Origin: Roseibium aggregatum IAM 12614
GTDB taxonomy: Bacteria > Pseudomonadota > Alphaproteobacteria > Rhizobiales > Stappiaceae
Length of the DNA: 64,000 bases
Reading direction: 5' to 3'
Assembly: GCF_000168975.1 (NCBI RefSeq)
Contig: NZ_AAUW01000002.1
Location: 248,001 to 312,000, forward strand
The notes under the pieces: generated by a model
Told to the model about the DNA's origin: nothing
Database searches by the model: none
What the model saw: the letters and a program-made list of their open reading frames with translations, nothing else
In this document: positions 1-64,000 of the stretch, piece after piece
How the letters are laid out: every line of letters begins with the position of its first letter
Position numbering within the stretch: the stretch's first letter is position 1
Program-made: the position numbers and the translations under genes

Positions 1-170
1 AGTTTCGTCAGACATGAAGTCCCCCAGGAAAATTCGTTAGTCGGCAGCCTACATACAATAAAGCTTCCCGGTTCGGCAATGATGGGAAGTGCACAATTCG
101 TCACTGAGGTCGCGACTTTTTGACAGTCCGCGGCGTGGCACCCCTGTCGGCAGGACAAAAGGGTGGACAA

Positions 171-1550
171 TCAGGCGGCGTGCGAGGCCCCCGCAAGGCC
201 TGCAGCAGTCAAGACATCGTCCTGGCGCTTGCGCACGGTTGCCGCATCGAAGCCATCGATCTGTTCGTTGAAGAGCTTGAAGAAGTTGAGTTCCGCCCGC
301 AAGTGCAGGAAGACACCCCCCAATCCGATTGCAGCCCTGTCCATGAAGACGAACTCCTGCGGCACGGTGAGCGGGCCCAGTTCCTTCAGAGCGGTATGCA
401 CCCGGAAGGCCTCCTTGCGCCCGTATTCGGCTGCCGACACGCCATCTGCGATGGAACGGACACGGTCACTGAGCAGCGGACCGTAGATGAACCTTGCCCA
501 GATATTCAGGACCTCGATGACTTCCTTCTTCAGATCCTTGAAACCCCAGCGCTCATAGGCCGCCACGACCCGGTCGTTGTCTTCTTCCAGGAGACCGCGA
601 TAAAGCTCGACGACACCCTCGACAAAGGCTTCGGGGAAAACGCGGATACAGCCGTAGTCGAGCAGATTGATTCCCGCCGGCTCGCCTTCCTGCTCGAAAA
701 CCGTGTAATTGCCCAGGTGCGGATCGCCGTGAATGACGCCGAAATGGCTGAATGGATGCCACCAGGCGTGGAACATGGTCCGGGCGAGCAGATTGCGCTC
801 GTTCTGGCTGTGGTCCTTGTAGTCGAGCAGCGGTTTACCGGTGAGCCAGCCCATTGTGAGCAGGCGCTTTGTCGACAGGTCGTGGATCACTTCCGGAACG
901 CGGATGCGGTTGAAGTCTCCCAGGATTTCCTGATAGACGGCGATATGCGCCGCTTCCCTGGCATAATCCAGCTCCTCACGGACCCGGGCGCTGATTTCCT
1001 TGGCAATTTCCCGCGTATCGATGGCCGGGCTCATGCGGCGGTGCAGCGAAAACAGCATCTGCAACTGCTTGAGATCGGCCTCCACCGCCGAGGCCATGTC
1101 CGGATATTGCAGCTTGCAGGCCAGAACCCTGCCGTCGTGGCCGGTAGCCCGGTGCACCTGCCCAAGGGAAGCCGCCGCAGCCGGTTCCTTGCCAAACTCG
1201 GCGAACCGGCCCTGCCAGTCCGCACCAAGTTCGGCGCGCATCCGGCGCTTGACGAAGGCCCAGCCCATGGGAGGTGCGTTGGCTTGCAGCTTCGCCAGCT
1301 CGGTCGTGTATTCGGGCGGCAAGACGTCGGGGATCGTCGACAGAAGCTGCGCCACTTTCATCAAGGGGCCTTTCAGCCCGCCAAGGGCCGCAGCAAGTTC
1401 GGCTGCATTCTTGGCGTTGTCGAGTTCCATGCCGAACAGACGTGCCCCGGCCACCTTTGCGGCAATCCCGCCCATGTTGGTGCCGACCTTGGCATAGCGG
1501 CCCATACGGGCACTGAGGCGATTGCTTTCGCGGTCTTTCGATTCGGCCAT
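171..1550 (-). CDS. ABC1/UbiB (AarF)-family atypical kinase
   Basis: A 459-residue member of the ABC1/UbiB family of protein-kinase-like ATPases, known for support of ubiquinone biosynthesis and lipid homeostasis. Visible motifs are the alanine-rich loop AAAASLGQVHRA (about residues 122-133), the catalytic stretch HGDPHLGN and the metal-binding DYG. The family's KxGQ motif reads KVAQ here (residues 65-68). I start at the ATG at 1550, because the open frame upstream to 1694 shows no family-like sequence. It sits 278 bp after the DUF3445 gene and may have its own promoter. The family assignment is firm; the substrate is unknown. Confidence 0.9.
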   Translation of the reverse strand: MAESKDRESNRLSARMGRYAKVGTNMGGIAAKVAGARLFGMELDNAKNAAELAAALGGLKGPLMKVAQLLSTIPDVLPPEYTTELAKLQANAPPMGWAFVKRRMRAELGADWQGRFAEFGKEPAAAASLGQVHRATGHDGRVLACKLQYPDMASAVEADLKQLQMLFSLHRRMSPAIDTREIAKEISARVREELDYAREAAHIAVYQEILGDFNRIRVPEVIHDLSTKRLLTMGWLTGKPLLDYKDHSQNERNLLARTMFHAWWHPFSHFGVIHGDPHLGNYTVFEQEGEPAGINLLDYGCIRVFPEAFVEGVVELYRGLLEEDNDRVVAAYERWGFKDLKKEVIEVLNIWARFIYGPLLSDRVRSIADGVSAAEYGRKEAFRVHTALKELGPLTVPQEFVFMDRAAIGLGGVFLHLRAELNFFKLFNEQIDGFDAATVRKRQDDVLTAAGLAGASHAA

Positions 1551-1828
1551 GCGGTGGCGGTCTCCCTTGTGACACCAGACGTTCCATGGACCACCCGATG
1601 TGCCAAACCGGTGGCTGCGGTCTCTGGAAACTACATATGACCTACCGCAGCAATATCCAGATCCGCCAGCCGCTATTCCGACGCAGGTCTGCAACGAGCT
1701 CCCGAAGGACGGCTATTTTCAAGGCGTTGCTCGGGTCTCGTTCGCAGGAAATCCGTCGCGTTGCCGCTATCGGCCGCCCCCGGATCGAAGGCAGGGCACT
1801 TCCCGAAACCAGGCAATCTGCCCGGTGG

Positions 1829-2737
1829 TCACGGCTTTCCAAGGCTGATTTTTTCAAGCGCCCGGGCCAGATCGTCTCGCGTTGCCACAAGCCCCTTGTA
1901 GGCAAGCTGATCGGCATCAAGCGCGAGAAGCTGTGTCCGAAGCCCTTCCGCCAGGCCCGCACGCCCTTCCTGTGCTTCCAGAGCCGCCAGAGGGTCGTGA
2001 TGGATCTTGATGGTGAACAGGATGTCGCCGGAGCCCGGCAAACGCCGCAAGGTCTGCCGTTCGACCCGGAGGAAAAGCTGAGCCAGCGCGCCGTCGTCAA
2101 TCTTGACGCGGATCTGTTTCGGCAAGGGATGGTGCAGTTCGCCGTCGGGATAGATCGACCAGTTGAAGCGCTCCAGAAACTGTCCTGCTTTCAGATTGTC
2201 GAAGATCCGGGCGACCATCATGCCCATGCGGCTTCCGTTGAATCCGGGGACATTGTCGTGAATTCCCGTCATGGACTGCCCGAATTTCTCCGCCAGGGAC
2301 CAGGACGAAGGAAAGCAGAGCGCAGCGGCCGCAAGCCTGTAGCCATCCGGACCGGGCCGCATCAAAACGAGATCTTCCTGCACGAGACGCGCCGCGGTCA
2401 TCAGAGGCGGTGAACCGGAAAGCACTACGCGCTCGCCGGTTTCGGCGATCTCGACCGCGTCATCACCCACCCGGTGGGTCTCTTGATGGAACCTCGAAAG
2501 GTTTTCTTTGACGAGATCCAGCACCTCCTGCTGCGCGGGTGTTGTATCCACTTCTGCCCGGAACACCGTTTCAAGATGTTCTGAGAACAGGCGGTTTTTC
2601 TCGCGGAGGTGCTTTGCCAGCAAGGGATCGGGTTCCAGCCAGCCCTCCTCACCAATCGGCTTCAGGCCGACAGTGAAGGGCTGGCTGGTGCCGTCGTAAG
2701 GCGTGTGGTGGAAGGGGGGCGACGGTTGCCGTGTCAT
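1829..2737 (-). CDS. Heme-dependent oxidative N-demethylase family protein (former DUF3445)
   Basis: A 302-residue protein matching the DUF3445 family, characterised members of which are heme-dependent oxidative N-demethylases. Recognisable conserved stretches are LCFPSSWSLAEKFG, the GIHDNVPGFN region and WSIYPDGELHHP. The start lies only 11 bp after the stop of the pepF-like gene, so the two are probably cotranscribed. There is no signal peptide, which suggests a cytoplasmic enzyme. The substrate, perhaps an N-methylated amine, cannot be read from sequence. Confidence 0.85.
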   Translation of the reverse strand: MTRQPSPPFHHTPYDGTSQPFTVGLKPIGEEGWLEPDPLLAKHLREKNRLFSEHLETVFRAEVDTTPAQQEVLDLVKENLSRFHQETHRVGDDAVEIAETGERVVLSGSPPLMTAARLVQEDLVLMRPGPDGYRLAAAALCFPSSWSLAEKFGQSMTGIHDNVPGFNGSRMGMMVARIFDNLKAGQFLERFNWSIYPDGELHHPLPKQIRVKIDDGALAQLFLRVERQTLRRLPGSGDILFTIKIHHDPLAALEAQEGRAGLAEGLRTQLLALDADQLAYKGLVATRDDLARALEKISLGKP

Positions 2738-2748
2738 TGGGTACCGCG

Positions 2749-4574
2749 TCAGGCCTCTTCCAGTGCTTCCAGTTCATCGATGATCCGCTCGATCACCGAG
2801 AGGCCCTTCTTCCAGAAATCCGGATCGACCGCGCTCAGTCCGAACGGTGCCAGAAGTTCGGAATGATGCTTGGTGCCGCCAGCCTTCAGAAGGTCGAAAT
2901 ACTTCTCCTGGAAGCCCGTCTCGGCTTCCTCGTAACCGCATAGAGCGAATTCACCAGGCAATCGCCGAAGGCATAGGCATAGACATAGAACGGCGAATGG
3001 ATGAAGTGCGGAATATAGGTCCAGAAAGTCTCATAACCTTCGCTCAACTTGATCGCGGGCCCGAGGCTTTCGCCCTGCACGGACAGCCACAGTTCCCCGA
3101 TCTTGTCCGACGTCAGCTCACCGTTGCGCCGCTCTGTATGAACCTTGCGCTCGAACGTGTAGAAGGCGATCTGGCGCACCACGGTGTTGATCATGTCCTC
3201 CGCCTTGGAGGCCAGCATCACCTTGCGGGTCTGCGGATTGTCCGCCTTGGCAAGCAGCGACTTGAAGGTCAGCATCTCGCCGAAGACGCTGGCCGTTTCG
3301 GCCAGGGTCAGCGGTGTCGGCGCCATCAACGGCCCGTTGGGCGCTGCCAGCACCTGGTGAACGCCGTGGCCAAGCTCATGCGCCAGGGTCATCACGTCGC
3401 GGATCTTGCCCTGGTAGTTGACCAGCACATAGGGGTGCGCGCTTGGCACGGTCGGATGGGCGAAGGCACCCGGGGCCTTGCCGGACCGGGCCGGCGCGTC
3501 GATCCAGCGCCGGTCGAAGAACCGGCCCGCGATTTCCGCCATATCGGGGGAAAACGCGCTGTAAGCGGACAGAACCGTGTCTTTCGCCTCGTCCCAGGGG
3601 ATCACCCGCGTGTCGGCGTTCGGCAGGGGCGCGTTGCGGTCCCAGGTATTGAGCTGATCCATACCCAGCCACTTTGCCTTCAGCTTGTAGTAGCGATGCG
3701 ACAGGCGCGGATAGGCATCGCGCACGGCGGCCACCAGCGCGTCGACCACTTCCCGCTCGACCCGGTTGGACAGATGGCGGCTGTCGGCAATGTCCGTGAA
3801 ATTCCGCCAGCGGTCGGAGATTTCCTTGTCCTTGGCCAGCGTGTTGGTGATCAGCGTGAAGGTGCGCAGATTTTCCTTGAACGTCTTCGTCAGAGCTTCC
3901 GAAGCCTTGCGCCGGGTATCAGGCTTAGGGTCCACCAGCAGATTGAGCGTCGGTTCGATGGAAAGTTCCTGTCCGTCGACATCGAAGGTCAGCGAGGCCA
4001 TCGTCTCGTCGAACAGCCTGTTCCAGGCACCGGCGCCGGTAACGGACTTCTCGTGGAACAGTTGCTCCACCCTGTCTTCAAGCTGATAGGGCTTGCCCTT
4101 GCGCAGATCCTCGATCCATGGACGGTAATGCGCGAACTGGCCGTCCTCAAGCGCCGTTTCCATCACGGCGTCGTCGATCTTGTTCATCTCCAGCGTGAAG
4201 AACAGAAGATGCGAACTTGCCGTCGTTATCTGTTCCTGAACGTCGCCGTAGAATTTCTGCGATGCCGGTTTGATGGTGTTTTCCGAATAGACGAGACCGG
4301 CAAAGGAAATCAGCCTGCCCATCAGGTCTTCCAGGTCCTCATAGGCGCGAATGGCCGTGACCAGCGCGGAAACGTTGCTCTGCGCCATTTCGGCCAGCCT
4401 GCCCTTGTAGGACGTCTCGAAGGTTTTTGACCGGTCGAGGATCTCCTTCAGATCGGCAGCAACCTCCGGCGCGTCGACGGCAGGATATAGATCCGTGAGG
4501 TCCCATTCGGGAAGAGACCCGATATCTGCGGAAGCGGCGGCCTGCGGGGCGAAGACGGGATGTGGAATGGGCAA
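2749..4574 (-). pseudogene. pepF: M3-family oligoendopeptidase F, interrupted by a frameshift near 2937-2942
   Basis: A cytoplasmic zinc oligopeptidase of family M3B with the HELGH motif (LAHELGHGVHQ), its downstream family sequence and the C-terminal FGDCLVNSLYA segment. Just after LYA the frame runs into unrelated residues and stops at 2886. The expected C-terminus (GYEEAETGF through IIDELEALEEA) continues in the next frame to 2749, as if one base were missing around 2937-2942. Either the gene has lost its last ~60 residues or the base is a sequencing error. An ATG at 4619 has no ribosome-binding site. The in-frame TTG at 4574 follows GGAGAG at good spacing, so I prefer it. Confidence 0.8.
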
Positions 4575-4763
4575 GTTTTCTCTCCGGTGCGTCTGCGGAC
4601 GAACGGGTCCGGCAATCATCTGTTGTTAGAATTAGTAGGCCGGGAAAAGGTTCGCCCGCAATCAGAGTGTGAAAACTTTTTTGCCGGCGCTTGGACGATT
4701 TGTTTACCCAATTGCGACCAGAATGGTTCGAAACGAGACAATTCGGGACGAGCGAAACCGCAA

Positions 4764-6338
4764 ATGCAAGCACTCAGCGGCAAAATTCTCATTGTTGACG
4801 ACGACCCCATCCAGCGCAGGTTGCTGCAGGAAGCCGTGAAGAAATTCGGTTACCGGTCGAAAACCGCCGAGAATGGCGCCGAAGCGGTGCGCATCATGTC
4901 GAGCGCAGAAGCAAGCGAGATCGATCTGATCATCCTCGATATGGTAATGCCCGAGCTTGATGGCCTGGGTGTTCTGGAGCGGCTGCGGTCCGACAAGAAC
5001 GCAACGCCGGTGATCGTCCAGACCGCTCATGGCGGCATCGATACCGTTGTCACCGTGATGAATGCCGGCGCTCAGGATTTCGTGGTCAAACCGGTGGCAC
5101 CGGAGCGGCTGAACGTCTCGATCCGCAATCTCTTGAAGACATCCGCGCTGGAAGGCGAGATCACCCGGATCCGCAAGCAGGCCTCCGGCACGCTGACCTT
5201 TGCCGACATCATCACCCACTCGCCGGCGATGGAACGGGTGATCAATCTCGGCAAGCGGGCGGCCGCATCGAACATTCCGATCCTGATCGAAGGAGAAAGC
5301 GGCGTCGGCAAGGAAATGATCGCCAGCGCCATTCAGGGCTCAAGTGACCGCAAATCCAAACCTCTGGTCACCGTCAACTGCGGCGCGATCCCCGACAATC
5401 TGGTGGAATCGATTCTCTTCGGACACGAGAAAGGCGCCTTTACCGGCGCGGTAGACAAACACATCGGCAAGTTTCAGGAAGCGCACGGCGGCACCCTGTT
5501 CCTGGATGAAGTCGGCGAACTGCCGCAGGATGTCCAGGTCAAGCTGCTGCGCGCCTTGCAGGAAAACGAGATCGACCCGATTGGTGCGCGACGTCCCGTG
5601 AAGGTGGATTTCCGGCTGATTTCTGCAACCAACCGGCGGCTGATCGATCAGGTGAAGGAAGGCGTCTTCCGCGAAGATCTGTATTACCGTCTGAACGTTT
5701 TCCCGATCTGGATCCCACCGCTGCGCGACCGGCGCGAGGACATTCCCGCGCTCACCCGCCATTTCCTGGCCCGTTTCGCGGCCGAGGAAGGCAAGCCCCA
5801 GGTGGCAGGCGTCACCGCCGATACGCTCGCCATGCTTCAGGACTATCATTGGCCGGGCAACATCAGGCAGCTTGAAAACGCGGTTTTCCGTGCGGTCGTC
5901 CTGTGCGACGGCCCGCAACTGACGATCAACGATTTTCCGCAAGTGGCCGCCGCTACCGAGCAGACAGCCGCTCCTGGCGTTAGCCACCACCTGCAGGCAC
6001 CATCGGCATATGCGGACAGGTCGTCCGGCGGCGATCTTGCCGCGGCCCCGGTTCGCCCGAGCGAACCCACGGCCACGCCGCATCATGCTCCCTCAGCCCC
6101 GCCCCCTCAGGCAGGCTTCGAGCAATCAGCCCCGTTCGGCTTCATGCGCAACCTCGACCAGGATGGTCACGTGCGCAAGCTGACCGATATCGAGGAGGAA
6201 TTGATTCGTGCTGCGATCAATCATTACTCCGGGCGCATGACAGAGGTTGCCAAACGGCTCGGAATCGGCCGGTCCACACTCTATCGCAAGCTGAAGGAAT
6301 ACGGACTCGACGAAAGCGGCAGCGACGCGGCGGCCTGA
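4764..6338 (+). CDS. Sigma-54-dependent NtrC-class response regulator
   Basis: A 524-residue activator in three parts. The receiver domain (residues 7-125) has phospho-acceptor Asp59 in ILDMVMPE. The AAA+ domain (about 150-385) has Walker A GESGVGKE at 177-184 and the sigma-54 contact loop GAFTGA at 224-229. A Pro/Ala-rich linker leads to a Fis-type helix-turn-helix near the C-terminus (MTEVAKRLGIGRSTLYRKLKEYG). It would remodel RNA polymerase-sigma-54 at enhancer-type promoters. No histidine kinase is adjacent, so the signal is unknown. The start is the ATG before QALSGKILIVDDD; the open frame upstream is not family-like. Confidence 0.93.
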   Translation: MQALSGKILIVDDDPIQRRLLQEAVKKFGYRSKTAENGAEAVRIMSSAEASEIDLIILDMVMPELDGLGVLERLRSDKNATPVIVQTAHGGIDTVVTVMNAGAQDFVVKPVAPERLNVSIRNLLKTSALEGEITRIRKQASGTLTFADIITHSPAMERVINLGKRAAASNIPILIEGESGVGKEMIASAIQGSSDRKSKPLVTVNCGAIPDNLVESILFGHEKGAFTGAVDKHIGKFQEAHGGTLFLDEVGELPQDVQVKLLRALQENEIDPIGARRPVKVDFRLISATNRRLIDQVKEGVFREDLYYRLNVFPIWIPPLRDRREDIPALTRHFLARFAAEEGKPQVAGVTADTLAMLQDYHWPGNIRQLENAVFRAVVLCDGPQLTINDFPQVAAATEQTAAPGVSHHLQAPSAYADRSSGGDLAAAPVRPSEPTATPHHAPSAPPPQAGFEQSAPFGFMRNLDQDGHVRKLTDIEEELIRAAINHYSGRMTEVAKRLGIGRSTLYRKLKEYGLDESGSDAAA

Positions 6339-6391
6339 ATTGAGGCAAATCATAGCGCAAACCGTCGATTTCGACGATATTTTGACGCATT

Positions 6392-6424
6392 CTCCGGGTA
6401 ACCACCACTACCGGAGCGTTTTTG
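6392..6424 (+). terminator. Rho-independent terminator after the NtrC-class regulator
   Basis: CTCCGG(G)TA pairs with TACCGGAG across a short loop, giving an 8-bp stem with one bulged G. CG and five T residues follow. Confidence 0.7.
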
Positions 6425-6440
6425 CACTACGCGCTTGCGC

Positions 6441-6458
6441 CGTTGCAGTTCTGCAACG
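6441..6458. promoter_or_regulatory. Perfect 18-bp palindrome upstream of the DUF882 gene
   Basis: CGTTGCAG-TT-CTGCAACG is a perfect inverted repeat with a 2-bp centre. It lies about 115 bp before the DUF882 start and beyond the preceding terminator. It may be an operator; no regulator can be assigned. Confidence 0.4.
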
Positions 6459-6572
6459 ATTATCAGCTAAGCGAAATTAGGGTAAAAACTTCTTAACCTG
6501 CGGCAGCTAGGGTATGTGACCTGCTGGGGAGCACGGGATGGGTGAAAGCCCTCAAAAACGGCGAGATAGAGA

Positions 6573-8402
6573 TTGCGTACACGGTTAGTTGATTTCGACG
6601 CCGTCGGTTGGCTGAAGCGTGCCGCGAAAGCGGCCGGCGCGTTTGCTGTTGTGTCTGTGTGCCTGGTCACCTTTGCCCAGGCGGAGACGCGTACCCTGAA
6701 GCTGTACAACACGCACACGAAAGAGCGTGTCTCCATTACCTTCAAGAAAAACGGCCGCTATCTGCCCGACGGTCTGCGCGAAGCCAACCGCTTCCTGCGC
6801 GACTGGCGCCGCAACGAAATGACCAAGATCGATCCGGAGCTTCTGGATCTCGTCTGGGAAGTGTACCAGCAGGTGGGCGCAAGCCAGCCGATCCACGTCG
6901 TTTCCAGCTACCGGTCTCCCGCGACCAACAACATGCTTCGCAAGCGGTCCTCGGGCGTTGCCAAGAACAGCCAGCACACGCTCGGCAAGGCCATGGACTA
7001 TTTCATTCCCGGCGTAAAACTTGCCACCCTGCGCGCCACCGGCCTGCGCAAGGAAGTGGGCGGTGTCGGTTACTATCCAAGGTCCGGCTCTCCGTTCGTT
7101 CACATGGACACCGGCAGCGTCCGTCACTGGCCGCGCATGAGCCGCTCCGAGCTGGCCCGCGTGTTCCCGGACGGCAAGACCCTTCACATTCCGTCTGACG
7201 GTAAACCGATGAGCGGCTACAAGGTTGCGCTTGCCGAAAGCAAATCCGGCCGCTCGAGAAGCACCAAACCGACGATCGTCGCCTCCAACTCGCGCTCCAG
7301 CTCCTCCAATGGCCTGAGCACCCGCGACCAGAACCTGACGCGTCCGGGCAAGCCCATTCCGGTGACCGCGCAGAATGACAAGCCGTCCTCTGGTGGCGGC
7401 AACCTGTTCGCCAGCCTCTTTGGCGGCGGCAACAGCCGTGACGACAATGCAGCCAGGCGTCCGGGCGCGGTCGGCAATACACCGCCCGCACCTGTTACAG
7501 CCGAAGCGCCCGCTGTCGTGATCGAAAATCCGCCGGTTCCCGCTCGGAAAATCCTGGGCGACGAACCAGAGGCACCGGCAGCCGCGCCGATTGTCGTTGC
7601 CAGCAGCGCTCCTATCGTGAAACCGCCTGCGGATATTCCCTCCGTGGCGGCGACCAAGACGCCTCCGCCTGCGCCGAACACGCTTGATGCACAGCGGTTC
7701 GCCATCGAGACCAGCCCTCCGGGCGCCCAGAGCCCTGCGACGGGCACCGTTCCGGAGAAAACGATCGATTCGCGGTTCCAGGTTGCCACGCGCACACCGG
7801 TGCAAAAGCCGAGCAAGGGCCTCAGCGATGCAGCCAAGGTCGCTGCGGCAAATCTTGGCCTGAGCAGCGACGTCCCCGTTCCGGGCTCCGTACCGACCGA
7901 CGATCCGGTCGCTGCAATCGCGGCAGCCACCGGTACAGCCGTGCCCTCTCCGGTGCCCGCGCCCCGGTCGGAAACCACGCTCGCCTACGCCTCCGCCTCC
8001 GCGACACCACCCAGCCTGAGCCGCTCCCTGCGGCCGTCGGTCAGCGAGCCGGCACGGGCGCAGGCCACCCGGCCGGCAGCCGCCGCAACCGCCAAGGCCG
8101 CCCCGGCTCGTCAGCCTTCCGTTTCAGGCCGGATCCCGCGTGACCAGATTGTCGACCCGCTTGCAGGCTTTGCGAGTTTGCCGGACAAGTCCGCACCGAC
8201 GCTTCTCTCAGGTGCAGGCACCACACGGCATCAGGCATTTGCCTCGCTCAGCCACCCCAATCAGCGTCAGCTCAAGAACGTGATGATGCCCGGCAACCGC
8301 TTTGTGTCCGCCAGCTTTGAAAGCAATCCTTACGGTGGTCTGCGCACAGACCGGTTCGACGGTCCGGCTGTCGTCATCCTGCCGGTCCGCTTCGCGCGCT
8401 GA
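6573..8402 (+). CDS. DUF882 (MepK/YcbK-like) murein endopeptidase with long C-terminal tail
   Basis: A 609-residue exported protein. After an N-terminal hydrophobic signal (AFAVVSVCLVTFAQA) comes a DUF882 domain at about residues 40-200. It has the M15-like zinc motifs SQHTLGKAMDYF and FVHMDTG, known in E. coli MepK for cleaving peptidoglycan cross-links. The remaining ~400 residues are rich in Pro, Ala, Ser and Thr, look disordered and have no recognised domain. A short ordered-looking segment at the end (RFDGPAVVILPVRFAR) may be a partner or anchoring site. The start is a TTG at 6573, since no ATG lies nearby. The catalytic-domain call is firm; tail function is unknown. Confidence 0.85.
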   Translation: MRTRLVDFDAVGWLKRAAKAAGAFAVVSVCLVTFAQAETRTLKLYNTHTKERVSITFKKNGRYLPDGLREANRFLRDWRRNEMTKIDPELLDLVWEVYQQVGASQPIHVVSSYRSPATNNMLRKRSSGVAKNSQHTLGKAMDYFIPGVKLATLRATGLRKEVGGVGYYPRSGSPFVHMDTGSVRHWPRMSRSELARVFPDGKTLHIPSDGKPMSGYKVALAESKSGRSRSTKPTIVASNSRSSSSNGLSTRDQNLTRPGKPIPVTAQNDKPSSGGGNLFASLFGGGNSRDDNAARRPGAVGNTPPAPVTAEAPAVVIENPPVPARKILGDEPEAPAAAPIVVASSAPIVKPPADIPSVAATKTPPPAPNTLDAQRFAIETSPPGAQSPATGTVPEKTIDSRFQVATRTPVQKPSKGLSDAAKVAAANLGLSSDVPVPGSVPTDDPVAAIAAATGTAVPSPVPAPRSETTLAYASASATPPSLSRSLRPSVSEPARAQATRPAAAATAKAAPARQPSVSGRIPRDQIVDPLAGFASLPDKSAPTLLSGAGTTRHQAFASLSHPNQRQLKNVMMPGNRFVSASFESNPYGGLRTDRFDGPAVVILPVRFAR

Positions 8403-8426
8403 CCGGTCAGCCGGTAAAATTCAGAC

Positions 8427-8457
8427 AAAAAAAGAGCGGCATTCCTGCCGCTCTTTT
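8427..8457. terminator. Bidirectional terminator between the DUF882 gene and gapR
   Basis: AAAGAGCGGC-attcct-GCCGCTCTTT is a 10-bp perfect stem with A residues before and T residues after. It can serve both convergent genes. Confidence 0.85.
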
Positions 8458-8485
8458 CATGTCGGGGTGCGGATCTTTCCGCTGA

Positions 8486-8755
8486 TCAGCCTTCTGCGCC
8501 GCCAGCACCGCCAGCCATGCCGAGTGCGTGCAGGTAGAGATCGAGAACTGCCTCTTCTTCTTCACGCTCATGGGGCTGCTTCTTGCGCAGGGAGACCACC
8601 TTCCGCAGGATCTTCACGTCAAAGCCGTTGCCCTTGGCTTCCGCATAGACGTCCTTGATGTCATCGGAGATGACTTTCTTTTCTTCTTCAAGACGCTCGA
8701 TACGCTCTACGAATGCGCGCAGCTGGTCGCCTGCCACTCCACCGGGATCGGACAT
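8486..8755 (-). CDS. gapR: GapR-family DNA-binding protein (DUF2312)
   Basis: An 89-residue protein with the whole DUF2312 signature ([39 protein letters not shown]). GapR, known from Caulobacter, is a coiled-coil nucleoid protein that encircles overtwisted AT-rich DNA ahead of replication and transcription. Family members are almost universal in alphaproteobacteria. The C-terminus here ends in a short Gly/Ala tail. It converges on the DUF882 gene across a shared terminator. Confidence 0.93.
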
Positions 8756-8913
8756 GTTTTCTGTTTCTCCTTCTCGTTCTTCCGTGTCGCGCTGTGCGCG
8801 GTCTTAATGGCTGCGGCTGATCTTCAGCCGCCGTCAATCACCTAGCCGTGCGTTGCCAGACTGCGCATCGCCCGTCAAGCAGTCATGCGCGTTCAGGCAA
8901 GTGCTGGGCTGGC

Positions 8914-9210
8914 TCAATGCTGGGGTTTGTTCTTTTCGAAAGCGGCTTGCTGGTCCGCCGTCGCTTCGGTCTGGTATTTGGCTTTCCAGTCGTCATAGGG
9001 CATGCCGTAGACGATTTCGCGGGCTTCCGACTTTTCCAGGGGAACACCCTTTTCCTGCGCAGCGTCCTGATACCAGTTGGACAGGCAGTTGCGGCAAAAG
9101 CCGGCCAGATTCATCATGTCGATGTTCTGCACGTCGGTGCGTCCGCGCAGATGGTCCACAAGGCGCCTGAAAACGGCAGCTTCCAGTTCGAGTTTCGTCT
9201 GATCGTCCAT
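8914..9210 (-). CDS. DUF1244 family protein
   Basis: A 98-residue cytoplasmic protein of the DUF1244 family. Conserved segments are FRRLVDHLRGRTDVQNIDMMNLAGFCRNCL, with a C-x2-C pair, and YGMPYDDWKAKYQ. The ATG at 9210 precedes the DDQTKLELE stretch; the frame upstream is shadow coding of the neighbouring gene. It lies 37 bp after the FGase gene on the same strand, so the two are probably an operon. Function is not established. Confidence 0.88.
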   Translation of the reverse strand: MDDQTKLELEAAVFRRLVDHLRGRTDVQNIDMMNLAGFCRNCLSNWYQDAAQEKGVPLEKSEAREIVYGMPYDDWKAKYQTEATADQQAAFEKNKPQH

Positions 9211-9247
9211 CCCGAAGGTCTCCCTGTCCCGGACCGGTGGCCCGGCC

Positions 9248-10057
9248 TTAAGCGGCGTCGCTGCGCGACTTGAAATGCTGGATACGCCGGCAGTCGGACA
9301 TGCCGGCAATTTTTCTGATGACCGGCTCGAGGCGGTCCGCCCACTCAAGCGCTCCGGCTTCGTCGGCAATCAGATCCTGCCGCAGTTCCAGAAGCGCATG
9401 CGCCAGCCCACGGCGCGTTGCGTGCCGGTACATTGTGTCGTTTTTGAGAGCCCCGTCATAAGGCTCATTGTCGCCCACAATGATGTCGTCCTGCGCCCTC
9501 AAACCCTCCAGCAGGGGATCAACGGCCCGCGGGTCGCTGTCCCACAGGACGGTGACATGCCAGGGCCGCGGCACACCGCGCCAGACCGGCGTAAAGCTAT
9601 GAATGGAAAAGATCACCGGTGGATCGTTGACCTCGATCATCGCATTCAGTGTCTGGTCGATCAGGTCGTGATAGGGTTTGTGAAACCGGTCGATCCTGTT
9701 CGCCCGCTCAATCGTGTCGACCTTGGCATTGCCCGGCACGACGGCGCCGTCCGAGAGGCGCATGATCAGCGTCGGGTCGTCGGCGCCCCGGTTGGGATCG
9801 ATCAACAGACGCGAAAAAGTGGTCAGGCAAGCCGGTGCATTGAGCCGCTTCGCCAATTCGAGCGTAACTGCGCGCGCACCGATATCATAACCGATATGCC
9901 GCTCGAACTGTTCGGCCGGAACGCCGAGATCACCATAGGGCTCCGGAACGGTGTTGCGGGCATGATCGCACAGGAGCAGCAATCCGGTCGTTAAATCGCC
10001 ATTGACATATTCGGTCGGCTGAAAGGCCCGGCCGGTTTCGGCAGCTGGTTCTATCAT
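9248..10057 (-). CDS. N-formylglutamate amidohydrolase family protein (copy 1)
   Basis: A 269-residue FGase-fold protein. It has the N-terminal LLLCDHARNTVPEPYG, a central LIDPNRGADDPTLI and IFSIHSFTPVWRG, matching the HutG-like family that hydrolyses N-formyl-L-glutamate or related formyl/acyl amino acids. Its neighbours are DUF1244 and GapR, not histidine-degradation genes, so a role in the hut pathway is not supported. A second, divergent family member lies at 15595-16515. Confidence 0.88.
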   Translation of the reverse strand: MIEPAAETGRAFQPTEYVNGDLTTGLLLLCDHARNTVPEPYGDLGVPAEQFERHIGYDIGARAVTLELAKRLNAPACLTTFSRLLIDPNRGADDPTLIMRLSDGAVVPGNAKVDTIERANRIDRFHKPYHDLIDQTLNAMIEVNDPPVIFSIHSFTPVWRGVPRPWHVTVLWDSDPRAVDPLLEGLRAQDDIIVGDNEPYDGALKNDTMYRHATRRGLAHALLELRQDLIADEAGALEWADRLEPVIRKIAGMSDCRRIQHFKSRSDAA

Positions 10058-10434
10058 GTCTCGCTTCGTGGAAACTTCTGTGGCTCACTATCGTGCAAGC
10101 GGTCAGGTTTACGGCAAACCAGCGAAGGAACCAAGCCCGAAAACACCGCTTTCAGACAGCGTTTCTGCAGACCATCCACACCTTCCGCACGCCAGCGCCC
10201 GATCTGTGCACCCGCGATTTTGCCAAGGTCCTTACAACGCGGTATACGCTTTATTGACATCTAACGACGATCTGAGGCGGAGCGGTCATGTTCCCGCCCC
10301 ATTTCTGACGGCATAGGGGGTGGGACTGTTCAATTGGACAAAAAATCCGGACGGTTCGGGAAACAAGTCTGGGCGAAAGACACCGTATCCCGTTAACGAC
10401 GTTGACAAGGCCCCCTTGTCGACGCAAAAAGCGA
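10058..10434. other. Intergenic region without a supported gene
   Basis: 377 bp between the divergent FGase and DUF1036 genes. Short open frames on both strands lack ribosome-binding sites and family-like sequence. It should hold both promoters, but I see no clear -35/-10 pair. Confidence 0.5.
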
Positions 10435-10956
10435 ATGTCTGTAAAGCAGCAAAGCGAACGACTGCATATGTTTAAGGTTGGGGAACGGAACCAGGGCAGG
10501 TCTCGGGCATGTGTCAGCGTGCCTGTGAAATTTGCCTTTGCTGCTTTCCTTGCCGTGCTGTTTTTCTCCGCATCCAGTGACGAAGCCAGAGCGGATCTGC
10601 GCCTTTGCAACAAGACCGACAGTCAGGTTGGTGTGGCCATCGGCTACAAGGACAAGACCGACTGGGTTACCGAAGGCTGGTGGAACCTTGCTTCCAACTC
10701 CTGCGAGACCCTGGTACCCGGGGCGCTGGTGTCACGATACTATTACATCTACGCAGTTGATTATGACCAATTCGGCGAATGGGGTGGCCGGGCGTTCATG
10801 TGCACCCGGGAAAAGGAATTCACCATTCGCGGAATTGAAGACTGTGTGGCTCGCGGATTCGAGCGGACAGGCTTTTTTGAAATCGACACGGGCGAACAGA
10901 GCAGCTGGACGGTCCAGCTGACCGAACCCGTGCAACAGGGGACAGGTGGGCGATGA
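10435..10956 (+). CDS. DUF1036 family exported protein
   Basis: A protein of about 173 residues with an N-terminal signal segment (VKFAFAAFLAVLFFSASSDEARA). The DUF1036 domain follows: LRLCNKTDSQVGVAIGYKD, TEGWWNLASNSCETLV, YYIYAVDY and FMCTREKEFTIRG. Paired cysteines suggest a disulfide-stabilised periplasmic domain. The stop overlaps the pyk start (ATGA at 10953), so the two are translationally coupled, an arrangement I recall from related alphaproteobacteria. The start is uncertain: ATG codons at 10435 and 10468 both lack a strong ribosome-binding site. Confidence 0.8.
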   Translation: MSVKQQSERLHMFKVGERNQGRSRACVSVPVKFAFAAFLAVLFFSASSDEARADLRLCNKTDSQVGVAIGYKDKTDWVTEGWWNLASNSCETLVPGALVSRYYYIYAVDYDQFGEWGGRAFMCTREKEFTIRGIEDCVARGFERTGFFEIDTGEQSSWTVQLTEPVQQGTGGR

Positions 10957-12389
10957 GGCGTAACCGGCGAGTCAAAATTCTTGCAACTCTCGGACCCTCT
11001 TCCTCAGAACAAGACATCATCGAAAAATTGTATCGCTCCGGTGCGGACGTGTTCCGCATCAACATGAGCCATACCGATCATGATCGTCTGAAGATGCTTG
11101 TCGAACGCATCCGTTCTGTTGAGGAGAAGGTTGGGCGGCCAATCGGCATTCTGGCCGATCTGCAGGGGCCCAAGCTGCGTGTGGGGACTTTTGCCGACGG
11201 TCCGGTGATATTGGAAAACGGCGCAACCTTCACGCTGGATGCCGACAAGTCCGGCGGCAGCGTCGACAGGGTACATCTGCCGCATCCCGAAATTCTTCAG
11301 GCGCTCGAGCCGGGCCACCGCCTGCTGCTCGATGACGGCAAGATCCAGCTCAAGGTTCTGGAAGCCGACCGCACCAGGGCCGTGACGGAAGTCATCGTCG
11401 GTGGCAAGCTGTCCGACCGCAAGGGCGTCAGCGTTCCCGATTCGGAAATCGCGACCAGCGCCATGACCGAAAAGGACCACAAGGACCTGATCGCGGCTCT
11501 CGACCAGAATGTCGACTGGGTCGCCCTGTCCTTCGTGCAGCGCCCGGACGATATCGCCGAGGTGCGCAAGATCACCCGCGGCCGCGCCGGCGTTCTGGCC
11601 AAGATCGAAAAGCCGCAGGCCATCGGCCGGCTGGACGAAATCATCGAGCTCTCGGACGCCATCATGGTTGCCCGTGGCGACCTGGGCGTTGAACTGCCGC
11701 TGGAACAGGTTCCCGGCCTGCAGAAGCGCATCACCCGTGCCTGCCGCCGCGCCGGCAAGCCGGTCGTGATCGCCACGCAGATGCTGGAATCGATGATCAA
11801 CGCACCGGTGCCGACCCGCGCCGAAGTGTCCGACGTTGCCACCGCCGTGTTCGAAGGCGCAGATGCCGTCATGCTGTCGGCAGAATCCGCTGCAGGCGAA
11901 TTCCCGATCGAGGCAGTGTCCACCATGGACAAGATCGCCCAGCAAGTGGAACAGGATCCCAACTACCGCACGATCATCTACGCACAGCGGACCGAACCGG
12001 AAGCCACTGGCGCCGACGCGATTTCGGCAGCGGCCCGGCAGATCGCCGAGACGCTGAACCTGGCCGCCGTCGTCTGCTACACGACCTCCGGCGCAACGGG
12101 CCTGCGTGCATCGCGTGAGCGTCCGTCCAGCCCGGTGATCGTTCTGTCACCGGTGCTTGCGACCGCGCGTCGCCTGTCGCTTGGCTGGGGCCTGCACTGC
12201 GTGGTCAGTGAAGATGCCGCCAACGAGGAAGACATGATCGACCGCGCCTGCCGCATCTCCTTTTCCGAGGAGTTCGCAAAACCGGGCCAGCGCATCATCG
12301 TGACAGCGGGCGTCCCCTTCGGCACGCCGGGCTCCACGAACATGCTGCGGATTGCCTTCGTCGGCAACGACGGCCAGGGCGGCATTTGA
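10953..12389 (+). CDS. pyk: Pyruvate kinase
   Basis: A complete 478-residue pyruvate kinase converting phosphoenolpyruvate and ADP to pyruvate and ATP in glycolysis. Seen are the N-terminal RRVKILATLGPSS-like stretch (NRRVKILATLGPSSSE), FRINMSHTDHD, the catalytic-lysine region LAKIEKPQAIGRLDEII, MVARGDLGVELPLE and QMLESMINAPVPTRAEVSDVA. The start overlaps the DUF1036 stop by 4 bp. A terminator follows closely. Confidence 0.97.
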   Translation: MRRNRRVKILATLGPSSSEQDIIEKLYRSGADVFRINMSHTDHDRLKMLVERIRSVEEKVGRPIGILADLQGPKLRVGTFADGPVILENGATFTLDADKSGGSVDRVHLPHPEILQALEPGHRLLLDDGKIQLKVLEADRTRAVTEVIVGGKLSDRKGVSVPDSEIATSAMTEKDHKDLIAALDQNVDWVALSFVQRPDDIAEVRKITRGRAGVLAKIEKPQAIGRLDEIIELSDAIMVARGDLGVELPLEQVPGLQKRITRACRRAGKPVVIATQMLESMINAPVPTRAEVSDVATAVFEGADAVMLSAESAAGEFPIEAVSTMDKIAQQVEQDPNYRTIIYAQRTEPEATGADAISAAARQIAETLNLAAVVCYTTSGATGLRASRERPSSPVIVLSPVLATARRLSLGWGLHCVVSEDAANEEDMIDRACRISFSEEFAKPGQRIIVTAGVPFGTPGSTNMLRIAFVGNDGQGGI

Positions 12390-12420
12390 CGATCTAATCG
12401 GTTAAACAGACCGGATCACG

Positions 12421-12448
12421 AGAAGGCGGCCTCAAGGTCGCCTTTCTT
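12421..12448 (+). terminator. Rho-independent terminator after pyk
   Basis: AAGGCGGCC-TCAA-GGTCGCCTT forms a 9-bp stem with one G-U pair and is followed by TCTT. It also lies at the end of the convergent hydrolase gene. Confidence 0.7.
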
Positions 12449-13455
12449 CATTCCGCCGGCACGGCTTCGGCCCCTGTTTCGGGCACCCTTGCCTTGCCGC
12501 CGGATCCAGCAACCCGTTCCACCAGCCTGTCGATACCGGACACGATCTCATCCGTATGCGTGTGCTGCGGCATGTGCCCCGCCGCGCCCAGCATCAGCAG
12601 CTCTGCGTCCGGCAGATCCTGCAACAGGCCTTCGCAATGGATCGACGGCCAGACCACAGTATCTTTCGTTCCCGTGATGATCAGCGACGGTTGAACAAGT
12701 TCCCCGTAATGCGCCGACTGCTGCCGGACAGCCTGTTTCAGACTGCAGATGTCTGCCGCGTTGGACCGGAAGCTTTCGGGCCGGAAGAGCAGCGGCAGAC
12801 GGACCGACGCGGCATAGCCGGAAACCGGCGGATCGGGATGGAAGACATGCCTCAGCATCTGTGGCACCAGCCGCTCGCCGAACGGGATCGTCAGTGTTCT
12901 GGAAAACAGCCAGCCGAAGACCGGCATTGCCGCAACCGTGTAGTACCAGTTGACCCCGCCCGGCCACACGTGGCTGACGGGCGCCAGGAAGACGAGCCCT
13001 TTCACCCGCTCCGGCGCGGCAAGGCCCACTGCTGCCGTCACCGCTCCTCCGAGCGAATGCCCCACCACAATGGCAGACTCGATGCCAAGGCGTGCAAGCA
13101 GACCGGTGATCAGCTTCGCCTGGCTTTCCGGCGTGTTCCGGCCGGTTCTGGAGCGCTGCGAGAACCCAAGTCCAGGCCGGTCGATGAAGAGCAGCGGGTA
13201 GCGCCCCTCAAAAGCGCTCTCAAACGCAAGCTTCATGTCATAGGCATTGCCGCTTGCTCCATGCAGGAACACCAGCACAGGCTGCCCGCTGGCCGCCTGA
13301 GACGCAGGAACGAAGTGATAATGCATCTGCGCGCCATCCACCTCGGCGAGACTGCCGTCGGGCGCATAGGCACGCGAAATCTGCCTTGCCCTGTAAAGAG
13401 AGTAGGCGACAAACAAACTGGCGGTGGCGAGAAGAGCAGTCAGGAACGAAATCAT
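12448..13455 (-). CDS. Alpha/beta hydrolase, membrane-anchored
   Basis: A 335-residue alpha/beta-hydrolase (a start at 13479 would add 8 residues). One N-terminal hydrophobic segment (ISFLTALLATASLFVAYSLY) probably anchors it. The oxyanion region is VFLHGASGNAYD, the nucleophile elbow GHSLGG, an acid lies in the TGTKDTVVW region and the catalytic His in GAAGHMPQHTH. The substrate cannot be predicted. A 16-bp tandem duplication (13481-13512) lies just upstream of the start. Confidence 0.85.
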   Translation of the reverse strand: MISFLTALLATASLFVAYSLYRARQISRAYAPDGSLAEVDGAQMHYHFVPASQAASGQPVLVFLHGASGNAYDMKLAFESAFEGRYPLLFIDRPGLGFSQRSRTGRNTPESQAKLITGLLARLGIESAIVVGHSLGGAVTAAVGLAAPERVKGLVFLAPVSHVWPGGVNWYYTVAAMPVFGWLFSRTLTIPFGERLVPQMLRHVFHPDPPVSGYAASVRLPLLFRPESFRSNAADICSLKQAVRQQSAHYGELVQPSLIITGTKDTVVWPSIHCEGLLQDLPDAELLMLGAAGHMPQHTHTDEIVSGIDRLVERVAGSGGKARVPETGAEAVPAE

Positions 13456-13480
13456 ATTGCGGACATAGCACTGCGCCATC

Positions 13481-13512
13481 AGCAATCAAGTCTGGCAGCA
13501 ATCAAGTCTGGC
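13481..13512. repeat. Perfect tandem duplication, 2 x 16 bp
   Basis: AGCAATCAAGTCTGGC occurs twice head to tail between the TPR gene and the hydrolase start, as a slippage or recent local duplication would leave. It lies in the 5' leader of the hydrolase gene. Confidence 0.9.
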
Positions 13513-13541
13513 AGCACGCCGGCGAAACGGAAGAGCCTTCC

Positions 13542-14204
13542 TCAGGCGGGTTCGCCCTCGGCGTCCTTTTCCAGATCCTTTACAGCCTTGTTGGCATTTT
13601 CCAGGCTGGGATTGATTTCAAGCGCCCGCTTGAACGTCGTCAGCGCTTCGTTTTCAAAGCCCAGTCGCCGCTGGATAATCGCAAGGCCTGACAAGGCGCC
13701 CCAATGACGCGGCTCCAGCGCCAGTGTGCGCTCGATATCCACCAGGGACTTGCCGAAGTCCTCTTGCATGTAATGGACAGTCGCACGCCTGTTCCAGCCT
13801 TCCGCATAGGTTGGCTTCAGGATGACGACCGTGTCCAGCAGATCAAGCGCCAGGGCATGATCGTCGGCCTGGATGGCCTTGCCGGCGCGGGACATCAGCA
13901 CGTCCACCGTATCGCTGCCGGAATCCATCCAGAACATCTGGATTTCCCGGCCGATACGCGCAGCTTCCTTCGGATTGTCCGATTTGGCCAGATTGGCAAA
14001 GAGCTCATCCAGACGGGACTGTTCATCGTCCGGATCGCTCTCTTCGACAACCACCTGCCCGCCTTCTTCCGGAAGTTCGTCGGGAAGCGCGTTGAAGTCT
14101 TCGGCAGACGGCGGCTCTGCCTCCGGACCGAGATCCGGAACAGGCTGGGCGCTCGCCATACTGGCGCCGGCGAAAAACAGAAAGGCAAACACAAAAATCC
14201 GCAT
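13542..14204 (-). CDS. Exported tetratricopeptide-repeat protein
   Basis: A 220-residue protein with a signal peptide (RIFVFAFLFFAGASMASAQ), an acidic linker (about residues 25-60) and then three TPR-like helical pairs. These include HALALDLLDTVVILKPTYAEGWNRRA, the DFGKSLVDIERTLALEPRHWGAL unit and NEALTTFKRALEINPSLENA. It is probably a periplasmic scaffold. The partner is unknown. Confidence 0.85.
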   Translation of the reverse strand: MRIFVFAFLFFAGASMASAQPVPDLGPEAEPPSAEDFNALPDELPEEGGQVVVEESDPDDEQSRLDELFANLAKSDNPKEAARIGREIQMFWMDSGSDTVDVLMSRAGKAIQADDHALALDLLDTVVILKPTYAEGWNRRATVHYMQEDFGKSLVDIERTLALEPRHWGALSGLAIIQRRLGFENEALTTFKRALEINPSLENANKAVKDLEKDAEGEPA

Positions 14205-14366
14205 CCGACGATTATGGGTCGTTGGATGCGGCGGTCAATCCTGCAATTTGACACATCTTCGTGCGCCACGGTGGCAGGAACCCGATCCACTCCCACCGCA
14301 ACAAGACAAGGCCTTGTTCAGCAAGAGATTTCCTGGTCTTCCGCCACGCAATGCGCAGCAGCAAGA

Positions 14367-14492
14367 TTAGCCCTGGCGTGCTTTGAAACGCGGGTTTTTC
14401 TTGTTGATGATGTAGACGCGGCCTTTGCGGCGAACCATGCGGTTGTCGCGGTGGCGGGTCATGAGCGCTTTGAGCGAGTTCTTGATCTTCAT
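14367..14492 (-). CDS. rpmJ: 50S ribosomal protein L36, B-type (YkgO-like)
   Basis: A 41-residue protein, [18 protein letters not shown] at the start and [11 protein letters not shown] at the end, typical of the longer B-type L36. It has no cysteines, so it is the zinc-free (C-minus) form, which in several bacteria is induced under zinc limitation or is the only copy. It is a small basic component of the large ribosomal subunit. It stands alone between the TPR gene and tRNA-Val. Confidence 0.95.
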
Positions 14493-14641
14493 GTCACTGT
14501 CCCCACAAGGGTCCTGCTTCTTTAAACCAAATGAGCGCCAAAGGCGCTCACGTTTGACTGGATTGGCCTTGAAGCAGCGGCAGGTCCTGCGCCTATCTTC
14601 AGATCAACCCGCGCTTCTCGAAACCTCAATCAGCGCAATAA

Positions 14642-14716
14642 TGGTGGGCGTGACAGGGATTGAACCTGTGACCCCTTCGATGTCAACGAAGTGCTCTCCC
14701 GCTGAGCTACACGCCC
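14642..14716 (-). tRNA. tRNA-Val (anticodon GAC)
   Basis: A 75-nt cloverleaf with encoded CCA. The acceptor GGGCGTG pairs with CACGCCC. The D-arm region is AGCTCAGCGGGAGAGC. The anticodon stem CTTCG/CGAAG encloses a loop with GAC (complement of 14682-14684), and the T-arm carries GGTTCAATCC. All stems are intact. Confidence 0.97.
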
Positions 14717-14865
14717 GAATTTCTCGGTAGTCCGGCGCCCCAGCGCCGTGGTGGAGTGCGATATAACGGGGATCGGCAAACTGTGCAACCCCCCTTTTTC
14801 ACCGAACCGTCAAAATTTCCCCAGCCCGGTTGGCACCCCCAGTTTTCCGCGGCGTCAACGCCTTG

Positions 14866-15225
14866 TCAGGCCGCCAGCATGCGCTCCACTTCCTGCACGA
14901 GGTCTTTCAGATGGAACGGCTTTGAAAGGACTTTCGCATCCTTCGGAGCATCCGATTCCGGGTTGAGTGCAACGGCAGCAAACCCCGTGATGAACATCAC
15001 CTTCAGGTCCGGATCGAGTTCGGTTGCCCGGCGGGCCAGCTCGATCCCGTCCATTTCAGGCATCACGATGTCGGTCAGGAGCAGTGAAAACGGTTCCTCG
15101 CGCAGGCGCTCGTAGGCGCTTCTGCCGTTATCGAACGAAACGACGTCGTGACCGGCATTTTCCAGCGCCTTCGCCAGAAAGCGGCGCATGTCATTATCAT
15201 CTTCGGCAAGCAGGATACGCGGCAT
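14866..15225 (-). CDS. cpdR: CpdR single-domain response regulator
   Basis: A 119-residue stand-alone receiver with acidic pocket AEDDND, phospho-acceptor Asp in LLTDIVMPEMDG and conserved Lys in LSKPFHLKDL. The sequence follows CpdR closely. CpdR is the adaptor that, when dephosphorylated by the CckA-ChpT pathway, delivers substrates to ClpXP during the alphaproteobacterial cell cycle. It is divergent from an FGase gene, as in other members of the order that I recall. Confidence 0.9.
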   Translation of the reverse strand: MPRILLAEDDNDMRRFLAKALENAGHDVVSFDNGRSAYERLREEPFSLLLTDIVMPEMDGIELARRATELDPDLKVMFITGFAAVALNPESDAPKDAKVLSKPFHLKDLVQEVERMLAA

Positions 15226-15594
15226 CGTAATTGACCAGGTCCTTTGTTCGTGTGGGTTATGTTCCCTTTCTGCCGGTTATAGCTCGAATTCCACAGAATG
15301 ATAGGGTGAATTGGATCACACAGCCACGGTGTGGATAGCCAGGTGTTGAGAACGATGCCGCCTTTGACCTTTCCACACGGGAAGGCTTCTTACGCAGGGG
15401 AAAATCACCCGGCCTCCGCTCCTCACACCGTACCGTGGGTGCACGAAGCCCGCACGGCCCGGCCGGCGCCGCCGTCAATCGCGGCATCGTTGCCCACAAG
15501 CGCGCACGCTTTTGATCCTGTCGAGGTGGACTGCGCACCGATTCCTTGGCACCATAGGTGACGGCCTGCACCGGGCGCCAACCAGGACACAGCA
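15226..15594. other. Intergenic region between cpdR and the second FGase gene
   Basis: 369 bp with no supported gene. A short hairpin (CACAC-agccacg-GTGTG, 15317-15333) is the only local structure I see. Both divergent promoters should lie here. Confidence 0.5.
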
Positions 15595-16515
15595 TTGACG
15601 GACGACAAGCAGCCTTCCTCCCCAGCCTCTTTCGAGGCGGATTTTAACGGCTTTCCCGCTTTCGAAGTTCTGTGCCCGGCGGACCAGAGGGTGCCGTTCG
15701 TTTTCAATTCGCCTCATTCCGGCCGGCAATATTCCAAAGGCTTTCTTGCCTCCTCCCGTCTGGACGAAATAGCGATCCGGCGGTCGGAAGACGCTTTTGT
15801 CGACGATCTTTTCGCCCATGTCGTGCCGCTCGGTGCGCCGCTTCTGCGTGCGCACTTTCCAAGGGCCTACCTTGATGTGAACCGCGAACCCTACGAACTC
15901 GATCCGAAAATGTTCGACGGACGCCTGCCGACCTATGCGAACAGCCGCTCGATCCGGGTGGCAGGTGGTCTTGGAACCGTGGCCCGCATCGTCAGCGAAA
16001 ACCACGAGATCTATCGGCACAAGCTGCCGGTCGCAGAGGCACTCAGCCGGGTGGAGGAAATCTACAAGCCGTATCACACCACATTGCGCCGGCTGCTGGC
16101 CCAGACCCACGTAACCTTCGGCTACGCCGTTCTGATCGATTGCCACTCGATGCCGTCCAACGTGAAATGCCAGACAACCGACACAAGGCCGGACTTCATC
16201 CTTGGCGACCGCTACGGCACAAGCTGCAGCAGCGATCTGACGGAATTCGCCTGCTCGGTTCTGAAGGACATGGGCTACACCGTCTCCCGCAACAAACCCT
16301 ATGCAGGCGGCTTCATCACCGAACACTACGGCCGCCCCACAAGCGGCCTCCATGCGCTTCAGATCGAAATCAACCGCGGGCTCTACATGAACGAGGTCAC
16401 GCACCAGCCAACCCCGGGCTTTGGCGACCTCTTCCATAACCTGCGCCAGTTCGCCCGCGAGCTGACCTCCATGCCGGATGCCGCCTTGCCGGCAGACTCC
16501 ATCGCAGCGGAATAA
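15595..16515 (+). CDS. N-formylglutamate amidohydrolase family protein (copy 2)
   Basis: A 306-residue FGase family protein with FNSPHSGRQY, RAYLDVNREPYELDP, VLIDCHSMPSN and the C-terminal LQIEINRGLYMNE, motifs of the zinc-dependent FGase/HutG fold. It is clearly divergent from copy 1 (9248-10057). The start appears to be TTG at 15595 after AGGACACAGCA. It is probably a cytoplasmic deformylase or amidohydrolase; no hut genes are nearby. Confidence 0.87.
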   Translation: MTDDKQPSSPASFEADFNGFPAFEVLCPADQRVPFVFNSPHSGRQYSKGFLASSRLDEIAIRRSEDAFVDDLFAHVVPLGAPLLRAHFPRAYLDVNREPYELDPKMFDGRLPTYANSRSIRVAGGLGTVARIVSENHEIYRHKLPVAEALSRVEEIYKPYHTTLRRLLAQTHVTFGYAVLIDCHSMPSNVKCQTTDTRPDFILGDRYGTSCSSDLTEFACSVLKDMGYTVSRNKPYAGGFITEHYGRPTSGLHALQIEINRGLYMNEVTHQPTPGFGDLFHNLRQFARELTSMPDAALPADSIAAE

Positions 16516-16527
16516 AAATCTCAGGAC

Positions 16528-16612
16528 AAAAAAAAGGCCGCTCTCAAAAGAGGCGGCCCGAGTCTAGGGAGGAAACGCCCAAGGAGGGCGGTACGACACA
16601 ACGTATCGCACC
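16528..16612 (-). ncRNA. Candidate trans-acting sRNA with anti-Shine-Dalgarno loops
   Basis: Reading the minus strand, TTGACG (16646-16641) and GATTTT (16623-16618) are spaced by 17 bp, predicting a start near 16612. The ~85-nt transcript would have stem I (GCG-A-TACG with CGTA-C-CGC), a CGCCC-TCCTT-GGGCG hairpin and an exposed TTTCCTCCCT. It would end in a terminator, GGCCG with a bulge and CTCT pairing AGAG/CGGCC, followed by eight T residues. No protein gene on this strand explains the terminator, since the flanking genes run the other way. Pyrimidine CCUCC loops are typical of alphaproteobacterial sRNAs that mask ribosome-binding sites. This is inferred from sequence only. Confidence 0.55.
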
Positions 16613-16617
16613 GCAAT

Positions 16618-16646
16618 AAAATCGCATTGCACCGCACAAACGTCAA
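16618..16646 (-). promoter_or_regulatory. Putative sigma-70 promoter of the candidate sRNA
   Basis: Minus-strand -35 TTGACG, 17-bp spacer and a weak -10 GATTTT lie directly before the predicted 5' end. Confidence 0.4.
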
Positions 16647-16786
16647 GACCGACAGCCCTTCCAAACTGATCAAAGTATGAGCAGTCATTCAGGTTTTGCA
16701 GATTCATTTTTTTGCAGAACCGGTTATACAAGCGGCAATTCGTAATAATTTCGGTTTCGCGCGGTTTCCGCGGCCAGGAGGTAATG

Positions 16787-17590
16787 ATGTCGGCAGGGCC
16801 GGTTTCCAGTTCAAATATGTTTGCCCCGTTCCTGGACAGGCTGGCGGAAGCAGCCAGTGGCGCGATCATGCCGCACTTCCGCCAGGGCTTTGCAATCGAC
16901 AACAAGCGGGAAGCCGGGTTCGACCCTGTCACCATCGCCGACAGGAACGGCGAAACCGCAATGCGCGCTTTGATCAACGAAACCTATCCGGACCACGGAA
17001 TCCTTGGCGAAGAACACGGTCCGGAAAATCTCGACGCGGAACATGTGTGGGTGCTCGACCCGATTGACGGCACACGCGCCTTCATCACCGGCCTGCCCAC
17101 CTGGGGAACGCTGATCGGCCTCAGGACCAGCGGCATTCCGAGCCTCGGCATGATGGTTCAGCCCTATATCGGCGAGCGCTTCGGCGGCGACGGCAAGACG
17201 GCCTGGTACGATGGCCCCCTGGGCGGAAGACAGCTTCAGACACGTCCCTGCGCCAGCCTGGAAGATGCCACTATTTTCACCACCACCCCTGCGCTTTTTA
17301 CTGATGGCGAACGCCAGGCCTTCGACAAGATCGAAGCTGCCGTGCAATTGTCCCGCTATGGCACCGACTGCTACGCCTATTGCATGGTGGCAGCCGGCCA
17401 TGGCGACGCGGTGATCGAAGCCGGCCTGCAAGCCTATGATATCGTTGCACTTGTGCCGATCATCGAAGGGGCCGGCGGTGTCGTCACCACATGGACTGGC
17501 GGTTCACCGGCCGATGGTGGCCAGATCGTTGCGTCAGGCGATCCGCGTCTGCATGAAATCCTTCTGCGGAACCTGGCAATAGCTGCCTGA
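16787..17590 (+). CDS. hisN: Histidinol-phosphatase, inositol-monophosphatase family
   Basis: A 267-residue Mg-dependent phosphatase. Metal-binding motifs seen are FDPVTIADRNGE, GEEHG, WVLDPIDGTRAFITGLPTWG and the C-terminal QAYDIVALVPIIEGAGG. The GTRAFITGLPTWG form is typical of the HisN-type histidinol-phosphatases of actinobacteria and alphaproteobacteria, step 8 of histidine synthesis. AGGAGG at 16776-16781 favours the ATG at 16787 over 16784. A broader inositol-phosphatase activity cannot be excluded. Confidence 0.87.
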   Translation: MSAGPVSSSNMFAPFLDRLAEAASGAIMPHFRQGFAIDNKREAGFDPVTIADRNGETAMRALINETYPDHGILGEEHGPENLDAEHVWVLDPIDGTRAFITGLPTWGTLIGLRTSGIPSLGMMVQPYIGERFGGDGKTAWYDGPLGGRQLQTRPCASLEDATIFTTTPALFTDGERQAFDKIEAAVQLSRYGTDCYAYCMVAAGHGDAVIEAGLQAYDIVALVPIIEGAGGVVTTWTGGSPADGGQIVASGDPRLHEILLRNLAIAA

Positions 17591-17620
17591 CGGCCCGCAC
17601 GGCCTCATCAGGGGGCCGGA

Positions 17621-18694
17621 TCAGCTACTGGCGCGGTCCAGCGCCTGTTCGGCTTCCAGGCCCGGAATGAAGGCGTCGAACGCCGCCCAGAACTGATCCC
17701 GGAAGACATCACGCTCCATCATCAGTTCATGTTCGGCGCCTGCTATTTCCACGTAAGCTGCCGCCTTCGCCCGTGCGACGAAATCCTCGATCATGGGTGT
17801 GGAAACGATCCGGTCGTTTCCTGCCGCCAGCACAAGGCAGGGCAACTTGATGTTCGGCCCGGCGGCCCGCCGGCGCAGCGCCGACATGGCCCGGCCGGTC
17901 GCGGCCAGCCATCCGAGCGTCGGCGAACCGACACCCAGTTCGGGGGCCTTTTCCAGAACCTTGTTGAAGCGTTCGAAGCGGACCCTGTCGGTCGTTTGCC
18001 GGTTGACCTCATAGGCCACGGTAATCTCTGCATTTCCCCCAGGCACGAACAGCCTGCCCAGGCCAAGGAGTGACAGTAGACGGGCGGTGGGAATGGCAAC
18101 CTTTTCGATCAGCCAGGATGTCTTGGGGGCTGTTGCCTTCAGCCCCGGACGCCCGAACAGGCCGAACGTGAGCTTGCGCAAGATCCACCGGTAGCCGGAC
18201 ACCAGGTCAGGCGACCATGTTCCCGTCGGCAGGCCCAGAAGCGGTGCGGTCAGCACCGCCCGGTCCAGCATGGTCCGCAGGCGGTCGGTATCGGACAGGA
18301 CCACGAGCGCGCCAGTGGAATGGGCGAGCGCAAAATGCGGCCCGGGGTAGGTTGCCAGCGAGACTTCCTTGAGCACCGTACGCAGGTCCAGCTTGTACTT
18401 GTTGAAGTTCGAAACATGACCGCGCCTGGGGTTGCGGGTCAGCCGTTGAGAACCGCCCTGCCCGCGCCAGTCGAAGGCGATGACCGCAAAGCCCCGTTTG
18501 CGAAGATCTCCAATCACCTCGAAGTATTTTTCAATGAACTCCGCCCGGCCCTGAAGCAGGGTGACCGTACCCTTGCGCCGCGCACCAGCGGCCGGCCAGT
18601 GCGCATACCGGATCTTCTTGCCGTCCGGCGTCGTGACGAACCCGGATCGCGCCCCGTCTGGCACCGGATTGTCGGGATGATCGATCAGGGTCAT
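17621..18694 (-). CDS. Alpha/beta hydrolase (lysophospholipase/PldB-like)
   Basis: A 357-residue serine hydrolase of the lysophospholipase L2-like group. It has LLQGRAEFIEKYFEVIGDLRKRGF and FDWRGQGGSQRL, the nucleophile elbow LAHSTGA, an acid near AAGNDRIVS and a histidine in IAGAEHELMMERD. The elbow reads AHSTG instead of the canonical GxSxG. The N-terminus lacks a clear signal. The ATG at 18694 is taken as the start; a TTG at 18736 is possible. Confidence 0.85.
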   Translation of the reverse strand: MTLIDHPDNPVPDGARSGFVTTPDGKKIRYAHWPAAGARRKGTVTLLQGRAEFIEKYFEVIGDLRKRGFAVIAFDWRGQGGSQRLTRNPRRGHVSNFNKYKLDLRTVLKEVSLATYPGPHFALAHSTGALVVLSDTDRLRTMLDRAVLTAPLLGLPTGTWSPDLVSGYRWILRKLTFGLFGRPGLKATAPKTSWLIEKVAIPTARLLSLLGLGRLFVPGGNAEITVAYEVNRQTTDRVRFERFNKVLEKAPELGVGSPTLGWLAATGRAMSALRRRAAGPNIKLPCLVLAAGNDRIVSTPMIEDFVARAKAAAYVEIAGAEHELMMERDVFRDQFWAAFDAFIPGLEAEQALDRASS

Positions 18695-18908
18695 GCGCTG
18701 CGAATCACTTGGGTTCGATGAGAGCTTGTTTCTCAATCAGATAAAGGTTTTTCGTCAAGAACTCGTCACCCGTGCCGGCACTGGTGGCCCTGTTCGGTGC
18801 GCACTTGTACCATATGTGATAGCCGCGTCCCGCATCCGCCTCAACAAGGTTCAGGCCGGCTCCCTGGGAAGCCGGCCCTGAAAATGTCAGATAGCCTTGA
18901 GCAGCCGA

Positions 18909-19328
18909 TCAGTACCAGCGGCGCTGCCAGTGACCGCGATGACCGATCGGATGGCTGCGGACGATGTTGGCGTTCCGGCTGTCGACGACCAGTCGAACCG
19001 GCATACCGCGCCAACCCTGTGCCCGCACGATGTACATCGGGCCGCGGCGGTCGAGGATGCGGATGTGGTCAAAACCACGGTGGCGCAGGCTGCGGCGAAT
19101 CTGGCGCGGACCCATTTCGACGTTCCGGCCACCATGACGGCCATGCCAGTTGCCACCACGGCCGTTTCCACGACGATGATCGACCTTGACCACCAGCTCG
19201 GCCTTGGCCGGTTCGATCTGGGTCTTGCCGGCCAGCGGCGCAGCGGATGCGGTGGAAATGAAACCGGCGGAAACCAGCAGAATGGCACCGGCGATCGGGG
19301 CGGACAATTTCGAAACATTGGCAAACAT
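18909..19328 (-). CDS. Small basic exported protein with PepSY-like C-terminal repeat
   Basis: A 139-residue protein with a signal peptide (about residues 1-29, ending STASA) and an Arg/Gly/His-rich middle (RRGNGRGGNWHGRHGGRN). The C-terminal domain QIRRSLRHRGFDHIRILDRRGPMYIVRAQGWRGMPVRLVVDSRNANIV has the rhythm of PepSY-type domains. The start at 19328 follows GGAG at suitable spacing. It is transcribed divergently from hsp20. Function is unknown; the calculated charge is strongly positive. Confidence 0.75.
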   Translation of the reverse strand: MFANVSKLSAPIAGAILLVSAGFISTASAAPLAGKTQIEPAKAELVVKVDHRRGNGRGGNWHGRHGGRNVEMGPRQIRRSLRHRGFDHIRILDRRGPMYIVRAQGWRGMPVRLVVDSRNANIVRSHPIGHRGHWQRRWY

Positions 19329-19462
19329 CTTCAAATCTCCAGTCTGTTCCGCCAGCTCCGTGCTGACGTTGGACTGAAGATGCACCGGGCCACTTGAACG
19401 CAACCGGAAGGCATCGTTCATGTGGCGTTCATGTTTCGGCGACCGCCGCCCTTGCCTGCCCT

Positions 19463-19492
19463 CTTGAAATGAAAATCCGAATTACCAAATCT
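19463..19492 (+). promoter_or_regulatory. Sigma-32 (RpoH)-type heat-shock promoter of hsp20
   Basis: CTTGAA (19463-19468), a 16-bp spacer and CCAAATCT (19485-19492) fit the RpoH consensus CTTGAA...CCCCATnT apart from the -10 middle. The predicted start near 19498 gives a leader of about 105 nt before hsp20. Confidence 0.6.
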
Positions 19493-19499
19493 CATCATG

Positions 19500-19606
19500 C
19501 AAGCGCCAACATGGGTTTGCACCGCAGCCTGTCCCGCCATTCCGGGGGACGAAGGACTGCTCAACATCAGTGAAGTATCAGTTGCTCAAGAGAGGACAGA
19601 CACATG
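19500..19606 (+). ncRNA. ROSE-like RNA thermometer in the hsp20 leader
   Basis: The leader holds a GTCCC...GGGAC hairpin (19531-19550). Just before the start, TTGCT (19582-19586) faces the Shine-Dalgarno AGAGGA (19591-19596). Pairing of a UUGCU-type stretch with the Shine-Dalgarno around an unpaired G is the hallmark of ROSE elements, which melt on heating to free the ribosome site of small heat-shock genes in rhizobia and relatives. Leader length (about 100 nt) and gene identity also fit. Confidence 0.6.
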
Positions 19607-20050
19607 CGTCACTTCGACTTTTCTCCGCTTTACCGCTCCACCGTCGGTTTCGACCGGCTTTTCTCGATGCTTGATGCCGCCGGCAACGAAGCCCCGAGCT
19701 ACCCGCCCTATAACATCGAGCGCACGGGTGAAAACGCCTACCGCATCACGATGGCCGTGGCTGGTTTTTCCGACGACGAACTGAGCGTCGAAGCCAAGGA
19801 GCACACGCTCACCATCAAGGGTGAAAAAGCTGAAGAAGATGCCGGCCGGGAAATTCTCTACCGCGGCATTGCCTCGCGCACCTTTGAACGCCGCTTCCAG
19901 ATTGCCGAACATGTTCGCGTGGAAGGGGCAAGCCTCGAAAACGGCTTGCTGCACGTCGATCTCGTCCGGGAAATTCCGGAAGCCATGAAGCCGCGCAAGA
20001 TTGAAATCACCAGCGGTGAAACCAAGCAGATTGAAACCACGGCGCACTAA
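19604..20050 (+). CDS. Small heat-shock protein, Hsp20/IbpA family
   Basis: A 148-residue Hsp20 with an N-terminal arm ending FDRLFSMLD and an alpha-crystallin domain (about residues 35-130: YPPYNIERTGENAYRITMAV, LTIKGEK, IASRTFERRFQI, ENGLLHVDLVREIPE). It is an ATP-independent holdase that binds unfolding proteins. The sigma-32-like promoter and ROSE-like leader predict heat induction at both transcriptional and translational levels. Confidence 0.95.
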   Translation: MRHFDFSPLYRSTVGFDRLFSMLDAAGNEAPSYPPYNIERTGENAYRITMAVAGFSDDELSVEAKEHTLTIKGEKAEEDAGREILYRGIASRTFERRFQIAEHVRVEGASLENGLLHVDLVREIPEAMKPRKIEITSGETKQIETTAH

Positions 20051-20083
20051 CCGCCCGGTTCAACTTTCTGAAATCGCATCTTT

Positions 20084-20111
20084 GGGGCGCCTGGGAAACC
20101 AGGCGCCTTTT
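20084..20111 (+). terminator. Rho-independent terminator between hsp20 and the threonine aldolase gene
   Basis: GGCGCCTGG-GAAA-CCAGGCGCC is a perfect 9-bp stem with a GNRA-type loop and TTTT after it. Confidence 0.85.
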
Positions 20112-20152
20112 CTGGTGCTCTTGTGCAGAAGATCGCTGGCAGGGAACGGTTT

Positions 20153-21211
20153 TCAAACCGTCCCGGCAAGCACCTTCAGAAATGCGTCGACGTCTTCATC
20201 CGTCGTTGCGAAACTGGTGACCAGACGCATGCAGACTTCGTCCGGCGCAGGAGCGTGACCTTCGGCAAGTCCTTTGGCAGGCCACTCGTACAGCCTGGCT
20301 CCCACCGCCTGCAGCGCTTCCATCTGGCTGCGCTTGAGGATCGGAAACAGCTCGTTGGCCTCCACCGCCCAGGCAGTTCGCCCGCCGGCTTCCCGGATGC
20401 CTTCGGCAAGGCGCGTGGCCATGCCGTTGGCGTGGCTTGCGGTCGCCAGCCAGGTATCGTCTTCGAAATAGCCTTCGAACTGGGCGGCCACAAACCGGCT
20501 CTTGGAAAACAGGTGCCCACCGCGCTTGCGGAAATACTCGAAGGATTTCGCCGCTTCCAGATCGAAAAACACCACCGCTTCGGCGCACCAGCAGCCGTTT
20601 TTGGTGGCTCCGAAGGACAATACGTCCACCCCGGCCTTCCAGGTCATGTCGGCTGCCGAACAGCCCAGTGTCACAAGGGCGTTGGCAAAGCGTGCACCGT
20701 CCATATGAAGCGGCACGGAGCGCGACCGGCAGACGTCCTTGATAGCGCTGATTTCATCCAGTGTGTAAACAGTGCCGCATTCGGTTGCCTGGCTGATGGA
20801 AACCGAGGCGACCTGACCATGATGAACCACGCCGTCCGGCACCTGCGCCATCTTTTCACGAAGCGCATCGGCGGAGAACCGGCCGTCTGTCCCCTCGACG
20901 CTGATGAGTTTGTTGCCGCCGGTCATGAACTCGGGGCAATTGCACTCATCAACCTGGATGTGCGCAGCGGAATGGCAGAAGATCGCCCCGCCCGGCTTGG
21001 CCCAGGCGGCCAGCGCCAGCGAATTCGCCGCCGAACCGGTCGCCACGAAAAAGACGGCAACTTCCCGTTCGAAGATCTCGTTGAAGGTCGTGGAAACGGC
21101 TTCGGTCAACGGGTCGGTGCCGTAGGCAGGCGAGAACCCATCATTATGGCGGGCCAGCGCCGACATCACCGCCGGAGCCGCACCCGCCCAATTGTCGCTA
21201 GCAAAATTCAT
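20153..21211 (-). CDS. ltaE: Low-specificity L-threonine aldolase
   Basis: A 352-residue PLP enzyme of fold type I (beta-eliminating lyase family) that cleaves L-threonine to glycine and acetaldehyde. Visible are MNFASDNWAGAAPAVMSAL, the cofactor region FFVATGSAANSLALAAW, LHMDGARFANAL and the PLP-lysine motif SFGATKNGCWCAEAV. It converges on hsp20. It is a complete single gene, 43 bp from the downstream end of the bufferin operon. Confidence 0.92.
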   Translation of the reverse strand: MNFASDNWAGAAPAVMSALARHNDGFSPAYGTDPLTEAVSTTFNEIFEREVAVFFVATGSAANSLALAAWAKPGGAIFCHSAAHIQVDECNCPEFMTGGNKLISVEGTDGRFSADALREKMAQVPDGVVHHGQVASVSISQATECGTVYTLDEISAIKDVCRSRSVPLHMDGARFANALVTLGCSAADMTWKAGVDVLSFGATKNGCWCAEAVVFFDLEAAKSFEYFRKRGGHLFSKSRFVAAQFEGYFEDDTWLATASHANGMATRLAEGIREAGGRTAWAVEANELFPILKRSQMEALQAVGARLYEWPAKGLAEGHAPAPDEVCMRLVTSFATTDEDVDAFLKVLAGTV

Positions 21212-21254
21212 GTGCCGGTTTAATCACTTGGTATCATAACCGGCAACTGGTTTT

Positions 21255-21839
21255 TCAGTAGTACATCTCGCGTTTGCGATAGGACCGGCCAAGGAGCCAA
21301 TCGAGCGAAACGACACCCGGCCCCTTGAGCACCGGCACCAGCAGCAGGAAGATCCAGAGCAACCGGTCGTCGGCGATGATCGCGTAAGGCTCGCCGTCGA
21401 ACAGAGCTCCGATCGTCTTCGCATCGGCCCCATGGCCATAGACATCGACATAGGTCATCACGCAGATGAAGACGATCATGCCAAGGCTGGCAAAGCGGGT
21501 AAAAAGACCGACAACCACCATGACCGGCAGAACGAATTCACCCCAGGTGCCCAGAAGCACCATCAGACCATAGGGAAAGAAGGCAATCTGGCTAGTGTCG
21601 TAGCTGACCTGCTCCATCATCTTCGGCAGCATCTGCGCATAGGCACCTGCGGTTGGCGTGAAGATGTTCATGATGTTGCCGCCGATTTTCGTCATCGCCG
21701 AGTTCAGGAAGAACTGCAGCAGGATCGCGGCAAAAATGAACCGGGCGGCAAGCCCGATGAACCAGCCGTCCGTCAGCCGTTCCAGAGCTCCGAACACCAT
21801 CGTGTAGAGCCTGACAAAAAATCCAATCAGCACACCCAT
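21255..21839 (-). CDS. DoxX-family membrane protein of the bufferin operon
   Basis: A 194-residue membrane protein with four predicted helices. It has the DoxX signature FIFAAILLQFFLNSAMTK and the polar PYGLMVLLGTWGEFVLPVMVV segment. It follows the bufC-like gene by 43 bp on the same strand. DoxX proteins regularly accompany DUF2282/DUF692/DUF2063 operons. Its role is not defined; redox or export support is a reasonable guess. Confidence 0.85.
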   Translation of the reverse strand: MGVLIGFFVRLYTMVFGALERLTDGWFIGLAARFIFAAILLQFFLNSAMTKIGGNIMNIFTPTAGAYAQMLPKMMEQVSYDTSQIAFFPYGLMVLLGTWGEFVLPVMVVVGLFTRFASLGMIVFICVMTYVDVYGHGADAKTIGALFDGEPYAIIADDRLLWIFLLLVPVLKGPGVVSLDWLLGRSYRKREMYY

Positions 21840-21882
21840 TTAATCCCCCATGATCAGGCAGCATCCATTTGCCGCGTGATTG

Positions 21883-22668
21883 TTAGTCGTTCAGCAGCAG
21901 ACCGGAAAAAGCGCCTGCAGCAAGACAGTCCGACAGGCAATCGGACAAGGAAAACGATCCGTCTTCTTCCTGTGCCCGGCCTGCTGCATCTGCAAGCGTT
22001 TGCCCTTGCAGGAGGTCCATCGTTAATGCGGCCCCGCCCGCACGCAGCAGAAAGACATTCACATCCATGTCCGGCCGGGTGATCAACACCGATTGCGGCT
22101 CTGCAAGATCGATAGCCCCGGCCTCATCGGGCTCGAACCTGTTGGCCCGTGCAATAGCCCACACCGGCCAACGGGACGTCACCATATGCGCCGCCGGATG
22201 CGGCGTGAAGCAAACGTCGCCCAGCTGCTGCGGACTAACCTCCCCCAGCCTGGCCGGATCGAGAGGCGCAGCATCCGCCGCATGGTAGGCTTGAAGCCAG
22301 GCCCATTCCAGCCGGGCAACGTCGCCCAGATAAGGATACGCCTGGAGCGGCGGAAACGCGTCCAGGAAATCAGCGAATTCGGCGCCATACCAGATCAAGA
22401 CCGGCGACAGAGGTGGATGGGCCGTCACGAAGGCCCTGGCAAGGGCCTTGAAATAGTCCTCACCCAGCAGCGTTTTCACGCCTGGAAAGGTTTCACCCAG
22501 AGCTTCGCTCAGGCTGACGATGACGTTGTTGCGGTAGACATTGAACCGCTTGGGTGCCGTCTGCCCGTCCGGTCCGGTCAGTCCATCGGGTGTGGCTGAT
22601 TGCGGGTCGAGCAGCGCGCGACCGAAAGAGGCGGCGTCGACCTGCGGATGGGACAGGGAGCTGCGCAT
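21883..22668 (-). CDS. bufC: DUF2063 family protein, BufC-like partner of the MNIO enzyme
   Basis: A 261-residue protein whose first ~100 residues match DUF2063: FNVYRNNVIVSLSEALGETFPGVKTLLGEDYFKALARAFV followed by HPPLSPVLIWYGAEFADFL. In bufferin pathways this partner recognises the precursor peptide for the DUF692 enzyme. The ATG at 22668 lies 1 bp beyond the upstream stop, implying coupled translation and complex formation with BufB. Confidence 0.9.
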   Translation of the reverse strand: MRSSLSHPQVDAASFGRALLDPQSATPDGLTGPDGQTAPKRFNVYRNNVIVSLSEALGETFPGVKTLLGEDYFKALARAFVTAHPPLSPVLIWYGAEFADFLDAFPPLQAYPYLGDVARLEWAWLQAYHAADAAPLDPARLGEVSPQQLGDVCFTPHPAAHMVTSRWPVWAIARANRFEPDEAGAIDLAEPQSVLITRPDMDVNVFLLRAGGAALTMDLLQGQTLADAAGRAQEEDGSFSLSDCLSDCLAAGAFSGLLLND

Positions 22669-22669
22669 C

Positions 22670-23566
22670 TCAGACCGCTTGCTTTCTTCTGGCCCCAGCA
22701 GTCTGCGCCAGGATCCGGTCTGCAGCTTGCGCCTCGGCAAGCAGAACCGGCCAGGCAGGAACATTGTTGTCCCACTCGATCAGGGTCGGCAACGGGCCGT
22801 TTGCGCCAATGACGTCTTCGAAGAGCTGCCAGACCGCCTGGTCGACCTCCCGGTCGTGAGCGTCGATCAGAAGTGGCCGGCCGGCATCATCCCGGTCCGG
22901 GGCATGGCCCCCAAGGTGAATTTCGCCCACAGCGGCCATCGGGAAGGCCGCGAGATAATCGGAGGCAGATCTTTCGTGGTTCGTGCAGGACACATGAACG
23001 TTGTTGATGTCGAGCAGAAGACCACAGCCGGTCCGGCGCACGATCTCGCCCAGGAAATCCAGTTCGCTCATCGTGCTTTGCGCGAAGGCGACATAAGTCG
23101 ACGGATTTTCCAGTAGCATCCGCCGACCGACGGTTTCCTGCACTTCGTCGATATGATCGCACACCCGGTTCAGCGTTGCCTCATCGTAAGGCACCGGCAA
23201 CAGGTCGTTGAAATAGGTGGTGTCGTGGGATGACCAGGCCAGATGCTCTGAAAACAGCCCCGGCTCGTATCGACGGTTCAGATCCGACAAGCGCTTGAGA
23301 TGATCCTTGTCGAGCGGCTGTTCTCCGCCGATCGAAAGACCGACGCCGTGAAGGGACAGGGGATACCGCTCACGGACGGCTTGCAGCTGCCGATGCGGCG
23401 GGCCGCCGGCCCCCATGTAGTTTTCGGCATGGACTTCGAAAAAGCCGATATCGGCGCCCGTTTCCAGAATATCCGCCACATGGTCCGCCTTCAGGCCGGC
23501 GCCGGCGCGTGCCGGAACAGCGGCTCCGCAACGCAGTGCCGGATCTGATCGGGTGTCGGAAACCAT
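22670..23566 (-). CDS. bufB: DUF692/MNIO-family multinuclear iron oxidative enzyme, BufB-like
   Basis: A 298-residue TIM-barrel enzyme of the MNIO family. Metal-ligand motifs are visible in order: [65 protein letters not shown] and IEWDNNVP. Family members use several irons to oxidise cysteine residues in precursor peptides. With the DUF2282 precursor just upstream and DUF2063 just downstream, bufferin maturation is the clear prediction. The start has GGAG 6 bp upstream. Confidence 0.93.
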
Positions 23567-23676
23567 GGTGCTCTCCAGGTGGAAAATAGCGTGTCAGGCA
23601 GGCGCACTGGCTGAGGACATCTTCAGGCCGGTTCGGCTGAAGCACCATGGCTGATGGCGTTGAAACACCTTGCATC

Positions 23677-23693
23677 TTACGCCCGGAGCGTAA
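23677..23693 (-). promoter_or_regulatory. Intercistronic hairpin between bufA and bufB
   Basis: TTACGC-ccgga-GCGTAA is a perfect 6-bp stem in the 188-bp gap. It may attenuate read-through or stabilise the precursor mRNA so that precursor peptide exceeds enzyme. Confidence 0.4.
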
Positions 23694-23754
23694 ATGCGGG
23701 CTTTCCAATTGCCTGCCTGAACAGGTTGCCGCGGACGCAGCCGGTTGAGCCCTA

Positions 23755-24054
23755 TCAGGCTTCCGGAAGGTCGCGCTTGAGTTCCGTCAGGGAGCCATGA
23801 CGGCCTCCGGGAACATCCATCGTCACGCAGGTGCCTTTCGGGACAAGCGTCCAGGCATTGCCCTGATAGTCGACGGTCGACGTGCCTGCGCAGGTCGTGC
23901 CAGGGCCGGCCTTGCAATCGTTTTGGCCCTTCAGGGACACGCCATAGCATTTTTCCTTGGCCTGGGCGTGGGCCGGCACAGTTGACGAAAGCCCCGCAAC
24001 CGCGGTTGCAACCGCACCGGCAACAATCGCTGCAGACATGGCCTTATGCTTCAT
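23755..24054 (-). CDS. bufA: BufA-type bufferin precursor (DUF2282), copper-binding RiPP
   Basis: A 99-residue precursor. It has a Sec-type signal peptide ([20 protein letters not shown] to about residue 31, ending PAHAQA) and a core with four cysteines at 36, 47, 55 and 76 ([29 protein letters not shown]). This is the DUF2282 pattern of bufferins, exported peptides whose cysteines are converted by the MNIO enzyme and which bind copper in the periplasm. AGGAG lies 7 bp before the ATG at 24054, so the 8-residue extension upstream is rejected. Confidence 0.92.
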
Positions 24055-24722
24055 CTCGATCTCCTCTCTTCGTTCCAAATTCTCTAGATTCCGGCGTTTT
24101 TGATGGGCCGCCAGTCACCCTCCGTAGATGACCCTATTGAAGATAAATAGGAAATCAAACGCATGTGACTGTTTTGCGAGCATAACCGCACAAAGTTTAA
24201 CAAACGCAAGATTCTTACTTATTTCTCATCGGTTTTGAGCTTTCCGGACGATTGGCACTTTTTGCGCGAAACAATTATAATGCGGCGACGCAGAAACACT
24301 CTTGCTCACGACGGCGAAATCTGTCATGTTCGCGCCGCTTGGAATAGGACAGGTATGCTGTCCCAATTATCGCCATGCTCAAAACGGCCCGGACAGGGCG
24401 CATGACAAAACGGCTCGGGCGATAGACAGGCTGACCACTAGGCGGATCCGGGGAGGATCCGTAAGGAAGCGAGACGGAACGTTTCGGCAGCGGAGGACCG
24501 CTGCGTCAATGCGGCGGTTTGCTTTGATAAACTGCCGTGGTTAATACAACAACAGAGCCGGGGCGGGAAAGCCAGGGTTCGCCGGACCGCATTCTTGATG
24601 GAATGCGACCCGAACGGAACCGGACGCTCCCAGCCACGGCGGCACTGGGGTTAACAGTGAGGGCGCACATGACGAAGATAGAGCTGACGACCAGCACAGC
24701 CATGCAAGCGGGGAGCGCGGAC
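24055..24722. other. Divergent bufA/gltB regulatory region with long structured leader
   Basis: 668 bp without a gene. Besides the promoter at 24252-24281 it carries hairpins at 24347-24364 (GGACAG/CTGTCC), around 24440-24460 (GGATCC...GGATCC) and 24488-24505 (GCAGCGG/CCGCTGC) on the gltB side. No known riboswitch class is recognisable. I could not identify a convincing ECF-type promoter for bufA. Confidence 0.55.
24252..24281 (+). promoter_or_regulatory. Sigma-70 promoter upstream of gltB
   Basis: TTGGCA (24252-24257), an 18-bp spacer and a consensus TATAAT (24276-24281). If used, the gltB leader is about 385-440 nt. Confidence 0.55.
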
Positions 24723-27700
24723 ATGAAGACCACCGCAACCACCACACTTGCGGAGCGACTGAGCACGGCCGCCGACAAAGGGCTCTATAATCCGTCGCGT
24801 GAACACGACGCCTGTGGCGTGGGATTCGTCGCCCACATGAAGGGCGAGAAGTCCCACAAGATTATTGCCGATGGCTTGCAGGTTCTGGAAAACCTCACCC
24901 ACCGCGGCGCGGTTGGTGCCGACCCGCTGATGGGTGACGGTGCCGGCATGCTGGTGCAGATCCCGCATGCGTTCTTTGCCGAAGAACTGGCGAACGCAGG
25001 CACCCCGCTTCCCGAAGCCGGTGAATATGGCGTCGGCTTTATCTTCATGCCGCAGGACGATGAACTGCGCGCCAAGTGCGAAGCGATCATCGAGCGCGTC
25101 ATTGAAGACGAAGGCAAGGAGCTGATCGGCTGGCGCGACGTGCCTGTCGACAATTCGTCGCTGTCCAAGGCGCCGGACATCGCCGCCACCGAACCGGTGT
25201 CCCGTCAGGTTTTCATCCGCAAGACCGGCGGAGACTCGGATTCCTTCGAACGCCGCCTTTATGTGCTGCGCAAGGTTATCTCCAACCGCGTGCGCGCCGA
25301 AACCGATGCGGTTTCCAAGGGCTTTTATATCGTTTCAATGTCCAGCCGGACCATTGTCTACAAGGGCATGTTCCTTGCCTATCAGCTCGGCGCCTATTAC
25401 GCCGACCTGCAGGACGAGCGCTTTTCGTCCGCCCTCGCCCTTGTCCACCAGCGTTTCTCGACCAACACGTTCCCGTCCTGGGATCTGTCGCACCCCTACC
25501 GGATGGTCGCGCACAACGGCGAGATCAACACGCTGCGCGGCAACGTCAACTGGATGGCGGCGCGTCAGGCGTCCGTGTCGTCCACGCTGCTTGGCGACGA
25601 CATCTCCAAGCTCTGGCCGATTTCCTATGAAGGCCAGTCCGACACGGCCTGCTTCGACAACGCACTCGAATTCCTGGTCATGGGCGGTTACTCGCTCGCC
25701 CATGCAGCCATGATGCTGATCCCGGAAGCCTGGGCCGGCAACCCGCTGATGGACGACAACCGCCGTGCCTTCTACGAGTACCACGCGGCCCTGATGGAGC
25801 CGTGGGACGGTCCAGCAGCCGTTGCCTTTACCGATGGCCGCCAGATCGGCGCGACGCTGGACCGGAACGGCCTGCGTCCGGCCCGCTACATTGTCACCGA
25901 CGACGATTTAGTCATCATGTCTTCCGAGGTTGGCGTGTTGCCGGTCGAAGAAGAGCGCATCGTCCAGAAATGGCGCCTCCAGCCGGGCAAGATGCTGCTG
26001 ATCGACATGGACGAAGGCCGGATCGTTTCCGACGACGAAATCAAGCGGCAGCTTTCCACCGCCAACCCGTACAAGGACTGGTTGCACCGGTCCCAGATCG
26101 TTCTGGAAGACCTTCCGGGCGTGCGCCAGCGTGCGCCGGTCGCCGGTGAAAGCCTGCTCGACCGTCAGCAGGCCTTCGGCTACACGGAAGAAGACATCAA
26201 GCTTCTGATGACCCCGATGGCAACCGTCGGCCAGGAAGCCATCGGCTCCATGGGCACGGACACGCCGATCTCGGCCCTCTCCGACAAGTCGAAGCTGCTT
26301 TATACATACTTCAAGCAGAACTTCGCCCAGGTCACCAACCCGCCGATCGACCCGATCCGTGAAGAACTGGTGATGAGCCTTGTCTCCTTCATCGGTCCGC
26401 GTCCGAACATCTTCGATCTTGAGGGCATGTCGACCTCCAAGCGGCTGGAAGTGCGCCAGCCGATCCTCACCAACGAGGACCTGGAGAAGATCCGCGCCAT
26501 CGGCGACATCGCCGACAACCAGTTCTCCGCCAAGACGCTGGACATCACCTACAATTCCGAAAAAGGCGCCGTCGGCATGGAAGGCGCCCTGGACGAATTG
26601 TGCGAGCGTGCCGAAAAAGCGGTTCTGGACGGATACAACATCATCATCCTGTCAGACCGCCTGATCAGCCGGTCGCGCATCGCGATCCCGGCCCTTCTGG
26701 CAACTGCCGCCGTGCATCATCACCTCATCCGCAAGGGTCTCAGAACCTCTGTCGGCCTGGTGGTGGAAACCGGTGAAGCCCGCGAAGTGCACCATTTCTG
26801 CGTTCTGGCCGGCTATGGCGCGGAAGCGATCAACCCTTATCTGGCGTTCGAAACGCTGCTTTCCATGCACATGGAAATGGACTTCCCGGAGGAAGTCGAT
26901 CAGGACGAAGTCGTCTACCGCTACATCAAGTCCATCGACAAGGGCATCCTGAAGGTCATGTCCAAGATGGGCATCTCGACCTACCAGTCCTACTGCGGCG
27001 CACAGATTTTCGACGCTGTTGGCCTCGGTTCGGAGTTCGTGAAGAAATACTTCTTCGGCACGGCCACCATGATCGAAGGCATCGGTCTTCCCGAAGTCGC
27101 CAATGAAACCGTCTTGCGCCACGAGCAGGCCTTCGGCGATGTCGCCATCTTGCGCCGCTCGCTGGAAGTCGGCGGCGAATACGCTTACCGCACCCGCGGC
27201 GAAAGCCACATGTGGACGCCGGACTCCGTCGCCCTGCTGCAGCATGCGGTGCGCGCGAAACTTCCCGAAACCTATCGCGCCTTCGCAAAGGAAGTGAACG
27301 AGAAGAGCGGACGCTATGCGATCCGTGGCCTCTTCCGGATCAAGTCCGCGGACGAAATCGGCCGCTCGCCAATCGCCCTCGATGAAGTGGAACCGGCCGA
27401 AGCCATCGTCAAGCGCTTCGTCACCGGCGCCATGTCCTTCGGCTCGATCTCGCGCGAAGCCCACACGACCCTGGCCATCGCCATGAACCAGATCGGCGGC
27501 AAGTCGAACACGGGTGAAGGCGGCGAGGAACCGGAGCGTTTCAATCCGCTGCCGGACGGCTCGTCCAACCCGCAGCGCTCCGCCATCAAGCAGGTTGCTT
27601 CCGGCCGCTTCGGTGTGACCACGGAATATCTGGTCAACTCCGACATGATCCAGATTAAGGTTGCCCAGGGCGCAAAGCCCGGCGAAGGCGGCCAGTTGCC

Positions 27701-29399
27701 GGGTCACAAGGTGGATGCGGTCATCGCGAAAGTGCGTCACTCGACACCGGGCGTCGGCCTGATTTCGCCGCCACCACACCATGACATCTACTCCATCGAA
27801 GATCTGGCGCAGCTCATCTACGATCTGAAAAACGTCAATCCGGAAGCCGACATCTCGGTCAAGCTGGTGTCGGAAGTGGGCGTGGGCACGGTTGCGGCCG
27901 GCGTTGCCAAGGCACGTGCCGACCACATCACGATTTCCGGTTACGACGGCGGCACCGGCGCTTCGCCGCTGACCTCGATCAAACACGCTGGCTCTCCGTG
28001 GGAAATCGGCCTTGCCGAAACCCAGCAGACCCTGGTGCTGAACGGCCTGCGCTCGCGCATCGCCCTTCAGGTCGACGGCGGCATCCGCACTGGCAGGGAC
28101 GTCATCATCGGCGCCCTTCTGGGGGCTGACGAATTCGGCTTCTCGACCGCACCGCTGATCGCCGCAGGCTGCCTGATGATGCGCAAATGCCATCTCAACA
28201 CCTGTCCGGTCGGCATTGCCACCCAGGATCCGGTCCTGCGCAAGCGCTTCAAGGGCACGCCGGAACACGTCATCAACTACTTCTTCTTCGTCGCCGAGGA
28301 AGTCCGCGAGCTGATGGCAAATCTCGGCTTCAAAACGCTGGAAGACATGATCGGACGGTCCGACTTCCTCGACAAGGAAGCCGCCATCGATCACTGGAAG
28401 GCAAAGGGCCTCGATTTCTCCCGTATTTTCTTCCAGCCGGAAGCAAAGCCGGAAGAAACCCGCTGGACCGCGCGTCAGGATCACCCGATCCACGACATTC
28501 TGGATCGTCGCCTGATTGCAGCCGCCAAGCCGGCCCTCGACAACAAGGAGCCGACGATTATCGACGAGACGATCTGTTCCGTCGACCGCTCGGTTGGCGC
28601 CATGCTCTCCGGCGAAATCGCCAAGCGCTACGGCAACAAGGGCCTGAAGCTACCTGACACGCTCAAGATCAATCTGAAGGGCACTGCAGGCCAGGCGTTC
28701 GGCGCGTTTGTCGCGCGCGGCGTCACCATTGATCTTGTCGGCGATGCCAACGACTATGTCGGCAAGGGTCTTGCCGGTGGCAAGCTGATTGTCCGTCCGC
28801 CGGAAAACACCCGGATCGTGCCGGAAAACTCCATCATCGTCGGCAACACGGTGCTTTATGGCGCCACCGAGGGCGAGTGCTACTTCCGCGGAGTTGCCGG
28901 GGAACGTTTCGCGGTTCGCAACTCCGGTGCTCTCGCTGTTGTCGAAGGCGTGGGCGACCACGGCTGTGAATACATGACCGGCGGCGTCGTCGTCGTGATC
29001 GGTCAGACCGGGCGCAACTTCGCGGCCGGCATGTCCGGCGGCATCGCCTATGTGCTCGACGAAGACGGCACATTCGGCTCCCGCTGTAACCTGGCCATGG
29101 TCGAACTGGAACCTGTGACCGAAGAAGACGATCTTCTTGAAAAGCTGCACCACCATGGCGGCGACATCGAGCACAAGGGCCGTGTGGACCTGTCCTGCGA
29201 CATGACGCGCCATGACGATGAGCGCCTGCGCCAGATGCTGACGAAACATCTGGAGCTGACCGGCTCGACCAAGGCCAAGGCTATCCTCGACAACTGGACC
29301 CAGTACCGGCCCAAGTTCGTCAAGGTGATGCCGGTCGAATACCGCCGGGCTCTGCGCGAAATGGAAGAACAGCGCCTCGGCATGGTCGCCGCCGAATAA
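24723..29399 (+). CDS. gltB: Glutamate synthase (NADPH), large subunit
   Basis: About 1558 residues. After a short propeptide the class II glutamine amidotransferase begins at Cys31 (HDACGVGF). The central domain follows, then the FMN-binding synthase domain ([29 protein letters not shown] and [12 protein letters not shown]). The 3Fe-4S motif is [15 protein letters not shown], and the C-terminal GXGXG domain is present. It makes two glutamates from glutamine and 2-oxoglutarate with GltD. GGGGAG before 24723 favours that start; ATG codons at 24669 and 24702 are alternatives. Confidence 0.95.
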
Positions 29400-29490
29400 T
29401 CGGGCCAAACGCACGAACAGGCTCTCGGCCGCTTGACGCGGCCGATTGCAGCCACTCTGGACAGACGCATGACATTTTGAGGAGGTCGCC

Positions 29491-30921
29491 TTGGGCAAGG
29501 TAACCGGTTTTATGGAAATCGATCGGCAGGAACAGAAGTATCAGCCTGCCTCTGACCGTATTCGCCATTTCCGCGAGTTCACCATTCCGCTGAACGACCA
29601 GGACGTCATGAACCAGGCGGCGCGCTGCATGGATTGCGGCATTCCGTTCTGCCATGGCCCGACGGGCTGCCCGGTCAACAACCAGATCCCGGACTGGAAT
29701 GATCTGGTCTATCAGGGCGACTGGGACTTCGCGCTCAAGAACCTGCATTCCACCAACAACTTCCCCGAATTCACCGGGCGCATCTGCCCGGCCCCGTGCG
29801 AGGAAGCCTGCACGCTGAACCTGGAAGACATTCCGGTCAACATCAAGAGCGTGGAACAGGCGATTGCCGACAAGGGCTGGGAAGAAGGCTGGATCGTACC
29901 GGAACTTTCCGCCACCAAGACCGGCAAGGCAGTGGCCATCATCGGCTCGGGCCCTGCAGGCATGGCGGCTGCCCAGCAGCTCGCCCGCGCAGGCCACACG
30001 GTGCATGTCTATGAGCGCGAGCCCAAGGCCGGCGGCCTGCTGCGCTACGGCATTCCCGACTTCAAGATGGAAAAACATTACATCGACCGCCGCGTGAAGC
30101 AGATGGAAGCCGAAGGCGTGACCTTCCACTACGGCGTCAATGTCGGTGTCACCGTTGCCCTGGAAGAACTGGCCGAGCGCCACGACGCGGTTATCCTGTG
30201 CGCAGGCGCTGAACGTCCGCGTGATCCGGGTGTCTCCGGCATGGAGCTGGAAGGCTGCCATTGGGCAATGCCGTACCTCGTCCAGCAGAACCGCCGTGTG
30301 GGCGGTGAGCCGGAAGGCGACGAGGCCCCGATCTGGGCCGGTGGCAAGCACGTTGTGGTCATCGGCGGCGGTGACACCGCATCAGACTGTGTCGGCACGG
30401 CGTTCCGTCAGGGGGCGCTGTCGGTTACCCAGCTCGACATTCGCCCGATCCCGCCGCTGAAGGAAGACAAACTGGCCATCTGGCCCTATTGGCCGACCAA
30501 GTTCCGCACGTCCTCTTCGCAGGCTGAAGGCGCAGAGCGCGAGTTTTCTGCCGCGACCCTGGCTCTTGTCGGTGAAGACGGCAAGGTTACCGGTGTCAAA
30601 TGCGCCCGCGTCGATGAAAAACGCCGCCCGATCGAAGGCACCGAGTTCATCCTGCGTGCCGACCTCGTTCTGGCTGCCATCGGCTTTTCCGGTCCTCTGC
30701 TGGAAACCTACATCGCCGAAGCCGGCGAAAAGCTGGAACTGGACGGCCGCACCAACGTCAAGGCCAACACCGAAGACTACAAGACCAGCATGGACAAGGT
30801 TTTCGCCGCCGGTGACGTGCGCAAGGGCCAGTCCCTTGTCGTCTGGGCTATCCGCGAAGGCCGTCAGGCAGCCCGCGCCGTCGATGAATTCCTGACCGGT
30901 TCTACCGACCTGCCGCGGTAA
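29491..30921 (+). CDS. gltD: Glutamate synthase, small subunit
   Basis: A 476-residue NADPH-dependent, FAD and iron-sulfur electron-input subunit. The N-terminal cysteine clusters ([25 protein letters not shown]) bind 4Fe-4S centres. Two dinucleotide-binding motifs follow ([20 protein letters not shown] and [17 protein letters not shown]). It ends with the FAD-binding [23 protein letters not shown]. The start is TTG at 29491 with GGAGG 5 bp upstream. It lies 91 bp after gltB and is surely cotranscribed. Confidence 0.96.
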
Positions 30922-30940
30922 GCTCGTTCCGCCAAGAATC

Positions 30941-30977
30941 AAAAAAACCCCCGCAGACAGACGTCTGCGGGGGTTTT
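30941..30977. terminator. Strong bidirectional terminator after gltD
   Basis: ACCCCCGCAGAC-agac-GTCTGCGGGGGT is a 12-bp perfect stem flanked by A and T runs. It serves gltD and the convergent DUF459 gene. Confidence 0.92.
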
Positions 30978-31002
30978 TGTTTGTTCCGTACCTGATCGTG
31001 TC

Positions 31003-32280
31003 TCAGGGTAATCCCGGACGCAACGTCACCGAGACGCGGCCTTGCGCGTCCTGACTGGTGGCAGCGCCCAAACGATCACTGAGAGCACTACCTTCAGGCG
31101 GCGTTCCGTCCTCGACAGCGGAAACAGGCGCCGATTTCACCACCACAGGCACACGCGGATCGTCCACACGCCCTTGCATCGGCGGCAGGGGCTCTCCCTT
31201 CACGAAGAAGCGATAGGTTCTGCTCGCCGGGTCGATCTCCTCATCCTCCTCGCCGCCCAGAAGCAATGCCTCCGGCGAGGTGGTGCGTCCGGTCAGGACG
31301 ATGAAGTTCGGGTCATCCTCCACGCCTTCGAAGGCAAGCCCGCCATAGCCCCCCAGCAGACGAGAGAGTTCCCGCTCAACGAAGAACGCGACTTTCCTGT
31401 AGCCGGCCCAGGTGAAATCAATCTTGTCGTTGGTGCGCAGCCGCGTGTTCTTGCCGTCAACATCCGGACCGTAGGACGAATAGCTGCCGTCTTCGGCCAG
31501 GAAGATATCCCAGATATCCACATAGCGAACCCGCCTGTCTTCCGAAGCACTCTGGAAAATCGAGTTGAGCTGGGTGAAATCGGCATTCACCAATTCATCG
31601 CCTGTAGGCGGCAGGCCGGCCCAGACGAGCGGCTTCTTTTCCTGTCGTACCAGGCGCACGAGCGCGTCGACCTTCTTGCGATAGCTGTCCAGCCATTCCG
31701 CGGTCATGAACTCGACGGGCGGGTCGCCAGGAAAGGCTTGGCCAAGATCCTGCCGGCCGATCATCACCACGACGGCCTGGACATCCGCCCCGCGAATTCT
31801 GGAGACCACCTGCGTTGCCCAGTCCGGCGTTCCGTCACCCACGAGGCCTTCCTTGTCTTCAGTAATGGCCTCGACACGGATCTGCGGTTTTTGCGCGAGC
31901 GTGTATTTCAGCCCGTCGGCAACACCGCGCGCCATCCGGTCTCCCACCACCAGGATCAGACCGGCATTGGGGTCCTTATCCAGAACGTCGAATTTGGGCG
32001 GAGCGCCGGCAGGCCGGGAAACCCTCGGCTTTTTCTGTGTTTTTTGCGGCTTCGTGACACGCTTCTCGGCACCGCCGCCAAACAGCCGCTGAAGCGGCGC
32101 AAACGGGTTGAACCCACGGAAAGGCCCGTTCTGCGCAACCACGATCTCGCCGCGCGGCACATCCTGCGCGGCAGAAATCCCGGCGGAACAGAAAACCAGT
32201 ACAAGACCAAGAGCAACCGCAAAGCGGAGCGAGGCGGCGGGCCCACCCTTGCCTTCGTTTTGCCGGTTCCCAATTCTCAC
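31003..32280 (-). CDS. DUF459 SGNH-hydrolase-like exported protein
   Basis: A 425-residue protein with an N-terminal signal (FAVALGLVLVFCSAGISAAQ), a basic linker and a DUF459/SGNH-type domain. In that domain ILVVGDRMARGVADGL stands where block I would carry GDS, and VVVMIGRQD and a C-terminal DFTWAGYRKVAFF complete it. The block-I serine position reads GDRMA, so classical esterase activity is doubtful. Family members are often near peptidoglycan or polysaccharide genes, and here mltB is the upstream neighbour. The start is GTG at 32280, with AGGAG upstream. Confidence 0.75.
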   Translation of the reverse strand: MRIGNRQNEGKGGPAASLRFAVALGLVLVFCSAGISAAQDVPRGEIVVAQNGPFRGFNPFAPLQRLFGGGAEKRVTKPQKTQKKPRVSRPAGAPPKFDVLDKDPNAGLILVVGDRMARGVADGLKYTLAQKPQIRVEAITEDKEGLVGDGTPDWATQVVSRIRGADVQAVVVMIGRQDLGQAFPGDPPVEFMTAEWLDSYRKKVDALVRLVRQEKKPLVWAGLPPTGDELVNADFTQLNSIFQSASEDRRVRYVDIWDIFLAEDGSYSSYGPDVDGKNTRLRTNDKIDFTWAGYRKVAFFVERELSRLLGGYGGLAFEGVEDDPNFIVLTGRTTSPEALLLGGEEDEEIDPASRTYRFFVKGEPLPPMQGRVDDPRVPVVVKSAPVSAVEDGTPPEGSALSDRLGAATSQDAQGRVSVTLRPGLP

Positions 32281-32314
32281 GCTGCGCTCCTGCTGCGGCT
32301 GAACTGCACCCAGT

Positions 32315-33586
32315 TTAGCCGTCCAGCTTCAACCGTGCCAGCAAAACAACGGATGCATAACCGTCGGGAACCATTCCCCGGGACCGCTGATAGGCGCGTA
32401 TCCCCTTGCGGGTCGCGGGCCCAATCCGGCCATCCGCCGTGCCCACGGAAAATCCACGCTGGTTCAAAAGCGCCTGCAACTCGGCGGTTTCCGAGCGATT
32501 GAGCGGAAGATGCTCACGCGACCAGTCACCCTCGATCGGTCCGCCGCCGATGATCCGGTCGGCAAGATGCCCAACGGCAAGCGCATAGGCGGTCGCGTTG
32601 TTGTACCGCTTGATCACGTAGAAGTTCTTCAGCATCAGGAACGCCGGACCACTCGCGCCGGCCGGCAGAACCAGGATGGCGTTGTCGGAAGGCCGCGGAA
32701 AATCCTTGCCGTTTGTCCGGCGAATTCCGTATCGGCCCCATTCGCCGAGCGTCAGCGTCTTTTCGCCGTCGGCCATGTGATAGTCGAACCCACTGGGCAA
32801 GGCGACCTCGTATCCCCAGGTCTTGCCTGTCTGCCAGCCGTGCTTCTGCAAGTAGGCAGCGGTTGAGGCCAGCGCATCGGGAATGGACGTCCAGATATCC
32901 CGGCGGCCGTCACCGTCGTAGTCGGCAGCATAGGCCTTCCAGCTTGAGGGCATGAACTGCGTGTGTCCCATGGCCCCGGCCCAGGAACCTTCCATGTCCT
33001 GGAAACGCACATGGCCTGCCTGGACGATCGCCAGCGCGGTAACCAGTTCCTTTTCCCAGAAGCTCTTCCGGCGCGGCGCCGCATACGCCAGCGTCGCCAG
33101 GGCCTGGATTACATTATGACGCCCCATGAAGCCGCCATAGTTGGTTTCCATGCCCCAGATCGCCAGCACGGCTTCACGATCGACACCGTAGCGGTTCTCG
33201 ATGACCGCCAGCACCTGGCTGTATTCCTTCAGCATCTCGCGGCCCTTCTCGACCCGCGTATCTGAAACGGCGCTGTCGAGGTAATCCCAGATCGGCTTCA
33301 CGAACTCGGATTGCTTGCTCATCAGGCGCAAGGTGTCCTCGTCCGGCTGCATGCCGGTAAACACCGCATTATAGGTCTGGGATGAAATGCCTGCAGCCCT
33401 GGCCGTCGGCCAGAAGCCGGAAACGAACCGGCTGAAACCCTGATCGGCCTGCGCCGGCAGCGAAACGGCCAGCAGAGTGCCCGTCGCCGCAGCTGTCACA
33501 AGCAGCCGGCGCCCAAGGGTTCTCAGTCGTCCTGAAAGAGGCAGTATTGTTTTCACGTTCGCAGTCAGCTGCGCAAGGTTCAGCAT
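32315..33586 (-). CDS. MltB-family lytic murein transglycosylase
   Basis: A 423-residue exported enzyme cleaving the glycan strand of peptidoglycan. It has a signal segment (LLVTAAATGTLLAVSLPAQA), a transglycosylase domain with catalytic Glu in AIWGMETNYGGFMG and supporting GAMGHTQFMPSSW. A C-terminal PG_binding_1 domain (ETAELQALLNQRGFSVGTADGRIGPATRKGIRAYQ) follows. GAGGAGG 5 bp before the ATG at 33586 sets the start. The DUF459 gene follows closely, so they are probably an operon. Confidence 0.93.
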   Translation of the reverse strand: MLNLAQLTANVKTILPLSGRLRTLGRRLLVTAAATGTLLAVSLPAQADQGFSRFVSGFWPTARAAGISSQTYNAVFTGMQPDEDTLRLMSKQSEFVKPIWDYLDSAVSDTRVEKGREMLKEYSQVLAVIENRYGVDREAVLAIWGMETNYGGFMGRHNVIQALATLAYAAPRRKSFWEKELVTALAIVQAGHVRFQDMEGSWAGAMGHTQFMPSSWKAYAADYDGDGRRDIWTSIPDALASTAAYLQKHGWQTGKTWGYEVALPSGFDYHMADGEKTLTLGEWGRYGIRRTNGKDFPRPSDNAILVLPAGASGPAFLMLKNFYVIKRYNNATAYALAVGHLADRIIGGGPIEGDWSREHLPLNRSETAELQALLNQRGFSVGTADGRIGPATRKGIRAYQRSRGMVPDGYASVVLLARLKLDG

Positions 33587-33662
33587 CAGGGCCTCCTCGA
33601 TGCCCAGGTCCGTAAGTTTCTGCCCCCGCCCCATGAATGATGTGAATTTGGTTACCGTGACG

Positions 33663-35126
33663 TTAATGCCGGAATCTAAAGCCAGCTTCAACAGCGTTTT
33701 CGGAATAGTCGTTTCCCTGCTGCGAGCTGTCGAAGCGACGATGGGTGTAATCCGCTGTTACCGCGATGTTTTTGGTAACCGCGAAGGTCAGACCACCGAA
33801 ACCGGTCAGGGTCCGCTCCTCGATCGAGACACCTTCATAGGTCCGGTAACTGTAGCCGACACCGGCCTCGCCGACCAGCCGGTCGCTGAAGGCGTGGGCA
33901 AGGCGCAGGTCGCCGGAATAGATGATCGAACCGCTGGCGCCATCGATGTCGGTTGCCTCGAAGGAGGTTCCAAGCCCCCCGGTGACAGTCGTCAGACGGC
34001 TTGGTGACCACACCAGAGAGGCCTCGGCAATCAGGCCCGACAGATTTTCCAGCCGGTCGTCTTCAATGTCCTCGATGCGCCACCCCGCACCCAACTCACC
34101 GGTGAGCTTGGGACCGGACGCAATGGTGACACCACCCAGGACCTGGTACCCGTTGGCGTTTCGTTTTTCGCACAGGTCATCGCTGCAGGTGTCGTCATAG
34201 CGCCGCAGGAGCAATGAGCCTTCCACGAACGGGGAAAACACGCTGCCGGTATTGCCATCCAGCCGCAGGCTGGCCGAATAAAGCGTGTTGTTGCGTCCCG
34301 ATTCCGACCCGCTTTCCGCTGTATAGAAGTTCCGGTCCACACCAAGCGAGGCTGTTGCCGCAACAATGCCGATCGCGCGTGTACCGCTGCCACTGCCCGA
34401 CAGTTCGTGATCGTAGTCGGTTCCGGACGCGGATTCCGCGCTGCCATCGTCTTCCTGGCTGAGCGTGTAGGACACTGTGGTGGTGACCTGTGTCGCTTCG
34501 CTGATATCGAGCCTCAGGTTCGTGGCTGCAAAGACGGTCGCTTCATTGTCGTCGCTCTCCCCGGGATAACCGGTAAAGGAGCCCCGCAGCGACGTATCCA
34601 GCTGGTGCCGGGACCAGTTTGAGGTCAGGGAAACATCCGGAGAGATCCGGTAGAACTTGCCAGCCGAGCCGTTTGCCGACTGCGATCTGTTGTCGGTCCA
34701 GCCTGTCGAGAGGGTCAACTGCGGGGTCAGGGTAAAGGCTCCAAGCCGAATGCCCTGCGGGGCGTCAAAAGTCGTGTCACCTCCGAACACGCTGTCATCG
34801 ATACCGCTGACGGAAAGTGGAACTGCCCTGTCGACCGCTGTTATCCTGTCGGCGAAGGGCCGGACCGGTGTCGCTCTGCCGTCGGTACCAAGGCCGCTCG
34901 ATCCGGTTTCCGCCGTGGCTGAGTTCAGCGTTGAACGCAGGGAAAAGACATTGGCCTGTGTCGGATTACGGTCCGCCGCCTGCGCTGCCTGATCGGAAGG
35001 GTCGACTGATTCTTGCGCTCCCCCCGGTTCTTCCGATCCCCGCAAATCGTCAAGCGTCGTCTGCGCGGCCGCGGAAACGGCCTGCAGAACGGCAAGAAAA
35101 GTGATCAGGGGCAGAAAGCTGCGCAT
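33663..35126 (-). CDS. Outer-membrane beta-barrel protein
   Basis: A 487-residue protein with a signal peptide (RSFLPLITFLAVLQAVSAAAQ) and a ~100-residue low-complexity plug or linker. The rest is a series of alternating amphipathic strands (LTPQLTLSTGWTDNRS onward), ending in the aromatic-terminal barrel strand AVEAGFRFRH. It resembles the BBP2-type outer-membrane barrels found in polysaccharide or uncharacterised loci of alphaproteobacteria. Ligand and pore function are unknown. The ATG at 35126 is preferred over the track-long frame because it begins a clear signal sequence. Confidence 0.75.
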   Translation of the reverse strand: MRSFLPLITFLAVLQAVSAAAQTTLDDLRGSEEPGGAQESVDPSDQAAQAADRNPTQANVFSLRSTLNSATAETGSSGLGTDGRATPVRPFADRITAVDRAVPLSVSGIDDSVFGGDTTFDAPQGIRLGAFTLTPQLTLSTGWTDNRSQSANGSAGKFYRISPDVSLTSNWSRHQLDTSLRGSFTGYPGESDDNEATVFAATNLRLDISEATQVTTTVSYTLSQEDDGSAESASGTDYDHELSGSGSGTRAIGIVAATASLGVDRNFYTAESGSESGRNNTLYSASLRLDGNTGSVFSPFVEGSLLLRRYDDTCSDDLCEKRNANGYQVLGGVTIASGPKLTGELGAGWRIEDIEDDRLENLSGLIAEASLVWSPSRLTTVTGGLGTSFEATDIDGASGSIIYSGDLRLAHAFSDRLVGEAGVGYSYRTYEGVSIEERTLTGFGGLTFAVTKNIAVTADYTHRRFDSSQQGNDYSENAVEAGFRFRH

Positions 35127-35324
35127 AAAGTTCGGGACCAGTCGACGTGGTATGTCGGGTCCAACCTGACGAAGGATGGTTAATCCTTCGTTTCTTTTTC
35201 GCAAATTGGAAGGTTACACAAAGTTACATAAAGTCACCTGATCTAATGCATTTAATGGATCACGGGTCCTTGATCCCCGTCAGCGACTGGCATAGAGCTA
35301 GGCTGTCTTCAATAAAAAAGAATT

Positions 35325-36344
35325 ATGTTCATGACCACCGTGCTGCGTGACCCGGTTTCCGAAGAAAATTCTGACATGACGTCCCTGTGCCTCGTCTCCG
35401 CAGAGCGGACCCTTGAAACGGAAATTGCCGGCCTGAGCGCTGTGCGGGCAGCACTGAAGAACGGACTTGCCGTTCCATTCCAGAAGACCTTCGAGCTCAT
35501 TCAGAAAAGCAAGGGGCGCGTTGTCATCACCGGCATCGGCAAGAGTGGTCATATCGGCACCAAGATCGCCGCCAGCCTGGCCTCCACCGGAACGCCGTCC
35601 TTCTTCGTTCATGCCAGTGAAGCCAGCCACGGCGACCTTGGCATGATCACGGAGGGCGATGTCGTGATCGCGCTTTCCTGGTCGGGCGAAACGCAGGAAC
35701 TTGCAGGCATCGTCAGCTACACCCGCCGCTTCAAGGTGCCCCTGGTCGCGATTACCTCGCGCAAGGACAGCACACTCGGCCGCGCTGCCGATATTGTCAT
35801 GAACCTGCCGGCCGTCACCGAAGCTTGCCCGCATGGCCTGGCACCCACAACATCCGCTCTCATTCAGTTGGCGGTCGGCGATGCCCTTGCCGTGGCGCTT
35901 CTGGAAGGGCGCGGTTTCACCGCGCAGGATTTCCGCGTCTTCCACCCGGGTGGTCGCCTTGGCGCCAGCCTGAAAACGGCCAAGGACATCATGCACACCG
36001 GCGAACGCATGCCGCTGGTGTCCGCAAACACCCCGATGAGCGAAGGCATCGTCCTGATGACCCAGCGCGGTTTCGGTGTGCTGGGTGTCGTCGACGAACT
36101 GAAACAGCTTATCGGCATCATCACCGATGGTGACTTGCGCCGCCACGTTTCCTCCAATCTCCTGGCGAAATCGGCCGGCGAGATCATGACACGCGCACCG
36201 AAGACGGTCTCGACCGACACACTGTCGGCCTCGATCCTCGAACTGGCCAACAGCCTGTCGATCACATCCGTGTTCGTGATCGAGGACGGCCGCCCGGTCG
36301 GCATCGTCCATCTGCACGATCTTCTGCGGATCGGCGCTGCCTGA
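35325..36344 (+). CDS. kdsD: Arabinose-5-phosphate isomerase (KpsF/GutQ family)
   Basis: A 339-residue enzyme with an SIS domain (VVITGIGKSGHIGTKIAASLASTGTPSFFVHASEASHGDLGM, SWSGETQEL, EACPHGLAPTTS) and two C-terminal CBS domains. It converts ribulose-5-phosphate to arabinose-5-phosphate, the precursor of KDO in lipopolysaccharide. The ATG at 35325 or 35331 could start it. KDO genes are not adjacent. Confidence 0.92.
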   Translation: MFMTTVLRDPVSEENSDMTSLCLVSAERTLETEIAGLSAVRAALKNGLAVPFQKTFELIQKSKGRVVITGIGKSGHIGTKIAASLASTGTPSFFVHASEASHGDLGMITEGDVVIALSWSGETQELAGIVSYTRRFKVPLVAITSRKDSTLGRAADIVMNLPAVTEACPHGLAPTTSALIQLAVGDALAVALLEGRGFTAQDFRVFHPGGRLGASLKTAKDIMHTGERMPLVSANTPMSEGIVLMTQRGFGVLGVVDELKQLIGIITDGDLRRHVSSNLLAKSAGEIMTRAPKTVSTDTLSASILELANSLSITSVFVIEDGRPVGIVHLHDLLRIGAA

Positions 36345-36373
36345 ACTCTATCCGAACGCGCAATACTGCCGCA

Positions 36374-36402
36374 GCAGGCCGAAAAAGATTGTTTTCCGGC
36401 CT
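36374..36402. other. Hairpin after kdsD
   Basis: GCAGGCCG is complementary to CGGCCTGC across a loop of about 13 bases. No T run follows, so it may be a weak terminator or an mRNA end. Confidence 0.4.
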
Positions 36403-36500
36403 GCGAGTGGCGTGCCATTAGGATTTGATTAGCCATAGACCTCTTACACTGCCCCGAAGTTTCATCGGCTTGACGCCGCAGACCTTGGTGTGTGTACAGA

Positions 36501-37268
36501 ATGGATCTGGCGACATTAATCGGCATTGTGGGTGCCTTTGGCATCGTTACGACCGCTATTTTTCTTGGTGGCAGTTTCGGCCAGTTCATTGACGTGCCGT
36601 CGGTCCTCATCGTGGTCGGCGGCGGTCTCGCCGCCACGCTGATCCGCTTCCAGCTCTCCGACATCGCCGCCGCATTCGTCACGGGCTTCAAGGTTGCGCT
36701 TGCGGGCAAGAACGCCAATCCGCGCGACCTCATTACCGAAATCAGCAACCTGGGTGAAATCGTCCGCAAGTCCGGCCCGCTCGGTCTGGAGAACGTGGAC
36801 GTCTCGGACCCGGTGCTGGCCAAGGGTGTGCAATACATCGCGGATGGCTATGAGCTGGAGTTCATCCGGGAATCGATGGAGCGCGAGCGGGACCTGCAGC
36901 TTTCCCGCCTGTCGGAAGGCAAACGTGTCTTCAAGGCGCTCGGCGATTCAGCACCCGCTTTTGGCATGATCGGGACGCTGGTCGGTCTGGTACAGATGCT
37001 TGCCAACATGGATGACCCGGCTGCAATCGGTCCCTCCATGGCCGTCGCCCTTCTGACGACCCTTTACGGCGCGCTGATCTCCAACATCCTTTGTCTGCCC
37101 CTGGTGGACAAACTGGATGCGAAATTCGATGTCGATGACCTCAACCAGACACTGATCATCGACGGTGTGTGCCAGATCCGCGAATCCAAGAGCCCGGCAT
37201 TGATCAAGGAAATGCTGATCGCATATCTGCCGGACAAATTGCGCGCCGAACTGGCAGACGCAGCCTAA
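36501..37268 (+). CDS. motA: MotA/PomA-family flagellar stator protein
   Basis: A 255-residue membrane protein with four helices: LATLIGIVGAFGIVTTAIFLGG, VPSVLIVVGGGLAATLI, and the C-terminal pair APAFGMIGTLVGLVQML and MAVALLTTLYGALISNILCLPL. The cytoplasmic loop has the charged RESMERERDLQ region that contacts FliG. It forms the stator with MotB, encoded 128 bp downstream. Its short form resembles PomA/MotA of sodium- or proton-driven stators; the ion is not certain. Confidence 0.9.
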   Translation: MDLATLIGIVGAFGIVTTAIFLGGSFGQFIDVPSVLIVVGGGLAATLIRFQLSDIAAAFVTGFKVALAGKNANPRDLITEISNLGEIVRKSGPLGLENVDVSDPVLAKGVQYIADGYELEFIRESMERERDLQLSRLSEGKRVFKALGDSAPAFGMIGTLVGLVQMLANMDDPAAIGPSMAVALLTTLYGALISNILCLPLVDKLDAKFDVDDLNQTLIIDGVCQIRESKSPALIKEMLIAYLPDKLRAELADAA

Positions 37269-37396
37269 AGCAGTCTGCGGTCCCGATGACCCCGGGCAGA
37301 GCATTCGCTGAACTGGATATGGCAATGGCGGCGGTTCGGTTGAAAACGATAGAACCGCGGCCGATGCGGAACTGACAAAAGAGCGACAACAGCGCG

Positions 37397-38254
37397 ATGG
37401 CAAAGAAAAAGAAACCTCAAGGCGGCGGCGGAGCACCCGACTGGCTGGTGACTTTTGCCGATCTGATGTCCCTGCTCGTCTGCTTCTTCGTTCTCATCAT
37501 TTCTTTTTCCATTCAGGACAAGGAAAAGCTTCAGGTCGTCGCCGGGTCCATGCGCGAAGCCTTCGGCGTGAAGGATTCTTCCCGCAAGACGGGCATCATC
37601 GAGGTCGAGGGCATTCCGATCCGCGACTACATGAAGGATATCAGCCAGGTCGAACAGGAAATGGATTCCGACTTCTCCCAGGAGCGTCATGAAAAGCGGC
37701 GCAAACAGGGACCGGAAGCCAACACCCACGACACGCTGGAAGCCGATATCGAAAAGCCGCGGCAATTCGCGACAGCTGCCGCCTCGCTGCGCCAGGCCTG
37801 GCAGGAAATGCCGGAAATCACCGAGATTTCCAGCAACATCATTCTGGAAGAAACCGAAGAGGGCCTCAACATCATGCTCGTCGATCAGGACGGGCGCTCG
37901 ATGTTCCGGGAAGGCTCGAAATATCCTTACGAGACCACCCGCCGCCTGATCGCCAAGATGGCACCAGTTCTGTCACAGATGCCAAATCGCATCGAGATCA
38001 CCGGCCACACGACAGCTGGCCGCCAGTCCATCGACCCGAGTTATACCGGCTGGGAGCTCTCCAGCGAACGCGCCAACATCGCCCGGCAGATCCTGTCCGA
38101 ATATGGCGTGCCGGACAATCAGTTCTACTCTGTGGTCGGCAAGGCAGACACGGAACCGCTGTTCCCCAACGATCCCTATCTTGCGGCAAACCGCCGGATC
38201 GGCATTCTGCTCAAGGCCGAAGAACCGCCGTTGCCGTTAGGGCACAAGCTCTGA
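37397..38254 (+). CDS. motB: MotB/PomB-family stator protein
   Basis: A 285-residue partner of MotA. A basic N-terminus leads into one transmembrane helix, WLVTFADLMSLLVCFFVLIISFS. Asp22 stands where E. coli MotB has its ion-carrying Asp32. A linker (about residues 60-170) is followed by an OmpA-like peptidoglycan-binding domain (IEITGHTTAGRQ, SSERANIARQILSEYGV, ANRRIGILL). It anchors the motor to the wall. No other flagellar genes are in the window. Confidence 0.9.
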   Translation: MAKKKKPQGGGGAPDWLVTFADLMSLLVCFFVLIISFSIQDKEKLQVVAGSMREAFGVKDSSRKTGIIEVEGIPIRDYMKDISQVEQEMDSDFSQERHEKRRKQGPEANTHDTLEADIEKPRQFATAAASLRQAWQEMPEITEISSNIILEETEEGLNIMLVDQDGRSMFREGSKYPYETTRRLIAKMAPVLSQMPNRIEITGHTTAGRQSIDPSYTGWELSSERANIARQILSEYGVPDNQFYSVVGKADTEPLFPNDPYLAANRRIGILLKAEEPPLPLGHKL

Positions 38255-38297
38255 GGGAGCGGGCCAAGCGCTCGCCCATACAAAATGCGGATCTGGC

Positions 38298-38753
38298 CTA
38301 GCTGACCTTTGACACGACCAGCCGCGCACCATCGATTGCATCGACACGTACCTTGGTGCCTGCGGGCAGATCCGGTCCGGTGATGCGCCAGATGGTGTCA
38401 TCAATGGAAAGGTTCCCGGCGCCCTCCCTCAGCGGCGCGGCAAGCGTGAATTCCCGGCCAACATAGCGGCTGCCACGCTGGTTTAGCCCCGGGTCGCCCT
38501 TTTCCGATGCAAGCTTCTGCATCAGCCGGCGTCCGATCAGCAGGCTGACAAGCGATAGCACCAGGAACAGTCCCACATCCACCTGCCAGGCGAAGTCGAA
38601 CAACAGAGCAACGACACCAACGACCAGCGCCGACAGGCCGAACCACAGGAAAATCGTGCCGGGCGCGAGTATTTCGAGCCCCAGCAGCAAGAGCCCCAGA
38701 ACGAACCAGCTCCAAGGCCCCAGGGCCGCGATCGTGCTTTCAATCAGGCTCAC
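38298..38753 (-). CDS. NfeD-family membrane protein
   Basis: A 151-residue protein with an N-terminal membrane region ([39 protein letters not shown]) and a C-terminal NfeD OB-fold ([44 protein letters not shown]). Its start overlaps the stomatin stop (ATGA, 38750-38753). NfeD/stomatin pairs act in membrane microdomain organisation. Confidence 0.92.
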
Positions 38754-39739
38754 CGGTTCCCCTCTCCCTCATCACTGCGGGTGTTGGGAATGCGTGAGGA
38801 CGACCGGTTGGAAGACCCATCCTCACCGAATGCTTCCTTGGCAATGGCGCCGATACCGCTCAAGGCCCCCAGCAGCGATGTCGCTTCCATTGGGAGGATG
38901 AGCGTCTTCTGGTTGCGCGAGGTTGCCAGTTCCTTGAACGCTTCAACGTATTTGCTGGCAACGAAATAGTTGATGGCCTGGACATCACCGGAGGCGATGG
39001 CCGCACTGACGAGCTGCGTTGCCTTGGCTTCGGCTTCCGCCTCGCGCTCGCGGGCTTCCGCATCGCGGAAAGCGGATTCGCGGCGGCCTTCGGCTTCCAG
39101 GATGAGCGACTGCTTTTGCCCTTCCGCTTTCAGGATTTCCGACTGGCGCTTGCCTTCGGCTTCGAGGATGTAGGCGCGCTTCTCGCGTTCCGCCTTCATC
39201 TGGCGGGCCATGGCATCCACCAGATCGCGCGGCGGATTGATGTCCTTGATTTCGATACGGGTGATCTTGATGCCCCAGGGCTCTGCCGCCGCATCAACGA
39301 CACGCAGGATCTGGGCGTTGATTTCGTCGCGATTGGACAGAAGGTTATCGAGATCCATCGACCCCATGACCGAGCGGATGTTGGTCATGGTCAGGTTGAG
39401 AATGGCGTTCTGAAGGCCAAGCACTTCATAGGCCGCACGGGCGGCATCAAGCACCTGGTAGAAGGTCACGCCATCCGCACTCACCGTCGCATTGTCGCGG
39501 GTAATGACTTCCTGGGTCGGAACATCCAGCACCTGCTCCATCATGTTGAGCTTGTGGCCGATCCTATCGATGAACGGGATGATGAAGTTCAGACCCGGCG
39601 TCAGCGTCTTCCGATACTTGCCAAAACGTTCGACCGTATAATTGTAGCCTTGCGGCACCGTCTTTACGCCGGCGAAAAAGACCAGAATGACCAGCACGAC
39701 AAGGCCGATCAGGAAAATGTCAAATCCCGCGATTGGCAT
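38750..39739 (-). CDS. qmcA: SPFH/stomatin-like protein (QmcA family)
   Basis: A 329-residue protein with an N-terminal membrane anchor ([34 protein letters not shown]), the SPFH/band-7 domain and a long charged Ala/Glu/Arg-rich helix ([31 protein letters not shown]). A glycine/leucine tail near the C-terminus resembles the oligomerisation region of stomatins. It is paired with NfeD. Confidence 0.93.
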
Positions 39740-39851
39740 ATACGTCTCCCGTAATTTTCCAAAAAAGTGCTGTCACTATGCGACGAACTTCAAGGCGTTG
39801 CCAGAGCATTTGCAGCCTTGAACCCGTGCGCACGCACAGACACAGACCCGC

Positions 39852-39880
39852 TTCCGCGAACACCTAAGGCGTTCGCGGAA
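39852..39880. other. 10-bp perfect inverted repeat between qmcA and hemH
   Basis: TTCCGCGAAC-acctaaggc-GTTCGCGGAA has no T run. It may end hemH transcription or serve as a binding site. Confidence 0.4.
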
Positions 39881-39965
39881 CAGTCACATGACTTATGGGC
39901 AGGGCTGCGGAATTTTACGAGTTTTTTCCACCGGCAAGGTTAAACGCCTGTGGATGGGCGGCGGG

Positions 39966-41045
39966 TCAGATCCAGCCGCCGAGTTCGCGCCGGACAATGT
40001 GGGCCAGCACGTCCATGCCAAGATCGCTGTCATTCAGGCAGGGGATGTGGCTGAAATGCTCGCCGCCGCTTTCTTCGAAGATCTCCCCGGCTTCGCCGGC
40101 AATTTCTTCCAGTGTTTCAAGGCAATCGGCGACAAAGCCCGGGTTCATCACCGCAACGTTCTTCACACCGTCCTTGGCCAATTGCTCGACGGTCTTGTCC
40201 GTATAGGGCTGCAGCCATTCTTCCGGCCCGAACCGGGACTGGAACGTGACCCGTAGTTTCTCCGCGTCCCAACCGAGAACCTCGCGCATCAACCGCGTCG
40301 TCTTCATGCAATGGCAGTGATAGGGATCGCCGCGTTTGAAATAGGACTGCGGAATGCCGTGATAGGACGTCAGCACCACGTTCGGCTTGAAATCGAGGCT
40401 TTCCAGATGCCGCTCAACTGATTTTGCGAGGGCGGTCACATAGACCGGGTCGTCATGATAGGGCGGCACGGTGCGGATCGCAGGCTGCCAGCGCATCTTC
40501 AACAGCGTCTTGCAGACAACGTCATTGACCGTCGCCGTGGTGGTTGCCGAATACTGAGGGTAAAGCGGGAAGACAAGGATCCGGTCACAGCCTTCGTCCT
40601 TCAGTGCCTTAAGCCGGTCCGGAATGGACGGCTGGCCGTAGCGCATCGCCCAATCGATTTTCAGCCGTCCGTCCGAATCCCCCATCATCTCGGTCAGCTT
40701 GTCCGACTGGCTGCGCGTGATCGTGCGCAGGGGCGACTCGTCCTTTTCCTTGTTCCAGATTTCCTCGTAGGCCTTGCCGGATTTGCCCGGCCGGGTCATC
40801 AGAACGATGCCATAGAGGATCGGATACCAAATCGCCCGCGGCCACTCGATGACACGCTTGTCCGACAGGAACTCGCGCAGGTACCGACGCATCGGCCAAT
40901 AATCCGTGCCATCCGGTGTGCCCAGATTGACCAGAAGCACACCCACCTTGCCGCTCTTGACCGAAGGATGGTCTTTCGGCAAGTCGAGTTTCCTGAATGC
41001 GGCTTCCTGGTCGGCTGTGATCGGCGCGGTCGGTTGAACGGTCAT
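39966..41045 (-). CDS. hemH: Ferrochelatase
   Basis: An enzyme of about 359 residues inserting iron into protoporphyrin IX. It has VGVLLVNLGTPDGTDYWPMRRYLREFLSDKRVIE, FPLYPQYSATTTATVNDVV, the catalytic-His region LTSYHGIPQSYFKRGDPYHCHC and QSRFGPEEWLQPYTD. Start codons at 41045 and 41087 are both possible, and neither has a strong ribosome site. It ends the minus-strand block before the ligase cluster. Confidence 0.95.
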   Translation of the reverse strand: MTVQPTAPITADQEAAFRKLDLPKDHPSVKSGKVGVLLVNLGTPDGTDYWPMRRYLREFLSDKRVIEWPRAIWYPILYGIVLMTRPGKSGKAYEEIWNKEKDESPLRTITRSQSDKLTEMMGDSDGRLKIDWAMRYGQPSIPDRLKALKDEGCDRILVFPLYPQYSATTTATVNDVVCKTLLKMRWQPAIRTVPPYHDDPVYVTALAKSVERHLESLDFKPNVVLTSYHGIPQSYFKRGDPYHCHCMKTTRLMREVLGWDAEKLRVTFQSRFGPEEWLQPYTDKTVEQLAKDGVKNVAVMNPGFVADCLETLEEIAGEAGEIFEESGGEHFSHIPCLNDSDLGMDVLAHIVRRELGGWI

Positions 41046-41345
41046 CTGCGGGATAAGTCCTAAAACGGTCTGTCTGTCTGACGCCATACATAGGCCAAGC
41101 AAGGGGCTGGGCCAATGCGGCATTTGTCATACGCAGAACCAAGGCTGCAGATCACCAGAAAGTCTGATGGAAAATCAACAGGCAAAGACCTCCTCCTGAG
41201 AAGGACCGACAGGTCCGTCTCGAAGGAAGGAGAACTTGCTCCCGAGTATGCCGCCCATCCTTCCAGACAGCGCTTGCGCGCTTCCTCAGGACGGGACTGA
41301 AATTTGCATCAACTCCGGAGGCACGTTTGTGCGTTGCTCCCAGCC

Positions 41346-42584
41346 TCAGCCATATTCCCGTTCATCGGCAATCACCTTGCCGTCATTCGGCAACGCACCC
41401 GGGGCAACCGTCAGGACATCTCCCTTGAGATGGGTAACTTCGCGCAGTGTTGCCGCGACCCGCTCCGGCAAACCGTTGCCGGCGACTTCGGTTTCCACCG
41501 TCAGTGTCATGGCGTCGGCTTCGCCAACGCGGCTGACGGCAAGACGGGCCTTGCTGATTTCCGGATGAGCCGCAACGATCTGCGCGATCTGGGCCGGGTC
41601 GACGAACATGCCCTTGACCTTGGTGCGCTGGTCCGCCCGCCCCATCCAGCCCGCAAGCCGCATGTTGGTACGCCCGCACGGCGATTGTCCGGGGATGATC
41701 TTGGAGAGATCGCCGGTGGCAAAACGGATCATCGGATAGAGGCTGTTGAAGTTGGTGACCACCAATTCGCCCACCTCGCCATCTGCGACCGGCTCGCCGG
41801 TTCCGGGCCGCACGATCTCGACGATGTAATCCTCGTTGACAACCATGCCCTCCCTGGCTTCCGTCTCATAGGCGATGACGCCAAGATCCGCGGTCGCGTA
41901 ACACTGGCCGACACGGATACCGCCAGCCTCGTATTCCTCGCGCAAGGACGGGAACAGCGCCCCACCCGAGACCAGGGCCTTCTTGATGGAGGAGACATCC
42001 CGGCCCTGGTCCCGGCCGCGATCGAGGAGGATCTTCAGATAGTCCGGCGTGCCGACGAAACCGGACGGTTTGAGCACCTCGATCGCTTCGACCTGACTGT
42101 CCGTATTGCCGACACCGGCAGGAAAGACCGTGCAGCCGAGCGCAATTGCGCCCTGGTCCAGAATGAAGCCGCCGGGCGTCAGGTGATAGGAAAAGGTGTT
42201 GAGAACGACATCGCCCTTGCGGAAGCCGGCCGCGAACAGGCTACGCGCGCCGTTCCACGGATCAAGCCCGGGCGCCTGAGGCTCCCAGATCGGACCCGGC
42301 GACATGAAGACCCGGGCTGCGCCCGACAGCTCACCTGCCAGAAATCCACCGAAGGGCGGCTGCGCCCGCTGCTTTTCCAGAAGCTCCGACTTGCGCAGTA
42401 CCGGCAGACCGGCAAGCGCGGCCCGGTCGGTAACGGCAGCAAGGTCGCAGCCGTCCAGATGCGCGGCCCACCCGGTGGATTTACCGGTGGCATGGGCCAG
42501 AAGGTCCGGCAATCGGGCAAAAAGGTCCCGTTCGCGCAGAGCGGCGTCTTGCCGCTCGCGCGCGTCAAACTGAATGTCGCTCAT
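41346..42584 (-). CDS. Phenylacetate-CoA-ligase-like AMP-forming enzyme
   Basis: A 412-residue adenylate-forming ligase of the PaaK-related group, shorter than the 660-residue ligase in the same cluster. Visible are MSPGPIWEPQAP, the FVGTPDYLKILLD stretch, ALVSGGALFPSLREEYE and QCYATADLGVIAYE. The LVVTNFNSLYPMIRFATGDLS segment and the C-terminal domain with MRLAGWMGRADQRTKVKGMFVDPAQI complete it. It would activate an aromatic or aliphatic carboxylate with CoA. As the last gene of the liv-type cluster it probably acts on the imported compound. Confidence 0.85.
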   Translation of the reverse strand: MSDIQFDARERQDAALRERDLFARLPDLLAHATGKSTGWAAHLDGCDLAAVTDRAALAGLPVLRKSELLEKQRAQPPFGGFLAGELSGAARVFMSPGPIWEPQAPGLDPWNGARSLFAAGFRKGDVVLNTFSYHLTPGGFILDQGAIALGCTVFPAGVGNTDSQVEAIEVLKPSGFVGTPDYLKILLDRGRDQGRDVSSIKKALVSGGALFPSLREEYEAGGIRVGQCYATADLGVIAYETEAREGMVVNEDYIVEIVRPGTGEPVADGEVGELVVTNFNSLYPMIRFATGDLSKIIPGQSPCGRTNMRLAGWMGRADQRTKVKGMFVDPAQIAQIVAAHPEISKARLAVSRVGEADAMTLTVETEVAGNGLPERVAATLREVTHLKGDVLTVAPGALPNDGKVIADEREYG

Positions 42585-42624
42585 GGTCGTCTCCGCCTGT
42601 TTCGGCCCTGTGTCTGAAACCCCG

Positions 42625-43479
42625 TCAGGCCAGCCAGCGCTTCCTTCGCTTGTAATGTTTGACATTCCGGAACGAGCGGCGGCCCTCGCCGCCAACGCCC
42701 AGATAGAATTCCTTGACGTCCTCATTCTCCCGCAATGCCTTGGCATCGCCGTCGAGAACGATGCGGCCGGATTCCAGGATGTAGCCGTAGGTCGCGTATT
42801 TCAGCGCCACGTTGGTATTCTGTTCGGCAAGCAGGAAGGACACGCCTTCCTTGTCGTTGAGCTGGCGGACGATCTCGAAGATTTCCTCCACGAGCTGAGG
42901 TGCCAGACCCATGCTCGGCTCATCCAGCAGGATCATCTTCGGCCGGCTCATCAGAGCGCGGCCGATGGCACACATCTGCTGTTCGCCGCCGGAGGTGTAC
43001 CCGGCCTGGCTGCCACGCCGCTCTCGCAGACGCGGAAAATAGTTGTAGACCATCTCAAGGTCTGCCTTCACGGCGCTGTACCCGTCCTTGCGGGTGTAGG
43101 CGCCCGTCAGCAAATTCTCTTCAATGGACAGGTGGCCGAAACAATGCCGCCCTTCCATCACCTGGATGCATCCCCGCCGAACCAGATCGTTGGGTGACAG
43201 GGCCTGAACTTCGTCGCCCTCGAAGACGATCTTGCCTTTCGTCACTTCGCCGCGCTCGGCGCCAAGCAGGTTCGAAATCGCTTTCAGCGTGGTCGTCTTG
43301 CCTGCTCCGTTCGCGCCGAGCAGTGCCACGATCCCGCCCTTGGGGATGGTCAGCGACACGCCCTTCAACACCAGGATCACGTGGTCGTAGATGACCTCGA
43401 TATTGTTGACCGACAGGATTGTCCCGGCAGCGTCCCGAGCGCCCTGTGAACCGGGCTGTTCTACATCCAGCAATGCCAT
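42625..43479 (-). CDS. livF: Branched-chain amino-acid-type ABC transporter ATPase (LivF)
   Basis: A 284-residue ATPase with Walker A GANGAGKTTTLKAIS, LivF-type YTSGGEQQMCAIGRALMSRPKMILLDEPSMGLAPQLV and H-loop region LLAEQNTNVALKYA. The C-terminus is unusually basic (NVKHYKRRKRWLA). The start at 43479 follows GGGAGAAGAGGG. It pairs with LivG and the LivHM pore. Confidence 0.94.
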   Translation of the reverse strand: MALLDVEQPGSQGARDAAGTILSVNNIEVIYDHVILVLKGVSLTIPKGGIVALLGANGAGKTTTLKAISNLLGAERGEVTKGKIVFEGDEVQALSPNDLVRRGCIQVMEGRHCFGHLSIEENLLTGAYTRKDGYSAVKADLEMVYNYFPRLRERRGSQAGYTSGGEQQMCAIGRALMSRPKMILLDEPSMGLAPQLVEEIFEIVRQLNDKEGVSFLLAEQNTNVALKYATYGYILESGRIVLDGDAKALRENEDVKEFYLGVGGEGRRSFRNVKHYKRRKRWLA

Positions 43480-43540
43480 TCCCTCTTCTCCCTGGAAGCT
43501 CCGCCGCACGTTGATGCGGCGCGGCGGAGCGGACTGCCTA

Positions 43541-44872
43541 TCAGTTCGGGCAGGGTTCGGTGCGCGCCGGCCACGGCGCGTTCTTTTCTGCATATTCCGC
43601 CGCGGCTGCTTCCAGCAGCGGACGGACCACATCGGTCATCGGCTCGATCCAGTCGGAAGCCTGACGCCACTTCTTGCCGTCCCACTCCTGGATGAACACC
43701 GGATGGCTGCCGGCATGGTCTTCACAGGTCACTTTCATCGGATGCGCAAAGCCCTTCAGACCGAGTTCAGCCAGACGGGCTTCGTCCAGGTTGAGAGCTT
43801 CCAGACCAAGACGCATGTCTTCGCCCGTGATGACCTTCTTGCCGGTCAGTTCCTGCGCGGTGCGAATGCCTTCCGCGATGATGACCGAGTTCAGGACGCC
43901 GCGGTTGTAGAGCGTGCTGCCGATGGTGCTTGCATCGGTGGAGGACTTGCCCGCATCGACAACATGTTTCTTGATGTCATTGAGAGCCGGGAAATCGGCA
44001 CCGACACCGGAGAAGTTCAGAGCCTTGTAGCCCTTCGCGCCTTCGCCACCTGCGGAAGCATCGTCGTCACCCGCGGACCACCACACACCGATGAACTTGT
44101 CCATCGGGAAGCGGATCTTGACCGCTTCCTTGACGGCGGTCGGGTTCATCGCACCCCAGCCCCACATGACCATGTAGTCCGGACGGTCGCGGCGCACGTT
44201 GAGCCACTGTGAAGACTGGTTCTGCATTTCCGCACCCGGAACCGGGTACTGCAGCAGCTCGAAGCCGTATTTCTCGGCAAGCTGTTCCAGAAGCGGCAGC
44301 GGCTCGCGGCCGTAACCGGCATCGAGGAAGATGTAACCGATCTTCTTGCCCTTGAGATTTTCAAGGCCGCCTTCCTGCTCACCAATGTACTTGATGACCA
44401 CGGATGCGCCGTCCCAATAGGTGTCCGGCACGTTGAAGATCCACGGGAACGTGGAACCGACAGCGGCTGCCGACAGGCCGTAGCCCATCGAAAGAACCGG
44501 AATCTTGTCGACACCGGCCTTCGGAATGAGCTGCAGCGTGATACCCGTGGAATACGGGTTATAGACCAGCGCGCCCTTGCCCTTGGTGGCTTCGTAGCAC
44601 TCCACGCCTTTCTGGGCGTTGTAACCGGTTTCACACTCTTCCAGCGCCAGTTTGACGCCACCGATGCCGCCATCGCGCTCGTTCAGCATCTGCAGATAGT
44701 CATGCATGCCGTTGGCGATGTGGATGCCGGATCCGGCATAAGGCCCGGTCCGGTACGTCAGAAGCGGCACATAGTTGGCATCTTCTGCCTGGACCGCGGT
44801 CGTCATGGCGCCGGAGAAACCGACCCCAAGCGCAACAGCGGTTCCCAGCGCGAATTGCTTAATGCTTTTCAT
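43541..44872 (-). CDS. Substrate-binding protein of the liv-type transporter
   Basis: A 443-residue periplasmic protein with a signal peptide (IKQFALGTAVALGVGFSGAMTTAVQAE) and a Peripla_BP_6-type LIVBP fold: TYRTGPYAGSGIHIANGMHDYLQML and VYNPYSTGITLQLI. It is longer than LivK and belongs to the family seen next to fatty-acid or aromatic-acid CoA ligases. The start at 44872 is 4-5 bp after AGGAG. The open frame reaching 45421 is antisense-type noise over livM. Confidence 0.92.
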   Translation of the reverse strand: MKSIKQFALGTAVALGVGFSGAMTTAVQAEDANYVPLLTYRTGPYAGSGIHIANGMHDYLQMLNERDGGIGGVKLALEECETGYNAQKGVECYEATKGKGALVYNPYSTGITLQLIPKAGVDKIPVLSMGYGLSAAAVGSTFPWIFNVPDTYWDGASVVIKYIGEQEGGLENLKGKKIGYIFLDAGYGREPLPLLEQLAEKYGFELLQYPVPGAEMQNQSSQWLNVRRDRPDYMVMWGWGAMNPTAVKEAVKIRFPMDKFIGVWWSAGDDDASAGGEGAKGYKALNFSGVGADFPALNDIKKHVVDAGKSSTDASTIGSTLYNRGVLNSVIIAEGIRTAQELTGKKVITGEDMRLGLEALNLDEARLAELGLKGFAHPMKVTCEDHAGSHPVFIQEWDGKKWRQASDWIEPMTDVVRPLLEAAAAEYAEKNAPWPARTEPCPN

Positions 44873-44976
44873 ATTCTCCTCCCACGCGGCATCGAAAGGA
44901 ATACCGCCGGACCGGTTACGCCATTCCTCACCGGATCGGTCCATGTCCGGATGGCGGGCGAAAAGGCTGGCAGCCC

Positions 44977-46053
44977 CTAGTATGGGAACGGCCAGACCCT
45001 GAGCTTCTGCTTCGCGATCTGCCAGAGCCGCGCGAAGCCGTGCGGTTCGACGATCAGGAAGAAAATGATGAGCGCACCGACGATCATGAAGGTCGCGTGT
45101 TCCACCGTTTCCGCGGCCAGGTCGAAGCCGAGAAGACCCGGCACGAATTTCAGAATGACCGGCAGGATCCAGATGAAGGCAGCCCCCATGAAGGCCCCGC
45201 CGAGACTGCCGAGGCCGCCCAGGATGACCATGAAGAGCACCTGGAAGGACAGCCGGATGGAATAGGACGACGGTTCGGCCGCATTCAGCCAGAAGAACAC
45301 CATCATCGCACCGGCGACACCGCAGATGTAGGACGACACGGCAAAGGCCATCAGCTTGGTCTGCAGCGGACGGATGCCCATGAGTTCGGCCGCAATGTCC
45401 ATGTCGCGGATCATCATCCACGACCGGCCGATGCGGCCGCGCAGCACGTTCGCCATCAGGAAGGCGATCAGAACCGTGATCCCGAGAACGATGAAGTAGC
45501 GTGCCAGCGGCGTTGCCTCGGCCCCTGTGGCGATGATGCCGAAGACTTCGCGGCGCGGCACTTCAATCGCGCCGGAAGCGTTGTAATTGTAGAGCCACGG
45601 AATACGGATGAAGCACCATTCCAGGAAGAACTGGGCCGCAAGCGTCGTGACCGCCAGGTAAAGCCCCTTGATGCGCAGACTCGGCAGACCGAAGACCGCG
45701 CCGATGGCAGCCGAGAACACTCCGGACAGAAGAACCATCACGATGACATTGGCATCGGGAAAGATCGACGTCAGCTTGTAGGCGGCATAAGCGCCAACCC
45801 CCATGAACGCTCCCGTTCCGAGCGATAGCTGCCCGCAAAAGCCGGTCAGGATATTCAACCCGATTGCCGCCAGCGAGAACACCAGGAACGGGATCATGAT
45901 GGAGGTCAGGAAGAAGTCATTGGCAAGGGCCGGAATGACGGCAAATGCGGTGATGAGAATGACGGCCAGGCCGACGCGGTCCTGGAGGATCGGGAACAGC
46001 GCCTGATCCGCCTTGTAACTCGTCTTGAATTGGCCAGCTTCGCGATAAAACAT
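44977..46053 (-). CDS. livM: Branched-chain amino-acid-type ABC permease (LivM)
   Basis: A 358-residue multi-pass permease with the signature GFCGQLSLGTGAFMGVGAYAAYKL and GLPSLRIKGLYLAVTTLAAQFF. Late in the protein is LGGLGSLGGAFMGAAFI. It forms the pore with LivH, 13 bp upstream in the operon. Confidence 0.95.
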   Translation of the reverse strand: MFYREAGQFKTSYKADQALFPILQDRVGLAVILITAFAVIPALANDFFLTSIMIPFLVFSLAAIGLNILTGFCGQLSLGTGAFMGVGAYAAYKLTSIFPDANVIVMVLLSGVFSAAIGAVFGLPSLRIKGLYLAVTTLAAQFFLEWCFIRIPWLYNYNASGAIEVPRREVFGIIATGAEATPLARYFIVLGITVLIAFLMANVLRGRIGRSWMMIRDMDIAAELMGIRPLQTKLMAFAVSSYICGVAGAMMVFFWLNAAEPSSYSIRLSFQVLFMVILGGLGSLGGAFMGAAFIWILPVILKFVPGLLGFDLAAETVEHATFMIVGALIIFFLIVEPHGFARLWQIAKQKLRVWPFPY

Positions 46054-46066
46054 GGGTCAGAAATCC

Positions 46067-47020
46067 CTAGATCCGCTCGATGATACGTTCGCCGAAGAGG
46101 CCCTGTGGCCGGAACAGAAGGAAGATCAGGGCGATGATGTAGGCGAGCCAGGATTCGATCCCGCCACCGACAAGACCACCCCAGTAGAGTTCGCCGATCT
46201 TCTCGCCGAAGCCGATGATCAGGCCACCGACGATGGCGCCCGGGATCGACGTGAAGCCACCGAGGATCAGCACCGGCAAGGCCTTGAACGCGACGATTTC
46301 CAGCGCGAAGGACACATCGGACCGCGCGCCCCACATGATGCCTGTCGCCAGAGCCACGAGGCCGGCTGCGAACCAGACGATCGCCCAGATCTGGTTGAGT
46401 GAGATCCCGACGGAGAGAGCGGCCTGGTGATCGTCCGCCACGGCCCGCAGGGCTCGTCCGATCCGCGTCTTGTTGAAGAAGACGCCGAGCGCCGTCACCA
46501 TCACCACCGCGATCACGGCTGCGGCAATGTCGATATGCTGCAGGATGACGAGACCCCGGTCGCCGAATTCGAAGGCGGTCGACCCGGTCGGCAGCCCCAG
46601 TTGTTCGGTGATCATCTGCTTCGGCTCGCCGCCGAAGACGAATTCGCCGAAACCGACGAGGAAATACGTCAGGCCGATGGTGGCCATCAGCAAAATGATT
46701 TCCGGCTGGTTGACCAGAGGCCGCATGACCACCCGTTCAACGCCATAGGCCAGAACTCCCATCACGCCGATGGTCAGGATCAGCGCCAGATAGGCGGGTA
46801 CGCCGTTTTCGTTGAGGCCCACCAGCGTCAGGCCGGCGAACACTACCATGATGCCCTGGGCGAAGTTGAACACCCCGGACGCCTTGAAGATCAGCACGAA
46901 GCCCAGTGCGATCAGCGCGTAGAGAATTCCGGCGACGAAACCTTCCCACAGGACCTGCAGGAAGAAATCCGGCATCTGGTACATCTGTACGAAGGGATCG
47001 ATGAAAATATCGTAGAGCAT
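46067..47020 (-). CDS. livH: Branched-chain amino-acid-type ABC permease (LivH)
   Basis: A 317-residue permease with the LivH motifs ILYALIALGFVLIFKASGVFNFAQG and GRALRAVADDHQAALSVGI. The GGFTSIPGAIVGGLIIGFGE segment completes it. It lies 12 bp after livG. Confidence 0.95.
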   Translation of the reverse strand: MLYDIFIDPFVQMYQMPDFFLQVLWEGFVAGILYALIALGFVLIFKASGVFNFAQGIMVVFAGLTLVGLNENGVPAYLALILTIGVMGVLAYGVERVVMRPLVNQPEIILLMATIGLTYFLVGFGEFVFGGEPKQMITEQLGLPTGSTAFEFGDRGLVILQHIDIAAAVIAVVMVTALGVFFNKTRIGRALRAVADDHQAALSVGISLNQIWAIVWFAAGLVALATGIMWGARSDVSFALEIVAFKALPVLILGGFTSIPGAIVGGLIIGFGEKIGELYWGGLVGGGIESWLAYIIALIFLLFRPQGLFGERIIERI

Positions 47021-47032
47021 GGTTCGTCCCTC

Positions 47033-47860
47033 CTAGTGGCTCACACCGAGATAAGCGTCGATAACGGCCTGGCTGGCCTGCACTTCCTCCGGTGGCCCGT
47101 CGGCGATCTTCTTGCCGTAGTCGAGCACGACCACCCGGTCGGAGAGATCCATGACAACGCCCATGTCGTGTTCGATGAGGGCGATCGTCGTGCCGAATTC
47201 TTGGTTTACGTCGATGATGAACCGGCTCATGTCTTCTTTTTCTTCCAGGTTCATGCCGGCCATCGGTTCGTCGAGCAGCAACAGGTCCGGTTCCATTGCC
47301 AGCGCGCGGCCGAGTTCGACCCGCTTCTGCAGGCCGTAGGGCAAACGCCCGACCGGCGTCTTGCGGATCGCCTGAATTTCCAGGAAGTCGATGATGTCCT
47401 CGACCTTGCGCCGATGTTCGATTTCCTCGCGCTCCGCCGGCCCGCGCCACAGAAGCTGCCAGAAGAAGTTCTTGTGCATCCTCAGGGATCTGCCGGACAT
47501 GATGTTGTCCAGCGTGGTCATGCCCTTGAACAGCGCCACGTTCTGGAACGTCCGGGCAATGCCCTGGCTGGCAGCCTCGTAAGGCTTCATCTTGCGGCGC
47601 ACCTGACCCTGCCAGGTGATCGTGCCTTCCTGCGGATGGTAGAAGCCATTGATGACGTTCAGCATCGACGTTTTGCCGGCCCCGTTCGGACCGATGATCG
47701 CGCGGATCTCGCCCTTCTGGATGTCGAACGAAATGTCGGTGATCGCCTTCACCCCGCCGAAGGTCAGCGAGACGTTATCGACCCGCAGAAGCACCTCGCG
47801 CTCCGCCGCCTCCTTTGCGTCTGCCGGCGGCAGCGTCTTTTCCGTAACAAAGGCGTTCAT
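47033..47860 (-). CDS. livG: Branched-chain amino-acid-type ABC ATPase (LivG)
   Basis: A 275-residue ATPase with Walker A GPNGAGKTSMLNVING, GRLPYGLQKRVELGRALAMEPDLLLLDEPMAGMNLEEKED and the H-loop IALIEHDMGVVMDLSDRVVVLDYG. Its start overlaps the stop of the acyl-CoA synthetase gene (ATGA, 47857-47860), coupling them. Confidence 0.95.
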   Translation of the reverse strand: MNAFVTEKTLPPADAKEAAEREVLLRVDNVSLTFGGVKAITDISFDIQKGEIRAIIGPNGAGKTSMLNVINGFYHPQEGTITWQGQVRRKMKPYEAASQGIARTFQNVALFKGMTTLDNIMSGRSLRMHKNFFWQLLWRGPAEREEIEHRRKVEDIIDFLEIQAIRKTPVGRLPYGLQKRVELGRALAMEPDLLLLDEPMAGMNLEEKEDMSRFIIDVNQEFGTTIALIEHDMGVVMDLSDRVVVLDYGKKIADGPPEEVQASQAVIDAYLGVSH

Positions 47861-49842
47861 TCGGCGGCCTCCTGTACGCCCGCTCCGGCGTCATGGGTGG
47901 TCATTTCGCGGATCTCGACGGTGGCTTCGATGGTTCCCTTGCGGCCGTCTTCGTAGGTCACTTCCGTGCGCACATGCTTGGAGGTGGATCCATCGTAAAG
48001 CGCGTCGATCAGCGGACCGTAACGTTCGGCAATAAAGCTCCGGCGAACCTTCTGCGTCCGGGTCAGTTCGCCGTCATCCGCATCCAGTTCCTTGTGCAGG
48101 ATCAGGAACCGCTTGATCTGCGCACCCGCCATCATCGGTTCGCGGGCGAGATCCCGGTTCACCTGATCGACATGGCTTTCGATCATGCCATAGACATCGC
48201 GGTGGGCGGCAAGTTCCTGATAGGACGCATAATTGACGTTGTTGCGCTCCGCCCAGGAGCCGACCGCGGTCAGATCGATGTTGATGAAGACCGCCACCAT
48301 GTCCTTCTCGTGACCGAAGGCAACCGCCTCCTTGATGTTGGGGAAGAACTTCAGCTTGTTCTCGATGTATTTCGGCGCGAACAGCGCACCGTCATTGAGC
48401 TTGCCGACATCCTTGGCGCGGTCGATGATCTTCAGGTGGCCGTTCTCGGCGATAATGCCCGCGTCGCCCGTGTGCACCCAGCCGTCCGGCGTCTTGGTGC
48501 TGGCGGTCGCTTCGTCGTTCTTGAAATAGCCGACGAAAACGCCCGGCGACCGGTACATCACTTCGCCGCTTTCGGCGATCTTCAGTTCCACATCGGGGGC
48601 AGGTTTGCCAACCGTGTCACCGAAGATCTCGCCGTCGGGCTGCAGCGTGATATAGACGCTGGCTTCCGTCTGGCCATAGAGCTGCTTGAGGTTGAGGCCG
48701 AGCGAGCGGAAGAACTGAAAGATCTCCGGCCCGATGGCTTCCCCGGCCGTGTAGCCGACCTTCATCCGGGTGAGGCCCATGCGGTTCTTGAGCGGCCCAT
48801 AGACGCAGAACTCGCCGAGGGCATAGAGCACTCGGTCCTTCAGACCGACCTTCTCACCGTTCAGGATCTTCTCGCCCACCTTGCGGGCGACATCCATGAA
48901 ATAGTCGAACATCGCGCGCTTGGCTTTGCCGGCATCTTCCATGCGCACCATGATCCGGGTCAGCATGTTCTCGAACACGCGCGGCGGTGCGAAGAAATAG
49001 GTCGGCGCGATTTCAAGCCGGTCCACATCGATCGTGTCCATGCTTTCCGGGCAGTTGACGCAATAGGCGGCGGTAAAGGCCTGCGCCAGCGAAAACACAT
49101 GGTCGCCGATCCAGGCCATCGGCAGATAGGCGAGCACTTCCTCGGTCTCGTTCAGGTGGTCGAACTTGTTGCCGTTACGCGCCGAAATTATGAGATTGTC
49201 GAAGGACAGCATCACGCCCTTCGGCCGCCCGGTGGTGCCGGAGGTGTAGAGCATCACCGCAATGTCGGAGCCCTTGGCCGCCCGGAACCCGGCCTCCCAG
49301 TCGGCCGCCAGAGACGGCGTTGCCGAAATCAGTTCCCTGCCCTTGTCCTGGACCGAAGCATAGCTGTGCAGGTGCGCGTGATCGTAGTCGCGCAGGCCGC
49401 GCGGCTCGTCATAGATGATCTCGCTGAGTGATTTCACCTCGTCCGCCATCGACAGCAGCTTGTCGACCTGCTCCTGATCCTCGACCACCGCGAAGGTGAC
49501 TTCGGCATGTCCGAGCACGAAGGCCATTTCCTCGGCAACACTGTCCGAATAGACAGGTACCGGAACGGCGCCGAGCGCCTGTGCGGCGACCATTGCCCAG
49601 TAAAGCCTCGGACGGTTGGCGCCGACGATGGCGATCTTGTCTCCGGCCTTCAGACCCAGAGATTTCAAACCGATGGAGAATGCGCGGATTTCTTCACACA
49701 CCTCGGTCCAGGTCCAGCTTTGCCAGATCCCGAAATCCTTTTCCCGGAACGCTGTCCGGTCACCGAAGACTTGCGCATTGCGCATGAGAATCTTCGGAAA
49801 GGTGTCCTCCTCGCGCGATGAAGCGCTGGCCGACCCTACCAT
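47857..49842 (-). CDS. Long-chain acyl-CoA synthetase-like AMP-forming ligase
   Basis: A 661-residue ligase with the adenylation signature MLYTSGTTGRPKGVMLSFDN, LYGQTEASVYITL and YRSPGVFVGYFKNDEATASTKTPDGWVHTGDAG. The closing KDVGKLNDGALFAPKYIENKLK carries the variable lysine region. It belongs to the FadD15-like group that activates medium- or long-chain or aryl acids. The ATG at 49842 follows GGGGAAG. As the first gene of the cluster it suggests the transporter substrate is an acid that is activated after uptake. Confidence 0.92.
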   Translation of the reverse strand: MVGSASASSREEDTFPKILMRNAQVFGDRTAFREKDFGIWQSWTWTEVCEEIRAFSIGLKSLGLKAGDKIAIVGANRPRLYWAMVAAQALGAVPVPVYSDSVAEEMAFVLGHAEVTFAVVEDQEQVDKLLSMADEVKSLSEIIYDEPRGLRDYDHAHLHSYASVQDKGRELISATPSLAADWEAGFRAAKGSDIAVMLYTSGTTGRPKGVMLSFDNLIISARNGNKFDHLNETEEVLAYLPMAWIGDHVFSLAQAFTAAYCVNCPESMDTIDVDRLEIAPTYFFAPPRVFENMLTRIMVRMEDAGKAKRAMFDYFMDVARKVGEKILNGEKVGLKDRVLYALGEFCVYGPLKNRMGLTRMKVGYTAGEAIGPEIFQFFRSLGLNLKQLYGQTEASVYITLQPDGEIFGDTVGKPAPDVELKIAESGEVMYRSPGVFVGYFKNDEATASTKTPDGWVHTGDAGIIAENGHLKIIDRAKDVGKLNDGALFAPKYIENKLKFFPNIKEAVAFGHEKDMVAVFINIDLTAVGSWAERNNVNYASYQELAAHRDVYGMIESHVDQVNRDLAREPMMAGAQIKRFLILHKELDADDGELTRTQKVRRSFIAERYGPLIDALYDGSTSKHVRTEVTYEDGRKGTIEATVEIREMTTHDAGAGVQEAAE

Positions 49843-50159
49843 GAACTGTTTCTTCCCCTGAAGCACCCTGCGTTCGGATGAACACAGATGAGATGCCACG
49901 TCATTTTTGTCGATCAACAGTCCGCTGTCCGGCACGTTTGACCGTAAGCGGCTTGATCTGGAAGGCGCCCCAATTGTTCGGGGTCGTTACCTGAAGGGTA
50001 TGAAACAATCTGACGCGCCAACCTTCAACCGGTAAATTGTTAAAGGTGAATAGGCCAGGAGCTCCAAACCCGATAGACGCAGGCTAGGAGGCCGGATTTT
50101 CAGCAATATGTTTCAATCATGTCGAATTGTTGCAATTGCGCTGCAGGTGCGAAAGGCAC
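49843..50159. other. Upstream region of the acyl-CoA synthetase/liv cluster
   Basis: 317 bp without a gene. It should hold the cluster promoter (minus strand). No clear -35/-10 pair or operator stood out. It ends at the left terminal repeat of the miniature element. Confidence 0.5.
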
Positions 50160-50194
50160 CCTAGGGCGTGGCCTCATAAATGAAGACGAAATGG
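50160..50194 (+). repeat. Left terminal inverted repeat of the element
   Basis: 35 bp, differing from the right repeat only at 50167. Confidence 0.85.
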
Positions 50195-50395
50195 CGTGAG
50201 AAATGGCGAAGCCGCGTTAGGAAGGGTGCGCTGAGCGGGCTTTCTGCCCGGTCAAGCAGGTTGACGTCACGCGGTGAAGCCATTTCCACGTCCTTCGGAT
50301 TTGACCGGATTGGTCCTCCTCGGCGTTGCGAAAGCTTGAAAATGAGCCACATTTCCTGCGCTGCCGCGCCTTGAGGCAGACCAATCCGCCTCAAA

Positions 50396-50430
50396 CCATT
50401 TCGTCTTCATTTATGAGGCCACACCCTAGG
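50396..50430 (-). repeat. Right terminal inverted repeat of the element
   Basis: 35 bp. The TAG inside it (50426-50428, minus strand) is the stop codon of the LacI-family gene. Confidence 0.85.
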
Positions 50431-51454
50431 CAAGCGGCATCGCACTCTTGCGCACGACCAGCCATGGCTCGAGCTGAACGCTGCCATTGTCTTGCCTCTC
50501 TCCGCCGAGAAGGTTGAGCAGCAGCTTTGCCGCCTGCTCGCCAACCGCGCGGCGGGGCTGGTGGATCGTCGTCAGCGGCGGCAGGTAATGCGCCGCGATG
50601 TCGATATCGTCGAATCCGACCACCGAAACATCTTCCGGAACGCGAATGCCGGCTTCGTTCAGCGTGGAAATGAAGCCGAAGGCGGTCCGGTCGCTGGCAC
50701 AGAAAACTGCGGTTGGCCGGTCTGGCAGCTCCATCCAGGCCTTCGCGGCCCTGACACCGGCATCCAGGGTGTAATCCCCTTCGAAGATCCAGGCTTTCGC
50801 CGGGTCGAGGCCCGCGCCCCCCAACGTTGCCCGGAACCCGTCAAGCCGGTCCCGGCCGGGCTTGTGCGACAGCAGTCCCGTGACATGGCCGATCTTAGAA
50901 TGTTTCAACTCGAGCAGGTGAGACACCGCCAGATCCGCGCCCATCAGATTATCGACTACGGAGATGGGAACGGCCGGATCGTCGCTCCACTCGCCGGCAA
51001 GGACGATCGGCGGCGCTTTTGGGTTGGACGCCCTGATCCGGGAAATCGAGAAATGCCCGTCCAGAATCACGATCCCGTCGCAATTGTTCTTGCTGAAATA
51101 ATCGCTCAGCCGCGAATGCGACATGGACGGTTTGCGGGTGTCGGCAATCAGCACCTTCAACTGCCGTTCCGCGCAGACTGTTTCGATGCCCTGCAGAATA
51201 TTTGAAAAGTGGGAGTTGCCGATATCGGGAACGAGGGCAACGATTGTTCCTGTGTCCCGGCGACGGAGATTGCGCGCCGCATGATTGAGGACATAGCCGG
51301 TCTTCTCGACCGCCTCGGATACCCGGCGTCTTGTTTCGGCGGTCACCCTGTCCGGCGTCGTCAACGCACGGCTGACCGTCGCCGTCGACACATTGGCTGC
51401 GCGAGCGACATCCTGAACTGTGGGATTTTTCTTTTTGAATTCGGACTTTGGCAT
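50426..51454 (-). CDS. LacI-family transcriptional regulator
   Basis: A 342-residue repressor with an N-terminal LacI helix-turn-helix and hinge: [55 protein letters not shown] periplasmic-binding-type sensor domain follows ([73 protein letters not shown]). The stop codon lies in the target-site CTAG of the miniature element, so the last few residues may have been altered by the insertion. No sugar operon is adjacent, and the target is unknown. The start is the ATG before PKSEFKKKN. Confidence 0.9.
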
Positions 51455-51610
51455 TTGCGCGAATGTTAGCCGAGAACATTCTGGCGCCGCACGTTTTTTC
51501 AAACGCGGAGGAAAAGAATTTTTCCGACCGGATGTCTCCACAGTCCGGATACACATCTGCCAGTCAGGTCTTTCCTGCAAGACCACTGTGCCCCGCCCCG
51601 AAACGGGGGA

Positions 51611-51671
51611 GGCCCGGCAGTTTGGAGTCTGCCGGGCCGATTGACTGACTGGAGGTCATTTTTAGTCAGTC
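51611..51671. terminator. Tandem hairpins downstream of the porin gene
   Basis: GCCCGGCAG/CTGCCGGGC (51611-51636) and GACTGACT/AGTCAGTC (51643-51671) lie between the LacI and porin genes. Neither has a run of T residues in the right place, so termination is only likely. Confidence 0.5.
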
Positions 51672-51688
51672 AGAGTCTAACCATAAGA

Positions 51689-52819
51689 TTAGAACGTGCG
51701 CTGCATACGAACACCGAAGAGGAGTTCGTCCTGGTCGCCCTGAGTGTCGGTGTCGACGTTTGCGTAACCAACGTCAGCACCCATCACGAAGCCGGAGACC
51801 GGCTCCCACTGAACGGAACCGTCGATTGCGTAACGGGTCACGTCGTTCAGGCCAGCGGCGGCGTCGATGTCGGCATAGGAACCGTCAAGCGCGAGGCCGA
51901 TCGTGGAAGTTGCCTGGATGTAGGCGCCAGCGGACAGCGAGTAACCGGTGGAGGTGTCGCCGCCGTTGTAGTCGGCTACGCCGTCATACGTGGTGATGTA
52001 GGACAGAGCGCCGTCAGCGTAGAAGCCCTGGAAGAAGATGTTCGAACCGGAGTTGAGCATCGGCAGGTTGATGGCAGCGCCACCGCCAACTGCCCAACCA
52101 AGGGAGTCTTCACCACCATTGTTGGTGCGGTTGGCTGCTGCATCCGGGTAAACCTGGTGCAGAGCACCGGACAGCTGTGCGGAACCCCAACCCTGGGAAA
52201 CGCCGAGAGCTGCAACGACGTCAGGGGTACGGGTGCCGCCGTAGTTGCCGTATTCACGATCGGAACGGTCTTCCAGAGCGATGGTCGCGGAGAAGCCGTT
52301 GCCGAAAGCTGCGGTGTAAGCGATCTGGTTGGTCGTTACGTCGGACCAGTCACGATCGACGACACCGACAAAAGCCTGACCGGTGAAGATGTCGAAGTTC
52401 GAGGTCAAACGACCAGCCGTCAGACCGCCCCACTGAATGTAGGCGTTGTCCAGCGTGGTGCTGTTTTCACCGTTGGTAACGGTGGAGTAGATGGACACGT
52501 AGGTGCGCAGGGTACCGAATTCGGTTGCTGTGCGAGCGTCCAGGTACAGGTAGCCGCGAGACAGCCAGGAATAACCATCGGAATCGCGGTCACTGAATGC
52601 GCCATCTTCCAGAACGTTGTTGACAACGACCTGGGTACGAACACGGCCACCAACGCGCAGGCAGGTTTCGGTGCCCGGGATGTAGTAGAAGCGTGCGCCG
52701 TATGCGTCACAAACGCGAACATAGTCGACCGGCTCCGGTGCTACCGGAAGGTCAGCCGCCTGGGCGGTGGTGGCAGCAGCAGCTGCGGCCGCGCCGAGCA
52801 TCAGACTCTTGAGTTTCAT
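51689..52819 (-). CDS. Alphaproteobacterial porin (Porin_2-like)
   Basis: A 376-residue outer-membrane porin. It has a signal peptide (KLKSLMLGAAAAAAATTAQA), the conserved mature start ADLPVAPEPVDYVRVCDAYGARFYYIPGTETCLRVGGRVR with two cysteines, repeated amphipathic strands and the terminal aromatic strand ELLFGVRMQRTF. It is probably a trimeric general porin. GGAG 8 bp before the ATG supports the start. Upstream lies a large AT-rich region. Confidence 0.93.
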   Translation of the reverse strand: MKLKSLMLGAAAAAAATTAQAADLPVAPEPVDYVRVCDAYGARFYYIPGTETCLRVGGRVRTQVVVNNVLEDGAFSDRDSDGYSWLSRGYLYLDARTATEFGTLRTYVSIYSTVTNGENSTTLDNAYIQWGGLTAGRLTSNFDIFTGQAFVGVVDRDWSDVTTNQIAYTAAFGNGFSATIALEDRSDREYGNYGGTRTPDVVAALGVSQGWGSAQLSGALHQVYPDAAANRTNNGGEDSLGWAVGGGAAINLPMLNSGSNIFFQGFYADGALSYITTYDGVADYNGGDTSTGYSLSAGAYIQATSTIGLALDGSYADIDAAAGLNDVTRYAIDGSVQWEPVSGFVMGADVGYANVDTDTQGDQDELLFGVRMQRTF

Positions 52820-53546
52820 TACATTACTCCAGTTTCAAATTCGGTCGGAAGGCTGAAGGAACGGATTCGAATACTTTGACGCGACCCCTTCAAACTAACC
52901 CTTAGACTACCAACAACAAGCATTTACTTGCACCCCGTTGGCCGTCTCCGCATCAAAAAGCCAGTTCCAACGCAGGAATTCAAGTGCGAATTTCCCTCCG
53001 GAGAACATTGGAATTTGGAGTCATATTTTTGCAACACATTGAAAATCAGCCATTTTTTACAATTTTTCACTTTTTCATTTTTCCCCTTGAACTCCCCGAA
53101 CTCCATCCCCATATGGCTTGCCCCACACTACTTTAAATACTTTACGAATATTTAGGTGTTTTTTCTTTGATTTGCTTCATCGGAAATGAAGAAATTCGTG
53201 ACTACACTGTTCAGTGTACAGATTACAGAGTCAACGCAATCAAGAAAGAAGAAATCATAGAATTGATTTTGTCAGATATTCCTGGGGTTTTTCGGGGCTT
53301 TCTGAACAAATCAAAATTTGCGATCAGTATTTCTTGAAAACTACAGTCGGGATTATGCAAAACGAAAACCCTCGGGTTTCCTAAATCAGTGAAAATCTCT
53401 CGACAGAATTTTTATTTGATAAAATTGTGATAGCTACTTGAAAACGGAAGTCATTGGGGAAATATATTTGGGACGGATTGCCTGCGCGCGCGGCACCGCC
53501 CTGCCCACGCCCCTCTCCAGCCCCCAATTTCGGAAAAGGAAGTCCC
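52820..53546. other. AT-rich gene-free region between porin and mucR
   Basis: 727 bp, markedly richer in A and T than the surroundings between about 52920 and 53470. It has A/T tracts and many TA steps. It contains a perfect palindrome (53203-53218) and a hairpin AAACCC/GGGTTT near 53368-53384. Short open frames (for instance 52928-53155) have no family-like sequence. MucR-type proteins bind AT-rich DNA, so autoregulation is plausible. Foreign origin is the alternative. Confidence 0.55.
53203..53218. promoter_or_regulatory. Perfect 16-bp palindrome, likely operator
   Basis: TACACTG-TT-CAGTGTA resembles TetR/AcrR-type operators. No such regulator or efflux gene is nearby. Confidence 0.45.
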
Positions 53547-53969
53547 ATGGCTGAATCAGAAGAAGGCGCGACATACGATTCGCCGAACCTGATGGCACTC
53601 ACCGCGGGAATCGTTTCCAACTACGTGACGAACAATCCGGTACCGCAACAGGACCTGATCGAACTCATTCTCGATGTCCACGTCGCCCTGGAAACTGCAA
53701 CCAACAACACACCAACCGTGTTTCGCGCTCCGCTGGTTCCGGCAGTGCCGATAAAGCAGTCTGTCACACCGGAATTCATCGTCTGTCTCGAGGACGGTAA
53801 GAAGTTCAAGTTCCTGACGCGTCACCTGAAGACGAAATTCAATCTGACGCCGGCAGAATACCGCCGCAAATGGGGCCTGAGCGCGGATTACCCGATGGTT
53901 GCGCCAAACTATGCGCAAAAGCGTGCTGAAATGGCCAAGGCGGCAAAGCTGGGTCACAGGAAACGCTGA
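53547..53969 (+). CDS. mucR: MucR/Ros-family transcriptional regulator with altered zinc site
   Basis: A 140-residue MucR-family DNA-binding protein: N-terminal oligomerisation part (LMALTAGIVSNYVTNNPVPQQDLIELI) and C-terminal zinc-finger-type domain (VCLEDGKKFKFLTRHLKTKFNLTPAEYRRKWGLSADYPMVAPNYAQKRAEMAK). The metal positions read Cys80, Asp83, His93 and Lys97/Phe98 instead of C, C, H, H, so at most three ligands remain. Homologues with such changes fold without zinc. The start follows AAGGAAG. MucR proteins silence AT-rich promoters controlling envelope, motility and cell-cycle genes. Confidence 0.9.
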   Translation: MAESEEGATYDSPNLMALTAGIVSNYVTNNPVPQQDLIELILDVHVALETATNNTPTVFRAPLVPAVPIKQSVTPEFIVCLEDGKKFKFLTRHLKTKFNLTPAEYRRKWGLSADYPMVAPNYAQKRAEMAKAAKLGHRKR

Positions 53970-54018
53970 CGCGTCGACAAGGTTTTGAGGACCGGGTGCG
54001 CAATGCTATATTCCCGGA

Positions 54019-54294
54019 ATGGACTTCAGTCAGATGAAACTCAGCCCGCAGGCCCGCAAGGCGATCATGAAAAACGATCCCTCGGCGCAAATGAAGGCCA
54101 TGGTCGAGCTTGCACCGGGAAAAACCCCCGATGACCTGGCCATGCGCGACACCGGCACAGGCGGTCCGGAACTTTTGTCCTGGAGCCCGAATAGCCGCAT
54201 GATGACGCTTCTGGTCACCGCTGAAACTCTCAACGCGCTCGCCAAGGATTCCGCTGTCACCTATATCCAGGTCGGCGGAGCGATGCGGCGCTGA
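54019..54294 (+). CDS. Small protein resembling a free-standing subtilisin propeptide (I9-like)
   Basis: 91 residues, no signal peptide. The middle (MKAMVELAPGKTPDDLA) and the end (MMTLLVTAETLNALAKDSAVTYIQVGGAMRR) have the layout of an inhibitor I9/subtilisin propeptide: a first strand, helix and last strand ending in V-x-Y-I. The same layout occurs in the N-terminal prodomain of the subtilase encoded convergently 35 bp away (VLVELQTEHPPEAFADF, SLPMNRLVELNGHPLVETVEAGRRW). Stand-alone I9 proteins elsewhere inhibit or chaperone subtilases. The likeness is judged by eye. Confidence 0.65.
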   Translation: MDFSQMKLSPQARKAIMKNDPSAQMKAMVELAPGKTPDDLAMRDTGTGGPELLSWSPNSRMMTLLVTAETLNALAKDSAVTYIQVGGAMRR

Positions 54295-54329
54295 GGGCGC
54301 CGCATCCTGTTATCAAAACGTCCAGACAA

Positions 54330-56243
54330 TCAGATCACAGCGTCCGTGCGTCCGGGCTGATCCGGATCGCGCAAGAGACGCAGGGCGCGCGCAGCGTTCA
54401 CCCTGCCGAAACCCCATGCGACGTCGAACCCCGGCGTGCCGTCGGGATTGTCCGACGTGGCCATGAGAATGTTTGCTACCTGAGGCGCTGACAGGGACCG
54501 GGCTTCCTGAAACAGCAAGGCGACGATACCGGCAACATGGGGCGCAGCCATGCTGGTGCCGGATTTGGGCACCCGCACCGGATGGACCCCGCCATTGCCA
54601 TTGCTCCGCCCGCCTTGCGCGCCGGACGCAACGATGTTCGTTCCAGGTGCGGCAACTTCGGGCTTGTACCGGTTGTCCCGTGTCGGACCCCGGCTGGACG
54701 AGGCCGCTGGCGCCAGAGAATGGTGGCTGTAATTCGCAACGGCAATCGCCCGCCGTGTTGTCGCCGGCGTGCCAAGCGTGCGGACAGGATCGAAATCGCC
54801 TCCCTGGAAAAAGGATTGGTCGGCATAATTATTGTTCTTGTCCCGCAGGTCACGTTCGATCCAGGCATCGAACTGCCCGTTCTCCCCTTCCAGCGCCTCC
54901 AGCTTCACGGTCCAGACGCCGGATCTGAGCATGCCGAGTCCGAACGGCGCTTCCAGTTGCATGTAGATCCGCGCTTGCCCGTTCAAACTCGAAAACCGCT
55001 CCGAATCGATGAAGACCTCATCTTGAAGCAGGGATTTTCCGGGGTTTACGGGCCCGTATTGTGTCCCGTCCGGTGCAATCAAGGTCACTGCGAACCTGTC
55101 GACACTGGAATACCAGATCTCCAGTTCACTCGACGTCCTGTCCGTTCCCGTCTGGGTGACGGAGCCATCGGGCAAAGGCATGCCGCCACCCGTTTTCCAG
55201 CGCAGTTCCCGGCTTTCGCCCGTCTTGATTCTCCCTGCCGCATGCCCATGCCAGACGTGCTCGTTGCCCGCCGCGCTCACGAACGCCCGTCCCAACGGCT
55301 CCAGAAGCCGGTCGATGGCCCGTTCGACGAGGCTTTCCCCGTCATGGCTACCCCCGTTCTGCCCGAGGCTCATATTGATGACGCAAGGCATGTCGAGCGC
55401 ATCCGCCTTGCCCATGATGTAGGCGACTGCATCAACGACATGGCTGGAATCGGTGAAGGTATTCGACCCGTCGCGCGTGTCCGGCTGAACGAAAATCAGC
55501 GTGGCTTCGGGGGCGGCTCCCAGATGTGTGCCTTCCGCAAAATTATCATCATGCGACCTGCCATTGCCTGCCGCGATGCCGGCAACATGCGTGCCGTGCG
55601 AGCCGGCCTCCGCCCTGTGGCGGACAACGCTGAAGGGATCGGTTGCGTTCAGCGCCTGGTTGATCTGGTCGGCCCCATATTCCACCCCATAGGCGAAATC
55701 ATCCGGTGCACGCTCGCCCTGCCGGGCATCCAGGCGCTGGTCCCAGAGAAAAGCCAGCCGCGTGGTGCCGTCCGGGTTGCGGAAGTCGTCAAGCGTGAAA
55801 TCCATACCGTAGTCGATGATGCCGACCAGAACGCCTGCGCCCATGCGCCCCGGAACCCCGGAACTGCCCTGATGAACCGTATCGGCCTTCGTTTCGGCAA
55901 GGGAACTCTCCAGCATCGGGAACCAGCGCCGTCCGGCCTCAACCGTTTCGACCAGCGGGTGCCCGTTCAGCTCCACCAGGCGGTTCATGGGAAGCGACAC
56001 GGAATAGATCTTCCCGGCCACATGCACCCAGTTGAAATCGGCAAAAGCCTCTGGGGGATGCTCCGTCTGAAGTTCGACGAGAACGCGCCTGACTTCGCCA
56101 AGCGGGGCCGAACCGGCCGAAGCGCTCTCCAGGGATTCGGGAGCGGACGGGGAGACGTCGAGGTTGGTTTCGTCTTCAAATGATTTCAATTCCGCCTCGG
56201 CTGCATACCGGCGCAGCCTCGGATCAAGTTTCTTTAATTGCAT
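54330..56243 (-). CDS. S8-family serine peptidase (subtilase) with I9-like prodomain and inserted beta domain
   Basis: 637 residues, no signal peptide, so probably cytoplasmic. A prodomain-like region (about 52-110) precedes the catalytic domain: Asp144 in VGIIDYGMDF, His216 in SHGTHVAGIAAGNG, oxyanion region VINMSLGQNGG and Ser564 in SGTSMAAPHVAGIVALLF. Between AGNEHVWHG and the Ser block lies an extra ~150-residue beta-rich insert (RFAVTLIAPDGTQYGPVNPGKS onward), a layout that recalls the jelly-roll insert of Csp-type subtilases. GGAGG 6 bp before the ATG at 56243 sets the start. Confidence 0.9.
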   Translation of the reverse strand: MQLKKLDPRLRRYAAEAELKSFEDETNLDVSPSAPESLESASAGSAPLGEVRRVLVELQTEHPPEAFADFNWVHVAGKIYSVSLPMNRLVELNGHPLVETVEAGRRWFPMLESSLAETKADTVHQGSSGVPGRMGAGVLVGIIDYGMDFTLDDFRNPDGTTRLAFLWDQRLDARQGERAPDDFAYGVEYGADQINQALNATDPFSVVRHRAEAGSHGTHVAGIAAGNGRSHDDNFAEGTHLGAAPEATLIFVQPDTRDGSNTFTDSSHVVDAVAYIMGKADALDMPCVINMSLGQNGGSHDGESLVERAIDRLLEPLGRAFVSAAGNEHVWHGHAAGRIKTGESRELRWKTGGGMPLPDGSVTQTGTDRTSSELEIWYSSVDRFAVTLIAPDGTQYGPVNPGKSLLQDEVFIDSERFSSLNGQARIYMQLEAPFGLGMLRSGVWTVKLEALEGENGQFDAWIERDLRDKNNNYADQSFFQGGDFDPVRTLGTPATTRRAIAVANYSHHSLAPAASSSRGPTRDNRYKPEVAAPGTNIVASGAQGGRSNGNGGVHPVRVPKSGTSMAAPHVAGIVALLFQEARSLSAPQVANILMATSDNPDGTPGFDVAWGFGRVNAARALRLLRDPDQPGRTDAVI

Positions 56244-56410
56244 GGATGCCTCCATCGCAGGAAAAACAAAGTCAGAAAAACCCGGCCAGCATATCACGAA
56301 AGGCGAAGTTTTTCGGCCTGCACGTCACGTAGGTCACCTCTTGTGAACCCGGATCGCATTCTCTTCTCGGATGAATGGTCAAACCTGTTTTTCGGGCTTA
56401 CTCTCACCCC

Positions 56411-58381
56411 ATGGAGGAAACACAACAGCTCAAGACGCAGCTTGATCTGATGCAGGCGGCGCTTGACCATATCAATCAGGGCTTTTCGGCATTCGACGCC
56501 GACCTCAGACTTGTCGCGTGGAATCGGGGCTTGTGGGAAATGCTAGATTTTCCTCAGGAGCTGGCCCGGCGCGGCACGCATCTGGAGGCTTTCCTGCGCG
56601 TCAATGCCGAGCGCGGCGAATACGGCCCGGGCGATATCGAAGGCAAGATCCAGCGCCGGCTGGAACGGGCGAAGCTGTTCGAGCCGCATTATTTCGAACG
56701 CATCCGGCCCAATAGCCAGGTCATCGCCGTTTCGGGCACCCCCCTGCCAAAGGGGGGATTCGTCACCACCTACTCCGACGTCACCGAGGACCGCCGCCGG
56801 CAGGAAAAGCTGGAACGCACGGTGGAAGAGCGCACCCGCGCGCTGCAGCAGTCTGAAGACTGGCTTCGGCTGGTAACGGACAACATTCCGGCCCTGATCG
56901 CCTACCTGTCCCCCGGACCGGTGTTCCGCTTCGCCAACCGCCGCTATGCCGACTGGTTCGGCCACTCGGTCGCCTCCATCGCCGGCCGCCCGGCTCCGGA
57001 AGTGGTTGGCGAGGAGCTTTTCAAGGAGCTGGAGCCGCACATCAACCGCTCCTTCGAAGGCAACGCCGTCAGCTACGAATATCAGCGCAACCGTTCGGAC
57101 GGCAGCATCGCCTATATGCGCTCGACGCTCATTCCCGACATGACCAAGGACGGCAGGACCCTCGGGATCTTCGTGCTGTCGCTGGATGCCACCGACCAGA
57201 AGCAGGCGGAAGCAGCGCTCGTGCAGTCCCAGCGCATGGATGCGGTCGGCAAGCTGACCGGCGGCCTTGCCCACGACTTCAACAACCTTCTCGCCATCCT
57301 GATGGGCAACCTTCTGTCCCTCGGGCGAATGGAAACACCGCTCGACCGGGACACGCTCGACAGCAAGCTGTCACCGATGCTTGAGGCGACCAAGCGCGGA
57401 TCGGACCTGATCCAGCGCCTTCTCGCCTTCAGCCGCGGCAAGGCCATCGATCCGCAGAACGTGTCTCTGGCCAAGGTGATCGCCAGCGCTGGCCGTCTGC
57501 TCGAAGGCTCTCTGCCGCCCTCGGTCGACGTTACGATCACCGCTGAGAAGGCTGAAATCGGCGCCTGCATCGACCCGACACAGATGGAAACCGCGCTGAT
57601 CAACCTGGCCTTCAACGCCCGCGACGCGATGCCGGATGGGGGCGCGCTGACCATTGCACTCGACACCTGTGAGCTGGACGCCCGTGAAGCCGAAGACCTG
57701 GGCATTCCATCCGGCAAATTTGCGCGCATTACCGTTGGCGACACCGGCGGCGGCATGGATGCGGAGACGCAATTACGGGTCTTCGAACCCTTTTTCACCA
57801 CCAAGAACTTCGGCACCGGCAGTGGCCTCGGCCTGTCCATGGTCTATGGGTTCATTCGCCAGTCCGGCGGGGCGATCCACATTTCCAGTGCCCTTGGCGT
57901 CGGCACCTATCTGACCCTTTATCTGCCCTACCAGCGCATTGCCGCCTCCAGCGGAGCGGACACGGAGACAGATGAAGCGGCTCCATTGAAGCCTGGCCAG
58001 GGCGAACTTCTGCTCCTCGTGGAGGATGATCCGGATGTCGCCAACACGGTGACGGATCAGTTGCAGAACCTCGGCTACGCGGTTCTGAGGGCCGAAAATG
58101 CGGAGGATGCGCGCAGCCTGGCCCTGGACCTTCCGGAACTGCGCGCCGTTCTCAGCGACATCATCATGCCAGGACAGATCAACGGTCTGGCCCTGGCACG
58201 AGAAATCCAGCAGAAGCGGCAAGACCTCGGCATCGCGCTGATGTCCGGCTATGCCGACTGGTCGGACCTTGCAGGACAGGAAAGCGCCTGCGAATTTCCG
58301 GTCTTGGCGAAACCTTTCGCAGATGCTCAACTTGCAGACACGCTGCAGAAGATTCTCTCACCCGCACCAGATTCAGCCTGA
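56411..58381 (+). CDS. Hybrid sensor histidine kinase, PAS-PAS-HisKA-HATPase-REC
   Basis: 656 residues, no membrane segment. It has two PAS domains (about residues 10-130, with INQGFSAFDADLRLVAWN, and 155-275), the HisKA with His288 in GGLAHDFNNLLAI, the ATPase domain (FNARDAMPDGG, VGDTGGGMDAETQLRVFEPFFTTKNFGTGSGLGLSMVYGF) and a C-terminal receiver with Asp583 in LSDIIMPGQ. The first PAS resembles the PAS-7 type of soluble hybrid kinases. It probably signals to the OmpR-type regulator that follows. The stimulus is unknown. Confidence 0.92.
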   Translation: MEETQQLKTQLDLMQAALDHINQGFSAFDADLRLVAWNRGLWEMLDFPQELARRGTHLEAFLRVNAERGEYGPGDIEGKIQRRLERAKLFEPHYFERIRPNSQVIAVSGTPLPKGGFVTTYSDVTEDRRRQEKLERTVEERTRALQQSEDWLRLVTDNIPALIAYLSPGPVFRFANRRYADWFGHSVASIAGRPAPEVVGEELFKELEPHINRSFEGNAVSYEYQRNRSDGSIAYMRSTLIPDMTKDGRTLGIFVLSLDATDQKQAEAALVQSQRMDAVGKLTGGLAHDFNNLLAILMGNLLSLGRMETPLDRDTLDSKLSPMLEATKRGSDLIQRLLAFSRGKAIDPQNVSLAKVIASAGRLLEGSLPPSVDVTITAEKAEIGACIDPTQMETALINLAFNARDAMPDGGALTIALDTCELDAREAEDLGIPSGKFARITVGDTGGGMDAETQLRVFEPFFTTKNFGTGSGLGLSMVYGFIRQSGGAIHISSALGVGTYLTLYLPYQRIAASSGADTETDEAAPLKPGQGELLLLVEDDPDVANTVTDQLQNLGYAVLRAENAEDARSLALDLPELRAVLSDIIMPGQINGLALAREIQQKRQDLGIALMSGYADWSDLAGQESACEFPVLAKPFADAQLADTLQKILSPAPDSA

Positions 58382-58533
58382 TGGTTATGCAAAGAGTATT
58401 GCTGATGATCCATCCGACCGATTCTGGAAAACCTTTCCCGCTTGCCGGACGCAGTTGCCAGGCAACCGCGCTCAAGCGAACCATCCGATGGATCGAAACC
58501 GGCACCCTTTGACCCAGGACACAGGAACGCGCC

Positions 58534-59256
58534 TTGCAGACACGCTCCCTCCAGGCAGCCAAACGCACAGTTTTCATTGTCGATGACGAACCGGAGATCG
58601 GTAACCTGCTTCTGGATGCCCTTCTCCAGTTCGAGATGGAGGGCAAGGTCTTTGCGACGGCCGCGCAGATGCTGACCGCGCTCAGCCTGGAAACGCCGGA
58701 TGCCTGTATCGTCGACCTTGGATTGCCTGACATGGAGGGCATGGCCCTTATCAACGAGATCAGACGCCGGTCTTCGGTGCCGATCATTGTGCTATCGGCA
58801 CGCGGGCATTCGACCGACCGTGTCATGGGGCTGGAACTGGGCGCCGATGATTATGTGGTCAAGCCGTTCGACCCGCGCGAAGTGGTGGCCCGCATCCGTT
58901 CGATCCTGCGCCGTTCTTCCGACCTGCCCTCGAAAAAGGCGAGCGTCGACTGCGCCAGGTTCGAGGGGTGGAGCTACCAGCCCGCCTCCCATTGCCTGAC
59001 CTCGCCGGAAGGAGAGGAAACGTTCCTGTCGACCGGTGAGGCCACCTTGCTGGAAGCGCTGCTGAGAGCACCCAAGCGTGTGCTCTCCCGCGATTATCTG
59101 CTGGAACATGGCGGCCGCGACGAGAGCCTTGACCGATCGATCGACGTGCGCATTTCGCGCATCCGCAAGAAGCTCAACCGCAAGAACGAACCGGCCCACA
59201 TCCGAACCATATACGGTTCCGGCTACATGCTTGCCTGCGACGTAAAGTGGAGCTGA
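58534..59256 (+). CDS. OmpR/PhoB-family response regulator (KdpE-like)
   Basis: A 240-residue regulator with receiver (VDDEPEIG, phospho-acceptor Asp61 in ACIVDLGLPDMEG, Lys in DYVVKPFDPRE) and a C-terminal winged helix (LSTGEATLLEALLRAPKRVLSRDYLL, SLDRSIDVRISRIRKKL, IRTIYGSGYML). The start is TTG at 58534 with AGGA 7 bp upstream. It lies 152 bp after the hybrid kinase, a likely partner. Confidence 0.93.
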   Translation: MQTRSLQAAKRTVFIVDDEPEIGNLLLDALLQFEMEGKVFATAAQMLTALSLETPDACIVDLGLPDMEGMALINEIRRRSSVPIIVLSARGHSTDRVMGLELGADDYVVKPFDPREVVARIRSILRRSSDLPSKKASVDCARFEGWSYQPASHCLTSPEGEETFLSTGEATLLEALLRAPKRVLSRDYLLEHGGRDESLDRSIDVRISRIRKKLNRKNEPAHIRTIYGSGYMLACDVKWS

Positions 59257-59368
59257 GGCGAGGCCCGGTCATTCTGCCTCCATGGCCCCGTTCCACGCCG
59301 TGCCCTGCTGAAAATCGACGGCACCAGCATCGTTCCTGAACGGCAAACTCAATTGACGTTATTCAAAC

Positions 59369-59398
59369 AAAAAGCGGGAGGATTTCTCCTCCCGCTTT
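59369..59398. terminator. Bidirectional terminator between the response regulator and dctM
   Basis: GCGGGAGGA-TTTC-TCCTCCCGC is a 9-bp perfect stem with A residues before and T residues after. Confidence 0.85.
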
Positions 59399-59419
59399 CC
59401 AATCTTTGTCACGTCAGGA

Positions 59420-62086
59420 TCAGAAGCTCAGGCTGATATCCCGGTGGCTGGACAGACATCCGGCAACATCCAGCGCCATGCCCGTCGGCAGACGATCCTG
59501 CGCTCTCACACCAATGTTGGACGCCACGACCTCATCGAAGGCATCCAGCTTCGGCAGGATCTCCTCGGCCCCTTTCCGGCGCCAGGCAAGGTCCGCATCG
59601 AGCGCCGCAATCGACTTGTCGATTTCCGCAACAGCTTCTTCCGCATTCGGCTCACGACTGCGCATGATCTTGCGGGCTTCGTTCAGGCCATCGCGAATAT
59701 CGCTCGTGCCCTCCGCTTCGCCGACCCGCGACCGCATGGCCGAAATCGCCTCTTCGGCAGCCTTCGACTCAAGCGTCGGCACCTCGGCCTTCAGGGCTTC
59801 CAGTTCCGGCTTGAAGCTTGCGACCAGATCGGCACTCTTGAGGATCGCTTTCAGCTCCACGATCGGCTCATAGGCCTGGTCGACGGTCCGGCGGTAGCTC
59901 AACCTGGCGACATCCTCTGCCTTCTGGATCTTGGCGAAGGTTGCGTAGGTGTCCTTCCAGTCGGACGGGATCTGCGCAATCAGGGCATCGTGCCGGGCTT
60001 TCAACTCCTCGATACGAGCCTGAGCGCGTTCGCCCTGTGCGGCGGTGTAGATACCGGTCTCACCCGAGCGATCAACGATCACCTGAAGATCGGCGATACG
60101 TTCATCAAGTCGAAGGGCATCGCGTTCAATGGCACGAACCTCGGTATGGATCGGCTTGTAGGCCCCCGCCGCGGCCGCAACATCCGCCTCTGCGGCATGG
60201 ATGGCTTCCATCTGCGGCAAGGCTTCCTTCGCCTTTTCCAGTCCTTCCATGACATCATCGCGCAGATCTTCCGGCAGATAGCTCATGTCAACGGATTCCA
60301 TCGACTGGATCGCAGACAGGATCTTGTCGCCATTCTGCTGGAAGTCCTCATAGATGAGTGTTTCCATGCAGTACTGCAGCCGCGGGTTCTTCGGCGGCGG
60401 GGCTGTCTCGGACAGGAGTGACGAGCGGTTCGGCAGGTAGTTTACCAGCTGCGGGTACAGCCCCACGATGCCAAGCGCCAGCAACTGCAGGCAGATGAAT
60501 GCAACCACACCCTTGTACATGTCCAGCGTCTTGACGACCGCCGGGGCAACACCGCGCAGATAGAACAGCGCGAAGCCGAAAGGCGGTGTCAGGAACGAGG
60601 TCTGGATGTTCAGGCCGATCATCACGCCCAGCCACACGGCGGTGACGTTGGCTTCCGGATCGGCAAGCAGGATCGGGGCAACGATCGGCACCACAACCAC
60701 GGCAATCTCGATGAAATCGAGGAAGAAGCCGAGGATGAAGATCACCAGCATCACGATCAGGAACTGGGCCCAGAACCCGCCCGGCAGACCCTGCAGGAAG
60801 TTCTTGACCAGTTCTTCCCCGCCGAAGGCGCGGAAGGCCGACGTCAGCATGGCGGCACCCAGAAGGATGATGAACACCAGCGCGGTGGTCTTGGCGGTTT
60901 CCACCATCACCCCGCGCAGCGTGTTCTCGAACTTCAGCGTGCGCCAACCGGACCACAGGATCGCGATCAGAAGCAGCGAAACGGCGATGATTGCCAGGGT
61001 CAGGGCAAGCACATCGTCACTGGTCTGGATCAGCTTGATGTTGACCGAGCCGAAGAAACCGACCACCACGGCCAGGCCGAGCAAGGCCAGAATGGCGATG
61101 ATCGCCGGGCTGTAGGCCCCGCGCTTGCCGTCCCGAAGGCGGTAGCCGGCCATGACCATCGCGCCAACAGCGCCGATGGCACCGGCCTGGTTCACGGTGG
61201 CAACACCGGCGATGATCGAGCCGAGCACCAGGAAGATCAGCGCCAGCGGCGGCACCAGGGTCAGCACCACCTTGCCCGCAAACGCACGGGTAAAGGTGCC
61301 TTCTTCATGGACGGCCGGTGCCGACTTCGGGTTCATCAGCGCAAAGCCCAGGATGAACAGCATGTAAAGGCCAACCAGGACGAGCCCTGGCAGGAACGCA
61401 CCCAGGAACATTTCGCCGGCACTGGTCGAGACCACTGAATAATCCGACGGCATCGAAAGCTCACCGGTGCTCGTCTTGTAAAGCGTCTGGCGCAGCGAGC
61501 CAGCCTGATCGACCGCGCTGGCAAGCTGGTCGGCCAGAATGATCAGCACGATGGACGGCGGAATGATCTGCCCCAGCGTACCGGATGCGGCGATGGTGCC
61601 GGTTGCCAGCGGCACCGAATACTTGTTGCGCAGCATGGCCGGCAGCGAGATCAGGCCCATGGCAACGACGGTTGCCCCGACGATGCCGGTGGTGGCCGCC
61701 AGAAGAGCACCGACGAAAACCACGGAGATACCAAGGCCGCCCGGCACCGGGCCGAACAGCCGGGCCATGGTGACGAGCAGATCTTCGGCGATCTTCGACC
61801 GCTGTAGCATGATGCCCATGAACACGAACAGCGGAATGGCGATCAGCGTATCTCGCTCTGCCTCCCAGTAGATTCCCCGGAAGTTGGTCACCCCCGCGCT
61901 GAGCCACTGGCTCGGCCCGCCGTGCGAGAAATAGGCGCCGGGATCCCCGGCAAACAGATACCCCGAGCCGGCAGCGATGCCGATGGTCAGGATGGCCGAT
62001 CCGGGGAGCGCGAAGGCAACCGGGAAACCGGACCCAAGCGCGATCGCCATCAGAACGACGAGGAGAAGAAGGAAAAAGAGTTCCAT
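59420..62086 (-). CDS. dctM: TRAP transporter large permease subunit DctM with C-terminal coiled-coil extension
   Basis: 888 residues. Residues 1 to ~565 are a DctM membrane domain of many helices (VPGGLGISVVFVGALLAATTGIVGATVVAMGLISLP, TLGQIIPPSIVLIILADQ, FLTPPFGFALFYLRGVAP). A soluble, charged, heptad-rich tail of ~320 residues follows (EGLEKAKEALPQMEAIHAAEADVA, LRLDERIADLQVIVD, EAVAEIDKSIAALDADLAWRRKGAEEIL). Ordinary DctM proteins stop after the membrane domain. With DctQ and DctP it takes up an acid using a sodium gradient. The sequence is complete and in frame, so this is not a frameshift artefact. Confidence 0.9.
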   Translation of the reverse strand: MELFFLLLLVVLMAIALGSGFPVAFALPGSAILTIGIAAGSGYLFAGDPGAYFSHGGPSQWLSAGVTNFRGIYWEAERDTLIAIPLFVFMGIMLQRSKIAEDLLVTMARLFGPVPGGLGISVVFVGALLAATTGIVGATVVAMGLISLPAMLRNKYSVPLATGTIAASGTLGQIIPPSIVLIILADQLASAVDQAGSLRQTLYKTSTGELSMPSDYSVVSTSAGEMFLGAFLPGLVLVGLYMLFILGFALMNPKSAPAVHEEGTFTRAFAGKVVLTLVPPLALIFLVLGSIIAGVATVNQAGAIGAVGAMVMAGYRLRDGKRGAYSPAIIAILALLGLAVVVGFFGSVNIKLIQTSDDVLALTLAIIAVSLLLIAILWSGWRTLKFENTLRGVMVETAKTTALVFIILLGAAMLTSAFRAFGGEELVKNFLQGLPGGFWAQFLIVMLVIFILGFFLDFIEIAVVVVPIVAPILLADPEANVTAVWLGVMIGLNIQTSFLTPPFGFALFYLRGVAPAVVKTLDMYKGVVAFICLQLLALGIVGLYPQLVNYLPNRSSLLSETAPPPKNPRLQYCMETLIYEDFQQNGDKILSAIQSMESVDMSYLPEDLRDDVMEGLEKAKEALPQMEAIHAAEADVAAAAGAYKPIHTEVRAIERDALRLDERIADLQVIVDRSGETGIYTAAQGERAQARIEELKARHDALIAQIPSDWKDTYATFAKIQKAEDVARLSYRRTVDQAYEPIVELKAILKSADLVASFKPELEALKAEVPTLESKAAEEAISAMRSRVGEAEGTSDIRDGLNEARKIMRSREPNAEEAVAEIDKSIAALDADLAWRRKGAEEILPKLDAFDEVVASNIGVRAQDRLPTGMALDVAGCLSSHRDISLSF

Positions 62087-62107
62087 ATCAAGCGGTCTCG
62101 TCAGGCT

Positions 62108-63142
62108 CTATTGAACAGTGTGGCTGTCATGATCCCGGCCGCCCGGTTCGCCGCGAATGTCGGCAACCGCGTCCAGGAAATAGGCCACGAACTGGATCAT
62201 CATGGAAACGGCGAAGACGCCAAGGAAACCCGCCATGAGATATTTCACGTAAAGACCGAAACCGGCCTGCGTGGTCTCGTAGGTCAGGATCGGGCTGTTG
62301 ATGATGTTCTGCTTGCCGCCCATGCCGATGACCAGGATGACGGTGCAAAGGCTGATGCCGAGCACGACGGACCCGACGGCATTGACGATGCCCTTGGCCC
62401 TCGTCGACATGCCCGCGTAAAGGATGTCGACCCGCACATGACCTTCCTCCAGCAGCGTGTAGGCACTGGCGAACAGAAACAGCGCCGCATACCAGAACCG
62501 GACAAGATCGGCGAGAAAGGCCTGCTCGTAGGAGAACACGAAGCGGCCGATCACGATCATCAGTTCGGCCGCAACCACCAGCAGCGCGAGCCAGGTGAAG
62601 CCGAGCGTGCGCGTGAAGGCTGCGATCACGAGGGACAGTGCGATCAGCGGCATATGCAGATAAGGACCGCGGAACTGGGACTTGCCGAGATCGTCGGCGA
62701 GCGCCTGCCCGACGACATCGGGCAGAAAGCCCTCGATGCGCAGGAACGAGATCGCGCTGTCGACCAGCCCGACGATCAGCACGGCAAAGAAGCAGGCCCT
62801 GATCAGATAGGCGTTGATGTTGCTGATGCGGACGCTGTCTTCACGCAGCGTGTTCCCATTCGTCCGCACATAGCCGAAGGCCAGCAGCATCAGCGCCGCA
62901 TAAAGCGCAAGCTGCACCCAGGACCACAGGATCGGCATGGAGCCGTTGGCCGCGCCGCCGAAGATGGGTGCGATACCTGGAAGGTCTTGCCAGTAGGTCA
63001 GGTAGTTGTTGAGCAGATACGCCGTCATGATCGCCAATACGATCCAGCCGCACAGGCGGAAGAAGCGGGCGCTCTCCGGCGAGGCTTGACCACCGGAATT
63101 CATAACAGGCGAGCCGTCTTGAACATTGTCCAAGGCCGTCAT
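62108..63142 (-). CDS. dctQ: TRAP transporter small permease subunit DctQ, oversized
   Basis: A 344-residue membrane protein, roughly twice the usual DctQ length. The C-terminal half (from about residue 190: FTWLALLVVAAELMIVIGRFVFSYEQ, YTLLEEGHVRVDILYAGMSTRAKGIVNAVGSVVLG) is the DctQ core. The N-terminal half adds about three more helices (CGWIVLAIMTAYLLNNYLTYW, LALYAALMLLAFGYV, AYLIRACFFAVLIVGLVDSAISFL). It lies 21 bp before dctM and 75 bp after dctP. Confidence 0.87.
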   Translation of the reverse strand: MTALDNVQDGSPVMNSGGQASPESARFFRLCGWIVLAIMTAYLLNNYLTYWQDLPGIAPIFGGAANGSMPILWSWVQLALYAALMLLAFGYVRTNGNTLREDSVRISNINAYLIRACFFAVLIVGLVDSAISFLRIEGFLPDVVGQALADDLGKSQFRGPYLHMPLIALSLVIAAFTRTLGFTWLALLVVAAELMIVIGRFVFSYEQAFLADLVRFWYAALFLFASAYTLLEEGHVRVDILYAGMSTRAKGIVNAVGSVVLGISLCTVILVIGMGGKQNIINSPILTYETTQAGFGLYVKYLMAGFLGVFAVSMMIQFVAYFLDAVADIRGEPGGRDHDSHTVQ

Positions 63143-63170
63143 CGTGGCTGTGCCTTTTTGTCTTTGTCAA

Positions 63171-63207
63171 TGAAGAAGGGACGGGATTTCTCCCGCCCCT
63201 TTTTATC
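63171..63207 (-). terminator. Attenuator-type hairpin between dctP and dctQ
   Basis: On the minus strand GGGGCGGGA-GAAA-TCCCGTCCC, a stem with a small mismatch, is followed by TTCTT. It lies 11 bp after the dctP stop, as commonly seen where binding protein must exceed permease. Confidence 0.5.
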
Positions 63208-63217
63208 GCTCTGCCAG

Positions 63218-64000
63218 TTACTTCGGAATGCCGAGGTAACGGTTACGCTTGTTGCTGTAGGCGATATCGGCGATTGCCATGTAGCTGCCGATTTCCTGAC
63301 GCGCGTTGATGACGCTCTCGAAGATCTTCTTGGACAGCGCGGAATGATCCATCGCTTCTTCCAGAACTTCCTGAGCGGCTTCACCGAAGCTGTCGTAGAT
63401 CTCGTCGGAGAACTCACGAAGTTCGACGCCGTGCTCGTTGATCAGACGGCTCAGGTACTTACCGTTGTTGGCATTGGTTTCAGCCATCGTGTTGGAGTTT
63501 TCTTCCGCACACGCTGCAACGATGATCTGCTGATCGACCTTGTCGAGGCCGTCCCAGAATGCCTTGTTCATGCCCAGAGCAAGCATTGCGCCCGGCTCGT
63601 GCATGCCCGGATAGTAGTAGTACTTGGCAGCTTCGTAGAACTTCATGAAGTAGTCGTTGAACGGACCAACCCACTCGGTCGCATCGATAGCGCCGGAAAC
63701 AAGGTTTTCGTAGATCTGGCCGCCCGGCAGGGACACCGGAGACGCGCCGAGTTTCGCCATGACGTCGCCGCCCTGACCCGGAATACGCATCTTCAGACCC
63801 TTCAGGTCGTCAGCGGTTTCGATTTCCTTGTTGAACCAGCCGCCCATCTGAACGCCGGTGTTGCCCATGGCGAAGTTCTTCAGGCCGAATTCACCAGCCA
63901 GCTCATCCCACAGTTCCTGGCCGCCGCCGTATTTGATCCAGGCGTCCATTTCAGCCTGGGTCAGGCCGAACGGCACGGCAGTGAAGGCTGCCCAGCCCGG
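63218..64000 (-). CDS. dctP: TRAP transporter solute-binding protein DctP (5' end beyond the window)
   Basis: Partial: the last ~260 residues are present and the frame runs open to the window end. The sequence (PGWAAFTAVPFGLTQAEMDAW, YGGGQELWDELAGEFG, GNTGVQMGGWFNKEIETADDLKGLKMRIPGQGGDVMAKLGASPV) fits the TakP/FcbT1-like group, which binds 2-oxo acids or related organic anions. Trp and Arg positions in MRIPGQGG are the usual carboxylate clamp. It is the first gene of the TRAP operon. Confidence 0.9.
   Translation of the reverse strand, partial: PGWAAFTAVPFGLTQAEMDAWIKYGGGQELWDELAGEFGLKNFAMGNTGVQMGGWFNKEIETADDLKGLKMRIPGQGGDVMAKLGASPVSLPGGQIYENLVSGAIDATEWVGPFNDYFMKFYEAAKYYYYPGMHEPGAMLALGMNKAFWDGLDKVDQQIIVAACAEENSNTMAETNANNGKYLSRLINEHGVELREFSDEIYDSFGEAAQEVLEEAMDHSALSKKIFESVINARQEIGSYMAIADIAYSNKRNRYLGIPK

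Follow-up and report, generated by a model that had tools for sequence, protein, structure and literature searches.

The window analysed here is a 64,000-nt stretch of the Roseibium aggregatum IAM 12614 genome (contig NZ_AAUW01000002.1), and all coordinates given without a locus name refer to it. Two genes in this window lie tail to tail, 35 bp apart. The first is a small ORF on the forward strand (54019..54294) that codes for a 91-aa protein, a predicted trans inhibitor on the basis of a family profile, an AF2 fold and gene co-occurrence. The second, on the reverse strand (54330..56243), codes for a 637-aa, CspB-like subtilase of family S8 without a leader peptide; it begins with an ATG start codon and is preceded by GGAGG. 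An earlier note on this DNA, made from the sequence alone, had placed the two ORFs, their orientation and their spacing correctly.

A promoter-like site (TTGAGG-16-TATATT) is found on the forward strand at 53985..54012, ending 6 nt before the ATG of the 91-aa gene, and a TG precedes its second hexamer. It is the sole such match between 53400 and 56500, where 0.8 would be expected. Both TGCTATATT and the 6-nt distance to the ATG are identical in three of three Stappiaceae, and this constancy suggests that the small gene has its own transcript, likely a leaderless one. At the other end of the gene, a hairpin (54282..54306, no strand assigned) covers the stop codon and reaches into the intergenic gap. 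Three genomes preserve its stem, one base pair having changed in a compensatory way (C-G to T-A), and the structure is a possible candidate for a transcription stop common to both genes; it carries no T-run and is not called by a terminator scan.

The pair is flanked in the window by genes for a MucR-type regulator and a histidine kinase. In three congeners without the pair, the genes for a LacI protein and the histidine kinase are about 500 bp apart, whereas in the window (about 51600-56300) an extra 4.4 kb or so, carrying a porin gene, the MucR-type regulator, the small gene and the subtilase, lies between them. The difference in spacing indicates gain or loss of this region, whether in a single event or in several.

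Features of the subtilase

The enzyme is assigned to family S8 by its match to PF00082 (E 8.3e-37) and by an intact Asp-His-Ser catalytic triad. The codons for Asp144 (GIIDYG motif, 55812..55814), His216 (HGTHVAG, 55596..55598) and Ser564 (GTSMAAP, 54552..54554), all on the reverse strand, specify residues that are invariant among ten relatives. The closest solved structure is that of the clostridial CspB protease (4i0w_B, E 3.1e-40); the sequence alignment covers residues 134-579 and includes the jellyroll insert region. The subtilase falls below the NCBIfam cut-offs for the Csp germination proteases (CspBA, 163 bits against 1250; CspC, 109 against 675). An AF2 model of the enzyme built from three sequences was unusable (pLDDT 33).

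No export signal is present. The sequence has no stretch resembling a signal peptide or a membrane segment, as the 19-residue Kyte-Doolittle mean never exceeds 1.1 and its N-terminal maximum is 0.45, which agrees with the earlier claim that the enzyme lacks a signal peptide. The core of a cis prodomain, delimited by alignment to the prodomains of relatives, spans approximately residues 49-110 (55914..56099, reverse strand), and the subtilases of the other partnered loci likewise retain their own cis prodomain. The known defence subtilase IetS gave only weak, partial matches to the window enzyme. A generic PADLOC model named 'subtilase' matched it more strongly (4.6e-39) but is not specific to any system. 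The IetAS combination of an IetS-type subtilase with an IetA ATPase was not found, the neighbours in the window being the MucR-type regulator and the histidine kinase.

Sequence relationship of the 91-residue protein to subtilase prodomains

A likeness between the small protein and the prodomain of its neighbour had been noticed by eye. In a direct local alignment with the N-terminal region of the subtilase, the 91-mer scores 28, compared with 25.7 ± 4.4 for shuffled sequences (p 0.28, z 0.5). The pairwise likeness is at chance level, and the by-eye argument would not have been enough on its own; the relationship was recovered through a profile of relatives and through the predicted fold. That the 91-mer might be a recent copy of the prodomain of its own enzyme is unsupported in the window, the pairwise alignment being no better than chance. 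Searches of Pfam, NCBIfam, PADLOC and PHROGs with the 91-mer returned no match, and it gave none at the gathering score of PF05922, the profile of peptidase inhibitor I9 (MEROPS I9).

Relatives of the small protein, described further below, allowed more sensitive comparisons. A profile built from nine members outside the Stappiaceae was run against the 878 ORFs of the window and ranked the small ORF first (E 0.004), and among 9090 scored shuffles one equalled its score. By E-value, the probable membership of the window protein in the family is therefore modestly supported. The subtilase of the window ranked second of the 878, at an E of only 3. A profile made from four plasmid ORFs recovered more copies and also the N-terminal prodomains of distant subtilases (L017, E 2.8e-5; L041, E 2.6e-3).

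When the small family was aligned with S8 prodomains profile to profile (hhalign), probabilities of 83-96 and E-values of 9e-6 to 1e-8 were obtained with five groupings of the sequences. At three loci (G270, G614 and G810) the small protein also resembles the prodomain of its own enzyme in pairwise comparison (z 3.6, 5.2 and 4.5, respectively). The family is thus homologous to S8 prodomains by sequence profile, a link that the window member shares through the family only. A profile of the small protein limited to Stappiaceae reached neither the wider family nor the prodomains, since the sequences are too few and too similar. Two of the twelve family members match PF05922 weakly and unprompted, with a best E of 0.038. 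All members end 12-18 residues past the last conserved Val/Ile, roughly the place at which a processed propeptide ends in subtilisin.

Predicted fold

The AF2 model of the 91-mer (pLDDT 77.4) has the topology of a subtilase propeptide, although the first helix between strands is just three residues long. A Foldseek search of the PDB with this model returned a subtilisin propeptide at rank 1 (probability 1.00, E 0.028), and in a VIA-align comparison with the PDB the top 22 rows were all subtilase prodomains. POIA1, a fungal stand-alone inhibitor of the I9 type, is also among the PDB matches (Z 6.0). The scores are moderate, with E never below 0.001 and Z no higher than 7.5, a Z range within the reach of common folds. 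Since no single fold score is strong, what counts is the identity of the highest-ranked families, and these are subtilase propeptides, in keeping with the I9-like fold that had been proposed for the 91-mer.

Family members, distribution and co-occurrence

The small-protein family comprises twelve members, and in 11 of the 12 the gene lies at the 3' end of a gene for a leaderless, CspB-like S8 subtilase. Partnered loci occur in Stappiaceae, on plasmids of Rhizobiaceae, in Sphingobium and in three further lineages, making about six in total. The gap between the two genes is 33-205 bp, depending on the start codons chosen. Both genes share a strand outside the Stappiaceae; members of the Stappiaceae have the small gene in the opposite orientation, again at the 3' end of the subtilase gene. 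The genes around the pair vary between loci, and the pair itself is conserved.

A search of plasmids with the subtilase found homologues on those of Rhizobium, Agrobacterium and Sphingobium, several of them followed by an ORF of 84-92 aa. The first rhizobial and Sphingobium small genes were recognised by their position; the members found by profile are those of R. etli Mim1, G270, G614, G810 and Leisingera only. In a sample of the class (n = 385), the subtilase search led to G270, and so, separately, did the small-protein profile, with the two hits lying next to each other. In a sample of the phylum (n = 398), a subtilase profile added G614 and G810, each with the small gene directly downstream (E 4.6e-13 and 4.3e-18, respectively). 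A further match in G470 (E 1.8e-4), a genome in which no subtilase was found, was excluded from the family as unproven.

The earlier note had made its reading depend on the two genes occurring together in other genomes, and they do. Among 87 genomes of the bacterial family, both genes are present in the same three, close relatives of one another, where they are adjacent and convergent, and neither is found in the other 84. All 11 of the 11 close relatives of the subtilase are paired. No small gene was detected next to any of the more distant subtilases that were inspected, and the subtilases seen in phage records and viral contigs were all distant ones that likewise lack it. A single origin of the pairing is not established: in the tree the Stappiaceae subtilases branch off at an open fork, away from the remaining partnered enzymes, and the partnerless subtilases of Paenibacillus and of a viral contig (L058) fall among the partnered ones from outside the Stappiaceae.

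Several loci have other neighbours. On the L058 contig (4317-6961), a subtilase gene of this group lacks the small partner and has a SIR2-like ORF after it. A Leisingera plasmid (L038) carries a small-family gene (5950-6216) flanked by IS elements, with IS110 and IS481 transposases downstream; no subtilase is present within the stretch read. On four rhizobial plasmids (L015, 4452-8569; L016; L022, 4419-8638; L024, 3452-7665) a conserved PLD-like gene comes after the pair. These PLD-like genes are 60-95% identical, and a CHAT protein is encoded upstream in one locus. The PLD-like gene was considered as a fixed third part and rejected, being confined to these four plasmids. Three distant subtilases on rhizobial plasmids, without the small gene (L017, 4740-8143; L021, 4515-7960; L042, 3386-6867) overlap or abut a gene for an MBL-fold protein, and one of them also adjoins a Shedu-type gene.

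Proposed function and alternatives

We propose that the 91-mer, homologous to subtilase prodomains but encoded as a protein of its own, is dedicated to inhibiting in trans the cytoplasmic, CspB-like subtilase of the adjacent gene, with a probability of about 0.62 in our estimate. The data support the suggestion, made in the earlier note, of an intracellular protease paired with a free-standing propeptide homologue as its inhibitor or folding helper. The 91-mer would dock on the subtilase in the manner of a prodomain and plug the active-site groove with its C-terminal tail, the 12-18 residues past the last conserved Val/Ile, in the way a reaction product would. It would keep the enzyme off, either in addition to the cis prodomain or once that has been lost, and the enzyme would be freed when the 91-mer is degraded, diluted or displaced. 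The inhibitor of Stappiaceae probably has its own promoter, judging from the conserved upstream site, so that its supply would be separate from that of the enzyme. There is a precedent in CspB, where the prodomain supplied in trans restores folding and also blocks the active site via its last three residues (PMC3567191). Against this proposal must be weighed that the enzyme has a prodomain of its own, that the window 91-mer is not directly similar to it, and that the Leisingera small gene has no subtilase in the stretch read.

The contexts of some plasmid loci only hint at a toxin-antidote or phage-defence role, in which the subtilase would act as effector of cell suicide, with the small protein as its antidote until infection or stress removes it. 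The distribution is patchy (three of the 87 genomes), many copies are on plasmids, and the block has been gained or lost between conserved neighbours. To these may be added, from rhizobial plasmids, the PLD-like gene adjoining the pair in four cases and the CHAT gene upstream in one of them, and the MBL, Shedu or SIR2-like genes that adjoin distant subtilases. However, such hints are absent from the window, where the flanking genes are those for the MucR-type regulator and histidine kinase, no third gene is common to the loci, and the PLD-like gene is limited to rhizobia. The IetS matches are weak and partial, and the stronger PADLOC match is not system-specific. We consider this role unlikely. 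The same holds for its broadest form, a widespread bacterial module in which a cytoplasmic CspB-like protease and a prodomain antidote, removed on infection or stress, would bring about programmed proteolysis, with a PLD-like effector added in some lineages.

Alternatively, the small protein could serve mainly as a folding chaperone for the subtilase in trans, inhibition being incidental. Prodomains are folding aids, CspB made without its prodomain can be refolded by the prodomain in trans (PMC3567191), and the two genes are adjacent in all close relatives. But the paired enzymes keep their own cis prodomain, and in Stappiaceae the convergent arrangement and the distinct promoter give no hint of co-translation. 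With a cis prodomain present in the enzyme already, an inhibitor has better support than a folding helper, and we regard a primarily chaperone role as rather improbable.

Very unlikely is the reading that chance placed an unrelated protein of ferredoxin-like fold next to the Stappiaceae subtilase: it would fit the absence of direct pairwise similarity and of a Pfam match of its own, as well as the middling fold-search scores and the commonness of ferredoxin-like folds, but not the first rank among 878 ORFs with the profile of relatives, the dominance of subtilase propeptides at the top of the fold search, the unprompted PF05922 matches of two relatives (best E 0.038), or the position at the subtilase 3' end, which is the same as in other lineages.

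Comparison with known systems

Trans inhibition by the 91-mer would have parallels among the stand-alone I9 mimics, of which Pleurotus POIA1, yeast proteinase B inhibitor, Arabidopsis SPI-1, Toxoplasma MIC5 and Plasmodium SUB1-ProM have been listed (PMC6993865). Like the 91-mer, these are small, free-standing proteins with a subtilisin-propeptide fold, they inhibit subtilases, and the SUB1-ProM gene also adjoins subtilase genes (PMC6993865). All those listed are eukaryotic (fungal, plant or apicomplexan), whereas the 91-mer is bacterial and cytoplasmic, with a CspB-like partner and a role as inhibitor that is predicted. For the enzyme, CspB is both the nearest solved and the nearest characterised relative (PMC3567191, PDB 4i0w). 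The CspB prodomain stays bound, its last residues blocking the active site, and it does likewise in trans (PMC3567191), but it comes from the same gene only, whereas the window pair has a second, separate gene.

Three bacterial systems share the arrangement of a protease and a dedicated inhibitor. In Streptococcus pyogenes, according to work cited in PMC2873492, the protease gene speB lies beside the gene for Spi, an inhibitor that is an analogue of the propeptide; SpeB is a secreted C10 cysteine protease, and fold and family are unrelated to those of the window pair. The protealysin-emfourin operon of Serratia proteamaculans combines an intracellular protease with an adjoining gene for its dedicated inhibitor, although protealysin is an M4 metalloprotease and emfourin is not described as a propeptide homologue in PMC9505478. 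Bacillus subtilis has an intracellular subtilisin, Isp1, with a dedicated intracellular inhibitor, IPI, but the fold of the latter is Ig-like (PMC3901451), in contrast to the propeptide fold of the 91-mer model. In the open-access literature, to which the search was confined (subscription papers being outside it), we found no report of a bacterial stand-alone subtilase-propeptide partner. Devices of this kind are known; what appears to be new is the combination, a stand-alone propeptide partner for a bacterial subtilase.

A bacterial pair kept across lineages would offer a simple two-protein system in which to follow the change of a prodomain into a regulator in its own right. It also draws attention to a class of cytoplasmic subtilases.
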